Source: Gloeobacter violaceus PCC 7421 (GTDB taxonomy: Bacteria; Cyanobacteriota; Cyanobacteriia; Gloeobacterales; Gloeobacteraceae). From it: a stretch of 64,000 bases of DNA. Shown piece after piece: positions 1-64,000 of the stretch. Position 1 is the stretch's first letter; the number at the start of each line of letters is the position of its first letter. Where the stretch lies: NCBI RefSeq assembly GCF_000011385.1, contig NC_005125.1, positions 2,914,001 to 2,978,000 of the forward strand, read 5' to 3'. Below the pieces are notes generated by a model, which did not search any database, was not told the DNA's origin, and saw only the letters and a program-made list of their open reading frames with translations. The translations under genes and the position numbers were made by a program.

Positions 1-1362
1 CAGCTCGCCTGCGAGCACCTCGGAAGCAATCTTCAACAAGCTGCCGGTGGGGCTGAAGCTCCAGATTTTGAGCTTCTCCAGTTCGGGATCCTCGGCAATC
101 GTGCGCAGCTTGTCCAGGTGCTGGGCAGTCTGCTCGGATTGACCCTTGGCCAGTTGCGCCCTGCCCTGGGCGTAATGCCAGACGCCGGTCGGATATTTGA
201 GATCGGCCTCTGGGGCGGGAGTGGCGAGAATTTCGTCCCATTTGCCGAAGCGCACGGCGGTGTAGGTCGGGATGGTCGAGAAGTGCTGCAGGCCGCCCGC
301 CAGATCCGGGGCGCGCAGCAGTTTAGGCTCGACCCGGGCGGTGAAGCGAGCCGCCTCCATCGCCACGGTGCTCTGGCCGCTCATCGAGGCGGCAAACCAC
401 AAAAAGTGGTGGTTGTGGGGCCTGTACAAAAGCGGATAGATGCCCTGGGCGTGGCAGGAAGCGACGTAGGCGTCGTCCGCCTCAATGGCGCGCTGGTTGG
501 AGAGCACCGCATCGGGGTAGCGGCCCACCCGGATATAGATGTGCGAAGCCATATGCACCAGATGGCCGGCACCCGGCACCAGGGTTATCAACCGGTCCGC
601 CGCCGCCACCCCCAGCTCCGGGCGCTGCTTCTCGACGGCGTGAATATAGAAGTGGTTGGCGCCGGGATGGTCGGATTTGCGCTCCAGGACCGATTCGAGG
701 GTGGCGATAATCTGTCTGGCCTGCGGCTTTGGTTGGCCGTCCGGTTGCCAGTAGTCCCAGGGGGAAGTATCCATCAGCGCTTCCGCGTACAGGGTGGCGG
801 CGTCCAGATCGGCGGGATAGCGCCGGGCCACTTCGCCCATCGCCCGGGCGTAGGCCAGATCCAAAGGCTTTCTGTCCTGCGGGGGCTTCGAGGCGTAGCG
901 CTTGGCCAGCGCCTGGATGTAGGCGCGCTCCCTGACACTTGCACCCTTGCTGAGGGCAACGGCTTTGCGGACCGCCCGCCAGGCTTCGGGAACGGCCTCG
1001 GGGGCCATCGGGGCGTTGATGTTGGGACCGAGGACGTAGGCCCAGCCCCAGTAGCACATCGCACAATTCGGATCGAGTCGGGCCGCTTCTTTGAAGGAAC
1101 GGGCCGCCTCGGCGTGGTTGAAGCCGTAGGCCAGGATCAGCCCCTGGTCGAAGTAGCGCTGGGCCTGGGGATTGCGGGTGGAAACGGGATGGTGATAGTT
1201 GCCGAGCTTGTTGAACAGCGGCGCTGTGCTCTTGGCCTCGGTGTGGGAAGCGGCGTGATGGCCGGGCTGGCGGGCTCCAAGCGGGCTCACCAGCGTCGGG
1301 ATGGCCGCCGACAACCCCAAGGTGGTCAGCAGCGCAAGCAGTGTGGATGTTTTGGGTTGCAT
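1..1362 (-). CDS. Exported TPR-repeat protein (3' end outside window)
   Basis: The minus-strand frame is open from an ATG at 1362 to the window edge, giving 454 codons with no stop, so the C-terminus is missing. The N-terminus looks like a signal peptide (MQPKTSTLLALLTTLGLSAA). It is followed by TPR-like helices such as QRYFDQGLILAYGFNHAEAA and a segment with WGWAYVLGPN, a pattern seen in large periplasmic TPR proteins of unknown function. Two His-rich stretches (HFYIHAVEK, HMASHIYIR) recur in that family. The long plus-strand frame over the same bases is the antisense shadow of this GC-rich gene. The exact role is unknown; protein-protein interaction in the periplasm is inferred from the repeats. 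Confidence 0.8.
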   Translation of the reverse strand, partial: MQPKTSTLLALLTTLGLSAAIPTLVSPLGARQPGHHAASHTEAKSTAPLFNKLGNYHHPVSTRNPQAQRYFDQGLILAYGFNHAEAARSFKEAARLDPNCAMCYWGWAYVLGPNINAPMAPEAVPEAWRAVRKAVALSKGASVRERAYIQALAKRYASKPPQDRKPLDLAYARAMGEVARRYPADLDAATLYAEALMDTSPWDYWQPDGQPKPQARQIIATLESVLERKSDHPGANHFYIHAVEKQRPELGVAAADRLITLVPGAGHLVHMASHIYIRVGRYPDAVLSNQRAIEADDAYVASCHAQGIYPLLYRPHNHHFLWFAASMSGQSTVAMEAARFTARVEPKLLRAPDLAGGLQHFSTIPTYTAVRFGKWDEILATPAPEADLKYPTGVWHYAQGRAQLAKGQSEQTAQHLDKLRTIAEDPELEKLKIWSFSPTGSLLKIASEVLAGEL

Positions 1363-1400
1363 GGGGGTAACGACCTCCAAGGGGAAAGGATAAGCCCCGG

Positions 1401-2453
1401 TCAGCCAGGTGTGCTCCGGTGTTCCGGATGCCACAGTTCCATGTGCCGGGCGTGGGTTTCGAGGTACGCCCCCGTCTGGAAGTGGGCGTCGTAAAATTCC
1501 AGATCCAGATGGTGGGCCTGCAGGTAGGTGAGGACGAACACCGAGGGCACCGTACCGGGAAATTTGCCGAAGCGATCGAAGATGTACTGGGCCATCAAGG
1601 CGACACAGGCTTTGAATTCGGCGCTGTGCACTTCGGCACTGGTGCGGATGCGGGACGACTCTTTCCAGGGACCGGGGGTGGCGGCGCAGAAAGGACCGCC
1701 CGGCCCGAACTTGCGCCGGGCAAAGGCTTCGACGGCGGCGGACATGTCCAGGTAGTGGGGTGGGCAAAAAGCTTCGAAGACGCCGGGAAGTCCAGTGGGA
1801 TTGGGCAGCGACCAGTGCGGGTCGCTGTCGTAGCGAAACCCCAGGCCGGGCACCTCCGGATTGCCGCTCGCGCCGAGCATCGTCATGCGGTCGATGCCGT
1901 CGAACATCCAGCCTCCCAGACCCATCGCCTGCAGCATCAGCATCCCCGCGTAGCAACTGGTCGACAGTTCGGCGGTGCACTCAGTGAGCGAGTACTGCTC
2001 CATGTAGGTCAGCGGGAAAAGATTGTCCAGATCCACCAGATGCTTGAAGCGCTCCAGGCCCGGGATCTGTTCGCGATTGACGTCGTCGTGGATGCCGTAG
2101 CCGTTTTGCACCAGAAAGCAGAGGATGGCAATCAGGTGCTGGGCAATATCGCCTACCGGAACGAGCAGCAGAGTGCCCGGGCGGTTGACGCACCAGGTGT
2201 TGTGCCCTTCCATGTAGGGCTCGGCGGCCCGCAGGTGCAGGCGGCCGGCCGCGATCTTGCGGATGCGGCTTCTGTGAATCTCCAGAATCGCGTCTAGATC
2301 CACTTCAGTGATATCGCTGCTGTGCTCGGTGGTACCGAGGGAGAAGCGCCGGGCGCGGCGGCCAAATAGCGCTTCAAACAGCGGAAATTCGAGGGCTGTC
2401 TTGAGGCCGGGCAGATACGCGGCCGTTTCCCGATTCGGGGGGGATGCGATCAT
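1401..2453 (-). CDS. Conserved hypothetical protein, 350 aa
   Basis: This is a complete 350-aa frame with an ATG at 2453 and a purine-rich AGGA just upstream. I do not recognise the family. The protein is soluble, with no signal peptide or membrane segment. It has a His/Trp-rich centre (YMEGHNTWCVNRPGT) and a Gly-rich segment (LQAMGLGGWMFDGIDRM) that faintly resembles the flavin-facing part of nitroreductase-like folds; I would not assign it on that. It lies 48 bp downstream of the small ABM-like gene on the same strand, so the two are probably co-transcribed and may act on the same substrate. The following TPR gene starts 39 bp further on. Confidence 0.75.
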   Translation of the reverse strand: MIASPPNRETAAYLPGLKTALEFPLFEALFGRRARRFSLGTTEHSSDITEVDLDAILEIHRSRIRKIAAGRLHLRAAEPYMEGHNTWCVNRPGTLLLVPVGDIAQHLIAILCFLVQNGYGIHDDVNREQIPGLERFKHLVDLDNLFPLTYMEQYSLTECTAELSTSCYAGMLMLQAMGLGGWMFDGIDRMTMLGASGNPEVPGLGFRYDSDPHWSLPNPTGLPGVFEAFCPPHYLDMSAAVEAFARRKFGPGGPFCAATPGPWKESSRIRTSAEVHSAEFKACVALMAQYIFDRFGKFPGTVPSVFVLTYLQAHHLDLEFYDAHFQTGAYLETHARHMELWHPEHRSTPG

Positions 2454-2501
2454 GGATTCCTCCTAGGCACAGGCAAAGGTTGGATCGGCGGACACCAAAG
2501 C

Positions 2502-2816
2502 TCAACCGACGGCCACCGGCTCGGCGACAGTGTTGTCGACAATGACCGGGCTTTCGAAGTAGAACACCGACGGCTCAGAACCGTACTGCTCGGCGATCTG
2601 GCGCAGCAGGCCGCCTGCATAAAAGCGCTCGGCCGCCTGACGCGACTCCCACAGGTAGACCCCGCCGCCGGTCGTGCCGTCTTCGGAGAGCAAAAAGTAC
2701 TTGCGCACCAATCCCGGCACGCCGCGAAACTGCCCCGCCACCTGGGCAAAGAGGTCTTTGACCTCCGCGCGGGTTAGCGCTCTGGGTAGCGAAAACTGAA
2801 CGATAGCCGTGATCAT
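2502..2816 (-). CDS. YdhR/ABM-type small monooxygenase-like protein
   Basis: This 104-aa protein begins MITAIVQFSLPRALTRAEV and continues with a GVPGLVRKYFLL strand and a GGVYLWESRQAAERFY segment. That is the layout of dimeric alpha-beta barrel proteins of the YdhR/antibiotic-biosynthesis-monooxygenase type. Length and the 'GLxRKYF...YLWE' signature fit the family. Members are small cofactor-poor oxygenases or binding proteins of mostly unknown substrate. It is the first gene of a probable two- or three-gene minus-strand operon with the 350-aa protein. The family call is by pattern; the reaction is unknown. Confidence 0.75.
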   Translation of the reverse strand: MITAIVQFSLPRALTRAEVKDLFAQVAGQFRGVPGLVRKYFLLSEDGTTGGGVYLWESRQAAERFYAGGLLRQIAEQYGSEPSVFYFESPVIVDNTVAEPVAVG

Positions 2817-3414
2817 GGCCAGGCTCCAAAAAGAAACGATCCAGCGTGAAAATCAGCCGACAGAGACCACCCTTCGAATGGGTGGTCCGACACGTTCGCA
2901 AACGCTTGGTTTTTGTGGAGACTTTGTCGAAAAAAGTGCTTTGACAGCATTTCGAACGTGTGCGATCTATGCTCCACCTTCCGGTCTAGAGATTCAAGAC
3001 TCCCGATACGGCAAAGGATTGAGCGCACGGCTTCACAGGGTGCTCCTTGGGTGAGTACGCCGCAGGTAGCCGAACGGATCGCAGCCGACAAAAGGGCATT
3101 TCCCCACAGCCGATCTGCTGCATGGGGTGGTTCGTAGTTTAAGCAGAGGCCAGACCGCTGCGGATTGCGCCGGAGATGCTTGGGGCTCGGTAATCGACTT
3201 TTTTGGCAGTGACGAGGAGTAACGGAACGACCGAACGGGTTGCAATCTCGGCGGAGAGGAAGTTTCCTCTCCGCTTTTGTGCTGTGTGGGCCAGTGCCCT
3301 TGCGCTTCGGCGCAATGTTCGCCAGTAGGGTGGGTCTGTCGCCATCGGCGGTTCGTAATCTTCTTCAGATGACAGTTGGGTCCAGTCACTTACTGCAATC
3401 AAAAGGAGAAAACG
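2817..3414. other. 598-bp intergenic region with orphan promoter-like and terminator signals
   Basis: No convincing protein-coding frame is present; the short frames lack ribosome-binding sites and family features. A perfect TTGACA at 2940-2945 and a perfect 11-bp terminator hairpin at 3251-3274 followed by TTTT bracket about 300 bases on the plus strand. Between them a nested hairpin (CCCCA-CAGC...GCTG-TGGGG, about 3102-3128) is visible. This may be a small RNA gene; see findings. Confidence 0.5.
3251..3279 (+). terminator. Rho-independent terminator
   Basis: GCGGAGAGGAA (3251-3261) and TTCCTCTCCGC (3264-3274) form a perfect 11-bp stem with a 2-base gap, followed by TTTT. No plus-strand gene lies upstream, so it must end a non-coding transcript or protect the downstream gene. 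Confidence 0.7.
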
Positions 3415-4083
3415 ATGGAATGGCTAGATAACGCTCTGGACTCTGCCGAGCGCCTGGGTAACAAAGCCCTCGACAGCGTCACGCACTCGGCAAGAGCCAT
3501 TGAAGATGAAATTGATTCCGACCACGACGGCAGCTTGATCGACAACTTCGTTCCGGATCTGGTCGGCAAGATTCCTGTGGTCGGTGAATTTGCCAAGGGA
3601 GCCCTGGAGCCGGTCGCCGAGGAACTGGGGGATATGACCACCGACATCCTGGGCACCCGCAATCAGGGTTTGTTTAGCGAAGAAGGCTCCTTCGACGCCG
3701 AAAAGTGTGAGGACGAGGACTACAAAGGCGACGGCCACTTCGATGGGTTCGGCCAGGCCATCAACGAAGAATTCGGAATCGGCGAAAACAACCCGGCCGA
3801 TTTGCTCATCGGCTTCGGAGCTGCGACCACCCCGCTGGGTATCCTCAACCCGGGTCCCATCGCTCTGGGCATGGTCGCGAACGAATTGCGCGGTCGTGAA
3901 GATCCTTTCGAGCAGGACGGCAGCGACAGTTCGGGCATCTGGGCGGGCGAAGCCGAAGGGGGCGGGTCGCTCCCCGGCGCAGACGACGGTGCCTACGCAT
4001 CGGATGAGACCGGCGCAGACTGGGGCGCGGGGGATTTTGTCGAAGAATACGACAACGGCCTGGTGCCGGAGGACGAGTACTAA
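3415..4083 (+). CDS. Acidic hypothetical protein with Ca-loop-like motifs
   Basis: The start is ATG 3415, chosen because AAAAGGAG sits 7 bases upstream; a longer in-frame start at 3376 has no such site. The product is 222 aa, strongly acidic, with no signal peptide. Residues near 40-50 read [10 protein letters not shown] and near 115 read [10 protein letters not shown]. Both resemble DxDxDG calcium-binding loops, although position 12 of the first loop is not acidic. A hydrophobic Gly/Pro-rich stretch ([19 protein letters not shown]) lies near the middle, and the C-terminal 50 residues are Asp/Glu/Gly-rich and probably disordered. I do not recognise a family. It stands alone, flanked by terminators on both sides. 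Confidence 0.7.
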
Positions 4084-4136
4084 ACTTCGCCCCCGAAGCC
4101 GCGTCGGCCCATTTTTTTGCTTGTTGGTCGGTATCG

Positions 4137-4171
4137 ACGGCGCCGGTTTCAACCGCCGGCGCCGTTTTTTC
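4137..4171 (+). terminator. Rho-independent terminator
   Basis: ACGGCGCCGG (4137-4146) pairs with CCGGCGCCGT (4156-4165), followed by TTTTTT. It ends the acidic-protein gene and separates it from apt. Confidence 0.85.
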
Positions 4172-4274
4172 TCGTCGCAAGCCGAGGGCGGATCCATCGG
4201 ATAACCGACGGCCCTCTGCGAAGGCCATAGGTGTCGCAGATGCTACCATTGGCCACAACCGAGGCGTGTTCACC

Positions 4275-4790
4275 ATGGACCTCAAAGACTACATCCGCAC
4301 CGTCCCCGATTTTCCCGAACCCGGCATTCTCTTTCGCGACATCACCACGCTGCTGCACGAACCCAAGGCCCTGCGCTACACCATCGACAGTCTGGCGGAA
4401 CAGACTGGCTCCCTCGGTGCCGATTATGTCGTGGGCATCGAATCGCGGGGGTTCATGTTCGGTACGCCTCTGGCGATCAAACTGGACTGCGGCTTCGTGC
4501 CGGTGCGCAAACCCGGCAAGTTGCCGGCGGCAGTATTTAAAGAGGAATACACCCTCGAATACGGCAAGAACGCCCTCGAAATCCACCAGGACGCCTTTGC
4601 GGCCCCCAGCCGCGTGCTGGTGGTCGACGATTTGCTGGCCACCGGCGGGACCGCCGTCGCCGCCGCCCAACTGGTCGAGCGGGCCGGGGGTACAGTTGTG
4701 GGATTCGGATTTATCATAGAGCTAACCTTTCTCAATGGGCGCGCGAAACTGCCGGAGGGTCCTTCGGCAGTTGCTTTGGTCTCTTATTAA
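4275..4790 (+). CDS. apt: Adenine phosphoribosyltransferase
   Basis: Apt converts adenine and PRPP to AMP in cytosolic purine salvage. The 171-aa product starts [20 protein letters not shown] at ATG 4275, which matches where the family usually begins; a GTG nine bases earlier is possible but less likely. The PRPP-binding motif [14 protein letters not shown] is intact, and [10 protein letters not shown] is the family's flexible-loop region. Length is normal. The rel gene begins 25 bp after the stop, so the two may share a transcript; both handle purine nucleotides. Confidence 0.95.
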
Positions 4791-4815
4791 TGTGAGAAAA
4801 GGGGTGGTGGGCGGT

Positions 4816-7068
4816 ATGCATCTGGTCTCAGCCGAGTTCGAAACGCTCCAGCTTCCTGACTGGCTCAAAGATTGCCTGGATCATCCGCACGGCACCCAGG
4901 AGTGGACCACCGCCAACAGCGAGACGAGCCTGACCACACCGCGCACCGTGAGCCTCGATCGCGGCCTGATCGCCCGCGCCTTCGACTTTGCCTATCGCCT
5001 GCACACCGGTCAAAACCGCGCCTCGGGCGAACCTTATATCCTCCACCCGGTGCAGGTGGCGGGGATGCTGCGCGAATTGGGTTCCGACAGCGCGATGGTG
5101 GCGGCGGGTTTTTTGCACGACATCATCGAGGATACCGCCACCACCTCCGAAGACCTCGAACAGCTTTTCGGCGAACAGGTGCGGCTCCTGGTCGAAGGAG
5201 TGACCAAGCTCTCAAAATTTACCTTCGACAGCAAAGAAGAGCGCCAGGCCGAGAATTTCCGGCGCATGTTTTTGGCGATGGCCCAGGATATCCGCGTCAT
5301 CGTCGTCAAGCTCGCCGACCGCCTGCACAACATGCGGACGCTCGATTTTCTGCCCACCCACAAGCAGCGTCGCATCGCCCAGGAGACGATGGACATCTTC
5401 GCGCCCCTGGCTAACCGCCTGGGTATCTGGCGCTTTAAGTGGGAACTCGAAGACCTCGCGTTCAAGTACCTCGATCCCGACGCCTATCGCCACATGCAGA
5501 AGCTCGTCTCCCAGAAGCGGGCCGAGCGCGAGCAATTTATCGATCAAGTCGTGCAGACCATCCGTGCCGAGATCGACCGCCAGCACATTCATGGCGAGAT
5601 CACCGGTCGGCCGAAGCATCTGTGGGGCATTTACCAGAAGATGCAGCGCCAACAAAAAGAATTTCACGAAATTTATGATGTCTCGGCGGTGCGGATCATC
5701 GTCGAGCAGCAAGAGGAATGTTACCGGGCGCTGTCGATCGTCCATAACAAATTCCGCCCGATCCCCGGTCGCTTCAAAGATTACATCGGCCTGCCCAAAC
5801 CAAACCGCTACCAGTCGCTGCACACGGCGGTGGTCGGCCCCGAGGGCAAGCCCCTCGAAGTGCAGATCCGCACGGTGGACATGCACCGCATCGCTGAGTA
5901 CGGTATTGCCGCCCACTGGAAATACAAGGAGGCTGGCTCGGTAGTGGTAGCGAGCCAGGAAGAAAAATTTACCTGGCTCAGGCAACTGCTCGACTGGCAG
6001 AGCGATCTCAAAGACGCGGGCGAATACCTGGAGACGATCAAAGAAGATCTCTTCTATTCAGAAGTCTACGTCTTCACCCCAAAAGGCGATGTGGTCGAAC
6101 TGCCGCGCGGCGGTACCCCCGTCGATTTTGCCTACCGTATCCACACCGAGGTGGGCAACCGCTGCGTGGGTGCTAAAGTCAACGACCGGATGGTGCCGCT
6201 CGATTCGCAACTCAAAAATGGCGACATCGTCGAGATTCTCACGTCCAAAAATTCCCACCCGAGCCTCGACTGGATCAATTTCGTCGTTACTTCTTCGGCC
6301 AAAAACCGCATCCGCCAGTGGTTCAAGCGCTCCACCCGCGAGCAGAACATCGAGCAGGGCCGCGACATGCTCGCCCGCGAACTGGGCAAGGGCAATCTCG
6401 AGAACCTGCTCAAATCCGACCGCATGCTCAAAGTCGCCCAAAGACTCAATTTCACCACCGTCGAGGATTTGCTCGCCGCCCTCGGGTACGGCGAGGTGAC
6501 GCAGGCCAGCGTGCTCAACAAGCTCCAGGAGAGCACCCCGACCTCCACCCCGGCCGAAATGGTCGAACTGCCCACCCAGAAGAGCGCCGGGATGCCCACC
6601 CCGAGCGACAAACCGATCCTGGGCATCGAGGGGATACCCTACCATTTGGCCAAGTGTTGCAACCCGCTGCCCGGTGAACCGATCATCGGCGTCGTCACCC
6701 GCATCAACCGCAGCATCAGCATCCACCACCACGGTTGCCCGAACGCCACCAAAGTCGACCCCGACCAGTTGATTCCCGTTTCCTGGAACCGCAGCTATAC
6801 CCAGCCGGGCCGCCCCCACACCTACCCGGTCGAGATCCAGGTAGAAGTGATCGACCGCATCGGTATGCTCAAGGATCTGCTCGATCGCCTCGCCAGCGAG
6901 CGCATCAACGTGCGCGACGCCCGGGTGAGCACCTACCCCAATTCGACGGCGATCGTAGACCTCAAAATCGACATCACCGGCAAGCAGCAACTCGATCAAG
7001 TCGCCGCCCAGATGGGCAAGATGGCCGACGTGCTCACCGTGCGCTGCCGCCACCGCCACCGGGAATAA
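4816..7068 (+). CDS. rel: Bifunctional (p)ppGpp synthetase/hydrolase (RelA/SpoT family)
   Basis: This enzyme makes and degrades the alarmone (p)ppGpp. From ATG 4816 the product is 750 aa; upstream in-frame starts (for example GTG 4792) cannot be excluded. Domains in order are an HD hydrolase domain with FLHDIIEDT (His101-Asp102), a synthetase domain with RFKDYIGLPKPNRYQSLHT near residue 320, a TGS domain near 415 (VYVFTPKGDVVELPRG), a Cys/His-containing zinc-finger-like segment (AKCCNPLPG) near 615, and a C-terminal ACT domain (about 675-750). Both catalytic halves keep their key residues, so dual activity is expected. It follows apt closely. Confidence 0.95.
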   Translation: MHLVSAEFETLQLPDWLKDCLDHPHGTQEWTTANSETSLTTPRTVSLDRGLIARAFDFAYRLHTGQNRASGEPYILHPVQVAGMLRELGSDSAMVAAGFLHDIIEDTATTSEDLEQLFGEQVRLLVEGVTKLSKFTFDSKEERQAENFRRMFLAMAQDIRVIVVKLADRLHNMRTLDFLPTHKQRRIAQETMDIFAPLANRLGIWRFKWELEDLAFKYLDPDAYRHMQKLVSQKRAEREQFIDQVVQTIRAEIDRQHIHGEITGRPKHLWGIYQKMQRQQKEFHEIYDVSAVRIIVEQQEECYRALSIVHNKFRPIPGRFKDYIGLPKPNRYQSLHTAVVGPEGKPLEVQIRTVDMHRIAEYGIAAHWKYKEAGSVVVASQEEKFTWLRQLLDWQSDLKDAGEYLETIKEDLFYSEVYVFTPKGDVVELPRGGTPVDFAYRIHTEVGNRCVGAKVNDRMVPLDSQLKNGDIVEILTSKNSHPSLDWINFVVTSSAKNRIRQWFKRSTREQNIEQGRDMLARELGKGNLENLLKSDRMLKVAQRLNFTTVEDLLAALGYGEVTQASVLNKLQESTPTSTPAEMVELPTQKSAGMPTPSDKPILGIEGIPYHLAKCCNPLPGEPIIGVVTRINRSISIHHHGCPNATKVDPDQLIPVSWNRSYTQPGRPHTYPVEIQVEVIDRIGMLKDLLDRLASERINVRDARVSTYPNSTAIVDLKIDITGKQQLDQVAAQMGKMADVLTVRCRHRHRE

Positions 7069-7185
7069 CCCGGCGCCGGCGTCCCGGGGCGTCCTCCTCC
7101 AGTCCTATGTCCTCGGGTAGAAAAACCGCCAGGCGGCCTATTCACACCGGCTCGTCGGATATCCTGTCTATAGACAAAATCCGGC

Positions 7186-10100
7186 ATGTCCATGGTAAGA
7201 CGCGGGACCCGCAGCGATTCGAGTTCAATATCGTCTGCCAGCCAAGACAAGCAACAGGACCGGCACCACCCCGCGCACGGGTGCCTGTCCGGCGGTGGAG
7301 AGATGGGCGCGCTGATGCGGGCGAAGGACTGGTCGGCCTCGCCCCTCGAAGCGCCCGATCACTGGCCGCAGAGCCTCAAGACAGCCCTGCGCATCTTGCT
7401 CACGTCGCGCTACGCGATGTGGATGGGCTGGGGGGAGCCGCTCACTTTCTTCTACAACGATGCCTACCGCCCGACGTTGGGCATCAAGCATCCCTGGGCG
7501 CTCGGCCACCCCGCACAGCAAGTCTGGAAGGAAATCTGGCGCGATATCGCTCCGCGCATCGAAACCGTACTCAAGACGGGCGAAGCCACTTACGACGAGG
7601 CGCTGTTGTTGTTTTTGGAGCGCAGCGGCTTTCCGGAGGAGACCTATCACACGTTTTCCTATAGCCCGCTGGCCGACGAAGCCGGTGAGGTCGCCGGCAT
7701 GCTGTGCGTGGTCACCGAGGAGACCGAGCGCGTCATCGGCGAGCGCCGCATGGCGCTTTTGCGCGAGTTGGCCTCGGATCTGGCCGCGACGCAGACCCAG
7801 GAGGAAGTGTTCGCCGCCGTCCAGAGGCAGGTGGGCAAGTATTCAAAAGATCTGCCCTTTACGCTGATGTACCTGTTCGACAGCGACGCGGGCGGCCGGG
7901 CGCGGCTTGCGGCGGCCACGGGCATAGAAGCCAAACATCCGGGGGCGCGGCCGATCATCGACCCTGCAACCTACGGCGGACCCTGGTCGGCCCATAAGCT
8001 TTGGGAGGGAGCGCCGCCCATTTTACTGAACGATTTCGAGGGGCAATTGGGCGGGAATCCGCCGAGCGGAGGGTGGGACAAGCCGCCGCACCAGGTGAGC
8101 GTCGTCCCGATCAAAAGCCAGGGCCAGGAGCGGCCGGCCGGCTTTCTGGTCGCGGCACTCAATCCGTACCGCCGTTATGACGCCGAGTACGCAGGCTTTG
8201 TCGATCTTTTGACCGGTCAGATTGCCGCGGGTCTGGCCAATGCCCGGGCTTACGAGGCGGAGTGCCGCAGGGCCGAGGCGCTCGCCGAGATCGACCGCGC
8301 CAAGACCGTTTTTTTCTCCAACGTCAGCCACGAGTTCCGCACGCCGCTATCGCTGCTGCTTGGACCGCTGGAAGATGTGCTGGCCGGCGACGGTATTTCG
8401 GCACCGACGCGCGAACAATTGACCCTGGCCCAGCGCAACGGCAGGAGGCTCCTGAAGCTGGTCAATACGCTGTTGGATTTCAGCCGCATCGAGGCCGGCC
8501 GGATCCAGGCGAATTTTCTGCCCACCGACCTGGCCTCCCTCACGGCGCAACTGGTCTCGGTCTTCCGCTCGGCCGTCGAAAAGGCCGGTCTGCGCCTGGT
8601 GATCGACTGCCCGCCGCTCGCAGAAGCGGTCTATGTCGATCGCGACATGTGGGAGAAAATCGTCCTCAACCTGCTCTCGAACGCCTTCAAGTTCACCCTC
8701 CGGGGGCAAATCGCCGTCCGGCTGCGCCAGCAAACCGGTGAAGTGTGCCTGGAGCTCGAAGACACCGGGGTCGGCATTGCCGCCCACGAGTTGCCGCGCA
8801 TCTTCGATCGCTTTCATCGGGTGGCGGGGGTGGCGGGGCGCTCCCACGAAGGTTCCGGCATCGGTTTGGCCCTGGTGGCCGAACTGGTCGAGATCCACGG
8901 CGGCAAGGTTTCGGTGCAAAGCGTTTCGGGCCGGGGCAGCACCTTCACCGTGCGGTTGCCCACCGGAACGGCCCACCTGCCTGCCGATCGCATTGGGGTG
9001 GCCCCAGGGCTCGCTTCCACCGCCGTCGCTGCCGACATCTTCGCCGATGAGGCAGCGCAGTGGACCAGCGGATGGCACGAAGAATGGCTCCCGCCACCTC
9101 CGAATCTTGCCCCGGACGCAGAGCAGCGAGCCCCCGACACTCCCCGTCCGTGCGTCCTGGTGGTCGATGACAACGCCGACATGCGGGCGTACATCGCGAA
9201 CTTGCTTAAAGCTCACTACGAGGTCGTTCTGGCCGGCGACGGCGTCGAGGCGCTGGCCGCTGTCGAGCGCCGGATGCCGGATCTGGTGCTCACCGATGTG
9301 ATGATGCCCCGGCTCGACGGCTTCGGTCTGCTGGCCGCTTTGCGGACGGACGAGCGCACCCGCGCACTGCCGGTGATTGTCCTGTCGGCACGGGCCGGGG
9401 AGGAGGCCACGCTCGCGGGCCTGGAAAGGGGAGCGGACGATTATCTGAGCAAACCGTTTGCCGCTCGGGAATTGTTGGGGCGGGTGAAGGCCAATCTGGA
9501 ACTTTCGCGATTGCGCGGAGAGACTGCCCGCCTGTTGCACGCCTCCGAGGAGCGCGCCCGCTTGGCCATCCGGGTAGGAAGGCTCGGGACCTGGCGCTTC
9601 GTTCCGACAAGCGGCGTGGCCACCATGGACGAGCGGATGCGCGAAATCTGGGGCGAGCCGGAGGATACTTTCCAACTATCCCTGGCGCAGGCGATGGAGC
9701 GCATCCACCCGGCCGACCGGGAGCGCGTGTCCCAGGCGGTCGACGCGGCGCTCGATCCGGCCTCGGCGGGCACCCTCGAAATCGACTACCGCATCGTCTG
9801 GCCCAACGGAAGCGAGCGCTGGGTCTCAGCCAACGGGCAGGTGTTCTTTGAGCAGACAGAAGCGGGGAGCAGGCGGGCGGTCGATTTTATCGGCACCGCC
9901 CTGGATATCACCGAACGCAAGCGCATCGAGCAGGCGCTCGCCGGGAGCGAACAGCGCTACCGCCTGCTGGCCGAGTCGATCCCGCAGCTGGTGTGGACGG
10001 CCGATGTCGGCGGGACGCTTTTGGATGTCAACGGGCGGTGGTCCCAGTACACCGGGTTCACCCTCGAACAGGTCAAAAAGTCCGGTTGGGAGTCGGTGGT

Positions 10101-11076
10101 GCATCCGGAGGACGTGCCGGGTTTGCGGCGGCAATGGACAGCGGCGATCAAAGCCGTCGCCGCCTATCGGGCCGAGGGACGCATGCGGCGCACGGACGGA
10201 ACTTACCGCTGGCACCTCCACCAGGCCATGCCGTTAATGGACGGGGAGGGCCGCATTCTCAAGTGGTTCGGCACGGCGACCGACATCGAGGAGCGCAAGC
10301 AGCTGGAGGCTGAGCGCGAACAACTGCTCGAGCGCGCCGAGCAGGCCCGGGAGGCGGCCGAAGCCGCCAACCGCACCAAAGACGAATTTTTGGCCATCCT
10401 CGGGCACGAGTTGCGCACGCCGCTCAATCCGATCATCGGCTGGACCCAGATGCTCCGGCGCGGGAAGGTCGGCCCGGACAAACACGATCAGGCCCTGGAG
10501 ATCATCGAGCGCAATGCCCGGCTGCAGACGCAACTGATCGACGACCTGCTCGATGTTTCGCGGATCATGCGCGGTTCCTTGCGCATTGCCCCCCAGCCCA
10601 TAACGCTGGCCGCCATCGTTGTTTGCGCCCTCGAAGCGGTGCGTGGACTGGCAGAACAAAAACAAGTGCAGCTATTCGAACAGCTGCGGACGACAGCCCC
10701 GCTCAGCGCCGATCCGACCCGCCTGCAGCAGGTGGTGTGGAACCTACTCACCAATGCCGTCAAGTTCACCCCGGCCGGAGGACAGGTTCAGGTACGGCTG
10801 GAGTCGGGCGGGGGGATGGCCCGGCTCACCATCAGCGATACCGGCGTGGGCATCCCCGCCGAATTTTTGCCGCACCTGTTCGAGCGTTTCCGGCAGGCGG
10901 ATACCAAGAGCACGCGCGAACAAAAAGGTTTGGGGTTGGGCCTGTTCATCGTACGCCACATCGTCGAAGCCCACGGCGGCACGGTGCAGGCCGAGAGCGA
11001 AGGCGAAGGCAAAGGAGCCGCTTTCACCGTCGTGCTGCCCCTTGGGGGCGAGGCCCAGCGGCAAGCCAAGCCGTGA
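7186..11076 (+). CDS. Hybrid sensor histidine kinase with two kinase modules and an internal receiver
   Basis: This is a 1296-aa soluble sensor. Domains in order are a PAS-like N-terminal sensor (about 45-180), a GAF domain (about 190-350), HisKA with HVSHEFRTPLS (His382), a first HATPase (about 480-610), a receiver with LTDVMMPRLDG (Asp704), two PAS/PAC domains (about 790-1035), a second HisKA with GHELRTPLNP (His1074), and a second HATPase (about 1180-1290). No membrane segment is seen, so it should sense a cytosolic signal. No response-regulator gene is adjacent. The start at 7186 (or ATG 7192) is uncertain; the first 40 residues are low-complexity and the real start may be nearer 7300. 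Two complete kinase modules around one receiver suggest an internal phosphorelay. Confidence 0.9.
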   Translation: MSMVRRGTRSDSSSISSASQDKQQDRHHPAHGCLSGGGEMGALMRAKDWSASPLEAPDHWPQSLKTALRILLTSRYAMWMGWGEPLTFFYNDAYRPTLGIKHPWALGHPAQQVWKEIWRDIAPRIETVLKTGEATYDEALLLFLERSGFPEETYHTFSYSPLADEAGEVAGMLCVVTEETERVIGERRMALLRELASDLAATQTQEEVFAAVQRQVGKYSKDLPFTLMYLFDSDAGGRARLAAATGIEAKHPGARPIIDPATYGGPWSAHKLWEGAPPILLNDFEGQLGGNPPSGGWDKPPHQVSVVPIKSQGQERPAGFLVAALNPYRRYDAEYAGFVDLLTGQIAAGLANARAYEAECRRAEALAEIDRAKTVFFSNVSHEFRTPLSLLLGPLEDVLAGDGISAPTREQLTLAQRNGRRLLKLVNTLLDFSRIEAGRIQANFLPTDLASLTAQLVSVFRSAVEKAGLRLVIDCPPLAEAVYVDRDMWEKIVLNLLSNAFKFTLRGQIAVRLRQQTGEVCLELEDTGVGIAAHELPRIFDRFHRVAGVAGRSHEGSGIGLALVAELVEIHGGKVSVQSVSGRGSTFTVRLPTGTAHLPADRIGVAPGLASTAVAADIFADEAAQWTSGWHEEWLPPPPNLAPDAEQRAPDTPRPCVLVVDDNADMRAYIANLLKAHYEVVLAGDGVEALAAVERRMPDLVLTDVMMPRLDGFGLLAALRTDERTRALPVIVLSARAGEEATLAGLERGADDYLSKPFAARELLGRVKANLELSRLRGETARLLHASEERARLAIRVGRLGTWRFVPTSGVATMDERMREIWGEPEDTFQLSLAQAMERIHPADRERVSQAVDAALDPASAGTLEIDYRIVWPNGSERWVSANGQVFFEQTEAGSRRAVDFIGTALDITERKRIEQALAGSEQRYRLLAESIPQLVWTADVGGTLLDVNGRWSQYTGFTLEQVKKSGWESVVHPEDVPGLRRQWTAAIKAVAAYRAEGRMRRTDGTYRWHLHQAMPLMDGEGRILKWFGTATDIEERKQLEAEREQLLERAEQAREAAEAANRTKDEFLAILGHELRTPLNPIIGWTQMLRRGKVGPDKHDQALEIIERNARLQTQLIDDLLDVSRIMRGSLRIAPQPITLAAIVVCALEAVRGLAEQKQVQLFEQLRTTAPLSADPTRLQQVVWNLLTNAVKFTPAGGQVQVRLESGGGMARLTISDTGVGIPAEFLPHLFERFRQADTKSTREQKGLGLGLFIVRHIVEAHGGTVQAESEGEGKGAAFTVVLPLGGEAQRQAKP

Positions 11077-11442
11077 GCGGCACCGGTGGAAAGCGAAAGA
11101 CATGGCTTTTCTCACCATCGGCTTCCCTTGGCCGGATACTGCCTCTGTGGGTAATCCAGGGACGTATGGCTGCACGGATCTATGTCTATGGGCAGAAGCA
11201 TCGGCCGTACTCGTGGCAGAGATTGGAAGTCTCAAATCGGCCGTAGGATGGCGGAGCACAGGCGCGAGTGCTCGCCTCGTTTGCTGAATTTAGCCACTTA
11301 TGTCAATCGCTGTCGGGGGTCCGACGGCCGACTCTGCAGAACAAACGGTCCAACGGTGTGGACATCGGTGCCCGGCAGGACATCGGAGCGTTCCGCACTC
11401 CTGCCTAACGCCTCTCAATACCCAATTTCGAGGAAACCGACC
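11077..11442. other. Intergenic region, 366 bp, no gene seen
   Basis: Frames running through this stretch are continuations of shadows of the flanking genes. No tRNA, clear terminator or strong promoter pair was recognised. It must contain the leader of the membrane-protein gene at 11443. Confidence 0.5.
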
Positions 11443-12069
11443 ATGAGTTATGTTGACCAACCGGGTCCCGGTCGCGTGGTCCCTGCTCAGCCAGTGACCA
11501 CCCAGGTGATCGAGTATCACGACCGCGTACGCTGGGGGCCGATCGTCGCCGGCCTGGTGGTGGCCATCGGCACCCAATTGGTGCTCAGTTCGCTGGGCGC
11601 GGCCCTGGGATTGAGCGCCATCGCCACCTCGGACGCCCCCCGCTCCAGCAGCGACGACATCGGCAGTGCCATCGGCATCTGGACGATTTTGAGCCTGTTC
11701 GCTTCGCTGTTCGCCGGCGGCTGGGTGACTGCGCGCACCAGCGGTCCGATCACCCGCAACGGTGCATTGCTCAACGGCGCCATTCTCTGGGCCACGACTT
11801 TGGCTCTGGGATCGTATTTGCTCGCGAGCGGCGTCTCGGGAGCTTTGGGTGTGCTGGGCACCAACCCGGATCTCACCGACCGCGCAGGGCGCAACATCCC
11901 GAACCAACTGCCCAAAGTGAGTGCCGATCAGGCCCGCGACATCGCCGGCAATGCCGCGCGGGGCGGCTGGTCCTTTGCGATCGGCGCGCTGCTCGGCCTG
12001 GGAGCCGCCCTCGGCGGCGCCTTTGTCGGTTCGAAAGACAACCGTATCGTCGACGAACGTGGGCGTTGA
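11443..12069 (+). CDS. Multi-pass membrane protein of unknown function
   Basis: ATG 11443 was chosen because AGGA lies 9 bases upstream and the sequence from here (MSYVDQPGPGRVVPAQ...) is coherent; the longer frame upstream is not. The 208-aa product has a polar N-terminus and then about four hydrophobic segments: WGPIVAGLVVAIGTQLVL, an IWTILSLFASLFAGGW helix, LNGAILWATTLALGSYLL, and a C-terminal SFAIGALLGLGAALGGAF glycine-zipper helix. Such proteins recur near YsnF-like genes in bacteria. It is the first gene of the 11.4-15.8 kb cluster of probable stress or envelope proteins. The function is unknown. Confidence 0.75.
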   Translation: MSYVDQPGPGRVVPAQPVTTQVIEYHDRVRWGPIVAGLVVAIGTQLVLSSLGAALGLSAIATSDAPRSSSDDIGSAIGIWTILSLFASLFAGGWVTARTSGPITRNGALLNGAILWATTLALGSYLLASGVSGALGVLGTNPDLTDRAGRNIPNQLPKVSADQARDIAGNAARGGWSFAIGALLGLGAALGGAFVGSKDNRIVDERGR

Positions 12070-12781
12070 GCTTGACGGTCAAATCCCCGTCCCCAGACCT
12101 GATATCGAATCCGGATGAACAAGTCTGGCTGGGCGAAGGTTCCAGGTGTGAGGTGTCAGGATGCACTGCTGACACCTCACATCGTCTAAGCGTGACCATA
12201 CGAATGGAGCCGATGTGATACGTTCACCTGTGAACTTTGCAAGGACAGTCCGGAGAACTTGAATTCGTTCGTGAGGATTCCTGCACTCAGAGACGCTCGC
12301 ACAGATCCGCATGGAAGCGGCTTCGGCAGGGAAAGCAACAGTCTATCAAAACTGTAGCTACTGTTATTTCATCGGACTTGGAGACAACTCTTGATTGACA
12401 CTTCCCGCATGTCAAAATGTTTATCTATATATATCCACTCAAAATTTAACCGTGCATTCATCGGTTCGCTCTTGATGGAAATTGTCGAGCTTTATCGCTG
12501 ATAGAGATACGTGCGTCGGGCAGAACAAACAAGGAGGGCACAGGCGCAATTGTGTGCAGAGCGAACTATAGATATTTTTTGCTGTGCGAACATGCTCCGC
12601 CGATCGAGGTAAAGGGGTCGCTGCAAAGGCCATCCTAGGGAGGAGGTAAATAGCTGCACCTCAGTGCAAGACTGTTGTTCAGGATGAACTTTTCCCCTTG
12701 GTGCCCTCTTTTTTTGTGGCTTTGCCCACTGGATTGGTTGCATCCCTAAACATTTCGCCCACGACATTACGGAGTAAAAAC
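12070..12781. other. Intergenic region, 712 bp, partly AT-rich
   Basis: No protein family is recognisable in any frame. A perfect 12-bp inverted repeat lies at 12148-12180. The part from about 12330 to 12480 is clearly AT-richer than the surroundings (runs such as TATATATATCC) and may hold the promoter of the DUF2382 gene at 12782. No tRNA is seen. Confidence 0.5.
12148..12180. repeat. Perfect 12-bp inverted repeat (hairpin)
   Basis: GTGAGGTGTCAG (12148-12159) pairs with CTGACACCTCAC (12169-12180) around a 9-base loop. It lies about 80 bp after the membrane-protein stop. There is no T-run on either side, so it is not a standard terminator. A role as an mRNA 3' stabiliser or repeat-element remnant is possible. 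Confidence 0.6.
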
Positions 12782-13648
12782 ATGCAAAGTGCCAATCTGC
12801 CCCCAACCGCCAACGCAACGGTTGCCGGCTTGTTCAACGACCGCCGCAGTGCGGATGTGGCCGTTCGGGAGTTGCAGGCCGCCGGTTTTGCAGGCAATCA
12901 GATCGAGCAGTTTTTTGCGCCACAGGGCGCAAAAGCCAACGAAGGCGGCTTTTTTGATTCAATAGCCGGCTTTTTTGGGGACACTTCCGCACGCGGGAGT
13001 GTCCAGGCAGCGCCAAACGCCTACGATCGCTTAGTAGCAATGGGCCTCGATGCGGACGACGCCCAAGAACTTCAAGACCGCATTGAAGGCGGCGGTGTGC
13101 TCGTACTTCTGCGCGCCGGCAACAAGGCGATGGAGGCTCTTGAGGTTCTCAAGCGCAACGGTGCCTCCCCGGCCCAGTTGGACCTGCAGGGCGACACCGC
13201 CCCCGTACCCGACGCGAAGCGTCAGGCCGTTGACACGACTACCGAGGCGCCTCAGCGCATTCAACTGCTCAAGGAAGTGCTGCGCGTCAACAAAGAGCGC
13301 GTGAAGAGCGGCGAAATCCGCCTGCGCAAGGAAGTCGTCTCCGAAACGCAAACAGTCGAGGTGCCACTCATGCACGAGGAAGTCGTCATTGAGCGCCGCA
13401 CGGTTACGGATGGGGAAGCGGCCGTCGGCGAAATCGGCTCTGGTGAGACCATCCGGGTGCCCGTCAGCGAGGAGCGGGTCATCGTCGACAAGCGCGCCGT
13501 GGTTTCTGAGGAAGTCACCGTCGGCAAGCGCGATGTCCAGGAAACCGAGCAGGTCACCGATACCGTCCGGCACGAAGAGCTGCGCACGGACACCGAGGGT
13601 GAGGTAATTATGGACAGCGAAAAACGGCGTGTTCCCCCTGCCAAATAA
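12782..13648 (+). CDS. YsnF/AvaK-type DUF2382 stress protein, soluble form
   Basis: From ATG 12782 (GGAG about 8 bases upstream) the product is 288 aa. The N-terminal 35 residues (TVAGLFNDRRSADVAVREL) form the fold seen in general-stress-protein-17M-like domains. The C-terminal half (about 165-280) is a DUF2382 domain: charged strands with repeated 'VPLMHEEVVIERR', 'VPVSEERVIVDKR' and 'VTDTVRHEELR' units. There is no membrane helix. The next gene is a paralogue with the same two domains but a glycine-rich hydrophobic insert. Known family members are stress- or desiccation-induced; the biochemical role is unknown. Confidence 0.85.
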   Translation: MQSANLPPTANATVAGLFNDRRSADVAVRELQAAGFAGNQIEQFFAPQGAKANEGGFFDSIAGFFGDTSARGSVQAAPNAYDRLVAMGLDADDAQELQDRIEGGGVLVLLRAGNKAMEALEVLKRNGASPAQLDLQGDTAPVPDAKRQAVDTTTEAPQRIQLLKEVLRVNKERVKSGEIRLRKEVVSETQTVEVPLMHEEVVIERRTVTDGEAAVGEIGSGETIRVPVSEERVIVDKRAVVSEEVTVGKRDVQETEQVTDTVRHEELRTDTEGEVIMDSEKRRVPPAK

Positions 13649-13659
13649 CCCTATGCATC

Positions 13660-13685
13660 AAGACCGCGCCTCTTGGCGCGGTCTT
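13660..13685 (+). terminator. Strong hairpin after DUF2382 gene
   Basis: AAGACCGCGCC (13660-13670), loop TCTT, GGCGCGGTCTT (13675-13685): a perfect 11-bp stem and tetraloop 12 bp after the stop. There is no T-run, so termination may be weak or factor-assisted, allowing read-through into the paralogue. Confidence 0.55.
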
Positions 13686-13773
13686 GAACCGTAGACGCTG
13701 TAGGCAGCAGCAGGCACAGCGGAGGCCCTTCGCCCGGCGACTCGCTGCTGTTCTACGCATAATCGAGAAGAAA

Positions 13774-14805
13774 ATGACTTCGTTGGAAGATCATGAAGCA
13801 GCGAAAAGCTACGGCGATGTCCAACTGCCGTCGTCGCAAGCGGTGGGTCAGCGGCTTATTGCCGGCTTGTTCGCCAAGCGCGAAGCCGCCGAACAGGCAG
13901 TCAGAGATTTGCAAGAAGCCGGCTTTGGCGAGGAGCAGATCGGTGTGGCGTTTCCTGGTGAGTCGGCCGCGTCGGATTCTAAGCAATTTCAGGATCTGCC
14001 CACAGTCACGGCCACAGGTGGCGCGGTCGGCGGCGGTGTGTTGGGTGGATTGTTGGGACTGCTTGCCGGTATCGGTGTTCTGAGTGTGCCGGGGGTCGGT
14101 CCGATGGTCGCCGGAGGTTTGCTGGCCTCCGTGTTTGCCGGGTTGGGTCTTGGAGCGGCCGGCGGCAGTTTGTTGGGCGCTTTGGTCGGCACCGGTTTTT
14201 CGGAGGCGGAAGCGCAACACTTGGAGAGCGGTGTACGCTCCGGAGCTTCACTGGTGACGATACGCTCCGGCGGCAGGGTTCTAGAAGCACTTGCCATTCT
14301 TGAGAGAAACGGCGCGGATACGGGGCCGAGAGCAGTATCGCAGCCACCGTTGCCCTTTTCTGCTGCAGAAGCCCCCTTCATCGAGACCGATTCACCGAAG
14401 CAGGAGCGCTTGGAGCTGCTTACAGAACGGGCTTTTATCCGCAAGGAGAGAGTTTATTTAGGCGAGATTACGGTGCGCAAGGAGACGATTACAGAGCTCA
14501 GGACCATTGAGGTTCCCGTCACGCGGGAGGAGCTGGTGGTTGAGCGCCGTCCTACGACCGAATCGGGTGCGGTGGCGCCGGTGGAGGAGGTGGTACGGAT
14601 TGTCCTGAGCGAGGAGCAAGTCTCCTATCAGACTAGAAAAGTCCTCAAAGAAGCAGTCTCGATTGAGTGGCACACCACCATCGAGAAGAAGCAGATTGAG
14701 GTGACTCTGCAGCGTGAAGAACTGCGATTCGATGTCGAAGGTAAAGCGCGGGTCGGTACCGTTGACATTCCTGAAGCCGGCGAAGTGGATTCTGCTTCAG
14801 TCTAG
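13774..14805 (+). CDS. DUF2382 (YsnF-like) protein with membrane-inserting glycine-zipper region
   Basis: From ATG 13774 (GAGAAGAAA just upstream) the product is 343 aa. Its N-terminal LIAGLFAKREAAEQAVRDL matches the start of the preceding protein. Residues about 80-140 are a Gly/Leu/Val-rich hydrophobic block (GGGVLGGLLGLLAGIGVL, then VAGGLLASVFAGLGLGAAGG), likely one or two membrane helices with glycine zippers. The C-terminal DUF2382 part carries VPVTREELVVERRP and LQREELRFDVEGKA. The pair looks like a tandem duplication in which one copy is membrane-bound and the other soluble. General stress or envelope function is inferred. Confidence 0.85.
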   Translation: MTSLEDHEAAKSYGDVQLPSSQAVGQRLIAGLFAKREAAEQAVRDLQEAGFGEEQIGVAFPGESAASDSKQFQDLPTVTATGGAVGGGVLGGLLGLLAGIGVLSVPGVGPMVAGGLLASVFAGLGLGAAGGSLLGALVGTGFSEAEAQHLESGVRSGASLVTIRSGGRVLEALAILERNGADTGPRAVSQPPLPFSAAEAPFIETDSPKQERLELLTERAFIRKERVYLGEITVRKETITELRTIEVPVTREELVVERRPTTESGAVAPVEEVVRIVLSEEQVSYQTRKVLKEAVSIEWHTTIEKKQIEVTLQREELRFDVEGKARVGTVDIPEAGEVDSASV

Positions 14806-14988
14806 TCTGCCGCCGATTAGCAGCCTGGGAAACGCGTCTCAAGCGGTTTTCGCGGCTTGGAACCACCAAGGGCCCCTCAAGATATGTCCTGGGACATGCC
14901 TTGGCTCTTTCCAAGGAAGTGTGTGATTGACTCCGTGGTTGCCTATTCTCGATGTGAAAGTAGATCAGCAAGGAGCAACAATATCTGT

Positions 14989-15384
14989 ATGGAAAGTCAG
15001 GAAATGTCCGTCGACGGCAACCCTTCTCTGTCCAACCCCGACAGTGGTGAAGGCAGCGCTGTGGTTGACAATGCGGAGCAAAGCAAGGATAGTAGGCAAT
15101 CGCAGGCGAAAGAGAAACTTGATGGTGCGCTCAACGATACTTCGGATAAGCTCCGCAATCTGGCCCAGAAGGTTGAAGACTACGGCCGTGGGGCAAGTGA
15201 AAACGTGGGACAAGCCACCGAGAAAGTCTCCGAGCAGCTTAACCGCGGTGCGCAAGCGCTTCAAGGGACCAGCGTCGATAGGCTCCTGGAACAGTTTCAG
15301 GATGTCATTAAACGCCAACCCCTTACAAGTATCGGTATCGCACTCGGCGTCGGTTATTTCCTCTCCCGCATCGCAAAAAGGTAA
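14989..15384 (+). CDS. YqjD-like protein with C-terminal membrane anchor
   Basis: ATG 14989 is preceded by AAGGAG at a 13-base spacing; ATG 15004 in the same frame is an alternative. The 131-aa product is hydrophilic and helical (KLRNLAQKVEDYGRGASENV) and ends with QPLTSIGIALGVGYFLSRI, a glycine-containing anchor followed by basic residues. That is the layout of the YqjD/ElaB family of inner-membrane, stress-induced helical proteins. It lies between the DUF2382 pair and another small membrane protein and is probably expressed with them. Confidence 0.75.
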   Translation: MESQEMSVDGNPSLSNPDSGEGSAVVDNAEQSKDSRQSQAKEKLDGALNDTSDKLRNLAQKVEDYGRGASENVGQATEKVSEQLNRGAQALQGTSVDRLLEQFQDVIKRQPLTSIGIALGVGYFLSRIAKR

Positions 15385-15428
15385 GTAAAGCATACGCCTG
15401 CTTGCAACGCACGAAGGTCGGTAACGAA

Positions 15429-15509
15429 ATGCAGCATCAAAAAGCCAAGCAAGATCGTATGTTCTCAAAACCGGAAATGCCGGCAGACAGTTCACAAACA
15501 CCGGCATAA
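15429..15509 (+). CDS. Possible 26-aa mini-ORF
   Basis: ATG 15429 to TAA 15507-15509 encodes a short polar peptide (MQHQKAKQDRMFSKPEMPAD...) in the gap between two genes of the stress cluster. There is no strong ribosome-binding site. It may be a real linker peptide or chance. Confidence 0.2.
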   Translation: MQHQKAKQDRMFSKPEMPADSSQTPA

Positions 15510-15535
15510 AAATCCAGCCGCAGTCGAGGAGAAAT

Positions 15536-15817
15536 ATGAACGTCAAGTCATGGATTTATCGTAACCCCTTGCAGTTCACGGGTATCGCCGTGGTTGCAGG
15601 TGTTTTAGCAGGTTTGGCTCTACCCGCGTGGCAACGCGAAGAGCGCGGACCATCCCCGTCGAGCGCGCGCACCAAGCAGCCGGAACGAGAGAAAGAATTA
15701 ATAGAAAAAACTGGCAAAAACACCCTTGTCGCCTCGGTGATGTCCAATCTAGCGACCCTGGCATTGCGCGAGGGTTCTAGATATGTGACTCGTCGCTTCT
15801 TCGGCAGTTCTCGGTAG
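15536..15817 (+). CDS. Small single-pass membrane protein
   Basis: ATG 15536 has an excellent site (GAGGAG 5 bases upstream). The 93-aa product begins MNVKSWIYRNPLQFTGIAVV and has one N-terminal membrane helix (FTGIAVVAGVLAGLALP), then a charged linker and a basic C-terminal helix ending RYVTRRFFGSSR. I do not recognise a named family; it resembles partner proteins encoded beside YqjD-like genes. It is the last gene of the cluster, before a strong terminator. Confidence 0.7.
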   Translation: MNVKSWIYRNPLQFTGIAVVAGVLAGLALPAWQREERGPSPSSARTKQPEREKELIEKTGKNTLVASVMSNLATLALREGSRYVTRRFFGSSR

Positions 15818-15851
15818 AACAGTAACCGAAAGACGCAAGCGATCCTTATCT

Positions 15852-15889
15852 GTACCCCGGCCTTCCTCCAAACGGCCGGGGTACCTTTT
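15852..15889 (+). terminator. Rho-independent terminator of stress cluster
   Basis: GTACCCCGGCC (15852-15862) pairs perfectly with GGCCGGGGTAC (15874-15884), then CTTTT. It ends the 11.4-15.8 kb plus-strand cluster. Confidence 0.85.
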
Positions 15890-15962
15890 CACGTGATGTC
15901 CGTTCGATTTTTGCTTTTAAGCTGAACGGTACGCACGGGCGAGAGTCTGACGGGCCGATGGT

Positions 15963-16760
15963 CTACGGTGCTTTCTCACTGCCCCCACCCGGGGTGGCGG
16001 CTTCGGCCGGGCGGCTCTCGTCGCGGGGGGTATTGCGCAATTGCACCGGCTGCGGTGCCGCTTTGCCGCGCAGGCGCAAATTAAGCATTTCCACCCCCAC
16101 CGAGAAGGCCATGGCGAAGTAGGTGTAGCCCTTGGGGATGTGCTGACCAAAGCCGTCGGCAAGCAAATTCACGCCGATGAGTACCAGGAAGGCGAGCGCC
16201 AGCATCTTGATGGTTGGATGTCGATCGACGAAGTCGCTGATAATGTTGACGAAGGCGAGCATAAAGAGCACTGCGACCACCACCGCGGCGATCATCACCT
16301 CCAGCCGCTCGGCCAGACCCACCGCCGTAATCACCGAGTCGAGGGAGAATACCAAATCGATGATCATGATCTGGATGAGCACCGAAGCATAGGAGGCGGC
16401 CGGACCCACCTTGGCGTGCTCCTCCTCCCCTTCGAGCTTGTTGTGAATTTCGAAGGTGGCTTTGCCGATGAGAAACAGACCGCCGCCGATGAGAATCAGG
16501 TCCCGCCCGGAAAATTCGAATCCCAATAGCCCGAACAACGGTTGGGTGAGGGTGGCAAGCCAGCTGATCGAGAAGAGCAACAGGATGCGCGAGCCGAGGG
16601 CCAGCAACAGACCGATTTGCCGGGCGGACGCCTGCTGCTCTTTGGGCAGCTTGCTCGCCAGAATCGAGATAAAGACGATGTTATCGATACCTAGAACAAT
16701 TTCCAGCACCGCCAGGGTGAGAAAACTGATCCACGTGTTCGGATCCGATAGCCATTCCAT
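15963..16760 (-). CDS. terC: TerC family integral membrane protein
   Basis: The 265-aa protein has seven or more hydrophobic segments. It begins MEWLSDPNTWISFLTLAVLE and has the family hallmark LEIVLGIDNIVFISIL, plus a second IDLVFSLDSVITAVGL. These Asp-containing membrane motifs are typical of TerC, linked to tellurite resistance and, in other organisms, to metal export to exoenzymes. The C-terminal tail is Pro/Ala-rich and cytosolic. It stands alone on the minus strand, downstream of the small probable psb30 gene. Confidence 0.9.
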   Translation of the reverse strand: MEWLSDPNTWISFLTLAVLEIVLGIDNIVFISILASKLPKEQQASARQIGLLLALGSRILLLFSISWLATLTQPLFGLLGFEFSGRDLILIGGGLFLIGKATFEIHNKLEGEEEHAKVGPAASYASVLIQIMIIDLVFSLDSVITAVGLAERLEVMIAAVVVAVLFMLAFVNIISDFVDRHPTIKMLALAFLVLIGVNLLADGFGQHIPKGYTYFAMAFSVGVEMLNLRLRGKAAPQPVQLRNTPRDESRPAEAATPGGGSEKAP

Positions 16761-16926
16761 AGAAAACTGTCCTGCTTGAGTGCCAACCTGGCTTTAGCGC
16801 CAACTATATCCACTGTGCAGGTGCGCTTGTCGGGACGGATCTACCCGAAGGAGCAGCCTGCCCCTGAGCACTAGGGAGAGGGCAGACCCCCGGATCCTCC
16901 CGGCAGCCCGCGACCTGCACCCAAAA

Positions 16927-16959
16927 ACCAGGGGCGGTACCGGTGGTACCGCCCCTGGT
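16927..16959 (-). terminator. Rho-independent terminator (minus strand)
   Basis: ACCAGGGGCGGTACC (16927-16941) and GGTACCGCCCCTGGT (16945-16959) form a perfect 15-bp stem with a 3-base loop. On the minus strand it is followed by TTTT. It lies 23 bp after the stop of the small gene at 16982-17077 and ends that transcript before terC. Confidence 0.85.
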
Positions 16960-16981
16960 GAGCCGTTTGCAACCGGTTGAC

Positions 16982-17077
16982 TTAGACCTGACGCCCCCGG
17001 AAGTACCACAGGGCGATCACCGCCGGACCGGCCAACATGATAAGCGTGAGCAAAAGCAGGCTGATGAGCGTGTTCAT
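16982..17077 (-). CDS. psb30: Probable photosystem II protein Psb30 (Ycf12)
   Basis: This 31-aa frame has ATG at 17077, a strong GGAGG 6 bases upstream and its own terminator, so it is almost certainly a gene. The peptide starts MNTLISLLLLTLIMLAGPAV and ends IALWYFRGRQV. It is a single membrane helix with a polar, basic C-terminus. The 'LAGP-VIALL--R-G' pattern near the end matches Ycf12/Psb30, the small subunit at the periphery of photosystem II. The N-terminus is shorter than in many cyanobacteria. The family call is from memory of the motif and could be another small photosystem or cytochrome peptide. Confidence 0.6.
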   Translation of the reverse strand: MNTLISLLLLTLIMLAGPAVIALWYFRGRQV

Positions 17078-17164
17078 CGGGTTCCTCCAGGCCAACCAAC
17101 TGCGAATGATGAGACTATCTTAAGCGCGGCGGGACATTTAGAATCAGTTTTTTTCTTGATTACC

Positions 17165-20155
17165 ATGGAATTGCCGCCATTCCAGGAAACTCGCGTGCTC
17201 ACCGTCGATCCGATCGAATCCGAAACCCAGCGCATCGGCCAATCGCTGCTCGCTGCCCCCCAGCAGAGTCGTTTTTCATTTTTTGAGCGTTCTTTTTGGG
17301 ACGAGAAGCTGCTGGAGTGGGCGATGGCGGACGACGAGCTGCGCGTGCAGCTGTTTCGCTTTATCGACTGCCTGCCTGCCCTCAAGACCAATCGCGAGGT
17401 GGCTTCCCACCTGCAGGAGTACCTGGGGTCGGTGAAGCTGCCCGGGCCGCTGGCCAAGGCGCTCGATTTTGCCGACCCGGGTTCTCCGGCGGCGGCGGTG
17501 GCGACGTTGGGCTTGCGCCAGGGCATCAGCCAGATGGCCCGCCGCTTTATCTGCGGCGAGAATCTCAAAACCGCCGTCAAGACGATCGAGAAGTTGCGTT
17601 CTCAGAACATGGCCGTCTCGCTGGACTTGCTCGGTGAGGCGGTGGTCTCGGAGGCGGAAGCCGAGGTGTATCAGCGGCGCTACTTGGAGTTGCTGAGCGA
17701 TCTGCACGCCGCCCAATCGCGCTGGCCGGTGATCGACCAAATCGACCGGGCGGACGGACAATTGCTGCCCCGGGTGCATTTCGCCCTCAAACTCACCTCG
17801 CTCTACAGCCAGTTCGACGCTATCGACCCCGCCACTACAGGCCGCAACGTCAAGGCGCGCCTGCGGCCGATTTTGCGGAAGGCGCGGGAGTTGGGCGCCT
17901 TCGTGCACATCGACATGGAGCAATCCCAACACAAAGACCTGATCTTGCAGATTTTTAAAGAGGTCATGGTCGAAGCGGATTTTCGCGATTGGATCGACAC
18001 CGGTATCTGTCTGCAGGCGTACCTGCGCTCCGCCGAACTCGATGCGGCCAATGTCATCGCCTGGTCAAAAGAACGCGGCTATCCGGTCACTGTGCGCCTG
18101 GTCAAAGGTGCCTACTGGGACGGCGAAGTCATCCGCGCAGCCCAGCAGCGCTGGCCTGTGCCGGTCTTTACCCGCAAGGCCGATACCGACGCGCAGTACG
18201 AAAAAGTCCTGCACCTGCTGATGGAGAATCATCGGAGTGTGCACATCGCGGTGGGCAGCCACAACGCCCGCACGGTGGCTTTGGCGATTGCCCTGGCTCG
18301 CCGGAACCGGGTACCGCGCCGGGCCTTTGAAGTGCAGATGCTCTACGGGATGGCGGACCACCTCAAGGCGGGAGTGGCGCAGCAGGGAGAGCGATTGCGG
18401 GTGTACGCGCCCTACGGAGAGCTGTTGCCCGGGATGGCGTATCTGATTCGCCGGTTGTTGGAGAACACGGCGAACACGTCGTTTTTGCGCCAGAGTGTGC
18501 GTCCGGGCAGCGATGTGGTGCGGTTACTGGCCCCCCCCGCTGCGAGCGGCGAGGCGGCGCCGAGCCTGATGGGCAGCGAATTTGTCAATGCACCGGATCG
18601 AGATTTTGCGGTGGCGGCGGAGCGCGAGAAGCTGGCGGCTGGGCTGGCCGAGGTGCGCACCTGTTTTGGACAGACGTACTGGCCGGTGGTGGGAGGTAAA
18701 GCGCGCAGAGGTTTGCCCACGCTCTCGGTCCCCAACCCGGCTGAACCTGGGACCGTCCTGGGAGCGCTCGGTCTTGCCGACGCTGAATTGGCCGACGAAG
18801 CGGTCAAAGTTGCCCACACCGCCTGGCTTAGTTGGAGCAAAACCACCCCCGAAGCGCGCGCCCGACTGCTTGGGCGCCTCGCCGAACTGATGGAACAACA
18901 GCGTTCCGCCCTCACCGCCTGGATCGTCTACGAGACCGGCAAACCCTGGCGCGAATCCGACGCCGACGTCTCAGAAGCGATCGACTTCTGCCGCTACTAC
19001 GGCCGGCAAATCCTCAAGCTCACCGCCCAGGCCCAGCACCGCGACGTGCCGGGCGAAACCAACGGCTACCACTACCGCTCGCGGGGGGTGGCGGCGGTGA
19101 TCGCTCCGTGGAATTTTCCGCTCGCCATCCTCACCGGCATGACCACCGCGGCGCTTGCCACAGGCAATACCGTGATCATGAAACCGGCCGAGCAGTCATC
19201 GATTGTGGCCGCTCAACTGATGCGGCTGTGCGAGCAAGCCGGTTTTGCGGCCGGGGTGGTCAACTACCTGCCGGGCAGGGGCGAGGTGGTCGGAGCGAAG
19301 CTGGTGGCGCACCCGCAGGTGCATTTGATTGCTTTCACCGGTTCGCTTGCGGTCGGTCAGCGGATTTTGGCCGAGGCGAGCATGGTGCGTCCGGGTCAGC
19401 GCCACCTCAAGCGGGTGATTGCGGAGTTGGGAGGTAAGAACGCGATCATCGTCGACAGCGACGCGGATCTCGACCAGGCGGTCGTGGGGGTGGTGCAATC
19501 GGCGTTCGGCTACAGCGGCCAGAAGTGCTCGGCCTGTTCGCGGCTGATTGTGCTCGAAGGGATTTACGACGTCTTTATCGAACGGCTCGTCCAGGCCACC
19601 CGCTCGCTCATCGTGGGCAATCCCGCACAGCCCGCCACCTACACCGGCCCGGTGATTGCCCGCGACGCCTGCGAGCGCATCCGTGGCGTCATCGAAGATG
19701 CCAAGGGTCGCCATCGCCTGGTGTTGGAGGTAGATGTCTCTCACCTGGGCGAGGGGTACTTTATCGGGCCGACCATCTTCGCGGACGTCGATCCGCAATC
19801 GTCACTGGCCCAGGAAGAAATCTTCGGCCCGGTGCTCGCCGTCATCAAAGCCCGCGACTTCGAGCACGCCATCGAGATTGCCAACGGCACCAGCTTTGCT
19901 TTGACCGGCGGCCTCTTCTCGCGCAGCCCGAGGCACATTGCCGAAGCGCGCGAGCGCTTTGAAGTGGGCAATCTGTACATCAACCGCAAGATCACCGCAG
20001 CTTTGGTGGACCGGCAGCCCTTCGGGGGCTTCCGCCTTTCGGGCGTCGGCTCGAAGGCGGGGGGACCGGACTACCTGCTGCAATTTGTCGAGCCGGTGAC
20101 GGTGACGGAAAACATCCAGCGCCAGGGCTTCGCACCTCTGCCGGGCGAGCTGTAG
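17165..20155 (+). CDS. putA: Bifunctional proline dehydrogenase / pyrroline-5-carboxylate dehydrogenase
   Basis: PutA oxidises proline to glutamate in two steps, using FAD and then NAD. From ATG 17165 the product is 996 aa. The first half is the FAD barrel, with VRLVKGAYWDGEVIRA near 310. The second half (about 510-985) is an aldehyde dehydrogenase with IAPWNFPLAILTGM, the substrate loop FTGSLAVGQ and catalytic Cys788 in GQKCSACSRL. There is no N-terminal ribbon-helix-helix domain, so it is not a self-regulating repressor as in enteric bacteria. The extra 5' frame back to 16943 overlaps the psb30 terminator and is not coding. Confidence 0.93.
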   Translation: MELPPFQETRVLTVDPIESETQRIGQSLLAAPQQSRFSFFERSFWDEKLLEWAMADDELRVQLFRFIDCLPALKTNREVASHLQEYLGSVKLPGPLAKALDFADPGSPAAAVATLGLRQGISQMARRFICGENLKTAVKTIEKLRSQNMAVSLDLLGEAVVSEAEAEVYQRRYLELLSDLHAAQSRWPVIDQIDRADGQLLPRVHFALKLTSLYSQFDAIDPATTGRNVKARLRPILRKARELGAFVHIDMEQSQHKDLILQIFKEVMVEADFRDWIDTGICLQAYLRSAELDAANVIAWSKERGYPVTVRLVKGAYWDGEVIRAAQQRWPVPVFTRKADTDAQYEKVLHLLMENHRSVHIAVGSHNARTVALAIALARRNRVPRRAFEVQMLYGMADHLKAGVAQQGERLRVYAPYGELLPGMAYLIRRLLENTANTSFLRQSVRPGSDVVRLLAPPAASGEAAPSLMGSEFVNAPDRDFAVAAEREKLAAGLAEVRTCFGQTYWPVVGGKARRGLPTLSVPNPAEPGTVLGALGLADAELADEAVKVAHTAWLSWSKTTPEARARLLGRLAELMEQQRSALTAWIVYETGKPWRESDADVSEAIDFCRYYGRQILKLTAQAQHRDVPGETNGYHYRSRGVAAVIAPWNFPLAILTGMTTAALATGNTVIMKPAEQSSIVAAQLMRLCEQAGFAAGVVNYLPGRGEVVGAKLVAHPQVHLIAFTGSLAVGQRILAEASMVRPGQRHLKRVIAELGGKNAIIVDSDADLDQAVVGVVQSAFGYSGQKCSACSRLIVLEGIYDVFIERLVQATRSLIVGNPAQPATYTGPVIARDACERIRGVIEDAKGRHRLVLEVDVSHLGEGYFIGPTIFADVDPQSSLAQEEIFGPVLAVIKARDFEHAIEIANGTSFALTGGLFSRSPRHIAEARERFEVGNLYINRKITAALVDRQPFGGFRLSGVGSKAGGPDYLLQFVEPVTVTENIQRQGFAPLPGEL

Positions 20156-20247
20156 AGATGCAAGAAAAGTTCAGATACAGCCTTATGGGGATCGGATTCA
20201 AGGTGCCCCAAACTGTGCAAAGCGCCCAGTTGCAGGGCCAAGACGTA

Positions 20248-20628
20248 TCAGTTGACAAATATGCCAGGATGCTTTTCCCGGAAAAGTCTAGCGATTTTGA
20301 CGGCGATGTCCCTGTCCTCTGCTTCCATCAGGATATGGGTACTGATCACAGGTACCTCTTCAGGATTGTCGCTCATTAGTAACCACTTTTGCCTTTTGGT
20401 GACGCGGCCTCTGATTCTGTAGCTCTGTTCCTCGATTTTGAAATTGTCAATGACGATTGTGTCATCGGTGTGAAAGCCCGGATCTTCGTCCAGTTCGGCA
20501 AGAATCAGGCAAGAATATCCGTCATCTGTTGAATAGCCGAAGCCGAGCATGTGCTGAGCATTCTCAAAGGAAGAACTGCTCAGCCTCAAAGGAGAAACCA
20601 GGGAGATCTTGTATGTTTGTTTTGTCAC
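20248..20628 (-). CDS. Hypothetical protein, 126 aa
   Basis: This is a complete frame from ATG 20628, in DNA slightly richer in A+T than its neighbours. The product has plausible composition: an N-terminal beta-rich part (MTKQTYKISLVSPLRL), DTIVIDNFKIEEQSYRIRGR, and a C-terminal helix with AVKIARLFREKHPGIFVN. No signal peptide or membrane segment is present. I do not recognise a family. It sits alone after putA, on the opposite strand, with the next unknown gene about 200 bp upstream. Confidence 0.55.
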   Translation of the reverse strand: MTKQTYKISLVSPLRLSSSSFENAQHMLGFGYSTDDGYSCLILAELDEDPGFHTDDTIVIDNFKIEEQSYRIRGRVTKRQKWLLMSDNPEEVPVISTHILMEAEDRDIAVKIARLFREKHPGIFVN

Positions 20629-20825
20629 GATCGAATACCAGTATTGCTACTATTTTAATTCATATTTATTCGGATAAACATTAAGCCTGACTGCCGGTAT
20701 TCCAGCAAGCTTGATTGGTGCTGTCGTCAGCTGCAAGACCATGGCGGTCACTATCTTTGCACCCCGTTAGGATACAAGCGGGCTATGGAAAATCAGCCAG
20801 GGCAAATGGGAGATTCAGGCTACGC

Positions 20826-21134
20826 TCAGCGAGCTGAAATGGTGGCCTGCCACCGCTGGTAACGTCTGCAAAAGGTGGCTATTATGCCGGGTTGTATTTC
20901 TATTTCGTCAATTTTCAAGCCATTGAAATCGAGGGATTCATTTTGCGCCGACAAAACGGTGATGGAACACATCTCTCCTCGAACGTTGGAGACGACAAGC
21001 AAACTGCCGATCGGACAGTCGCCACTAGGCAGGGTGACCCTACCCGGCTTTGAGAGGTTGCTCACTCCATAAGTTGCCTGGCAGGAGGATAGTTCCTGGC
21101 CGTCGGGAGTTGTATCGTCTATGTGGTAATTCAC
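20826..21134 (-). CDS. Hypothetical protein, 102 aa
   Basis: The frame from ATG 21134 encodes a 102-aa acidic protein (MNYHIDDTTPDGQELSSCQA) with a beta-strand-like middle (GRVTLPSGDCPIGSLLVVSN) and a C-terminal FCRRYQRWQA. It has three or more Cys residues and no membrane segment. No family is recognised. Together with the 126-aa gene downstream it forms a small block of unknown genes between putA and the PP2C phosphatase. Confidence 0.5.
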   Translation of the reverse strand: MNYHIDDTTPDGQELSSCQATYGVSNLSKPGRVTLPSGDCPIGSLLVVSNVRGEMCSITVLSAQNESLDFNGLKIDEIEIQPGIIATFCRRYQRWQATISAR

Positions 21135-21255
21135 ATTTGCCTTGTTTTGTAGTGATCGAGTTTACGAGTATTCTGTCAAGAATTCTCGTATCTACCAGTG
21201 TAGTGCATGGCCTATCGTCCTCTGCACCGCGGTACCGATGCGATGGACACCCGGT

Positions 21256-23412
21256 CTATGGCGTGCTTGAAGTGTTGGGTGGGAGCAGAACCGGTTCGCT
21301 GCGCGTCGGTTGCACGGGCGGGGCGATTAGAGAGCGCTCCAGGATGGGCGGTTGGGGAGCAATCTTGTCAGCCACAGTCGTCGCTTCCGGTTGCGCACCG
21401 ACGGAAGCCTTGGGCAACACCAGACCGCCGGAATTGTTCTCCTCTTGGAGTTTGCGCGCCCGCCGCTTCTTGCGCGCGGACGCTTTGGTCTCCGGTTGCC
21501 CGTCGGCTTGCTCGACGATACCGGATTTTTTTGCATCGGGCGGGAGCCGGGTTTGCCCCTGCATTTGTTCAGGAACTCTAGTCTCGGGATTGGTTGCCGG
21601 AGGCGGTGGGGGCGTGGTGAGGCCCGGCTTTGCAGGTTTGGGAGCCGGGCCGCCGGTAGGCCGGGGAGCGGCGACGGCCGCAGCCTGCGTTTTGGCAGGA
21701 ACGCTCGCGGCAGGGAGTGTCGGTGGGGGCGTACTCGTCTCGGGTACGGGCACCGGGCGGACGGCGGAATTTTCCGTGGTGGAGGTGGGTGCTTCGCGGC
21801 GGACGGCGGGCTGGGGAAGCAACAGGTAGGCGCCTGCGGCCACCGCTATAATCCCTGCCACAGCAGCGATGGGAAGCCAGGGGTTGCGTCCGGTGGGCGG
21901 AGTGGGACGGGCAGCCGGAATCGAGCTGGCCGTGGCCGCCCTGGCCGCCGCGGCATCGACCACGGCGGCGGGGATCTGCTGGGTCTGCGGCCGGGGCCGC
22001 TGGGGAATGGTGGGCGGCGAATCGGCGGCGCGGGCAGCCCCCGGCATGTAGCGCAGAAGCACAAAAGTGATGTTGTCGTGCCCCAGTTCGCGCAGAGCCA
22101 GATCGATAAGGGCCGGGGCCGCCGGGGCCAGATCGCGATCGAGTAGCGGCCTGAGGGCGCTCTTCCAGGAGCGCTCCACCAGATCGCCGTCGCACAGGCC
22201 GTCGCTGCAGAGCAGCACCAGACACTCCTCAGGCAGGATAAAGCTCTGGACCATCGGTTGGAGTGTTCCTTCCGGCATCAAACCCAGGGCCTGGGTGAGG
22301 GTGCCGCCTGTAGGGATGAGGGCGGCGGCGGCGCTGGTGGTGCGGGCGCGGGAAATTTCTTTTTGGGTGAGGTCGTGATCGACAGTGATCTGCTGGCAGT
22401 GCTTGCGATTCACCAGATAGATGCGGCTGTCGCCCACGTGGGCGACATGCAGTAGTGCACCGTCCTGGTAGCAAGCCACCACCGTGGTGCCCATGCGGCC
22501 GGTGCCGTTGCGCCGCTGCTGTTGGTTGGTTTCCCAGAGCCGGGCGTTGGCTTTGCCGAGCGCCTCCGCCAGGCGGGAGCGGATCTCGCGGGGCGTCAAA
22601 CCCTGACCGGCCAGCGCACCCAGGTCTCTCTCGAGGCTCTCGGTGGCCATGCGGCTGGCCACCTCACCGCCCTCGTGGCCGCCCATGCCGTCGCAGACCA
22701 CCGCGTAGCGCCCGGCAGGATCGTGGGCAAAGCAATCTTCATTGTTCTTGCGGCGCCGACCGACATCGGTGGCGGCGCTCATCTGGGTCACCCGGCCGGT
22801 GGCCGTGAGGAGCGCCATCGATTCGAGCGCTTCGACGAGATCCGCCGCCCGGCTCACCTGGCCCGCCTCGACGGCACCGACGAGGGAGGCGAGCGGCGCG
22901 CTCAAGGGTGAGAGGGTACGCCAGCAAGCGGCCAGCTGCCGCAGGGTAGGGGCATCGGCGTCGGCCTTAAGGTAGAACAGCCGCATTTGCCAGCCCTGCA
23001 CCCCGATGTTGGCGGGCAACAGCAGCGACGAAGCCACCTTTTGCTCGACACACGGATCCCAGAGTTTGGCGATCTGTGAAAGCCAACCCAATTGCTGCAG
23101 AGCGCTTGCCTGCGGCCAGTGCTCGGCCAGATGGCCCCAGGGCACTCCGTCATCGTCGAGGGGTGCGTTGCTCAACAGCAGGCAGGGCTCCCCGGCACCT
23201 TCCAAAAAGGTAAACACCTCCGGTACCGCCCAGCGCCAGTCGTTGAGCCGCTGGTAAGGGCGGCCCGCGGCGGGCAGTTCCTCGCGGCTCGGATGCGGTT
23301 GGTGCGGCGAGAGATCTCGCACCACCGGCAGCAAACCGGCGGGAACCTGCTGGTAGCGCTCGGCCAGAGGCGTGGCCAGCTTCTGCGGGTTACCGATGGC
23401 GAGGTAGTACAT
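21256..23412 (-). CDS. PP2C-type Ser/Thr protein phosphatase with N-terminal domain and membrane anchor
   Basis: The 718-aa protein has three parts. Residues 1-210 are an extra domain with a LLLSNAPLDDDGVPWGHL segment that looks like a degenerate kinase C-lobe. Residues about 215-465 are a PP2C domain with metal-binding VVCDGMGGHEGGEV, THVGDSR-type AHVGDSRIYLVNR and CSDGLCDGD. The rest holds one membrane helix (LPIAAVAGIIAVAAGAYLLL) and a long Pro/Ala-rich extracytoplasmic tail. PP2C enzymes remove phosphate from Ser/Thr in a Mn/Mg-dependent manner, usually opposing Hanks-type kinases, none of which is nearby. It is divergent from trpB. Confidence 0.88.
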   Translation of the reverse strand: MYYLAIGNPQKLATPLAERYQQVPAGLLPVVRDLSPHQPHPSREELPAAGRPYQRLNDWRWAVPEVFTFLEGAGEPCLLLSNAPLDDDGVPWGHLAEHWPQASALQQLGWLSQIAKLWDPCVEQKVASSLLLPANIGVQGWQMRLFYLKADADAPTLRQLAACWRTLSPLSAPLASLVGAVEAGQVSRAADLVEALESMALLTATGRVTQMSAATDVGRRRKNNEDCFAHDPAGRYAVVCDGMGGHEGGEVASRMATESLERDLGALAGQGLTPREIRSRLAEALGKANARLWETNQQQRRNGTGRMGTTVVACYQDGALLHVAHVGDSRIYLVNRKHCQQITVDHDLTQKEISRARTTSAAAALIPTGGTLTQALGLMPEGTLQPMVQSFILPEECLVLLCSDGLCDGDLVERSWKSALRPLLDRDLAPAAPALIDLALRELGHDNITFVLLRYMPGAARAADSPPTIPQRPRPQTQQIPAAVVDAAAARAATASSIPAARPTPPTGRNPWLPIAAVAGIIAVAAGAYLLLPQPAVRREAPTSTTENSAVRPVPVPETSTPPPTLPAASVPAKTQAAAVAAPRPTGGPAPKPAKPGLTTPPPPPATNPETRVPEQMQGQTRLPPDAKKSGIVEQADGQPETKASARKKRRARKLQEENNSGGLVLPKASVGAQPEATTVADKIAPQPPILERSLIAPPVQPTRSEPVLLPPNTSSTP

Positions 23413-23568
23413 AAAGAGGCTCTCTGGGCACGGCTCGACAGCTATGTCCGGCAGCTAGGGATAGATACCGTCTTGCACTGCACATCCTAGTCGTCGCGGG
23501 CGGGCGGGTGCATGGGTCGGCAGTCTAAACTCTGCGATATTCTAAATGTGTCCTTTACAATACAGACC

Positions 23569-24792
<1,224 letters not shown>

Positions 24793-24915
24793 AATCGGCG
24801 AAAGTCCGGTGATTCTCTCTGCGGATGCGCAGTTAGGCGCCTGGTCTCGTTCTTCGGGTACAAGCAAACTGCAGCGAGCATCCTTAGGCTGATAGGGCAA
24901 CACGAGCGCGAGGCG

Positions 24916-26022
24916 GTGGTGACAAGGCAGCAGTGGGCCATGCTGGTGGTTGCGGGTGTGCTCGCCTGGGTGGCGTACCTGGTACTCGGCCCGTTTCTGC
25001 CGGCCATTGCCTGGGCGGCGATCCTGGCTCTGGTGAGCTGGCCGTTGTACCAGAAAGTTTACGAAATCCTCGACAAGCGCAGCATCTACGCCGCGCTCGC
25101 GATGACGCTGCTGGTGTCGCTGTCGGTGATCTTGCCGGTTGTGCTGATCGCCGCGAGTCTGGCCAGCGATGCCGTCGAGCTGTATCGGACCGTGCAGGCC
25201 GACGGCTCGATGAGTCTCGCGGCCCTCAAGGAGAGCTACGCCGCCCTCGGCCGGACCGTCGCCCGGGTGCCTGTGGTGGGCGGCCAACTGCAGAACTGGC
25301 TGCGCGAGGTCGATCTGGTGCAAGTTCAGCAGTGGTTGCGCTCCGGGGCCGGGCGCATTCTCACCTGGCTGGCGGGGTTCGGCCAGGCGATTAGCGGCGC
25401 TCTGGTAACCCTGGGCCTGACCATTTTCACGCTGTTTTTTCTATACCTGAGCGGTCTGGACCTGGTCCGTCAGACGCGAGAGGCGCTCGAAAAGCTTGGA
25501 GGCGAACCGCTCGTCTCGCTGCTCGATCCGCTCGGGGCGACCGTGCGGGCGGTGGTGCTCGGGCTGGTGCTCACCGGGGCAGCCCAGGGATTGCTCGCCG
25601 GGCTTGGGCTCTGGGTGGCGGGGATCGAAATTGCCCTGATCTTGGGGGTGCTCGCGGCGTTGTTGTCGATTTTGCAGATTCCCACCCCGGTGGTCTGGTT
25701 TCCCTGCGTTATCTGGCTGGCGGCGAATGGCCAAACCTGGCAGGCGGTCGCCCTGTTTCTCTGGGGTGCACTGGTGGTGGGCACCATCGACAACTTCCTT
25801 AAGCCGCTGTTTATCAGTCAGGGTACCGGTATCCCCATCTTGCTGGTGTTCTTTGGGGTCTTGGGCGGTCTGCTTGCCTTCGGCACCATCGGCATTGTCG
25901 TCGGACCGGTGAGTCTGGCGCTGCTGTTGGTACTCTGGCGGCGCTGGACCGCCCCGCCGGAAACCGTGCCGAACGCTGCCGGGCAGACGCCGCTGCCGAC
26001 GATCAAAGAAAAACAAACCTAG
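24916..26022 (+). CDS. AI-2E family transporter (PerM/YdiK type)
   Basis: The 368-aa protein starts at GTG 24916 (or GTG 24919). It has about eight hydrophobic segments, with paired helices at the N-terminus (MLVVAGVLAWVAYLVLGPFL) and the family's C-terminal signature: DNFLKPLFISQGTGIPILLV followed by GLLAFGTIGIVVGPV. The family includes antiporters and presumed exporters with varied substrates; the specificity here cannot be told. It ends tail to tail with the coiled-coil gene, the stop codons overlapping. Confidence 0.88.
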   Translation: MVTRQQWAMLVVAGVLAWVAYLVLGPFLPAIAWAAILALVSWPLYQKVYEILDKRSIYAALAMTLLVSLSVILPVVLIAASLASDAVELYRTVQADGSMSLAALKESYAALGRTVARVPVVGGQLQNWLREVDLVQVQQWLRSGAGRILTWLAGFGQAISGALVTLGLTIFTLFFLYLSGLDLVRQTREALEKLGGEPLVSLLDPLGATVRAVVLGLVLTGAAQGLLAGLGLWVAGIEIALILGVLAALLSILQIPTPVVWFPCVIWLAANGQTWQAVALFLWGALVVGTIDNFLKPLFISQGTGIPILLVFFGVLGGLLAFGTIGIVVGPVSLALLLVLWRRWTAPPETVPNAAGQTPLPTIKEKQT

Positions 26023-26459
26023 TCGGCACTTGGTTGATCGCCACCCACCGCCACCGCCGCTACCGGCTTGAGCAAAAAGGCCGGCAGACTCGGGTTGCCG
26101 CCGTAGCGGGTCGGCTGGCTTGCAGCGGCAGTGCGCTGCCGGCGCGCCAGGGCGAGTGCCTCCTCGGTAGCCTGCAGACGCTGTTCGAGCCGCGCCTCGC
26201 GCTCGCGCGCAAACTCGACTTGATGGCCAAGGGTACTCAACTGGTTGCGCAGTGACTGGATCTCCAGCTGCTGCATCTCCAGGAGCATCAGCTGCTTTTT
26301 GGCCAACTCCACTGCCCTGAGGGCCTGGGCGAGCTGGCTTCTAAGGTACTGTTCAGCAGCTGCCTGGGTATCGGCCTCGGCCTGCAGCTGGGCGATTTCT
26401 TGCTCAAGGGCCTCGATCTTTTGCTGTGACATGGCCGAATCGCGGGCTGGTGTTCCCAT
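26019..26459 (-). CDS. Coiled-coil protein of unknown function
   Basis: The 146-aa protein is mostly one heptad-rich helix (KIEALEQEIAQLQAEADTQA, then VEFAREREARLEQRLQA), with a short Pro/Ala-rich C-terminal tail. There is no signal peptide and no catalytic motif. ATG 26432 (MSQQKIEALE) is an alternative start. It is divergent from the MarR gene and overlaps the permease stop codon. A structural or scaffolding role is possible but unproven. Confidence 0.65.
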   Translation of the reverse strand: MGTPARDSAMSQQKIEALEQEIAQLQAEADTQAAAEQYLRSQLAQALRAVELAKKQLMLLEMQQLEIQSLRNQLSTLGHQVEFAREREARLEQRLQATEEALALARRQRTAAASQPTRYGGNPSLPAFLLKPVAAVAVGGDQPSAD

Positions 26460-26545
26460 AGTGCCTGTTTCGGTCGCTTTCTGCTAGAAAGTCCCCCATC
26501 CCGGTAGGATTGTTCCCAACAGAACGGGTAAGGAGAGTAGTCGCC

Positions 26546-27001
26546 ATGCCCCCCTCCTCCTCCAAGACGATTCGAGCGGCTCAGGAAAACTTCATGCCCA
26601 CCCTGCGCGAATTGGCCGGAGCCTACCAGGCATTTTCGAACTATTCGGCCCGGCACGTGCGCTCGGTGGGCCTCACGCCGCCCCAGTTCGATGTGATCAG
26701 CACCCTCGGCAACACCGACGGCATGAGCATGAACAAATTGGGAGAAAAGACGCTCATCACCAAGGGTACGCTCACGGGAATCATCGACCGGCTCGAAGAA
26801 AAAGGACTGGTCAAGCGCGCCGTTACCGAGGGTAATCGCCGCAGCTTTACCGTCGCCCTCACCCCCGAGGGCGAGCAACTGTTCGAGCAGATATTCCCGG
26901 CCCATGTCGCCCACCTCAAGGCGCGCTTTATGGGCCTGAGCGAAGCGCAACTCGACCAACTGTTTGTCGCCCTTAAAATGCTGCGTACATTGTTCGAGTG
27001 A
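26546..27001 (+). CDS. MarR family transcriptional regulator
   Basis: From ATG 26546 (AAGGAGAG 9 bases upstream) the product is 151 aa. It has the MarR winged-helix core: VGLTPPQFDVISTLGN, KTLITKGTLTGIIDRLEEKG as recognition helix and the wing RSFTVALTPEGEQLFE. Members bind palindromic operators as dimers and are released by phenolic or other ligands. The target is unknown; the divergent coiled-coil gene and the permease are candidates by position. Confidence 0.9.
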   Translation: MPPSSSKTIRAAQENFMPTLRELAGAYQAFSNYSARHVRSVGLTPPQFDVISTLGNTDGMSMNKLGEKTLITKGTLTGIIDRLEEKGLVKRAVTEGNRRSFTVALTPEGEQLFEQIFPAHVAHLKARFMGLSEAQLDQLFVALKMLRTLFE

Positions 27002-27005
27002 TGTA

Positions 27006-27356
27006 TCAGGTGTCAGCTGCCGGAAGGTCACAAACTTCCACAACGGCGTTGAGATTGAGCGGCCCGTAGAGGTGCGGAAATGTCTCGCCGCGGCCGTGGG
27101 CGTCTTCCTCACGCACAGCGGCAGTGAGTTTGCTGGGGTCGATGGTGAGCAGCATCAGAGCTGTCTGGCCTCGAAAGTAGCGCTCGCGGACCCCGGCCAA
27201 CTGCTCAGCCCGACAGCAGTGGATAAAGCCTTCGCTCTGCAGGCTTGGGGGACGGTAGACGCCTTCGCCCCGGGCCGCCTCCCACTGGGAGCGGCTGGTA
27301 ATGTGGAAGATGGGCTGTTCCGGCTGCACGGGTATCCCTGCTCCTACAGTCGGCAA
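27006..27356 (-). CDS. DUF952 family protein
   Basis: The 116-aa protein has the DUF952 pattern: IFHITSRSQWEAARGEGVYR, SLQSEGFIHCCRAEQLAGV, then LLTIDPSKL and FPHLYGPLNLNAVVEV. This is a small alpha/beta domain distantly related to ADP-ribosyl-binding or transferase folds; the biochemical role is not established. It lies convergent with the MarR gene (5 bp apart) and divergent from lepA. Confidence 0.85.
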   Translation of the reverse strand: MPTVGAGIPVQPEQPIFHITSRSQWEAARGEGVYRPPSLQSEGFIHCCRAEQLAGVRERYFRGQTALMLLTIDPSKLTAAVREEDAHGRGETFPHLYGPLNLNAVVEVCDLPAADT

Positions 27357-27405
27357 CAGAAGCTACGATTGAACCTGAGACGAATTTAAACTTTTGTGAC
27401 TTGCC

Positions 27406-29214
27406 ATGACCGCCGTTCCCGTTTCGCAGATTCGCAATTTCAGCATTATTGCCCACATCGACCACGGCAAGTCCACCCTGGCCGATCGGCTGTTGCAGGT
27501 GACAGGCACCGTGAGCGACCGGAATATGACCGCCCAGTACCTCGACAACATGGACTTGGAGCGCGAGCGGGGCATCACGATCAAGCTGCAGGCGGCCCGC
27601 ATGGAGTATGTCGCCGATGACGGCGAGAAGTACATTCTGAATCTCATCGACACCCCTGGTCATGTCGACTTTACCTACGAGGTCTCGCGCTCACTCGCCG
27701 CCTGCGAAGGGGCTTTGCTGGTAGTGGACGCAAGCCAGGGCGTCGAAGCGCAGACCCTGGCCAACGTCTATCTGGCGATTGAGAACAACCTCGAAATCAT
27801 CCCGGTGCTCAACAAGATTGATCTGCCGGGGGCGGAGCCGGAGCGCGTCCTCGACGAGATCGAAGAAATCATTGGTCTTGAGCGCACCGGGGCGATTCGC
27901 GCCTCGGCCAAAGAAGGGATCGGCATCCACGACATCCTGGAAGCTATCGTCCACCGCATTCCGCCGCCCGCGGACACGGTGGCCGAGCCTTTGCAGGCAC
28001 TGATATTCGACAGCTACTACGACGCCTACCGGGGAGTAATCGTCTACTTTCGGGTGATGAGCGGTTCGGTCAAAAAGGGCAACAAAATTCGCTTTATGGC
28101 CTCCGGCAAAGAATTTGAAATCGACGAAATCGGCGTGCTGAAGCCTTTTCAGGTGCCGGTGGATGAACTGCACGCGGGTGAAGTGGGCTATATCGCCGCC
28201 GCCATCAAGCTGGTGCAGGACGCCCGCGTGGGCGACACGATCACCTTGGTCTCCAACCCCGCCGCCACGCCCTTGCCGGGCTATCAGGAGGCGATGCCGG
28301 TGGTCTTCTGCGGGCTCTACCCCACCGACTCCGACCAGTTCGAAGACCTGCGCGAGGCGCTCGACAAACTCAGCCTCAACGACGCGGCATTGCACTTTGA
28401 GCCCGAGAGTTCGGGAGCTCTGGGATTCGGCTTTCGCTGCGGCTTTTTGGGATTGCTGCACATGGAGGTGGTGCAGGAGCGGCTGGAACGAGAGTACGAC
28501 CTGGATCTGGTCACCACCGCCCCCTCGGTCGTCTACCGGGTCAACAAGACCGACGGCACAGTGCTGGAGGTCCAGAACCCCGCCGACTTGCCCCCGTCCC
28601 AATTGCGCACCTCGATCGAAGAGCCTTACGTCAAAGTCGAACTGATTACCCCCCAGGAGTTCGTGGGCACGCTGATGGAGCTGAGCCAGGGGCGGCGGGG
28701 AATTTTCAAGGACATGCGCTACCTGACGCCGACGCGCACCACGCTCATCTACGAAATTCCGCTGGCCGAAGTGATCACCGACTTTTTCGACCAGATGAAG
28801 TCGCGCTCGCGCGGTTACGCCTCGATGGAGTACCAGCTGATCGGCTTCCGCGAGGGCAACCTGGTGCGCCTCGACATCGTGCTCAACGGCGAGCCGGTCG
28901 ATTCGCTCTCCTGCATCACCCACGCCGACAAAGCGCCCGAGGTGGGCCGGCAACTCACCGCCAAACTCAAAGAACTGATCCCCCGCCAGCAATTTCAGGT
29001 GCCGATCCAGGCCGCCATCGGCTCGAAGGTGGTGGCGCGCGAAAACATCGCCCCTTTGCGCAAGAACGTGCTGGCCAAGTGCTATGGCGGCGACATCAGC
29101 CGCAAGAAAAAGCTGCTCGAAAAGCAGAAAAAAGGCAAAAAGCGCATGAAATCGATCGGCTCGGTGGACGTGCCTCAGGAAGCCTTCATGGCCGTGCTCA
29201 AGCTCGAAGGCTGA
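27406..29214 (+). CDS. lepA: Elongation factor 4 (LepA), ribosome back-translocating GTPase
   Basis: LepA is a GTPase related to EF-G that acts on stalled or initiating ribosomes. The 602-aa product has G1 [15 protein letters not shown]2 [14 protein letters not shown]3 DTPGHVDF, G4 [13 protein letters not shown], domain II, and the LepA-specific C-terminal domain with [20 protein letters not shown]. Length is standard for the family. ATG 27406 is the natural start. It is a single-gene unit. Confidence 0.97.
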
Positions 29215-29412
29215 AGCTGCCAGTGGTTGGCTACGCCTATTTATGAAGATGCCTGCCAGCGGTCAACTGGCGGCAGATTGAAGTTTATGTATACTGTGCA
29301 CATCTCTGAGGCTCTGCTGCGGCTTGATGAACTTCTGCACCAGGCCGCCGCCTGGTGGCCGCGAATCGGGATGATTTCGGTGTAATCACCCTACTCGGGC
29401 GTACTTGCCTTC
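29215..29412. other. Intergenic region between lepA and SGNH hydrolase
   Basis: A hairpin (GCCAG...CTGGC core, about 29250-29276) follows lepA without a T-run. A 32-codon plus-strand frame (29287-29385, MYTVHISEALLRLDELLHQA) is open but has no ribosome-binding site or family; it may be chance. Confidence 0.35.
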
Positions 29413-30936
29413 TTACCGCGGTCCTCCGATCTGCCAGGCTAGATCGCCCACCGCTTCGAGCGGGAGGGATTGGATGAAGACAGTGCCGTCCATCTGCCAC
29501 AGGGCGTTGCTGCCGGTGGCCGTGTTGCGCCAGAGGATGTCGGGTTTGCCGTCGCCACTGAAGTCTCCCGCCCCGGCGCTTTGCCAGCCCAGATCGCCCA
29601 CCGACGGTACAGAAACGCTGCTCAAAAAAGCAAGGCCGTTCATCTTCCAGATGGCATTAGCACCAGTGGCCGTGTTGCGCCAGAGGATGTCCGGGGTGGC
29701 GTTGGCATCGAAGTCGCCCGTGCCACCGATTTGCCAGCCCAGATCGGCGACCGCCTGTAAAGTGACGGCCGCTCGGTAGACCGCTCCGTCCATCAACCAG
29801 ACGGAATTGGCACCGGTGGCTTGATTGCGCCAGAGGATATCGGGTTTGCCGTCGAAGTTGAAGTCCGCCGCCCCGGCAATCTGCCACTTCGGATCGCCCA
29901 CCGTGGGCAGGGAAATAGCCGCGCGGTACTCCGTGCCGTTCATCAACCAGATGGAGTTGGCGCCGGTTTTGGTGTTGCGCCAGAGAATGTCGGGCTTGCC
30001 GTCGAAGTCGAAATCGGCCGTCCCGACCGACCGCCAGTTGGGATCTGAAACGGCGGGTAGTTCCACGACTGCGGAGCGGGCCGAACCATTCATCAGCCAG
30101 ACGGTATTCCTGCCGTTGGCACCGTTGCGCCAGAGAATGTCCCATTGGCCGTCGCCGCTGAAATCACTTTTAGGGCTGCCTGCGAGGCTTGCAACCCGCA
30201 GCGTCTCGAACCAGCGATCGGCGATCTTGGCGTAGCCCTCGGCGTCGGGGTGCACCGTATCCGCCAGATCGGCGGTGGTCAGGGCATTGTAGATGTCCAC
30301 GTAGACGACTTTTTTACCCTGGGTGATCTTGCCGTTTACGATGCCGGGGATCGCGGCGTTGTAATCGAGCACCCGCTGATTGATAGCGCTATCGTCGGCA
30401 GGCGGGATCGAAGCGACATAGAGCTTCACAGAGGAGCGCAACGCGAAAATCTGGTCGATAAGGGCGCTCAATCGACCCGGTGCACCGCCAGGATCGTTGT
30501 TTTTTTCGATGTCGTTGGTGCCGATGAGCAACAGCACTGTCTCCGGTTTGTACTTCGGCAGCCAGTCGTCGATACCGTCTGCAATTTGGTCGATAAAATA
30601 GCCGGGATGGCCCTCGTGGTTTTTGTCGCTCAGGCTGGATGGACCGCTCGATTGGGAACCGACAAAATCGGCGTTGCTACCTTCCGAAACCAGACTGTTC
30701 CACAGGTCGGTGCGGTAGCCTCCCGAAACGGTAAAACCCTCGGTAATCGAATCTCCCAGGGGCATAACTTTGGCCGGATTTCCCGGCAGAACCTGCGCAA
30801 ACGAAGGTGTGCTAAAGCCCGTTCCGGCAAGCAGCGCGCCACAGATCCAGGTGCGGATCGAAGTCTTGATATAACAAACTAGCCTTGAATAGCCAGTGCC
30901 TTCCCTACAGGATCTTTCAGTTTTTGAGGGGTCCAT
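29413..30936 (-). CDS. Exported SGNH/GDSL hydrolase with five FG-GAP-like repeats
   Basis: The start is taken as ATG 30936 (MDPSKTERS...), giving 507 aa with a signal-peptide-like ICGALLAGTGFSTPSFAQ; longer in-frame starts exist. Residues about 55-250 are an SGNH esterase domain with block I MPLGDSITEG, block III-like LIGTNDIEKN and catalytic DTVHPDAEGY. The C-terminal half holds five tandem copies of a 50-residue unit starting ILWRN (for example DILWRNTATGANAIWKMNG) and ending in 'DFxxDGKPD', typical of FG-GAP/VCBS propeller blades that bind calcium or carbohydrate. It is likely secreted and polysaccharide- or lipid-acting. The substrate is unknown. Confidence 0.88.
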   Translation of the reverse strand: MDPSKTERSCREGTGYSRLVCYIKTSIRTWICGALLAGTGFSTPSFAQVLPGNPAKVMPLGDSITEGFTVSGGYRTDLWNSLVSEGSNADFVGSQSSGPSSLSDKNHEGHPGYFIDQIADGIDDWLPKYKPETVLLLIGTNDIEKNNDPGGAPGRLSALIDQIFALRSSVKLYVASIPPADDSAINQRVLDYNAAIPGIVNGKITQGKKVVYVDIYNALTTADLADTVHPDAEGYAKIADRWFETLRVASLAGSPKSDFSGDGQWDILWRNGANGRNTVWLMNGSARSAVVELPAVSDPNWRSVGTADFDFDGKPDILWRNTKTGANSIWLMNGTEYRAAISLPTVGDPKWQIAGAADFNFDGKPDILWRNQATGANSVWLMDGAVYRAAVTLQAVADLGWQIGGTGDFDANATPDILWRNTATGANAIWKMNGLAFLSSVSVPSVGDLGWQSAGAGDFSGDGKPDILWRNTATGSNALWQMDGTVFIQSLPLEAVGDLAWQIGGPR

Positions 30937-31240
30937 TTTACAGAAATTCATGGAGAATACGACCTGTTCGCAGACTTGATTTACTGAATGTACAGCCACC
31001 TTCGAGCCTGACATGAAAATACAAAATTGTGAATCGAGCGAACCACCTAGGCAGTTGCACGCAATTTCTGCCCGTCCGCTTTCTAGAACCACTGAATCGA
31101 CCCCAATGATTGGGCTGTTCTCGTGGCAGATTCCGGCGTGTTGTCGGTTGACAGGCCGCCATGCCTGGCGATCTTATCCAGCCGTCTATGGTTTGTACTT
31201 CTGGGCACCCGTGAAAATGCGGTATTTTGTGCCCATGCAG
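30937..31240. other. Intergenic region, 304 bp
   Basis: No gene was recognised. A TTGACA lies at 31148-31153 on the plus strand; a weak ATCTTA follows after 17 bases. This could once have driven the broken asparaginase-family remnant that starts at 31241. Confidence 0.3.
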
Positions 31241-31416
31241 ATGAAACGTCGAGAGTAGTGTTTGGCGGTGCTCTGGCAAGCGGTCTGGGGGCCGTCCCTG
31301 CCCTTGCTCAGGCAGTCGGTAGGCCCGTAGTCGTCGCCAGTGCCAACGGCCTTGCCGCCACCGAAACAGCAATAGCACGGCTGAAGGCCGGGGCCGACAC
31401 GCTGGATGCCGTCGCT
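31241..31416 (+). pseudogene. Remnant of glycosylasparaginase-family gene (5' end only)
   Basis: ATG 31241 opens MKRRE and then meets TAG. In the frame that follows, VFGGALASGLGAVPALAQ completes a twin-arginine-type signal peptide and is followed by RPVVVASANGLAATETA and KAGADTLDAV. That is the N-terminal signature of the isoaspartyl peptidase/glycosylasparaginase family (Ntn hydrolases). The sequence then stops matching at about 31416, exactly where the flavin reductase gene ends on the other strand. The catalytic Thr region is absent. A frameshift plus truncation makes this a dead gene. Confidence 0.65.
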
Positions 31417-31944
31417 CTAGCCCCCGATCGCTTTGACCAGATCGCCGACCGAGTGCTTCAGGCGCTGGTCGATTTCTTCGTCGAGCACGGTGCTGCCGTC
31501 GGCCTGCCGCTGGATTTGCTTGTCGACCGCGTACACCCCTCCCAAGAGGTGCCGCGCTCCCAACTCGCAGAGCACCGGCTTGAGGGCGTAGTCGATGGCG
31601 AGCAGGTGGGCGATCGTGCCGCCCGTGGCGATGGGCAACACGGCTTTTCCGAGCAAAGCCTTCTGCGGCAGCAGGTCCAAAAAGCTCTTCAACAGCCCGG
31701 TATAAGCCGCCTTGTAAATGGGAGTCGCGATAATCAACCCGTCCGCTTTTTCAAGCAGCGCCTTCGGCCCGTCGAGGGCAGGGCTGTCGAAGCGGGCAAA
31801 GACCAGCACCTCGGGCGGCAGATCGCGCACTGCAAACACGTCCGCCCCGACCTCCGGCGGCAGAAGCCCAACGGCATATTCCACGAGCGAATGTGTCCTC
31901 GACGGGTGAGAGGGACTGCCGGAAACAGCCAGAATACGAGCCAC
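31417..31944 (-). CDS. NADPH-dependent FMN reductase (SsuE-like)
   Basis: The 175-aa flavodoxin-fold protein has the phosphate-binding loop VSGSPSHPSRTHSLVEYA, the family signature LIIATPIYKAAYTGLLKSFLD and GTIAHLLAIDYALKPVL. SsuE-type enzymes provide reduced FMN to sulfonate or other monooxygenases. No partner monooxygenase is adjacent. The 3' end abuts the asparaginase-family remnant, so the region around its stop is a recombination junction, but the protein itself looks complete. Confidence 0.88.
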   Translation of the reverse strand: MARILAVSGSPSHPSRTHSLVEYAVGLLPPEVGADVFAVRDLPPEVLVFARFDSPALDGPKALLEKADGLIIATPIYKAAYTGLLKSFLDLLPQKALLGKAVLPIATGGTIAHLLAIDYALKPVLCELGARHLLGGVYAVDKQIQRQADGSTVLDEEIDQRLKHSVGDLVKAIGG

Positions 31945-32075
31945 AGCGAGGTCTCCTTTAAAAGTACTGGGTGGGGATCGGATGTGCTTTGCGTAGGCAT
32001 TCTACGTCCTCTGGCCGTGGGCGGTCGAAAGTGGCCGGCAGCATGCCGCCGCACCCGGCTACAAATCCGAAGCTT

Positions 32076-32525
32076 TCAGTCCAATCTATCGGCACCACCC
32101 TCCACCGGAATCGACCATTGCCTCTGCCTCTGCGTGCGAGGTGGACGCACCATCGTGTCGAGCAGGTGCTCCAGCACGGCAGCCGGGCTTTTGCAAAGAC
32201 CGCGGTGCGCGGCCGAGGTCTGAATCACCGTGCTGCGGGGCGCAATCAGCCAGTAGAAGCGCTCCCTCTGCGACAGTCGGCCGATTGGCCCCGCTTGCTC
32301 TCCACCGGCACAGATAGTCGGTATGGTCTGCAGGTGGACCCGGATCGCTTCGAGATCCAGGGTCGGATCGAGTGCCGATGCCCGCCGCTCGTCTAGTTCG
32401 ATGCGTGCCTCCAAAAACGCCCTGGCAGGACACGAAATGATCACCCCGACGTTGACGAACTCTTCGCGCTCGACTTTGGGAACGAGGCGGATCGTCGCGT
32501 AATCATACGCAATCGGTTCGTGCAC
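32076..32525 (-). CDS. DUF3037 protein, partner of HipA-like kinase
   Basis: The 149-aa protein begins MHEPIAYDYATIRLVPKVER and continues EEFVNVGVIISCP, the characteristic start of DUF3037. Its start overlaps the end of the HipA-like kinase gene by 23 bp in another frame, so the two are translationally coupled. DUF3037 proteins are found next to HipA-like kinases in many bacteria; neither function is established. A toxin-antitoxin or kinase-substrate relation is only inferred. Confidence 0.8.
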   Translation of the reverse strand: MHEPIAYDYATIRLVPKVEREEFVNVGVIISCPARAFLEARIELDERRASALDPTLDLEAIRVHLQTIPTICAGGEQAGPIGRLSQRERFYWLIAPRSTVIQTSAAHRGLCKSPAAVLEHLLDTMVRPPRTQRQRQWSIPVEGGADRLD

Positions 32526-33285
32526 GGCTCGCCTCCTCCAAAAAAGCTCGTGGCGGCTCCAGCCGTCTCAGCAGGTACTTCCTATAAGCCTCTCGGTGCT
32601 GCTCGCCGCCGACAAACGGAGAGTCTGCGCCCAACCAGGCCTCAGGAATGCGTTCGACAATGCCGTCGATGACTTGCGGTGTGACCCGCTCGCTCATGCG
32701 TGCATCGGCCTCGCCCAGAGCGTCGGCAAACCGCAGCAGTACGTGATCTTTGATCAGGGCGAACGGCTCGCGGCTGCGCTCCAGGTGATTCTTCCAGGTG
32801 TGGTGGAAGTAGAGGGCCGCGCCGTGATCGATAAGCCAGAGCCGCCGGTGCCACATCAGCATGTTCGTGTTGCGGGGGGTGCGATCGACGTTGGTCACAT
32901 AGGCGTCGAACCAGACGATCGAAGAAGCCAGATCCGCGTCGGGTTGAACCGCCAGCGGGTCGAAGGTGACCGAACCGGGCAGGTAGTCGAGGGCAAGATT
33001 GAGGCCGGCGCTGGCCCGGATCAAGTGTTGAATTTCCGGGTCGGGTTCGGTGCGGGCGAGTTCGGGATCGAGTTCGACAAAAACGATCTCAGGCACCGGC
33101 AAACCGCAGGCGCGGGCGATTTCCCCGGCCACCAGTTCGGCTATCAGGGCTTTGGGTCCCTGCCCGGCGCCGCGAAATTTGAGCACGTACATGCCGTCGT
33201 CGTCGGCTTCGACGATGGCCGGGAGCGATCCGCCCTCGCGCAACGGGGTCACATACCTTGTGGCAATTACCGTTCTGATGCCCAT
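32503..33285 (-). CDS. HipA-like kinase-fold protein
   Basis: The 260-aa protein is shorter than classical HipA (about 440 aa). It has MGIRTVIATRYVTPLREGGS, a possible ATP-binding lysine in YVLKFRGAGQG, a catalytic-loop-like FDAYVTNVDRTPRNTNML and a DFG-like LWLIDHGAALYFHH. The N-terminal HipA domain is absent. No HipB antitoxin is encoded nearby; the partner is the overlapping DUF3037 gene. The candidate role is protein or small-molecule phosphorylation. Upstream lies a broken Uma2 gene. Confidence 0.82.
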   Translation of the reverse strand: MGIRTVIATRYVTPLREGGSLPAIVEADDDGMYVLKFRGAGQGPKALIAELVAGEIARACGLPVPEIVFVELDPELARTEPDPEIQHLIRASAGLNLALDYLPGSVTFDPLAVQPDADLASSIVWFDAYVTNVDRTPRNTNMLMWHRRLWLIDHGAALYFHHTWKNHLERSREPFALIKDHVLLRFADALGEADARMSERVTPQVIDGIVERIPEAWLGADSPFVGGEQHREAYRKYLLRRLEPPRAFLEEASRARTDCV

Positions 33286-33349
33286 CGTCTACCGGGTGCT
33301 CCCTGGGTGGCAAAGCTGAACTTTCTGACGTGTTGTGAAGATCACAGCC

Positions 33350-34143
33350 TCAAGCACCAGGGTCGATCCCCTGCTCCTGGAGGCGATGGCGGAGTGCCTG
33401 CAGTTGCGCTTCCACTGCCCGGCGCGCCGCCGCTTCCTTCAAAATTTGTTGCTGTGCTTCGGCGACGCGCCGCTCGGCTTGCTCGGCGCGCCGCTCGGCC
33501 TCTGCCGCCTGTTGTGCGGCTTCTGTCGCCAAGCGCGCGGCCTCGGCGGTACGCTCCTCCGGGGTCAGATAACGCTGTCCCCCCTGGTCATACCAGTAGA
33601 GCCATTCCCGTTCGATGCCCTGGTACACCCCCCGTTCACAGCCGATGGCCAGACCAATGTCAGGCAGCCAGACTGGATTGTCGGACAAAAAACTATACTC
33701 CCCTTGCTCCAGACAGTAGACTTCAAGGCTCTTTTTAACCTGTCGCAGTGCATTGTAAATATGTAATAGCGCACTCCCAAAGCGGTATAGTCCAGCTTCT
33801 TCTGGCGGTGCTCGTTGCACCGCTTGCGCGAAACCACTTCCAAAGTCAGCACCGGGACCGCCTTTTCTTCCCACAACACGTAGCTGCGGCGCAGGTTCTC
33901 GTCTTTGATTCGGGGGACTCCCAGGACGAGAAAACCGTCGGGGACGACAGGTTCGTCATCAGGATCGAAGTAGATCCCCATATCCGTTCCCCAGAACCAG
34001 TCCTGTCGCTCGGCCCAGATGGTCGTCAACAGCAGTTTGAGCACCCCGGGCATCAGATCTTGTAACTCATTATCCACAGGGGTGTCGTCCGAATCGGGCA
34101 GTTCCTCGGCGGTGGGGAGTCAGGAATGCGCTTGATCGACCAT
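33350..34143 (-). pseudogene. Disrupted Uma2 (DUF820) family gene
   Basis: Read from ATG 34143, the frame meets TGA after MVDQAHS, resumes with LPTAEELPDSDDTPVDNELQ, and runs through typical Uma2 text (DWFWGTDMGIYF, VVPDGFLVLGVP, KKLDYTALGVRYYIF). At about 33760-33790 a frameshift moves it into a second frame that carries YNALRQVKKSLEVYCLEQGE, the WLYWYDQGGQRYLTPEERT block and a C-terminal coiled coil. The stop and the shift together make it a pseudogene. Uma2 proteins have a PD-(D/E)XK nuclease-like fold and are abundant in cyanobacteria. Confidence 0.8.
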
Positions 34144-34372
34144 GGTAGTACCTCGCAATGGCCCTATCCTAGTCTTCCCTGCCCTGCACAGCCCTTCATG
34201 CACCACCGCCCAACACAATAAAGTACGGTTAATCTATCGACAATTCGTTCTATATTGTGCGACGATGGCAGCGAACGCGTCTGGAATTTCGACCGGCAGC
34301 TCTATGTCCCGAGCCACCAATTCGCTCCGTACTGCAGCTGCTCAAAGCCGCCCACCGGGTCGACCCCCGGCC

Positions 34373-34747
34373 CGGGACACAGTCTGAATTCCCGGAGGAA
34401 CGTTCTGGATGGGTTCAAACGATCAGTACCCAGAGGAAGCCCCCGCCCACCCGGTCCGCGTCAATGGTTTCTGGATGGACCGCTTTGTGGTCACCAACTC
34501 GCAGTTTCGCCGCTTCGTCAAGGCCACCGGCTATCGCACCCTGGCCGAGCGTCCAGCGGACGCGGCCACTTATCCGGGCGCGTTGCCCGAACTGCTGCAA
34601 CCCGCCTCGGCCGTCTTTGTCAAACCTCCCGGGCCGGTGGACAAAGGCGACCACCGCCACTGGTGGATTTATACCGTGGGCGCCAACTGGCGCCACCCCG
34701 AAGGGCCCCACAGTTCGATCAAAGGCCGCGAGCAGCACCCGGTGGTT
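34373..34747 (+). pseudogene. Truncated formylglycine-generating-enzyme-like (SUMF1 family) gene
   Basis: The family's opening, normally 'RDMVWIPGGTF.MGS', reads RDTV-stop-IPGGTFWMGSNDQYPEEAP here, with TGA (34385-34387) where Trp is expected. Then come RVNGFWMDRFVVTNSQFRRF, GYRTLAERPAD and SSIKGREQHPVV, after which similarity ends abruptly at 34747. The catalytic Cys region of the C-terminal half is missing. A frame starting at ATG 34409 is open to 34798, but its last part is antisense VOC sequence. Confidence 0.75.
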
Positions 34748-34997
34748 CGTCAACGGCGAGGACCAGGCTGTGCGCCGAGCCGGGCTCGGCCGATATGACT
34801 CCCTTGCCGAAGATGATCGAGGCTTCCGAGTTGTGCGGCGTCATCTGCACGCCACGGAAGTCGTCGCCCTCTGCGACGTCGATGTCGAGCCGCCAGCCGA
34901 GATTCTCGTAGAACGCCTTCGCGCGGTCAACGTCGGAAACGCCGAACACCACGACTTCGAGCTTCATATTTTGACTGTTTACGTGATTGCTGCTCAT
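34719..34997 (-). pseudogene. Truncated VOC (glyoxalase-like) protein gene
   Basis: ATG 34997 has AAAGGAG 9 bases upstream. The product starts MSSNHVNSQNMKLEVVVFGV and keeps SDVDRAKAFYENLGWRLDID, a VOC metal-binding-fold half. It breaks off after SLVLAVDE at about 34748; the last eight residues (PPGAARGL) are antisense of the SUMF1-like gene. The second beta-alpha-beta module is missing. The closest style is proteobacterial, like the katG that follows upstream. Confidence 0.75.
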
Positions 34998-35192
34998 CTT
35001 GTACTCCTTTAACGTCGGTTCGGGAGAGGCCACCAATTTCCGGGGGGTGGGGCGATTTCAAGGGGGCAGGACTATGCGCCCCTGGCTCATGACTCCAGAC
35101 AACTCAGGAGGTGTATCCAACTAGGCGCGGGCTGAAAAGCGCTCAGCAACTCAGATGCAGCAAGACCCCCGAAAATTGGTGGCCTCGCCTCC

Positions 35193-37906
<2,714 letters not shown>

Positions 37907-38362
37907 ATGCGGCGGGCATTTTCGGTGAGCGTGTTTTTGTGCCGTGAGTACCGTCTACTGCTTATTCGCCACAAGCGCCTGGGTTCCTGGTTGCCGGTGG
38001 GCGGCGAGGTGAATCCGGGTGAGACCCCCCTGGAGGCGGCCCTCCGCGAGGTGCGCGAGGAAACTGGTATAGAAGCGCTGTTTGTGCGTCTCGGGGACGA
38101 CAACGACATCGACGGCGCACCGCCGGGTTTGCTCGGTTACGAGGAGCACCACGCCGGCAGCAAGGGCGTGCACCTCAATTTTGCGTTTGTCGCCTTTTTG
38201 CACGACGGGGCGATTATCCGGCCCAACCACGAGTTTGACGAGTTTCGCTGGGTGAATCTTGACGAGCTTGTCGGGTTGCGCGATGGGAATCACACGCCGC
38301 TCAACGTCGCCCAGCTGGGATTTAAGGCGCTGCGGCGGGTGCGCACCCTTGGGTTGCGCTGA
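37907..38362 (+). CDS. Nudix hydrolase
   Basis: The 151-aa protein has a complete Nudix box: GGEVNPGETPLEAALREV then REETGI, matching GX5EX7REUXEEXGU. It also has LIRHKRLGSWLPVGG just before it. Family members cleave nucleoside diphosphates linked to another group, often for damage clean-up. A conserved tail (EFDEFRWVNLDELVGL) is typical of the MutT-like group. The substrate cannot be deduced. It is followed 50 bp later by a TPR gene on the same strand. Confidence 0.92.
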   Translation: MRRAFSVSVFLCREYRLLLIRHKRLGSWLPVGGEVNPGETPLEAALREVREETGIEALFVRLGDDNDIDGAPPGLLGYEEHHAGSKGVHLNFAFVAFLHDGAIIRPNHEFDEFRWVNLDELVGLRDGNHTPLNVAQLGFKALRRVRTLGLR

Positions 38363-38412
38363 AATTGCTGCACCGCGCCGCATAATGTGGGAAGCATGCC
38401 TTCGGCCTTTCG

Positions 38413-38853
38413 ATGCGTCTTTACTTGCTGCCACTCGTTTTGAGCTTGCTGGTCGGGATCGGTCCCGGTGCTTTTGCCCAACCCGCCATTACAGCCGGCG
38501 AATTTATCCAGCGCGGTATCGAGCGCGCCAGCCGCAACGACATACGCGGCATGAACGAAAATTTTGAACAGGCCCTGCGCCTGGAGCCCAAAGCCTATCA
38601 GGTCTATGTCCAGCGCGGTTACGCCCGCTCGATGGTCAAAGATTATAAAGGGGCCGTCGAGGATCAAACCATGGCGTTGCGCCTCAAGCCGGACAGCGCC
38701 GAAGCGTACACCAACCGGGGCACCTCCCGCTATCGCCTGGGCGATCGCAAGGGCGCGCGCGCCGACTGGCAAAAGGCACTCGAAATCTTCCGCCAAAAAG
38801 GAGCGGACGAGCAGGCCGAGCAGGTTGCAGCTGTGCTTAGACAGTACAAGTAG
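38413..38853 (+). CDS. Small exported TPR protein
   Basis: The 146-aa protein has a clear signal peptide (LYLLPLVLSLLVGIGPGAFA, cleavage after AQ) and three TPR units: FEQALRLEPKAYQVYVQRGY, KGAVEDQTMALRLKPDSAEA and a third ending ADWQKALEIFRQKG. It is likely periplasmic and mediates protein contacts. It may be co-transcribed with the Nudix gene. It ends tail to tail with the carotenoid oxygenase. Confidence 0.85.
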   Translation: MRLYLLPLVLSLLVGIGPGAFAQPAITAGEFIQRGIERASRNDIRGMNENFEQALRLEPKAYQVYVQRGYARSMVKDYKGAVEDQTMALRLKPDSAEAYTNRGTSRYRLGDRKGARADWQKALEIFRQKGADEQAEQVAAVLRQYK

Positions 38854-38862
38854 CGGCACACT

Positions 38863-40290
38863 TCAAGGTACCGGTCGCCAGGTGCCGTGGAAGCTGTGGG
38901 GAATCACCTCCGGCAGGGCGAGGCGACAGACCGGCGGGGCATCGAGGGCGTCCGCATCGAAGATCCACAGTTCGCTGCGGTGGAGACCCGCGTCGTAGAT
39001 GACGCTCAACACCCAGCCGCGCTCCGGTTCGTCGGCGTCCGCTACAAATAGCGGCTCAGACGGATAGCGCCCGTCGCCCAACTGGGTTTCCACCGCCTGG
39101 CCGCTGTCGCAATCGAATCTGGCCAGCACCTGGAAGAAGTCGCTGCCCACCTGAGAACCGACACGGTGCAAGCCCAGATAAATGTGCCGGCTTTGCAGGC
39201 CGACACTGCGCGGATCGACGGTCGGAAATTCGCAGGGCCGTTCCAGCAGTGGTTCAAATCCTCGTACTCTGCCGGTTGCCGCATCCAGGCGAAGCTGCCA
39301 CAACTGCGAGGGCGAAGCGGTCTGGGTCCGGCCGCCGGCAAATTCTTGCAGATAGCGATTGGTGGCAAAATCTGCGTACCGGCACAATGCGATCACCAGT
39401 TCGCCCCCGGCCTCGTGGCCGTTGGCAAAGTGCCACTGGAACCAGGCGGGCGCTTCGGCGCGGCCGACCAACTGGAGTGTCTCGCGGTCGACGATATAGA
39501 TGGCGGTGCCCTTGTCGGGTTGCCAGGCCATCGCCTCGCTGAAACTGGCAAGACCCAACAGCACCGGCAGCGGGTTGATGCGCACCGGCGGCACGCAAAA
39601 GACCAGATAGCGGCCCGCGAGCACAAAATCGTGCACCAGCGGGATGCCCTCTAGGGCGATTTTGCCTTTTTGGATCACCCGGCCGGTGGCGTCGCTGCGG
39701 TAGAGGTGCAGCACGGCGGCAGGCCCGATGCCGACGCCGAAGTTGTAGATTTCGCCCGTGCGCGGGTCGCGCTTGGGGTGGGCGGAGTAGCTGCCGCTCG
39801 GGCCGAGGCCGCCCAGCGCGTCGAGGCCGCGCGTCTGGAGCGTGTGCAGGTCGAGGGCGTGGGGAAGCCCCCCTTCCCAGAGGGCGAGCAGCCGATCCGG
39901 CAGAGCGAGGACACTGGTGTTGGCGGCGTTTTTGACCGGTTTGCCCCAGCGCTCCCAGATCGCTCCGGGGGCACTCATGCCGTAGTTGGGATAGAGATAG
40001 CGGCCCGCGCGCTCCTCGGCCTGCAGGCCCGCGGTCTGCACGTAGCGATAGACGCCCTGCGCTTCGCCCCCGCCGAAGTGCACCGCCAGGATGGCGCCGT
40101 CGCCGTCAAACCAGTGACCGACCCGCACACCGCCACGCTCCAGACGCCCCGGCCCGTTGCGGTAGAGCGAGCCGCGCAATCCGACAGGCAAGCTCCCTTC
40201 GAGCACCGCCAGCGGTGCGGGGGCAAATTCGCGGCCGGGTTGGGCGATTGCCCCCGCCCAAGCCGGGTTGGTGCGCTCTTTGACTTCCAT
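38863..40290 (-). CDS. Carotenoid cleavage oxygenase (RPE65 family)
   Basis: These enzymes cut carotenoids or apocarotenals with a non-haem iron held by four His. The 475-aa protein has the expected His sites: SGSYSAHPKRDPRTG, IPLVHDFVLAG, WFQWHFANGHEAGG and the C-terminal VIPHSFHGTW. The N-terminal signature GLRGSLYRNGPG is typical. The size matches bacterial apocarotenoid oxygenases. Substrate preference (apo- versus full carotenoid) cannot be read from the sequence. It is divergent from the DUF512 gene. Confidence 0.93.
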   Translation of the reverse strand: MEVKERTNPAWAGAIAQPGREFAPAPLAVLEGSLPVGLRGSLYRNGPGRLERGGVRVGHWFDGDGAILAVHFGGGEAQGVYRYVQTAGLQAEERAGRYLYPNYGMSAPGAIWERWGKPVKNAANTSVLALPDRLLALWEGGLPHALDLHTLQTRGLDALGGLGPSGSYSAHPKRDPRTGEIYNFGVGIGPAAVLHLYRSDATGRVIQKGKIALEGIPLVHDFVLAGRYLVFCVPPVRINPLPVLLGLASFSEAMAWQPDKGTAIYIVDRETLQLVGRAEAPAWFQWHFANGHEAGGELVIALCRYADFATNRYLQEFAGGRTQTASPSQLWQLRLDAATGRVRGFEPLLERPCEFPTVDPRSVGLQSRHIYLGLHRVGSQVGSDFFQVLARFDCDSGQAVETQLGDGRYPSEPLFVADADEPERGWVLSVIYDAGLHRSELWIFDADALDAPPVCRLALPEVIPHSFHGTWRPVP

Positions 40291-40353
40291 GCCTGCTCCC
40301 TGTGCCGCCTGCCTTCCACCCTAGCCTCCGAAGCCTGGGTTAGCCTGGATGCG

Positions 40354-41709
40354 ATGGAAAATGCCCGCGTCAAACCCGCCGTCGTCAGCGCCGTCAGGCC
40401 CGGATCGATTGCCGAAGAACTCGGCTTCGAGCCGGGGGATCGGCTGGTGAGCATCAACGGTACCGCTCCGCGCGACTTGATTGACTACCAGTTTTTGTGC
40501 GCCGAGCAGAGCCTTGCCCTCACCGTCCTCGACCGCGAAGGGCACAGCCATAGCCTCGAAGTCGAAAAAGATCTCGACGAAGATCTGGGCCTTGAATTTG
40601 CAACGGCATTGTTTGATAACCTCATCCAGTGCAACAACGGCTGCGCCTTTTGCTTTATCGACCAGCAGCCCGACTTCATGCGCGACACGCTGCGCCTCAA
40701 AGACGACGATTATCGGTTGAGTTTTTTGTACGGCTCGTACCTGACTCTCACCAATTTGCCCCCCGCCGAGTGGGAGCGCATCGCCCGGCTGCGGCTGTCG
40801 CCTTTGTTCGTCTCGGTGCACGCCACCGAGCCGGACCTGCGCGCCCGCCTGCTCAAAAACCCGCGCGCCGGATTCATCCTGGAGCAACTCGCCTGGTTCA
40901 AGACCCACGGGTTGCAACTGCACGCCCAGGTGGTACTCTGCCCGGGGCTCAACGATGGGGAGCACCTGGAGCGCACCCTCACCGACCTGGCCCGCTTCCA
41001 CGATCTCGAATCGCCGACGGTGCTCTCCGCCGCCGTGGTGCCGGTCGGGCTGACCCGCTTCCGGCCGGAGGGCGACGAACTCACCGCGGTCACCCCGGAG
41101 GTGGCCCGCCGGATCATCCGTCAGGTGCACCGATTGCAAAAAGACTTCCGTCGTAGCCTCGGCAGCCGCTTCGCGTGGCTCGCCGACGAGTGGTACTTGC
41201 TGGCCGCAGAGAAGCTCCCGGGCCGCGCCCACTACGAAGGCTATCCGCAACTGGGCAACGGCGTGGGGTCGCTCAGACGCTTTTTAGACGAATTTGGCCG
41301 CCTCGAACGCCGCTTGCCTGCATCGATCGCCCCCGCCCGTCGCTATAGCTGGGTGGTCGGTACGGCCGTAGCCGACTGCTTCGCTCCTGTTGCAGAACGT
41401 CTCAATCGCATCGATGGGTTGGAACTGACCATGCACGCCCTGCCGAGCCTCTTCTGGGGACAACAAATTACCGTCACCGGCCTGTTGACCGGTGGCGATC
41501 TGCTCGCGGGCCTAGCCCACAAAGACCTGGGCGACGCGTTAATCTTGCCCGGTCTCATGCTCAAGGAGGGCCGGATGTTTCTCGATGATCTGAGCGTAGA
41601 AGAATTTACCGCTCGCCTCGGTGTTGCGGTTCGGGTGGTGGCGGGCGGGGCCGGCGCGCTGGTCGATGCGCTTACTCGGCCGCCTGTTGCATCCGATTTT
41701 GAATCCTGA
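40354..41709 (+). CDS. DUF512/PDZ iron-sulfur protein (cyanobacterial type)
   Basis: From ATG 40354 the product is 451 aa; the long frame upstream is antisense to the carotenoid oxygenase. It starts with a PDZ-like segment (VSAVRPGSIAEELGFEPGDR) and has a radical-SAM-like cluster motif CNNGCAFC (Cys93, Cys97, Cys100). It continues FIDQQPDFMRDTLRLKDDDY, then FVSVHATEPDLRARLL and LQLHAQVVLCPGLNDG. The family is nearly universal in cyanobacteria and also found in clostridia. It is thought to be an Fe-S oxidoreductase; the substrate is unknown. Confidence 0.9.
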   Translation: MENARVKPAVVSAVRPGSIAEELGFEPGDRLVSINGTAPRDLIDYQFLCAEQSLALTVLDREGHSHSLEVEKDLDEDLGLEFATALFDNLIQCNNGCAFCFIDQQPDFMRDTLRLKDDDYRLSFLYGSYLTLTNLPPAEWERIARLRLSPLFVSVHATEPDLRARLLKNPRAGFILEQLAWFKTHGLQLHAQVVLCPGLNDGEHLERTLTDLARFHDLESPTVLSAAVVPVGLTRFRPEGDELTAVTPEVARRIIRQVHRLQKDFRRSLGSRFAWLADEWYLLAAEKLPGRAHYEGYPQLGNGVGSLRRFLDEFGRLERRLPASIAPARRYSWVVGTAVADCFAPVAERLNRIDGLELTMHALPSLFWGQQITVTGLLTGGDLLAGLAHKDLGDALILPGLMLKEGRMFLDDLSVEEFTARLGVAVRVVAGGAGALVDALTRPPVASDFES

Positions 41710-41878
41710 CTACCGTCAGTGTCTGTACATCGTTGCGGCCCCGGCTTGCCCTGTCAATGTTCAGCACTGCGTAGGTATCTTTCGCATCCGTGGTAAAAGT
41801 AGCGCCGACCGTGAGCGGTACAACCTGCCTGAGCGTGCCGATCAAACGCTGGCGGGCGTCTACAATCACGTATTCCAT
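41672..41878 (-). CDS. Small conserved hypothetical protein, 68 aa
   Basis: ATG 41878 is preceded by GAGGG at a good distance. The 68-aa product starts MEYVIVDARQRLIGTLRQVV and continues PLTVGATFTTDAKDTYAVLN, then a basic, polar C-terminus. The beta-strand pattern suggests a small barrel. Its 3' end overlaps the DUF512 stop by 38 bp on the other strand. The family is unknown to me. Confidence 0.6.
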   Translation of the reverse strand: MEYVIVDARQRLIGTLRQVVPLTVGATFTTDAKDTYAVLNIDRASRGRNDVQTLTVVRIQNRMQQAAE

Positions 41879-42058
41879 CAGTCCCTCTTTGTTGTTAAAG
41901 GATGTCTACCCGAACCGCAAAAACTTGCAGGACGGCCGGTTTTGCATTCCCAATCGTTATAGCACCGTCGCAGACGCGGCCCTTGTATTGTTTGCAAAAT
42001 GTTTCAGTTTGAACGGTCCCCCACAAGGCTGTCCGCAGGCTCGTCTTGAAAATTATCT

Positions 42059-42745
42059 TTACGTATCTGACAAGCTGCGCACCAGCCAGCGCCCGAAGGC
42101 GACGGGGGTATCGTCCATGGGCAGGTGGCGGCAGGGCAACAAAGTCAGCCGCGCGTCGGGCAACCGGCGACGGAGCGCTTCGAGGGCGAGGGGGGGAGCG
42201 ATTGGGTCCCACAGCCCGCCCACGATCGCCGTGGGGAGGGTCAGTTGCCGCCAGTCGGGGAATGGCCAGGTTTTGAGCGACTGCCAGGTGCGGCGGATGC
42301 TCGCGGGGGCGGTGCGGTTGGCGGTGGCCAGACGCGGGTAGGACGCCAGCCAGGGATTGAGCCAAGTGCGCTGCCGGTAGAGTGCTTCGAGGGGCGCTTC
42401 GACGAACCAGTCGTAGAAGTGACGGGTGAGGGGCGGAATGTCCACGGCCGGGCAGACGAGCAGCAACCGCGCGAGCGGTGCGATGCGGCGCAGCGCCAGT
42501 TCGATGGCGACATTGGCTCCCAGGGAATGGCCGAGTAGAGCCGTCGGCTGACAACGCTCCACAGCCCCGATCAGGTATTCGGCGCAGGCTCCCACCGAAC
42601 AGTCGGCCTCCGGGAGGGCCTGCGGGCCGTAGCCCGGCAAATCGACGGCGACAGCCCGCCAGCCGCATTTTTCGAGCGGTTCGGCCCAGGGCCGCCAGTT
42701 GGCCGCACAGTCCGCCGTCCCGTGGATGATCATCACCGTGCGCAT
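42059..42745 (-). CDS. Alpha/beta hydrolase
   Basis: The 228-aa protein has the alpha/beta hydrolase plan: MIIHGTADCAANWRPWAEPL with the oxyanion HG, nucleophile Ser in LLGHSLGANVAIELAL, an acid in IVGGLWDPIAPP, and the catalytic His in LLPCRHLPMDD. It resembles MenH-like or general esterase members, but position gives no hint: neighbours are a small unknown gene and a divergent lipoprotein. The substrate is unknown. Confidence 0.88.
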   Translation of the reverse strand: MRTVMIIHGTADCAANWRPWAEPLEKCGWRAVAVDLPGYGPQALPEADCSVGACAEYLIGAVERCQPTALLGHSLGANVAIELALRRIAPLARLLLVCPAVDIPPLTRHFYDWFVEAPLEALYRQRTWLNPWLASYPRLATANRTAPASIRRTWQSLKTWPFPDWRQLTLPTAIVGGLWDPIAPPLALEALRRRLPDARLTLLPCRHLPMDDTPVAFGRWLVRSLSDT

Positions 42746-42837
42746 ACCGCGTCACTCCCGACTCACTTTCTTTTTTCGCACCTGCGCCTGCGATTGAGGC
42801 AGTACATTGAGTAGTACTCTCACTTCGGCCGTTCCCC

Positions 42838-43596
42838 ATGTCCGCGCGAGCGCTCCTGACTTGTCTTCTCGGCGCCCTGCTGCTGTCCGGTTGCGTTTCC
42901 TACCGCCTGGGGATCACCTTTAACTGGTTGGGTGGAGGCACCGTCGAGCAGATTCTCGCAGTCGATCGCAATCTGGTCGAGGCGGGTGGCGAACAGCTCG
43001 ACACCCTGGTCGCAGGTCTGGAGCGCCGCACGGCGGAATTGGGGGGCACCAGCGAGCGCACGGTGGAGCGGCTGCGCCTGCGCATTCCCTTCGAGGACGG
43101 CGCGGATCTGGAAAGCAAGCTCAACCGTTTTCTCGGTCGTCCCCTCGAAACCGCCGCCCGCCCCACCGCCCAGGCGGTACCGGCCGTTTTGAGCGGCACG
43201 GCGCCCTTGCCCGCGGTGCTTGCCAAAGACCCGCCGGCCCTGTCCACCCCCGGCCCGCTGCGACTGGTGCAGCGCGATCGCTGGTTGTGGAGCGAGTACG
43301 ACGTGAGCGCCGATCTCGATTTGCGCTCTCCCTTCGGTACGGTGCGGGTGGGCAACTGGGTCTCGGGGCTTATTCAGCTAGAATTTGCCCTCACCACGCC
43401 TCTACCGGCCTTTCGCTCCAACAGCGACGAGCAGCAGGGCCAGACGCTTCTGTGGCGCATCCGGACGGGAGAGATTAACCATCTGGAGGCAAGTTTCATT
43501 GTTCCCAATCTGCTGCTCATCGGTCTGATCACCCTGGCTGCCCTCGCGCTTGCGGCCTTTGCCTGGCAGCGGCGCAAACTCTTTTCAGCGCGCTAG
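42838..43596 (+). CDS. DUF3153-type lipoprotein with C-terminal membrane helix
   Basis: The 252-aa protein begins with a lipoprotein signal (LTCLLGALLLSGC, lipobox LSGC). It has a soluble domain (GITFNWLGGGTVEQIL, then RLRLRIPFEDGADLESKL) and ends with a membrane helix (LLLIGLITLAALALAAFAW) plus basic residues. That layout matches DUF3153, a conserved cyanobacterial and chloroplast-lineage family of unknown function. It ends tail to tail with the next gene, 1 bp apart. Confidence 0.82.
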   Translation: MSARALLTCLLGALLLSGCVSYRLGITFNWLGGGTVEQILAVDRNLVEAGGEQLDTLVAGLERRTAELGGTSERTVERLRLRIPFEDGADLESKLNRFLGRPLETAARPTAQAVPAVLSGTAPLPAVLAKDPPALSTPGPLRLVQRDRWLWSEYDVSADLDLRSPFGTVRVGNWVSGLIQLEFALTTPLPAFRSNSDEQQGQTLLWRIRTGEINHLEASFIVPNLLLIGLITLAALALAAFAWQRRKLFSAR

Positions 43597-43597
43597 T

Positions 43598-45058
43598 TTA
43601 GTTGAATTTGATGCGTTGGGAGGCGAATAGGCACATGCGCAGCAGGACCAGCCCTTCGCGAAAATGGGCGATGTTTGACTGGCCGTAGGTGCGCGGCTGG
43701 TAGCGGATGGGCACCTCGACGATGTGCAAGTTGAGCTTGGCGGCCCCGAAGAGCAAATCAAAATCGCCGAATGGGTCGAAGTCACCGAAGTAGGCGCGTC
43801 CGGCGGCAATCTTTTCGTAGTCCTCGCGCCAAAGGACCTTTGTGCCGCAGAGGGTGTCTTTGAGGGGTTGATCGAGCAGGAAGCTGAAGACAACTCCAAA
43901 AAATTTGTTGGCCAGGGTATTAAGCCAGGGCATCGCCTCGCGCGAGCGCGGATAAATCAGGCGCGAACCGTTGATAAATTCGCCCCGACCGCTCGCAATC
44001 ACCGCGTAGAACTTGGGTAGATCCTCCGGGGGTACGGTCAGATCCGCGTCCAGAATCATCAAAATATCGCCTTTGGCCTGCTCGAAGGCGAGGCGCACCG
44101 CGTCGCCCTTGCCCTTGCCTTTTTGTTTGAACACGCGAATATCGAGGCGCTCGCCGTACTCGCGGGCCACTTCGCCGATCACCTGCCAGGTGTCGTCCTG
44201 GGAGTTGCCCTCGACGAAGAGGAGTTCTGTGTGGCTGCCCAGGGCAGGCAGGCGTTCAACCGCCGCGCGGATATTGCCGGCTTCGTTGCGCGCAGGCACG
44301 ATCACCGAGCAGGTGGGCAGGGCGGCAGGCTGCGGCCCAAAATCGGGCCGAGCGACCAGGTACTGGGTGAGGCACAGATGCTCGATCAGGGGCAGCCGGG
44401 CGGCGTAGCGGTTGAGCCAGTCGGCCACTAGCGGCACCCGGCGCGGCAGGAGCATGCGGCGTCCCTGCTTGACGACGGTGTAGCCGGTGATGGCGAACAG
44501 ATTGCGCACGTCGGTGTCCGAAAGCCAGTTCTGGGCGGGCTGGGGCATCCGTTCTCCCAGGCGTTCTCCCAGGCGCAGCAGCGGTTCCCAGAGGTAGTTG
44601 TGAAAAACCGCCACGACGCGGGTGCGGCGGTGGCAGCACGGTCTGAGCCCTTCCAAGACGCTCTGGATGTCGGCTAGATGGCCCAGCACCCCCACCAGCA
44701 GGATGTAATCGAAGGTTTGGCCCTCTAGATCCAGTTGCTCGGCGTCCTGGCAGAGAAATTGCAATTCGGGGTGCTGCTCGCGGGCGAGGGTCACCATCGA
44801 GGGGCTGAAATCTACCCCCAATCCCACCGCAGGCTCGAGGCTCGCGAGCAAATCGCCGTTGCCTGAGCCGATTTGCAGCACGCGGCTGTGGGCGGGGATC
44901 AAAAACCGGCACAGCGCCTCGATGTCCGCGTAGTAGTAGCGGTTGCGCCGCCGCCAGCGCTGCTGGCTGTAGGCCACCGCTTCGAAGTGCTTCTGGATTT
45001 CTTCTTTGAAGGCGTAGTCTGGCGGGTTCGGCGGGATGGGCGAGGGGCGATCGGGCAT
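43598..45058 (-). CDS. Methyltransferase-glycosyltransferase fusion protein
   Basis: The start is ATG 45058 (MPDRPSPIPPNPPDYAFKEE), 486 aa; a longer frame upstream overlaps purD. Residues about 30-240 are a class I SAM methyltransferase (VLQIGSGNGDLLASLEP, then DAEQLDLEGQTFDYILL). Residues about 265-480 are a family 2 glycosyltransferase (SVIVPARNEAGNIRAAVERL, EGNSQDDTW, DILMILDADLTVPPEDLP). Such fusions occur in cyanobacterial surface-polysaccharide or lipid glycosylation loci. The acceptor is unknown. It is divergent from and overlaps the purD leader. Confidence 0.88.
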   Translation of the reverse strand: MPDRPSPIPPNPPDYAFKEEIQKHFEAVAYSQQRWRRRNRYYYADIEALCRFLIPAHSRVLQIGSGNGDLLASLEPAVGLGVDFSPSMVTLAREQHPELQFLCQDAEQLDLEGQTFDYILLVGVLGHLADIQSVLEGLRPCCHRRTRVVAVFHNYLWEPLLRLGERLGERMPQPAQNWLSDTDVRNLFAITGYTVVKQGRRMLLPRRVPLVADWLNRYAARLPLIEHLCLTQYLVARPDFGPQPAALPTCSVIVPARNEAGNIRAAVERLPALGSHTELLFVEGNSQDDTWQVIGEVAREYGERLDIRVFKQKGKGKGDAVRLAFEQAKGDILMILDADLTVPPEDLPKFYAVIASGRGEFINGSRLIYPRSREAMPWLNTLANKFFGVVFSFLLDQPLKDTLCGTKVLWREDYEKIAAGRAYFGDFDPFGDFDLLFGAAKLNLHIVEVPIRYQPRTYGQSNIAHFREGLVLLRMCLFASQRIKFN

Positions 45059-45164
45059 GGGCGCACGGCGACGGTATTTCCACATTGTTGCAACAGGACG
45101 GCCCCGCCGCGAAGCCCTCTCCCTTGCGATAATCGTGACTGGTCTTTTGGTGGAATCGGGTTCG

Positions 45165-46445
45165 ATGGCATTGAAGATATTGGTGGTCGGCAATGGCGGT
45201 CGGGAGCACTGCCTGGCCTGGGCGCTCGCCCGCTCCGAGGGGGTGGGCCGGATCTGGGTCGCCCCGGGTAACGGCGGCACCGCCACCGAATCCAAGTGCG
45301 CCAATCTGGCCGTCTCGCCGCTCGATTTTGCGGCCCTGGCGGATTTTGCCCACTCTGAGCGCGTCGATCTGACCGTGGTCGGCCCCGAGGCACCCCTGGC
45401 TGCGGGCATCGTCGATTACTTCCAGGCTGAGGGACTGATTATTTTCGGCCCCACGCGCGAAGGGGCACAACTCGAAGCGAGCAAAGCCTGGGCCAAACAC
45501 TTGATGCACGAAGCCGGGGTACCCACCGCCGCCGCCAGAAGTTTTGCCGATATCGAGGCGGCCCGCGCCTACGTGCGCGAACTGGGGGCACCTCTGGTGG
45601 TCAAAGCCGACGGTCTTGCCGCCGGCAAAGGGGTGACCGTGGCGATGGAGACCGCCGAGGCCCTGGCTGCCCTCGACGAGTTGCCGCGCTTCGGGGCGGC
45701 GGGGGCGACCGTGGTCATCGAAGAATTTATGGCCGGGGAAGAAGCTTCGGTACTCGCCTTCACCGACGGCAAGACCATCCGGGCGATGGTGCCCGCCCAA
45801 GATCACAAGCGTGTAGGCGAGGGCGACACCGGCCCCAACACCGGCGGCATGGGTGCCTACGCCCCCGCCCCACTCGTGGACGCCGCCCTGATGCGTCAAA
45901 TCGAGGAACGCATTCTTGCTCCTACACTCACCGCTTTGCAAAAGCGGAGTATCGACTACCGGGGCGTACTGTACGCCGGACTGATGATTGGTCCTGACAG
46001 CTCGGTACGGGTAATCGAATTCAACTGCCGCCTGGGCGATCCCGAGACCCAGGTGGTCCTGCCGCTGCTGGAAACCCCTTTAGAAGAAGTGCTCCTGGCT
46101 ACCGCCCAGGGCAGTCTCGATCGGGTGGATTTGCAATGGAAACCGGGTGCTGCCGCCTGCGTGGTACTCGCAGCGGGAGGTTACCCGGGTGACTACCGCC
46201 AGGGCGATGTGATTACCGGCCTGGAGGAGGCCCGTGCCCAGGGCGGCCTCGTCTTCCACAGCGGAACTCGCCGGGAGAAAGAACGCATCTTGAGCGCCGG
46301 GGGCCGCATCCTGGCAGTAACTGCATTGGGCGATGCCCTCGAAAGCGCCATCGCAAGCGCTTACCAGGTCGTCAATTGCATTGCCGTCAAAGATGTTCAT
46401 TACCGCCGTGACATCGGTTGGCGGGCTTTGCAGCTATGCAAGTAA
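45165..46445 (+). CDS. purD: Phosphoribosylamine-glycine ligase
   Basis: PurD ligates phosphoribosylamine and glycine with ATP in purine synthesis. From ATG 45165 the product is 426 aa. It has [28 protein letters not shown], the ATP-grasp core [20 protein letters not shown], and [14 protein letters not shown]. The [15 protein letters not shown] segment holds metal ligands. Length is standard. No other pur gene is adjacent. Confidence 0.95.
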
Positions 46446-46564
46446 GTCTGTGCCATTTCATCAAGCACCTGTGTTCTGAAATGGCGAGGGGTACTATGGA
46501 ATTTTCCAAGTACAGAAGGCGTCGCAATTGTTCACCCTCACTTAGTTATGTGATTCACATTTAA

Positions 46565-46636
46565 ATGAATTCTAAACCCTGGAAGCTTGTGATTTTCGAT
46601 TGTGACGGTGTCCTCATAGATAGCAAGCAAAGGTGA
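46565..46636 (+). pseudogene. HAD phosphatase stub (23 aa)
   Basis: ATG 46565 to TGA 46636 encodes a 23-residue peptide: MNSKPWKLVIFDCDGVLIDS then KQR. This is the exact N-terminus of a HAD-family phosphatase (motif I DxDGVLxDS), cut off immediately after motif I. It is a truncated remnant, not a functional enzyme. The next gene, on the other strand, is another HAD protein but not the missing part. Confidence 0.65.
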
Positions 46637-46660
46637 ACCTGGAAAATCGTCTCGTATTCA

Positions 46661-47464
46661 TTAACAACTTCGGCGGTGATGAAACAGGGTCTCCAAAATG
46701 ACTAGAAATCCTGTGCTTTCAGCCTGCTCGGCGATATACCGAGGAAGTTGCCGCATCTGGTCGGTATGCCTGCGCAAGTTCGCTACTGCAAAGCTGTAGT
46801 CAAACTCTGGCGCAAACAGATCGCTGTCGTTTGGACTATCGCCGACGGTCAGCACCTGTTGTATCAACAAATATGGAAAGTGGGTTGCGAGCACCTGGCG
46901 TAGGGCTTGACCTTTGTTGCACTCCAGTGGCTTGATGTGAGCCTGCACCGCACTCCAGATAAAGTCGAACCCGTATTTTTCACAGACGCAGCGCATGTAT
47001 TTCAAAGAGTTGGATTCTAATCCGGCAACTGCAAAGGTCCAGTCGCTCAACCGGTAGCGATTGTCGGTGCTGGGGATCAAGCTCGGGTAAAGCATTTGCA
47101 AATGGGCGAAGCATTCGGCCAGGGCCGCTCGGTGGTTGTTTGTATCAAGCTGTACCAGGGACATCCATTCGGTCTCGCTGCCGCCGAGGTAGTAGCCGGC
47201 TCCGTTTTCGGCGATCACTGCGTCCACCGCCAGATAGTGAGCCAGGGCATTCGCCCAACCCGCCGAGCGCCCGGTGACCAGTACCACGGCGATCCCGGCC
47301 GCCCGCAGCCGGTCGATTCCTTCGAGAGTTTCGGGCGGCAGGCGGCCGGAGCGGGTCAACGTGCCGTCGATGTCGGTGGCCACCAGGGCGATTTGGGCAG
47401 CGGCGGCAGCAGGAAAAGATGAGAGAGGCAGCATTGTGCTCGGCAGGTTGTCCACAACTATCAT
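46661..47464 (-). CDS. HAD-superfamily (Cof-type) hydrolase
   Basis: The 267-aa protein has HAD motif I VATDIDGTLTRSGRLP, motif II VVLVTGRSAGWA, a type II cap with YRLSDWTFAVAGLESNSL, and motif IV VGDSPNDSDLFAP, with the Lys in HIKPLECNKGQAL. It belongs to the Cof/sugar-phosphatase-like group. The cap suggests a phosphosugar or nucleotide-like substrate, not defined. ATG 47434 (MLPLSSF) is an alternative start. It lies among gene remnants. Confidence 0.85.
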   Translation of the reverse strand: MIVVDNLPSTMLPLSSFPAAAAAQIALVATDIDGTLTRSGRLPPETLEGIDRLRAAGIAVVLVTGRSAGWANALAHYLAVDAVIAENGAGYYLGGSETEWMSLVQLDTNNHRAALAECFAHLQMLYPSLIPSTDNRYRLSDWTFAVAGLESNSLKYMRCVCEKYGFDFIWSAVQAHIKPLECNKGQALRQVLATHFPYLLIQQVLTVGDSPNDSDLFAPEFDYSFAVANLRRHTDQMRQLPRYIAEQAESTGFLVILETLFHHRRSC

Positions 47465-47531
47465 CCGCTACCATCATTGGCGGCAAATGCGCCTGTAGAT
47501 TCTACATTGGTGATCGAAGCGGAGATCGCCA

Positions 47532-48161
47532 ATGGCACTGACGGTCGAGGATATCGAGAAACTCCAAAAGCTTTACCCGAAACATAAGATCGAACTGCGC
47601 GACGGCGCCATTACGCTTGTGAGCCCCTCCGATATTGTCTCCGGCATGATTGGTGCACGCTTCTCGCGGTTGTTGGGCAACTGGGTGGATCCGCGCAAGT
47701 TTGGTTTTGTGTTCGATTCCAGTTCCGGATTCCAAGCGCCCAATGGGGATTTGACTGCCCCTGACGTATCCTATGTTTCGCGCGCCCGCCTCGCGCGCTT
47801 GCCGCGCTCCCACGGTCCACTGGTCCTCGATCTGGTCGTGGAGATCAAATCCAGCACCGACATCGGCCGACTAGCCGTGGCAACCCGCTACCAGGGTCAA
47901 GGGGTGGGGAGATTGCTGATTGCCGACGTTTTAAAACGCACACTACAAGCCAGCCAGGAAGTCGCAGTATACGCTTGGTGCCCAGTAGGGTTGGAGACCC
48001 AGTCTTTTAGCCCAGCTGCTGCCGCAAAAACGTCACCACGTCCTGCCAGGCACGGCGAGCTTCCCGAAATTGCACGGAGGCGGTGCCGTGGCGTTGTTTT
48101 TCCCGGCGTAGCCGCCATTGCAGGTAGACCTGCAAGAGGGCCGGTTTACCCAGGGCCGTGA
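47532..48161 (+). pseudogene. Chimeric Uma2-GNAT reading frame
   Basis: The first about 110 codons are Uma2 (DUF820): MALTVEDIEKLQKLYPKHKI, then ELRDGAITLVSPSDIVSGM, DLTAPDVSYVS and LVLDLVVEIKSSTD. At about 47861 the text switches to a GNAT acetyltransferase fragment: IGRLAVATRYQGQGVGRLLI and ADVLKRTLQASQEVAVYA, the acetyl-CoA-binding part, lasting about 45 residues. After about 47990 no family is visible. Neither half is complete. The open frame is probably fortuitous after deletion between two genes. Confidence 0.65.
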
Positions 48162-48237
48162 GGCTCTGCACCAACGGTTGCGCTTGCTCCACAGGGCAGC
48201 CGATAGTTAGGTGGGTACATGTTCGACTCCGGAACAC
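48007..48237 (-). other. Possible remnant frame, 76 aa
   Basis: A minus-strand frame (MFRSRTCTHLTIGCPVEQAQ...) ends with a helical REARRAWQDVVTFLRQQLG, which looks like a real C-terminus. The first 20 residues do not look native and there is no ribosome-binding site. It is probably the 3' end of a lost gene. It overlaps the tail of the chimeric frame. Confidence 0.3.
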
Positions 48238-48255
48238 GGCCTGATACGGGGACTG

Positions 48256-48615
48256 TTAAATACTCTTCAGATAACTCAGCAGATCCGCCATCTGCTTTTC
48301 GTTCAGTTCGAACTTGGGCATCGGGGGCGTCTCGCCGCGGGTCACCTGCCGGATGAGTTGCAGGTCCGATTTGCGCTCTTTGACTTCCTCCAGATTCGGC
48401 CCCACCCAGCCTTTCGCCTCGGTGCCGTGGCAGGCTGAACAGTTCGCCTCAAAAAGATCCTGGCCGGTGCTCACATTGCCTTTGAACGAAAGTACCGAGC
48501 GCTCGTAGGGGGTCTGACCGGCCTCGGCGATCGCGTTGATGGCAAAGCCGATCAAACCCACCACCAGCAGGGCAAGACCAGGAATGGCCATGGTTTTCCA
48601 CGAGAGTCGGACCAT
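48256..48615 (-). CDS. cytM: Cytochrome cM-like protein
   Basis: The 119-aa protein has an N-terminal membrane helix (MAIPGLALLVVGLIGFAINA), haem motif CSACH (Cys59, Cys62, His63) and axial Met99 in TPPMPKF. The text VLSFKGNVSTGQDLFEANCS and LNEKQMADLLSYLKSI closely follows the pattern of cyanobacterial CytM, a membrane-anchored cytochrome c linked to stress and respiration control. Length agrees. It is a single-gene unit on the minus strand. Confidence 0.85.
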   Translation of the reverse strand: MVRLSWKTMAIPGLALLVVGLIGFAINAIAEAGQTPYERSVLSFKGNVSTGQDLFEANCSACHGTEAKGWVGPNLEEVKERKSDLQLIRQVTRGETPPMPKFELNEKQMADLLSYLKSI

Positions 48616-48692
48616 GAGTGTTAAGTGCTCTTTCTATTCTTGTTTGTCTATATATCAAAGTTTACACTTTTTAGCGTGGCGCGCCTGGATAT

Positions 48693-49475
48693 TCACGATC
48701 TTCCCGTCAGGCCCCAGATCCTGGCCCGTTCGGCGAGCCAACCCTGCTTGAGCAAACGCTCAATCTGGCCGTTGACCCAGCGACGCAGGCTGTCGTTCTG
48801 GAGACCTCGGGGCATGGCGACGGAAAGACCGCTGGTGTCAAGCTCGGTAGAAAGCAAGCGGTAGGCAGGACGGTCCTGCACCCAGCCGCCCAAGACGGTG
48901 CCGTCGGCGGCAAAACCGTCGGCCCGGCCGGTCTCGAGAGCCTGCACTCCTTCCTGATAGGAAGCCACCGGCACCAGCCCGGCACCGGGCAGAAAAGCGC
49001 GGATGGCCCGTTCGTTGCTCGAGCCGGAAAGCACCGCAAGCCGGACGCGTTCCAGATCCGACAGGGTACGCAGAGTGCTCTCGCGCTTAAGCAGCACGGC
49101 CTGGTTCACCGTCAGGTACGGAAAGCTGAAGTCCACGGCTCGGGCGCGCGGTACGCCGATGCTTAAATTGGCAATCACCAGATCGACGTGCTGCTTCTCC
49201 AACGCCTCAAGCCGATCCCGGTTGCGCACCGGTACCAGCTTGACTGCCGTCGGATCGGCAAAAAGCGCTTCGGCGAACTGGCGGGCCAGATCAATTTCAA
49301 AACCGGCCAGTTCGCCGCGCTTGTCGCGAAAACCGAGTGGGTAGAGGTTTTCCTTGACTCCCACTATTAAATAGCGGCGCTGCAGGATCGCTTCGAGCGG
49401 GGCGGCGGCGCCGACGGTTTGCAGCAGAGCAAGCAAGCTCACCGTCAGGACGGCCGTGCGCAGTGCTGCAGGCAC
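48693..49475 (-). CDS. Periplasmic amino-acid-type solute-binding protein
   Basis: The start is taken as GTG 49475, 3 bases after the rplT stop, because VPAALRTAVLTVSLLALLQT is a good signal peptide; the longer frame is antisense or read-through of rplT. The 260-aa product has the family-3 binding-protein signature GFRDKRGELAGFEIDLARQF and later VDFSFPYLTVNQAVLL, LAVLSGSSNERAIRAF. No permease or ATPase gene is next to it, so it may serve a distant ABC transporter. Co-transcription with rplT is likely by position. Confidence 0.82.
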   Translation of the reverse strand: MPAALRTAVLTVSLLALLQTVGAAAPLEAILQRRYLIVGVKENLYPLGFRDKRGELAGFEIDLARQFAEALFADPTAVKLVPVRNRDRLEALEKQHVDLVIANLSIGVPRARAVDFSFPYLTVNQAVLLKRESTLRTLSDLERVRLAVLSGSSNERAIRAFLPGAGLVPVASYQEGVQALETGRADGFAADGTVLGGWVQDRPAYRLLSTELDTSGLSVAMPRGLQNDSLRRWVNGQIERLLKQGWLAERARIWGLTGRS

Positions 49476-49477
49476 TT

Positions 49478-49837
49478 CTAGACGGGGCGGGCGGATTTGG
49501 CGACGCGGGCGACTTCGGCAAACGCCTCGGGGTCGGTGACGGCCAGTTGTGCCAGCATCTTGCGGTTGAGGGCGACGTCGGCCTTGTGGAGACCATCGAT
49601 AAGACGGCTGTAGGAGAGTCCCTCGGTGCGCGCCTGGGCGTTGATGCGCACGATCCACAGCGAGCGGAAGTCGCGCTTTTTGGTGCGGCGGTGGCGGTAG
49701 GCGTTGCGCAGCGCCTTCATCACCTGCTGATTGGCGGCGGTAAAGAGCTTCGAGTGGCTGCCCCGAAAGCCCTTGGCCAGCTTCAGAATTTTTTTGCGAC
49801 GTTTGCGGGCGACGTTGCCGCGCTTGACACGGACCAT
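49478..49837 (-). CDS. rplT: 50S ribosomal protein L20
   Basis: L20 is an early-assembly large-subunit protein that binds 23S rRNA. The 119-aa product reads [20 protein letters not shown], with [20 protein letters not shown] and a helical C-terminal half. It is downstream of rpmI, the usual order. No infC is upstream in this window. Confidence 0.97.
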
Positions 49838-49865
49838 GACTCAACTCCAGCGGTGAAAATTCGGG

Positions 49866-50063
49866 CTACAGATAAGGGCACTGGCGGGTGACCTTGTAGA
49901 GATCGGTCTCCGAGACCTCGACTTTGGTCGACAGGCTGCGTTTGCGCGCCGCCGACTTGTGTTGGAGCAAGTGGTTCTTGCCGGCACGGCGGCGACGGAG
50001 CTTGCCGCTGCCGGTCACTTCGTAGCGTTTGGCCGCGGACTGGCGTGTCTTCATCTTAGGCAT
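49866..50063 (-). CDS. rpmI: 50S ribosomal protein L35
   Basis: From ATG 50063 the product is 65 aa ([20 protein letters not shown], then [17 protein letters not shown]), the standard length. The longer frame start is upstream and not native. It is followed 28 bp later by rplT. A hairpin in its leader (50091-50106) may matter for control. Confidence 0.96.
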
Positions 50064-50090
50064 GGTGTTACTCTCACATTGCAAAGACCG

Positions 50091-50106
50091 GTGCCCGCCT
50101 GGGCAC
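50091..50106 (-). promoter_or_regulatory. Hairpin in rpmI-rplT leader
   Basis: GTGCCC (50091-50096), GCCT loop and GGGCAC (50101-50106) lie 27 bases before the rpmI start. In many bacteria L20 represses this operon by binding leader RNA. The hairpin is a candidate part of such a structure. Confidence 0.3.
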
Positions 50107-50123
50107 GAATATCTATAGTAATG

Positions 50124-50152
50124 CAAAAGCCCGCAGGTTGGGGGGCGGGTTT
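50124..50152 (-). terminator. Terminator-like hairpin (minus strand)
   Basis: AAGCCCGC (50127-50134) pairs with GCGGGTTT (50145-50152); on the minus strand the stem is followed by TT. It lies just after the stop of the stalk-domain gene and before rpmI. Confidence 0.5.
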
Positions 50153-50153
50153 G

Positions 50154-50564
50154 CTAACGGCGCGGTTGCGCCTGCAGCGGCGGCAGGGCCGGCGAGAAGG
50201 CCACCTGCCGGGTGTGGATGCGCCAGTGCACGGTGACATAGAAAATCTTTTGCACCGCATCGAGGGGCACGAACAGCTCGCCGCCGCGCCAGTAGGGGGC
50301 GACGCTCAGCACAACGAGCTGGCGGTTGAGGGTGAGTACGGTGCCGTCGGTGATTGAAGCTTCTTGATTGTCGAACTGCAAATTGACCGCCCGCTCGTCC
50401 GGGATGATCCGCAAGTTGGCCTGAAACGCCTGGGCCACCGACATCAGGGATACAAAAGGTTGTCCGCGCCGCATCGTCACTTCAAAAAGCTCGCGCTCAT
50501 TTGCCCTGAGCGGCCAGGCCCAGACCATTCCGAGCAAAAAGCCAACAGCAACCCGTCGACGCAT
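50154..50564 (-). CDS. Exported protein with copper-amine-oxidase-like stalk domain
   Basis: The 136-aa protein has a signal peptide (MRRRVAVGFLLGMVWAWPLR) and one domain of the 'copper amine oxidase N-terminal' (stalk) type: PFVSLMSVAQAFQANLRIIP, then DERAVNLQFDNQEASI, and GGELFVPLDAVQKIF. Such domains bind cell-wall or other periplasmic partners and have no oxidase activity. The gene is upstream of rpmI on the same strand. Confidence 0.78.
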   Translation of the reverse strand: MRRRVAVGFLLGMVWAWPLRANERELFEVTMRRGQPFVSLMSVAQAFQANLRIIPDERAVNLQFDNQEASITDGTVLTLNRQLVVLSVAPYWRGGELFVPLDAVQKIFYVTVHWRIHTRQVAFSPALPPLQAQPRR

Positions 50565-50664
50565 GGCGTCATTATCCCCTGTTTGCCGGGCCTTTCATTA
50601 TGGCCACGGTTTACAGAAGCCGGATAGTGTTGGAAACTACATCCGCACCGTCACATTCGTTGCG

Positions 50665-51900
50665 ATGAACTGGATTATTCGCCCGGCCCACGACATAGAA
50701 CGCCGTTCGCTGGCACGGCTGTCGCACCTGGCTTTTGCCCCCGCTCAGCCGTTTGCTGAAATCGAAGCGCGCTACGCATCCGACGCCGCGATCGTCGCCC
50801 GCTCGGTGGTCGCCTGCGAGGCGGAACGTCTGCTGGGCAAATACGCACTGCTGCCCTACCGCAACTACGTGGCCGGCTGCGAGATGCCCCTGGGCGGGTT
50901 GGGCGGGGTGGCGGTGGCTCCCGAGGGCCGGGGCCTCGGGGTGGCAAGCGCCCTGGTGCGCCACGCCCTGGAGGTGCTTGGGGAGCACCGCTATCCCCTT
51001 TCGATGCTTTATGCCTATCGCCACGGTTTCTACCGCCGCTTCGGCTGGGCCTGCGTGGGAGAGGTCTACCGCTACCGGGTGGCCGGCGAAGATCTGCCCC
51101 GCTACCCGGAAGCCCGGTACGTGTTGCCCCTCGACACCGCCACCGACCGCGCGGCCATCGAAGAACTCTACGGGCGCGAGGCTCCCCGCCACAGCGGCTG
51201 GCTGGTGCGCGAACCGGAGCACTGGCAGGGACACTTCAAACCCGACAGCACCTTGCAAATGTTTGGCTGCCGCTTCGGCGGCGACCTCGAAGGGTACGTG
51301 ATCTTCCGCTACGTCAATGTCTCCCCCGACAGCGCCGAAGTGGCCCATATCGCCGTGCGCGAGTGGGTGGTGGCCTCCGCCCGCGCCTACCGGGCGCTGT
51401 TGGGGTTTCTTGGCGCCCAGCGCGATCAAGTCGATGCGGTGGTCTGGGACACCGACCGCGCCGACCCGCTGCCGCGGCTGCTCACCGAACAGCGCGCCGC
51501 CGGGGACCGCTCGATCCGGACTTTTTTGAACGCCGTCGGTTTCGGAGCCATCCATAGCAGCTTCATGTGGCGCCTGGTCGATCTCGATCGGGCGCTGGCC
51601 TTGCGGCCCGTGCGGCCGGCAGGGGATGTTGCCTTCAATTTCGAAGTCCACGACCCGGTTTTTGGAACCACCCTGCGGCCGGTCGAAATCGAGGGCGGCC
51701 GTCTGCACCTGGCGGACAAGCCCGCCTCTACCACCCTCAAGCTCGATATCGGCACCCTCACCCAGCTGTGGAGCGGCTACGGCAACGCCCGCGCCGCCCA
51801 CTGGGCCGGACAGCTGCAAGTCGAAGGCGACGAAGGGGTGCTCGAAGCTCTCGATCGCGCCTGGCAGGTGGAGCCGCCCTTCTGCTGGGACTTTTTTTAG
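50665..51900 (+). CDS. Eis-like GNAT acetyltransferase
   Basis: From ATG 50665 the product is 411 aa. Residues about 1-150 are a GNAT fold (IRPAHDIERRSLARLSHLAF; acetyl-CoA loop APEGRGLGVASALVRHALEV), followed by a second GNAT-like domain and a C-terminal SCP2-like domain (about 320-411). This is the Eis plan; Eis proteins form hexamers and acetylate aminoglycosides, lysines or other amines. Y and the C-terminal carboxylate typical of Eis are not verified. The substrate is unknown. Confidence 0.85.
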   Translation: MNWIIRPAHDIERRSLARLSHLAFAPAQPFAEIEARYASDAAIVARSVVACEAERLLGKYALLPYRNYVAGCEMPLGGLGGVAVAPEGRGLGVASALVRHALEVLGEHRYPLSMLYAYRHGFYRRFGWACVGEVYRYRVAGEDLPRYPEARYVLPLDTATDRAAIEELYGREAPRHSGWLVREPEHWQGHFKPDSTLQMFGCRFGGDLEGYVIFRYVNVSPDSAEVAHIAVREWVVASARAYRALLGFLGAQRDQVDAVVWDTDRADPLPRLLTEQRAAGDRSIRTFLNAVGFGAIHSSFMWRLVDLDRALALRPVRPAGDVAFNFEVHDPVFGTTLRPVEIEGGRLHLADKPASTTLKLDIGTLTQLWSGYGNARAAHWAGQLQVEGDEGVLEALDRAWQVEPPFCWDFF

Positions 51901-51937
51901 AGTTAAGCTATAGACTTCGCATTCGGAGTCCCACCGC

Positions 51938-54451
51938 GTGTCCACCCGACGAGAGTTTGCCCTGCCCGGTGCCCGGCCCCACTACAACCCCGACCGACCC
52001 GGAAATGTCGAGCACATCGCCCTCGATCTGGCAATCGACCTCGAAGCGCAGCGCGCGAGCGGTACCTGCCGCATCCGCCTGCGGTGCGTTGCCGACCAGA
52101 CGCGCGTCTTCAGCCTTGATGCGGTCGAGCTGCAAATAGAGGCAGTGCACACCAACGGCAACCCGGCGGACTTCGACCACGACGGCGCGGTGCTGTGGGT
52201 GCGGCCCGCCGTACCCCCTGTGGCGGGAGAAGTGGTGGAACTGGCCATTGACTACCGGGTGGAGAAACCCCGGCGCGGCATCTACTTTGTCGGCCCAGAC
52301 GCCGATTATCCCGACAAGTCTGTGCAGGTCTGGACCCAGGGGGAGGACGAAGATTCGCGTTTCTGGTTTCCCTGTTTCGATTACCCCGGTCAACTGGCCA
52401 CCTCCGAGGTGCGCGTGCGGGTGCCGGCCCGCTACCAGACGGTCTCCAACGGCGTGCTGACGAGCATTGAGGAGCACAACGGCTCAAAAATTTATCACTG
52501 GCGCCAGGCACAGGTGCACCCGTGCTACCTCATCACCCTGGTGGTGGCGGAACTGAGCGAAATTCAAGACCGGTGGGAGGACATCCCGACGCCCTACTAC
52601 GTCACCCCGGGCCGTGAGGAGGAGGCGCGCCGCACCTTCGCCAAGACCCCGAGCATGGTCGCTTTTTTCTCGGAGCGCTTCGGCGTGCGCTATCCGTTCG
52701 CCCGCTACGCGCAAGTCTGCGCGGTCGATTTTATCTTTGGCGGCATGGAGAACACCGGCGCCACCACCCAGACCGACCGCTGTCTGCTGGACGAACAGGC
52801 GGCCCGCGAGATCCGCTGGCCCGAAGATCTGGTGTGCCACGAACTGGTGCACCAGTGGTTCGGCGATCTGGTGGTGATCCGCCACTGGTCCCATGCCTGG
52901 ATTAAAGAAGGGGCAGCCACTTACTTCGAGTCGCTGTGGCGCGAGCACGAGTATGGGTCGCAGGACGCCGCCTACTACCGCTATCAGACCGCCCAGGCCT
53001 ACTTCGAAGAGGACAGCGAGCGCTATCGTCGGCCTATTGTCACCAACGTCTACAAAGAACCGATCGAGCTTTACGACCGGCACCTCTACGAGAAAGCTTC
53101 GACCGTCTACCACATGCTGCGCCATTACCTGGGGGACGCCGCTTTCTTTCGGGCCGTACAAACGTTTTTGAGCGCCAACGCCCACCGCACCGTCGAGACG
53201 GTCGACCTGCTGCAGGCTATCGAGGCGGCCACCGGCCGCAACATGCTGCCGCTCTTTGAGCAATACGTCTTCAAAGCCGGCCATCCGCAATTTAAAGTGC
53301 GCTTCGAGTGGGACAGCGAGGCTGCCCTCGCCAAAGTCGAGGTGAGTCAGACCCAGATCGTCGATGAGCAGACCGTGCTTTTTGATCTGGTGATCCATCT
53401 CGGTTTCGGCTTCGCGCCGGACACACAGCCGAAGTGTGTTCCCGTGCGCATTCGGCAAAAAGAACAAACATTTTGTTTCCCCTTCGAGCAAAAACCGCTC
53501 TATTTCAGTTTCGATCCCGGCAACCCTGTGCTCAAAACCGTCGAATTGGAAGTGCCCCCAGAACTACTCAAAAACCAACTCGCGGTCGATCCCGAGTTGA
53601 TGGGCCGCATCTTCGCCGCCCAAGCGCTCGCCAAGCAGCTCACCCCGGACATCGCCCAGGCACTCGGCGCCGTCCTGCTCGACGAAAACCAGTTCTGGGG
53701 TCTGCGCGCTGAAGTGGCCAAGGCTCTCGGTTCAACCAAAAAAGACTACGCCTACGCCGTGCTGCGCGAAGCGGCAGGCGTAGGCGACCTGCGCGCGCGT
53801 GCCGCCGCCATCAAGGCCCTGGCCGAGGACAAATCGCCCGAAGCCTTCGCGGCCATCCGTCCCGGTCTGGTAGACCCAAGCTACACGGTGAGCTCCGAGG
53901 CGGCCAGAGCCGTGGGCAAAGCCAAACACGCCGATTCGCGGGCGTTGCTTATTCAGGTGCTCGCCTCGCGTCCCTCCTGGAACGACACGGTGGGAAGTGC
54001 CGCCCTCGCGGGCCTGGCCGAACTGAAGGACGACCCCGAGGCCATCGAAGCGATCCTGGAGCGCACCCGCCGGGGTACTCCCCAGGCGCTGCGCATGGCG
54101 GCGATTCGGGCTCTGGGCAGCGCGGGCGAAGGGGGGGAAAATCAAAAGATCCTCGATGCCCTTGCCCAGATCGCCCAGGAAACCCAGTTTTCGACTCGGC
54201 GGGCAGTGATTGCCGCTTTGGGTTCGCTCAAATCGTCTAAGGCTCTGCCGCTGCTGGAGCAAATTGCCCGCGAGGATCCCGACGGTCGTGTCCGGCGCTC
54301 TGCCCTGGAGAGCGCCGAATCGATCCGCTCGGAAGTCGGCCAGGACAAAGAACTGAAAAAACTGCGCGAGGCGGTCGAAAGCCTTCAGGAGGAGAACCGC
54401 TCGCTGAAAAGTCGTCTGGAAGTGCTCGAAAGCCGGCTCACATCCCCATAG
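51938..54451 (+). CDS. M1 family aminopeptidase with C-terminal HEAT repeats
   Basis: From GTG 51938 the product is 837 aa. It has the M1 exopeptidase motif FIFGGMENTGA, zinc motif HELVHQWFGD (His301, Glu302, His305) and third ligand Glu324 in WIKEGAATYFE. From about residue 550 to 800 come HEAT-like repeats (for example DIAQALGAVLLDENQFWGL, AYAVLREAAGVGDLRARAAA), replacing the usual M1 C-terminal domain, and a final coiled coil (KKLREAVESLQEENRSLKSR). The protein is cytosolic (no signal peptide). Confidence 0.92.
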   Translation: MSTRREFALPGARPHYNPDRPGNVEHIALDLAIDLEAQRASGTCRIRLRCVADQTRVFSLDAVELQIEAVHTNGNPADFDHDGAVLWVRPAVPPVAGEVVELAIDYRVEKPRRGIYFVGPDADYPDKSVQVWTQGEDEDSRFWFPCFDYPGQLATSEVRVRVPARYQTVSNGVLTSIEEHNGSKIYHWRQAQVHPCYLITLVVAELSEIQDRWEDIPTPYYVTPGREEEARRTFAKTPSMVAFFSERFGVRYPFARYAQVCAVDFIFGGMENTGATTQTDRCLLDEQAAREIRWPEDLVCHELVHQWFGDLVVIRHWSHAWIKEGAATYFESLWREHEYGSQDAAYYRYQTAQAYFEEDSERYRRPIVTNVYKEPIELYDRHLYEKASTVYHMLRHYLGDAAFFRAVQTFLSANAHRTVETVDLLQAIEAATGRNMLPLFEQYVFKAGHPQFKVRFEWDSEAALAKVEVSQTQIVDEQTVLFDLVIHLGFGFAPDTQPKCVPVRIRQKEQTFCFPFEQKPLYFSFDPGNPVLKTVELEVPPELLKNQLAVDPELMGRIFAAQALAKQLTPDIAQALGAVLLDENQFWGLRAEVAKALGSTKKDYAYAVLREAAGVGDLRARAAAIKALAEDKSPEAFAAIRPGLVDPSYTVSSEAARAVGKAKHADSRALLIQVLASRPSWNDTVGSAALAGLAELKDDPEAIEAILERTRRGTPQALRMAAIRALGSAGEGGENQKILDALAQIAQETQFSTRRAVIAALGSLKSSKALPLLEQIAREDPDGRVRRSALESAESIRSEVGQDKELKKLREAVESLQEENRSLKSRLEVLESRLTSP

Positions 54452-54518
54452 GATTGCTGCCCGGCGGCTTGCCCAAGCCGCTTCTATCATGGAAGTAAAG
54501 CCTGGGGGATCCCTAGTC

Positions 54519-55787
54519 ATGGAGAGGCGCGAACAGATTCTCGGTGCGGTTGAGACGCTGAACTACCGGGCCACCGTCGGCGATGTGGCGACCCGCAGCG
54601 GCCTGGAACTGACTACCGTTCAGCAAGAACTCAACAGCCTCGCCCAGGATGGCGACGGGCACCTGCAGGTCTCTAACACCGGCGAGATTGTTTATGCCTT
54701 TGAAGCGGACGTGCGCGACCGGCTGCTGCGCAAAGACCGCAATGCCAGACTCAAAGCCCTGCTCAAAAAAGCCTGGCAGGTGGCCTTCTACCTGGTGCGT
54801 ATCTCTTTTGGGATCCTGCTCGTTTTGTCGCTGCTGCTCATTGCCATCGGCATCTATGTCGTGCTGTCGAGCCGCGACGGCGACAGCGGCGGCGAGGGCG
54901 AAAGCCGGGGCGGCGGTGGCGGCATGCCCGGTTTCTTTTGGGGCAATTTTTTCTACATCTTCTACTGGCCGCCCTACGGCTACTACGAAGAGCGCCGACT
55001 CAAAGATCCCAACGACATGGGTTTTCTGGAGAGCGTCTATTCGTTTTTGTTCGGCGACGGCAACCCGAACGCGGATCTCGAGTCGCGGCGGTGGCGGACG
55101 GTGGCGGGGCTCATCCAGGCCAACCGGGGCGTGGTGGTGGCTGAGCAGTTGGCTCCCTATCTCGAAGCGGCCCGCGTCGACAGCGAAGACTTTGTGTTGC
55201 CGGCCTTGGTCAAGTACGACGGTGTGCCCGAGGTGAGCGAGCAGGGCGAGATTGTCTACCGCTTCCCGCAGCTGCAGGTGCAGGCCGAGGAGCGCCGTCC
55301 GGCCGCCCCGTTGCCGGGTTTTCTGCAGGAGAAGCGCTGGCAATTTAGCAAAGCGCCCGGCGGCAAATTGGTGCTCGCCGGTGCGCTCGGGGTCGCCAAC
55401 TTTGTAGGCGCCTGGTTTCTGTATTTTCTTTTGCAATCGACCAATCTGCCGCCGGATCTGGGCTTCTTCGCCGCTTTGGCGCCGGTGCTGGTTGTCTACG
55501 GCACGCTCTTTTTGCTCGTACCGGCTGTGCGCGCCGCCGTCATTTCCTGGCTCAACCGGGGCGTCGAAAGCCGCAACCGCAGCCGCTCGGGCTTCTCCCG
55601 CCACCTGCGCGAGGCGAACGCCGAGTTGCGCCGCAAATTGGCGTTCGCCCAAAATTTCGCCGGCCAAAAAGTGCTCGGCAAAGAGGACATCATCTACACC
55701 ACCGAGCAATCGACCCTGGAGCAGCGGGACTACGAGCTGGACGATCCGCGCTTTCGCTCCCTTGAAGATCCGCGCACCGAGCGATAA
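54519..55787 (+). CDS. Conserved membrane protein with winged-helix-like N-terminus
   Basis: From ATG 54519 (ATG 54489 possible) the product is 422 aa. Residues 1-70 resemble a small winged helix (REQILGAVETLNYRATVGDV, then LTTVQQELNSLAQDGD). Next come a membrane helix (ISFGILLVLSLLLIAIGIYV), a Gly-rich loop, a WPPYGYYEERRL segment, a repeat of the helical domain (RWRTVAGLIQANRGVVVAEQ) and two more membrane helices. Homologues are found in cyanobacteria and plant plastids; the function is not known to me. It starts 67 bp after the aminopeptidase. Confidence 0.75.
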   Translation: MERREQILGAVETLNYRATVGDVATRSGLELTTVQQELNSLAQDGDGHLQVSNTGEIVYAFEADVRDRLLRKDRNARLKALLKKAWQVAFYLVRISFGILLVLSLLLIAIGIYVVLSSRDGDSGGEGESRGGGGGMPGFFWGNFFYIFYWPPYGYYEERRLKDPNDMGFLESVYSFLFGDGNPNADLESRRWRTVAGLIQANRGVVVAEQLAPYLEAARVDSEDFVLPALVKYDGVPEVSEQGEIVYRFPQLQVQAEERRPAAPLPGFLQEKRWQFSKAPGGKLVLAGALGVANFVGAWFLYFLLQSTNLPPDLGFFAALAPVLVVYGTLFLLVPAVRAAVISWLNRGVESRNRSRSGFSRHLREANAELRRKLAFAQNFAGQKVLGKEDIIYTTEQSTLEQRDYELDDPRFRSLEDPRTER

Positions 55788-55973
55788 AAAAACTGCGGGG
55801 TCAGGAGGATCCCGCAGCACTCTCCACATCATTCCTTAAATAAACTTTACCTCAATCGCGGTCGGATTTGCCAGTTTTTCGTATCCTGGGACGCAGATCT
55901 CGATTCCGGCGCGCGGAAGCGACTTCGGGAGCCGCTGCTGTACAGTAAGAAAACTTGCGCTCAAGGCCGCTCC

Positions 55974-56507
55974 GTGGTCAAAGTTTTGTACTCCGAAGAA
56001 CAGATAGCAAAACAGGTTCAGCTATTGGCGGGCCAGATCAGCGTCCACTACGCGCCGCTGGTGTCGATTTCCTACCCGCTGGTGGTTCTGCCGGTGCTCA
56101 AGGGAGCTTTCGTTTTCAGTTCCGATTTGTTGCGGCGCTTGACAGTACCTTTGCGGGTCGAATTTCTGCGCGCGAGTAGCTACCGCGGGGGGACCGTCTC
56201 GGGCGGCCTCGAACTCGACATCCCGGAGACGGCCTTTTTGAGCGGCCACCACCTGCTGTTGCTCGAAGACATCATCGACACCGGCAAAACCGCAAGCCAG
56301 ATCCTCGCTGCCCTCAAAAGCTGCGGCCCGGCCTCGCTGCAAGTTTGTGCGCTGCTCGACAAGCCCGCGCGCCGGGTGGCGCCTGTGGAGGTGGGTTTTC
56401 GGGGATTTACCGCCCCGGATCGCTTCGTCATCGGTTACGGCATGGATCTGGCCGAGCGTTACCGGGAGTTGCCTTACGTGGGCGAACTGGAAGAATGCAC
56501 CTTTTGA
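55974..56507 (+). CDS. hpt: Hypoxanthine phosphoribosyltransferase
   Basis: Hpt converts hypoxanthine or guanine with PRPP to IMP or GMP. The 177-aa product starts at GTG 55974 (MVKVLYSEEQIAKQVQLLAG). It has the PRPP motif LLLLEDIIDTGKTASQILAA, VVLPVLKGAFVF and RFVIGYGMDLAERYREL. The size is normal. Its end overlaps the ispD start by 13 bp, so the genes are coupled. Confidence 0.93.
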   Translation: MVKVLYSEEQIAKQVQLLAGQISVHYAPLVSISYPLVVLPVLKGAFVFSSDLLRRLTVPLRVEFLRASSYRGGTVSGGLELDIPETAFLSGHHLLLLEDIIDTGKTASQILAALKSCGPASLQVCALLDKPARRVAPVEVGFRGFTAPDRFVIGYGMDLAERYRELPYVGELEECTF

Positions 56508-57196
56508 TTCCCGCCGCCGGGCGCGGTAGCCGCATGGGCGCAGACGGCAACAAGCTGCTCTTGCCGCTGTCGGGCCGGCCGCTTCTGGCCTGGACGCTCG
56601 CAGCAGCGGCACAAGCCCCTTCAACCCGCTGGATAGGCATCATCGGCCAGCCGATGGACGAAGAAGCGATCCGGTTACTGGCGCAGAAGCTGGGTCTGCG
56701 GGTGCCGGTGCACTGGATCGAAGGGGGCGAGACCCGTCAGCAGTCGGTTTACCGGGGGCTGCTCGCGCTTCCTGTAGAAGCGCAGCAGGTACTCATCCAC
56801 GATGGAGCGCGCTGTCTGGCAAGCCCGGCCCTTTTCGAGCGCTGTGCCGCCGCACTGGCTGAATTTTCCGCCATCGTCGCCGCTGTGCCGGTCAAGGACA
56901 CCATCAAACAGGTATACCCCCAGAGCCGTCAGGTGGAGAAAACCATTCCCCGCGAGCAGCTCTGGGCGGCCCAGACGCCCCAGGGCGGCAATGTCGGGAG
57001 GCTGAAAGCCGCCCACGCCTGGGCCGCTGCCCAAGCGGTCGCCGTCACCGACGACGCGGCGCTATGCGAACTGCGCGGCGAGCCGGTGCAGGTCGTCCCC
57101 GGCGAGGAAACCAATCTCAAGATCACCACGCCTGCAGATCTGTTGGTGGCCGAGGCTATCTTGAAAACACAGCTGCGCCAGGATCCCAGCCCATGA
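56495..57196 (+). CDS. ispD: 2-C-methyl-D-erythritol 4-phosphate cytidylyltransferase
   Basis: IspD makes CDP-methylerythritol in the plastid-type isoprenoid pathway that feeds carotenoids and chlorophyll side chains. From ATG 56495 the product is 233 aa. The motifs are LIPAAGRGSRMG, VLIHDGARCLASPALF, DTIKQV, TPQGGNVGRLKAAH and VTDDAALCE, and KITTPADLLVAEAIL. The ATG overlaps hpt by 13 bp, and its TGA overlaps the ATG of the next gene. Confidence 0.93.
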   Translation: MHLLIPAAGRGSRMGADGNKLLLPLSGRPLLAWTLAAAAQAPSTRWIGIIGQPMDEEAIRLLAQKLGLRVPVHWIEGGETRQQSVYRGLLALPVEAQQVLIHDGARCLASPALFERCAAALAEFSAIVAAVPVKDTIKQVYPQSRQVEKTIPREQLWAAQTPQGGNVGRLKAAHAWAAAQAVAVTDDAALCELRGEPVQVVPGEETNLKITTPADLLVAEAILKTQLRQDPSP

Positions 57197-57870
57197 GCGA
57201 ACTGCCCCGCACCCTCGATGAGACCCTTGCGCAGTGCTCCCAGGCACTCGCAGCCACCCTCGAAAGCGGTAAAACCCGCGCCCAAATTGACATCAAAGTA
57301 CCCGGCCTCGATGTGCTCTTCCTGGTGCAGGGACTGGCTCCCGCCCTGGGTGAATCCGGTTGGGCGGCGGCCTTTGCCGATCCGGGCGCGGCGGCCCTGG
57401 CCCGCCGCCGCTTGGGAAGCGTGGGCTACGACCTTCGGGGCCTCAGCGAACTGAAGTTGCGCGGCGGCGAGCATCGTGCCGTGCTCGTCGTCGAGCCGAG
57501 TGCTATCGAAGTCGAGATGGTCGAAGTCATCGCCGATCGCATGGCGGGCAAGCCCTTTATTCTGCTCAATTCGCGCTTGCAGGAGGCGGGGGTGGTGGGC
57601 ATCGGCCTGGCAGGCAGGCAGCTGCGCGATCGGTTTCTGTCGACTTTTGAGATGGCCTATGCCATTCAGCCTTTTGAAGGGGGCAGCCTTTACCGGGCAC
57701 ACCCGGAGCCGTGGCAACTCTGGCGCGAAACCCCGGAGGGCGACTACACCAAAGTCGCCGACTTCGACACGCGCCCGCTGGGTGAAGACATCGACCGCGC
57801 CCTCTATCCCAAAAAAGGCGAGGCGTTGCTTGACGGATTGCGGCGCTTTCTGCGCGCCCTCGGCCAATAA
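57193..57870 (+). CDS. DUF1995 family protein
   Basis: From ATG 57193 the 225-aa product follows ispD with an ATGA overlap. The text QIDIKVPGLDVLFLVQGLAP, AVLVVEPSAIEVEMVEVIAD and MAYAIQPFEGGSLYRAHPEP is typical of DUF1995, found in cyanobacteria and chloroplasts. Plant relatives are linked to photosystem assembly, but the biochemical role is unproven. Translational coupling to ispD suggests only co-expression. Confidence 0.85.
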   Translation: MSELPRTLDETLAQCSQALAATLESGKTRAQIDIKVPGLDVLFLVQGLAPALGESGWAAAFADPGAAALARRRLGSVGYDLRGLSELKLRGGEHRAVLVVEPSAIEVEMVEVIADRMAGKPFILLNSRLQEAGVVGIGLAGRQLRDRFLSTFEMAYAIQPFEGGSLYRAHPEPWQLWRETPEGDYTKVADFDTRPLGEDIDRALYPKKGEALLDGLRRFLRALGQ

Positions 57871-57922
57871 ATGCGATATGGCCATACTTGTTTAAAATCA
57901 AGGGCGCTAGATGTGTGGGGGA

Positions 57923-58216
57923 TCAGATGGCAATGGGCCAGCGCCGCTCGATGAGTAAGTAGCAGGCCACATCCCAGGAGTTGGCGCGGCGGGTATGGAA
58001 CAGCTCGCGCACGTTGCTGCTGCGCGAGCGAAAACCGACGATCTTCTGAAGCTGGCCATCCGCCGCCACCAGCAGATCCCCTTTGCGCACTTGGCGTCCA
58101 CCGACACTCACCCGCAGGCCTTCAGGCCCCGCTTTGACATCTAGCCTCTCCTTGGTGGTAACGACGACGACCGACTGCGTGATCTGATCCCGGGTCGCTT
58201 GGGTCGCTGTGGCCAT
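57923..58216 (-). CDS. Hypothetical protein, 97 aa
   Basis: The start is ATG 58216 (MATATQATRDQITQSVVVVT), preceded by GGAGG at a good distance; a start at 58255 is possible. The product has a short beta-strand-rich core (LDVKAGPEGLRVSVGGRQVR, then KGDLLVAADGQLQKIVGFRS) that resembles a KOW/SH3-like fold and a C-terminal amphipathic strand (DVACYLLIERRWPIAI). No catalytic motif is present. The family is unknown to me. Confidence 0.6.
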   Translation of the reverse strand: MATATQATRDQITQSVVVVTTKERLDVKAGPEGLRVSVGGRQVRKGDLLVAADGQLQKIVGFRSRSSNVRELFHTRRANSWDVACYLLIERRWPIAI

Positions 58217-58389
58217 CTGGAACTGCCTCCGCCTACGCTTCAAGGTTGTGGTCATATTAGCGTCCCGGCCGTTGAGAGGGTACTAGACTCTTCCCCCCAA
58301 CTTCCGGCCCGGTCCCTCGACAGCGCGCCGCGCCACGGTTTGATCTGCGCCGAAAGAATTTCTGAACCGACAATCACTTTGCCCGAGGC

Positions 58390-58562
58390 TTTGCTTATCT
58401 TTGGTGCGGTTTGGGCCCAGGCATGAGCCTTCGGGTGTACCGGCACCGGCTTGTGGATGCGCCGGGTCCAGGAACCCCCCGAAGGCTGCGGCTGTCGATC
58501 CAACCAGTGTGGATACCAGCGGGCTGCGTCCGCTTCGGCGCAGCCTCTTTCTTTGTTTTTTT
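58390..58562 (+). ncRNA. Candidate small RNA with terminator
   Basis: CCTTCGGG (58428-58435) pairs with CCCGAAGG (58478-58485); inside it CCGGC/GCCGG pair around a short loop. The block ends with GGCTGCG (58522-58528), inner CCG/CGG and CGCAGCC (58539-58545), followed by a T-rich run. No coding frame ends there. No known RNA family (6S, RNase P, tmRNA, SRP) was recognised. Confidence 0.4.
58522..58562 (+). terminator. Rho-independent terminator
   Basis: The stem GGCTGCG/CGCAGCC, with an inner CCG/CGG pair, is followed by TCTTTCTTTGTTTTTTT. It has no upstream plus-strand gene within 650 bp. Confidence 0.75.
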
Positions 58563-58704
58563 AGAACACTCTCGATATCGAAAGCCGAGGGGCAACAGGA
58601 CGAGCGAGTAGTCCCCGACCTAACACACGGCCTGCACGAACTACCCGGTTGCAGCTCAAGGCAGGAAAATAGACAGCACAGGTCATTCTACCCAAGCCTT
58701 ACCC

Positions 58705-59409
58705 ATGACAGGCACTCTCAAAGCACACACCTACCCCAGTGGAGATGGACTGCCTGTGGCTGAGACCTTTCTCCATGTCTACGCCATCTTGATCACCCTC
58801 GAAGTCCTCAAGCAGTACCTCGAAGGCACCCGGGCCACCGTCCTCGCCAACCAGTTCCTGTACTACGCGCCGGACTTTCCGACCCTGCGCGTTGCCCCCG
58901 ATGTCATGGTCATCTTCGGTGTCGAGCCCGGCGGACGCGACAATTACAAGACCTGGGAAGAAAGACAGGTACCCTCTATAATCTTCGAAATCACTTCCAA
59001 GCACACCCAGAGCAAAGACCAGGGGGAGAAAAAAACGCTCTACGCCGGACTGGGGGTTCAGGAATACTGGCTGTTCGACCCGAAGGGCGAGTGGATAGCC
59101 GAGCAGTTGCAGGGTTACAGACTGCGGAGCTTCGAAGAGGAAAGTGAAACAATCAGTCGCTACGTACCCATTGCCGACGGCACCAGCGAGCCGCTCGGCC
59201 TGCGGCTGGTCGTCGAAGGTGCCCTGATCGGCTTCTATCGCCTCGACACAGGAGACAAACTGCTTATCCCCGCAGAACTCGCAGCCAGGCTGAAGCAAGA
59301 ACAACTACGTGCCGAGCAAGCCGAACAGCGGGCAGAGCTGGCGGAGCGGCGGGCAGCAGCCCTGACGGAGCGCCTGCGCGCCCTCGGCGTCGATCCGGAC
59401 CAACCCTGA
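58705..59409 (+). CDS. Uma2 family (DUF820) protein
   Basis: The 234-aa protein is a complete Uma2-type, PD-(D/E)XK-like fold: FLYYAPDFPTLRVAPDVMVI, then VPSIIFEITSKHTQSKDQGE and KKTLYAGLGVQEYWLFDPKG. The Asp, Glu and Lys typical of the nuclease-like centre are present. A C-terminal coiled coil (LKQEQLRAEQAEQRAELAER) is common in cyanobacterial members. The function is unknown. It serves as an intact reference for the two broken Uma2 copies in this window. Confidence 0.85.
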   Translation: MTGTLKAHTYPSGDGLPVAETFLHVYAILITLEVLKQYLEGTRATVLANQFLYYAPDFPTLRVAPDVMVIFGVEPGGRDNYKTWEERQVPSIIFEITSKHTQSKDQGEKKTLYAGLGVQEYWLFDPKGEWIAEQLQGYRLRSFEEESETISRYVPIADGTSEPLGLRLVVEGALIGFYRLDTGDKLLIPAELAARLKQEQLRAEQAEQRAELAERRAAALTERLRALGVDPDQP

Positions 59410-59461
59410 CGGGCGGCACTGACCAAGGGGCGAGTCATTTTGCGGCGCACCGGCCGAGCCT

Positions 59462-60490
59462 TCAGGTATTGCCGAAGCGGATAAGCGCCTCGCACTTGGC
59501 CCAGGGAGCGCCGTCCGCCAGACAGTCGCGGGCCAGGGTTACCCCGGCCATCCAGCCTGCCGCCGCACCGGCGGCCACCAGGGCGGCGGCGGTGTTGAGG
59601 ATAACCACTTCGCTCTGGGCGCGGCTGCCTTTGCCCTGGAGCACCCGGCGCAGGATGTCGGCGTTTTCTGCCACATCCCCCCCGGCGAGTGCTTCCAACG
59701 GGGCGGCAGCCAGGCCCAGTTCTTCGGGATGCAGGCGCGATCCGCAGATGGGACCGCTCAGATTCCCCGCCAGGGCGGTTGGTCCCGTGAGCGAGCACTC
59801 GTCGAGCCCCCCGCCGCCGTGGACAACCAGGAAGCGCTCGCGGCCCAACCGTTCCAGCGCTTCGGCCATCGGCGCAACCAGACTCGGATGGTAAACCCCG
59901 AGCACCTGGGCGGTGGGCACCAGTGGATTGACCAGGGGACCGAGCAAATTGAAGACTGTACGAATGCCCAGTTCGCGGCGCACGGGTGCCACGGCTTTTA
60001 AGGCCGGGTGCCAGCCCGGGGCGAACAAAAAGGTGATCCCCACCGCGTCGAGGGCGGCGCGCACGCGCGCGCGCTCCTGGCTGAGGTGCACTCCCAGGTG
60101 CTCCAGCACATCGGCCGAACCGACCCGGCTGGAGGCGGAGCGAGCACCGTGCTTGGCCACGGGTACCCCGCAGGCCGCCGCCACAAAGGCGACTGCCGTC
60201 GAGATATTAAATGTTCCCAGCCCGTCCCCGCCGGTGCCGCAGGTGTCGAGCAGCACCGGCAGCCCGGTGGGGGCGGCGCCCGCAGCTTCTTGCAGCGTCT
60301 TGGCCATCGCCGCCAGTTCGCCTGCAGTGATCGCCAAAGGCGCAATCGCCACCAGCAGAGCACCGGAGAGAGCGGCAGGCACCTCCCCTGCCAGCCACGC
60401 TTCCATCAGTTCCCGGGCCGCTTCCTCCGAGAGCGCCGCGCCGCCCAGGCGACAAATTAGCAACGACTGCAAATGTTTTTCGTTCATCAC
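59462..60490 (-). CDS. trpD: Anthranilate phosphoribosyltransferase
   Basis: TrpD adds phosphoribose from PRPP to anthranilate in tryptophan synthesis. The 342-aa product has [20 protein letters not shown], the anthranilate-site [20 protein letters not shown], and [12 protein letters not shown] near the C-terminus. The length is standard. Its ATG overlaps the lptC stop by 4 bp, so it is the last gene of an operon with lptC and a glycosyltransferase. Confidence 0.94.
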
Positions 60491-61512
60491 TTTTGAATCA
60501 CTTCGGGCAGGACGCGTGTCACCACCCGGCCGCCGCTGGCGCGCACGGTGTTGCGTCCAAAGTCGGCCTCGAGCACGGGGCCTTCGACACTGGTATTCTC
60601 GCCCGGCTTGCGGTAGCGCCCGTCGTTCGCCACCAACACGTTGTCGGCAATGCGGTAGGTGGCCCGGGCGGCGTCGAACAGCTGGACGGGCCTGCCTATT
60701 TCGGCTTGCACCTGGCCATTGCCGGTGAGGGTGCGCCCGGGCACATCCCAGATAATCTGGCGCGCCTGGAGGCGGGCGGCGTTGGCCGGTTGCTCGGCGG
60801 TGACCGGCCGGTTGCCCTCAGCCGTGGCGACGACGCGGTTTTGATCGACTTGCCAGACCGCCCGCGGTGCCACCAGCCGGATTTGCCGAGCCAGATCGCG
60901 AGCGATGACGCCGCCTGCCGCCGTAACGTGGTTGGGCTGCAGGCTCCAGGTGAGACTTGGAGCGCTCAGCGCGATCTTTTGGACGGCCGAATCGCCCTCG
61001 ACCCCGCCGTCGAGGGTATAAATTTGGGCGGCAAGGTCGCCTACGAGCCGTTTTCCGCGCACGCGCACCCGGTCTTTGGGCTGGCGCAGTTCGACCGGGC
61101 CGGTGGCCTCCAGCCGGTTGCGATCCGCAAACCACTGCACCCGCTCGGCATCGAAGGCGGTCTCGCGCACGGGCGCAAGGGCCTTGACGCCACCGGTGAG
61201 CAAGATTTCGCGCGCCGCGATGCGCACCTCGCCTCTGGGCGCTTCGACGGTGAGCACTTTGCGCCCCTGCTCGTAGAACACTCCGCGAATCTGCTGAATG
61301 GAAGCGCTGCTGCGGTCGCGGCTATATTCGGCGCGCTGAGCTTTGAGTTCCCACACCAGGGCGCCGCCCCGGCTGGTGGTTTCACTGAGGACGATGTTTT
61401 GCAGCACCAGGGGGCTTTCGTTGGCCTGGGAAGGAATCGGTTCAGGCGGACCTGAGCAGGCGGCAAGCAGCAGACAGGCAAGAGCGGCCGGCACCCGATG
61501 GCGTCGGCTCAC
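60487..61512 (-). CDS. lptC: LptC/OstA-type lipoprotein of LPS export
   Basis: GTG 61512 was chosen because it gives a lipoprotein signal ([16 protein letters not shown], lipobox LAAC) and a GTGA overlap with the glycosyltransferase stop. The 341-aa product has two OstA/LptA-like beta-jellyroll halves: [40 protein letters not shown], and [20 protein letters not shown]. It probably bridges LPS from the inner-membrane exporter to LptA. It is longer than enteric LptC, as in other cyanobacteria. Operon: glycosyltransferase, lptC, trpD. Confidence 0.85.
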
Positions 61513-62417
61513 GAACCCGCTTCGCGATAGGCGGCGTAGACCCCCCGCACGTTGTACCAGTTGAGAAACACCCGCGCCAATTCCAGCGCCAGCTGCGGTT
61601 TGCCGCGGTCGATGAGATACTGCAACAGCGGCGCCATCGTTTTTTCGTTGAGCCGGCCGCCCAACGAAAGCAGCCCCCACAGCGCCTGGTGCAGCGGCGT
61701 CATCTGGATCATCATGCGCACATCCCAACTCGGGTGCTTGCGGTAAAAGACCACCCCCATCCGGCCGCGCTCGTACTCTTTTTGGATGAGGGAAGGCAAT
61801 TGCTTGAGGGTGAAGGGTGGATGCCAGTGATAGCCCACGGCCTCCGGGCATTTGACGAGCTTGAGTCCGAGTTTTTTGAGTCGCACCCCCAGTTCGAGGT
61901 CTTCCCACCCGTAGAGGCTGAAGGCTTCGTCGAAGGGGCCGGCTTTTTCGAGCCAGCGGCGGGCAATGGCGACGTTGCCGGTGGCAAAATACGCGGCCGA
62001 AAAATCGGTGATTTTGTAGGGCTCCGACTCGGGGTGCTCGAAGTTGCACGTGTTGACCACCCGGCCGTAGGTGAAGACTGCGTCGCCCGCGTGCTCTTCG
62101 AGGGCGCGGGCGTGGAATTCGAGAAACACGGGTGTAACCACCAGATCCGAGTCGATAAAGATAACGGTGTCTCCCCGGGCGCCGGCAACTCCCAGATTGC
62201 GCGCCGCCGCCGGGCCGCGATGATCTTGCACCAGCAGGCGCACATGGCTGAAGCGCTCGGGGTGATCTTGCAAAAATGCCACCGTGCCGTCGGTCGAACC
62301 GTCGTCGACGACGACTATCTCGTAGCGGCCCTCCCAGCGCTGCGCCTCCATGGCCTCGAGGCACTTGGTGAGGATGGCAAGCCGATTGTAGGTGGGAATA
62401 ACGACGCTAAAAAACAC
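61509..62417 (-). CDS. Glycosyltransferase family 2
   Basis: The 302-aa GT-A enzyme has SVVIPTYNRLAILTKCLEAM, VVVDDGSTDGTVAFLQDH, RGPAAARNLGVAGARG, DSD in VIFIDSDLV, and an EDLELGVRLKKLG acid motif. There is no membrane helix. Membership in the operon with lptC suggests a role in LPS or other surface-glycan assembly. The donor and acceptor are unknown. Its stop overlaps the lptC start. Confidence 0.9.
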   Translation of the reverse strand: MFFSVVIPTYNRLAILTKCLEAMEAQRWEGRYEIVVVDDGSTDGTVAFLQDHPERFSHVRLLVQDHRGPAAARNLGVAGARGDTVIFIDSDLVVTPVFLEFHARALEEHAGDAVFTYGRVVNTCNFEHPESEPYKITDFSAAYFATGNVAIARRWLEKAGPFDEAFSLYGWEDLELGVRLKKLGLKLVKCPEAVGYHWHPPFTLKQLPSLIQKEYERGRMGVVFYRKHPSWDVRMMIQMTPLHQALWGLLSLGGRLNEKTMAPLLQYLIDRGKPQLALELARVFLNWYNVRGVYAAYREAGS

Positions 62418-62534
62418 GAGGGAGCCCGGGCACTGTGCTTATTCTGACATCAACGTCCGGCGATGCCAAAGCCCGCCGCCCGGCCCCCGGGTGAGCTAAT
62501 CTGAGACAGTGTCATCCGTTGTCCGCCCGCTCCT

Positions 62535-63239
62535 ATGCTCGCTCCGCCCGTCGTCCGCTCGACTCGCCGCGCTTCGCTGCTGCTGCTTGAAATGGACCAG
62601 GTTCTCGCCGAGCAACTTGGCGAACGGTTGCGCCAGGTCGGCTTTCGGGTGAGCCTCAGCCCCGGGACGCAAAAAAGCGAAAGCGCTTTGGCCCTGGTGC
62701 AGCTCGAAAATCCCGACTTGATCATTCTGGCGGCCGGTCCCGGCGGCTTGCGCCTGTGTCGCGCTCTGCGCCAAGCCACCTACAGTCTGCCGGTCTTGCT
62801 CCTCAGCGACGGCGAGACGATCTCCGAACGGGTGGCGGGTCTCGATGTGGGTGCCGACGACTACATCGTTTCGCCTTTTGACATCGCCGCCCTGGTCGAC
62901 CGCATCCAATGCCAGCTCAAGCGCGTCCAGGGCCGAGAGAGCGGGGTGCTGCGCCTAGCCGATCTCATTGTCAACACCCGCACCCGGGAGGTGCGCCGCG
63001 GCGGGCAGCTTATCGAACTGACCGCCCGCGAGTACGATTTGCTCCACTACCTGATCGAACACGCCCGCGAGGTGCTGTCGCGCGAGCGGATCCTCCTCAA
63101 CGTCTGGGGCGAAAGTTTTGACGGTGAATCGAACATCGTCGAAGTCTACATACGCTACTTGCGCCTCAAAATCGAGCGCGAAGGCGAGAAAAAACTCATC
63201 CACACCGTGCGCAGCGTCGGCTACAGCCTGCGCGACTAG
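62535..63239 (+). CDS. OmpR-type response regulator with atypical receiver
   Basis: The 234-aa protein has an N-terminal receiver and a C-terminal winged helix (LIELTAREYDLLHYLIEHAR, then NVWGESFDGESNIVEVYIRY and HTVRSVGYSLRD). In the receiver the usual phospho-Asp site is Ala66 (NPDLIILAAGPGGL), and the conserved Lys before PF is Ser113 (DDYIVSPFD). So it should not be phosphorylated in the standard way, and may be always active or respond to a ligand. No kinase is adjacent. Such atypical regulators (for example NblR-like) exist in cyanobacteria, but the target is unknown. Confidence 0.85.
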   Translation: MLAPPVVRSTRRASLLLLEMDQVLAEQLGERLRQVGFRVSLSPGTQKSESALALVQLENPDLIILAAGPGGLRLCRALRQATYSLPVLLLSDGETISERVAGLDVGADDYIVSPFDIAALVDRIQCQLKRVQGRESGVLRLADLIVNTRTREVRRGGQLIELTAREYDLLHYLIEHAREVLSRERILLNVWGESFDGESNIVEVYIRYLRLKIEREGEKKLIHTVRSVGYSLRD

Positions 63240-63340
63240 CGCAAAGCGGATCTTGCGCACCGAAATCCGGTGTTCTTCATTACCTGACCTTTACCTGGGC
63301 GGTTTAGGGTAAGGTCACTCGTTATCTGGACTACTTTTTT

Positions 63341-63976
63341 ATGTCGAACCGGGACGCACAACAGGATTTCCGCCTGCTGCTCGAGGAACTGTACCGGGAG
63401 AGAACCCTGCGCTTTTTTAAGGCCGGACAGAGCATCCCCTTGCGCAACCAGGAAATCTGGATTGTCTACCGGGGATTGGTACAACTGGCGACGCTGCAAC
63501 CGAGCGGCGACGAGGCGCTGTTGGGACTGGCGGGTTCGCTGATGCCGTTGGGCCGTTCGCTGACGCTGCTGGAGCCTTATCATGCCGTGGCGCTCACCAA
63601 CGTCGATTTGCTCAGGCTGACCACCGAGGAGATCCACTCCAGCCCACGGCTGGCGCGCGAATTGACCGAACAGATGGCCCGCCGCCTGCGCCAGGCGGAA
63701 GCCCTGCTGGCGCTGGCGGGCAAGCGCCTGGTGATCGATCGGCTCCAGGGCTTTTTGTACCTGCTTGCCCACGAATTCGGTCATCCCACCGGCGAAGGTA
63801 TCCGCATCGATGTGCGCCTCACCCACCAGCAATTTGCCAACGCCCTGGGGACTACACGGGTGACGGTGACCCGCTTTTTGGGCGAACTCAAATACCGCGG
63901 TCTCATCGAAATAGGCGCCGACCGCCGCATCTATCTCAAGGAACCCCAGCGGCTGGCGGCGGCCAGTTGTTTTTAA
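63341..63976 (+). CDS. Crp/FNR family transcriptional regulator
   Basis: The 211-aa protein has a cyclic-nucleotide-binding-type barrel (IPLRNQEIWIVYRGLVQLAT, then EALLGLAGSLMPLGRSLTLL), a long helix (LTEQMARRLRQAEALLALAG) and a Crp-type winged helix (VRLTHQQFANALGTTRVTVT, RFLGELKYRGLIEIGADRR). No Fe-S cysteines or clear cAMP-contact residues are seen. It resembles cyanobacterial regulators of nitrogen, carbon or stress response. It starts 101 bp after the response regulator. Confidence 0.88.
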   Translation: MSNRDAQQDFRLLLEELYRERTLRFFKAGQSIPLRNQEIWIVYRGLVQLATLQPSGDEALLGLAGSLMPLGRSLTLLEPYHAVALTNVDLLRLTTEEIHSSPRLARELTEQMARRLRQAEALLALAGKRLVIDRLQGFLYLLAHEFGHPTGEGIRIDVRLTHQQFANALGTTRVTVTRFLGELKYRGLIEIGADRRIYLKEPQRLAAASCF

Positions 63977-64000
63977 GTTTTGCGTGGCCACGAGCCGATC

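Follow-up and report, generated by a model that had tools for sequence, protein, structure and literature searches.

YsnF, a general stress protein of Bacillus subtilis (TIGR02271/PF09557), combines a YflT domain with a C-terminal DUF2382 domain. In cyanobacteria, DUF2382 is found in the akinete marker AvaK/Npun_F5452 and its neighbours, which are tandem PRC-barrel proteins; in Nostoc punctiforme, related AvaK genes are arranged in tandem and induced by stress (PMC7660261). In E. coli, YqjD, encoded in the yqjD–yqjE–yqjK operon, tethers ribosomes to the inner membrane (PMC10746276). Relatives of all three systems had been grouped by a first-pass annotation of Gloeobacter violaceus PCC 7421 into one stress/envelope cluster of five genes, none with a known biochemical role, a description that the YqjD precedent shows to be not quite accurate.

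Here, the window denotes the whole stretch of DNA analysed, 64,000 nucleotides in length (NC_005125.1, positions 2,914,001–2,978,000). All five open reading frames (g1–g5) are present on the plus strand. We compared the locus with the MAG Aphanocapsa lilacina HA4352-LM1 (G001, locus L111), which belongs to the same genus, and with the further Gloeobacter congeners G002 and G003. The features of the locus are as follows:

4735–7068, plus strand: rsh, a RelA/SpoT homologue (Pfam HD_4, RelA_SpoT, TGS, ACT)
7186–11076, plus strand: hybrid sensor histidine kinase, 1296 aa (Pfam GAF, PAS, two HisKA/HATPase, REC)
11443–12069, plus strand: g1, a 208-aa four-helix membrane protein with four hydrophobic segments by hydropathy
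12145–12183, plus strand: terminator-like hairpin 3′ of g1, 15-bp stem, z −3.65, with compensatory changes in G003
12782–13648, plus strand: g2, 288 aa, YflT-like domain and DUF2382 (YsnF architecture), no transmembrane segment
13658–13687, plus strand: hairpin between g2 and g3, 13-bp perfect stem, 4-nt loop, z −7.8, terminator-like without a U run
13774–14805, plus strand: g3, 343 aa, YflT interrupted by a glycine-zipper hydrophobic hairpin (approximately residues 80–135), then DUF2382
14865–15896, no strand: apparently strain-specific segment with g4 and g5, synteny with G001 and G003 broken on both sides
14989–15384, plus strand: g4, a 131-aa YqjD-like, tail-anchored helical protein
15536–15817, plus strand: g5, a 93-aa membrane protein with one transmembrane segment, a 5′-truncated homologue of the third gene of the trio described below
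15852–15884, plus strand: terminator-like hairpin 3′ of g5, 11-bp stem, z −2.5

An Rfam scan of positions 11000–16500 returned no match, and a consensus promoter scan returned a single match, the number expected by chance. A literature search for Gloeobacter stress transcriptomes yielded nothing usable, and no expression data for Gloeobacter violaceus were found.

The identification of g2 and g3 as DUF2382 paralogues was borne out. Their DUF2382 and TIGR02271 scores (106 and 157 bits for g2, 73 and 81 bits for g3) far exceed the respective cut-offs of 23 and 49.75 bits, and the genome has no further DUF2382 gene. The N-terminal domain of both is YflT-like (PF11181, cut-off 26.2 bits), with scores of 29.1 bits for g3, above the cut-off, and 23.3 bits for g2, slightly below it; in the genome search g3 scored 23.5 bits. 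No PRC-barrel match was found by Pfam in either protein, so the AvaK-type architecture does not apply. Hydropathy in the window strain agrees that g2 is soluble and that g3 carries a glycine-zipper membrane block, with hydrophobic segments at residues 85–103 and 111–129, inside the YflT domain, where g2 has an alignment gap. The assignment of g1, g3 and g5 to the membrane was likewise upheld by their hydrophobic segments, and the stress-protein connection by the YflT and DUF2382 families. Both paralogues resemble YsnF in a C-terminal DUF2382 domain and, less firmly, in a YflT-like N-terminal domain but, unlike YsnF, occur as two tandem copies, of which g3 adds the glycine-zipper hairpin within YflT. 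They share with the AvaK proteins DUF2382, a tandem arrangement and a cyanobacterial host, but differ from them in having a YflT-like domain in place of a PRC-barrel N-terminus and in forming a separate Gloeobacterales DUF2382 clade. The YflT–zipper module also stands alone in many cyanobacterial proteins of 190–260 aa, to which residues 26–181 of g3 align at approximately 37–46% identity; these proteins lack DUF2382, whereas g3 joins the module to it, as do proteins encoded by four or more further genomes of cyanobacteria (G027, G032, G040 and G046). Judged by their families, g2 and g3 are most likely general-stress, membrane-protective proteins of the YsnF type. A PDB profile search with g3/DUF2382 gave nothing significant, and lti46.2, considered as a DUF2382 relative, was rejected as a Dps homologue.

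In a tree of 50 DUF2382 domains, the ten Gloeobacterales sequences formed one group (100/100) that split into a g2 type and a g3 type. The second tandem copy of G008 grouped with the g3 type (96/74, not firm), a placement that suggests an ancient tandem duplication within Gloeobacterales as the origin of the pair. In G008, rsh (L108, from 7845) is preceded at a distance of a few kilobases by a YflT–DUF2382 gene and a YflT gene (L108 4265–5715). Tandem DUF2382 genes are common in other cyanobacteria, there with PRC-barrel N-termini, and with the Nostoc example this means that the tandem pair is not special to Gloeobacter violaceus. No evidence was found for the proposed relevance to an organism without thylakoids; the same families are widespread in other cyanobacteria. 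In crown tandem pairs (L116, L122, L130, L135, L141, L148, L150, L161, L170 and L171), the second protein in most cases has only approximately the first half of DUF2382, and seen from these pairs the domain resembles an internal two-fold repeat.

The five genes had been read as one unit closed by a strong terminator. The terminal hairpin is present, but those after g1 (z −3.65) and g2 (z −7.8) are stronger than that after g5 (z −2.5), with folding energies of −30 kcal/mol over 66 nt, −37 and −27, respectively; the region 3′ of g3 has no outstanding hairpin (z 0.36). The stem of the g1 hairpin is kept in G003 by paired changes (GTGAGG/CCTCAC to GTGGGG/CCCCAC), and a short T run is present there; in the window strain, the g1 and g2 hairpins have no good U runs. 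G001 retains the g2 hairpin, which is weak in G003, and g1 and g2 are spaced 712 bp apart. The hairpins after g1 and g2 argue that g1, g2 and g3(–g4–g5) are probably separate transcripts, with each hairpin a putative termination site. 

The congeners bear on the same question. G003 keeps both paralogues, and its g3 lacks a transmembrane segment owing to an in-frame deletion of approximately 246 bases (approximately residues 57–144); in G001, a MAG in which assembly error is possible, g2 is reduced to its last 30 residues and g3 carries a frame-breaking deletion; G002 carries a single DUF2382 gene. A run of five genes on one strand that closes with a hairpin, including a soluble g2 and a membrane-type g3 in the window strain, is what would be expected of a single envelope-stress operon whose DUF2382 paralogues split labour between cytoplasm and plasma membrane. 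However, the two stronger internal hairpins, the absence of g4–g5 from this locus in both close congeners and a G003 g3 without its membrane part make such an operon improbable, and a conserved division of labour fits neither the G001 remnant of g2 nor the single gene of G002.

Synteny separates the locus into two parts. G003 matches the window at 7.2–13.9 kb and 14.19–14.86 kb, and G001 matches the same block minus two internal deletions; homology to both ends at 14864, 59 bp past g3. The order rsh–histidine kinase–g1 is common to the window strain, G001 and G003 (loci L111 and L199), and these two closest congeners share only rsh–histidine kinase–g1–g2–g3, with g2 a mere remnant in G001. Past g3, G001 and G003 are alike, with a hairpin of their own and a gene and sequence different from those of the window; neither has g4–g5 at the locus. 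TerC and PutA, which adjoin g5 in the window, are approximately 400 kb from g3 in G003. By the end of synteny at 14864 and the distant position of TerC–PutA, positions 14865–15896, with g4 and g5, are specific to the window strain among the genomes compared. A search for repeats that would mark g4–g5 as a mobile insertion found none. In the G001 cluster (L091 6347–6640), one of the two internal deletions starts inside the g1 hairpin, reflecting either decay or MAG assembly error. Conservation of gene order, suggested earlier as a check, was thus partial: g1–g2–g3 is kept in G003 and as remnants in G001, but is split in G002, where g1, the single DUF2382 gene and the kinase are all apart from one another. 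The G002 arrangement, together with the differing subsets kept by the congeners, would suit a mere accumulation of separate stress genes, adjacent by chance and sharing general stress at most; we consider this less likely than not, as g1 and DUF2382 genes are linked above chance in distant cyanobacteria.

We favour, by a modest balance of probability, a composite neighbourhood, in which a genus-shared rsh–histidine kinase–g1–g2–g3 part, apparently old, is joined to a strain-specific g4–g5 remnant, and in which membrane stress protection is a putative function. The YqjD-like label of g4 is backed by gene order at two paralogous loci, but its match to DUF883_C (15.7 bits, E = 0.012) falls below the cut-off of 27, so it is labelled YqjD-like and, on its profile score, is not a DUF883 family member; its paralogue scored 20.4 bits. 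Homologues of g4 and g5 are paired at two other sites of this genome and in related genomes, approximately 530–545 bases apart where measured. Both sites in this genome hold intact trios (L085 3858–5024 and L084 3182–4570), in which a PF07332 (Phage_holin_3_6) gene (E = 4e-23 and 2e-23) lies between the g4 and g5 homologues; Pfam gave no match for the third gene. E. coli YqjE belongs to PF07332, and the position of this gene makes a yqjD–yqjE–third-gene trio, similar to the E. coli yqjD–yqjE–yqjK operon in that a PF07332 gene is enclosed by homologues of g4 and g5 at two loci of this genome. The window locus, unlike that operon, has no yqjE, a truncated g5 and a g4 below the DUF883 cut-off. 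A search of the 151-base g4–g5 gap found no yqjE match, the N-terminal third present in the homologues is missing from g5, and weak similarity in two frames just upstream of the g5 start (E = 0.29 when the piece is taken separately) may be the trace of a decayed 5′ end. The pair g4–g5 looks like the outer members of such a trio, a decayed copy that would have been left over after loss of yqjE; g4 may still serve as a YqjD-like, tail-anchored ribosome tether.

Profile searches found no Pfam, NCBIfam or PDB relative of g1, whose homologues form a cyanobacterial family with no Pfam or NCBIfam name. What is new here is that, in distant cyanobacteria, g1 is repeatedly found next to DUF2382 genes, and that it co-occurs with them. 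A DUF2382 gene lies within 10 kb at 13 of 79 g1 loci outside Gloeobacter, against 0.6 expected, and in a second genome set linkage was found in 4 of the 12 genomes with both genes, against 0.09 expected; both expectations were calculated from how many DUF2382 places each genome has. Ten of the 13 linked loci have a tandem DUF2382 pair upstream of g1 and on the other strand, and in nine of these ten the pair lies close to g1. DUF2382 is present in 16 of 21 genomes with g1 versus 6 of 38 without it (Fisher P = 6.6e-6), and the co-occurrence persists among genomes of at least 4 Mb outside Gloeobacter (P = 1.3e-3), although relatedness of the genomes, which are not independent, inflates the g1–DUF2382 statistics, and some contigs are short. 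Such linkage could indicate that g1 and DUF2382 form one conserved cyanobacterial module, in which g1 would partner or anchor YsnF/AvaK-type proteins at the membrane and g4–g5 would be bystanders. We regard this only as a tentative possibility, because 66 of the 79 g1 loci have no DUF2382 gene nearby, several genomes carry g1 without DUF2382, and g1 more often neighbours other genes, such as those for YbjQ and TPR proteins. A YbjQ-family gene in the same orientation directly precedes g1 at 23 of the 79 loci (for example, L163 9401–9733). It is similarly conjectural that g1 founds a four-helix membrane family acting with DUF2382 proteins across the deepest cyanobacterial split, despite their differing N-termini (YflT or PRC-barrel).

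Within the composite neighbourhood, stress induction of g2 and g3 would lead to membrane protection. The glycine-zipper hairpin in its YflT domain makes plasma-membrane insertion of g3 probable, and g1 may also be seated there; the DUF2382 and YflT domains of g2 and g3, which are charged and rich in beta structure, would oligomerise on the cytoplasmic face of the membrane. AlphaFold models of g1 (43 sequences, pLDDT 54) and g3 (14 sequences, pLDDT 48) were of low confidence, so no fold backs this mechanism. Together, these comparisons remove a false operon and a false division of labour from the account of this locus and explain g4–g5 as a probable decayed copy of a known operon type. The remainder is mostly ordinary, and the part worth following is the tie between g1 and DUF2382: g1 could turn out to be the first membrane partner of DUF2382, a widespread domain of unknown function.
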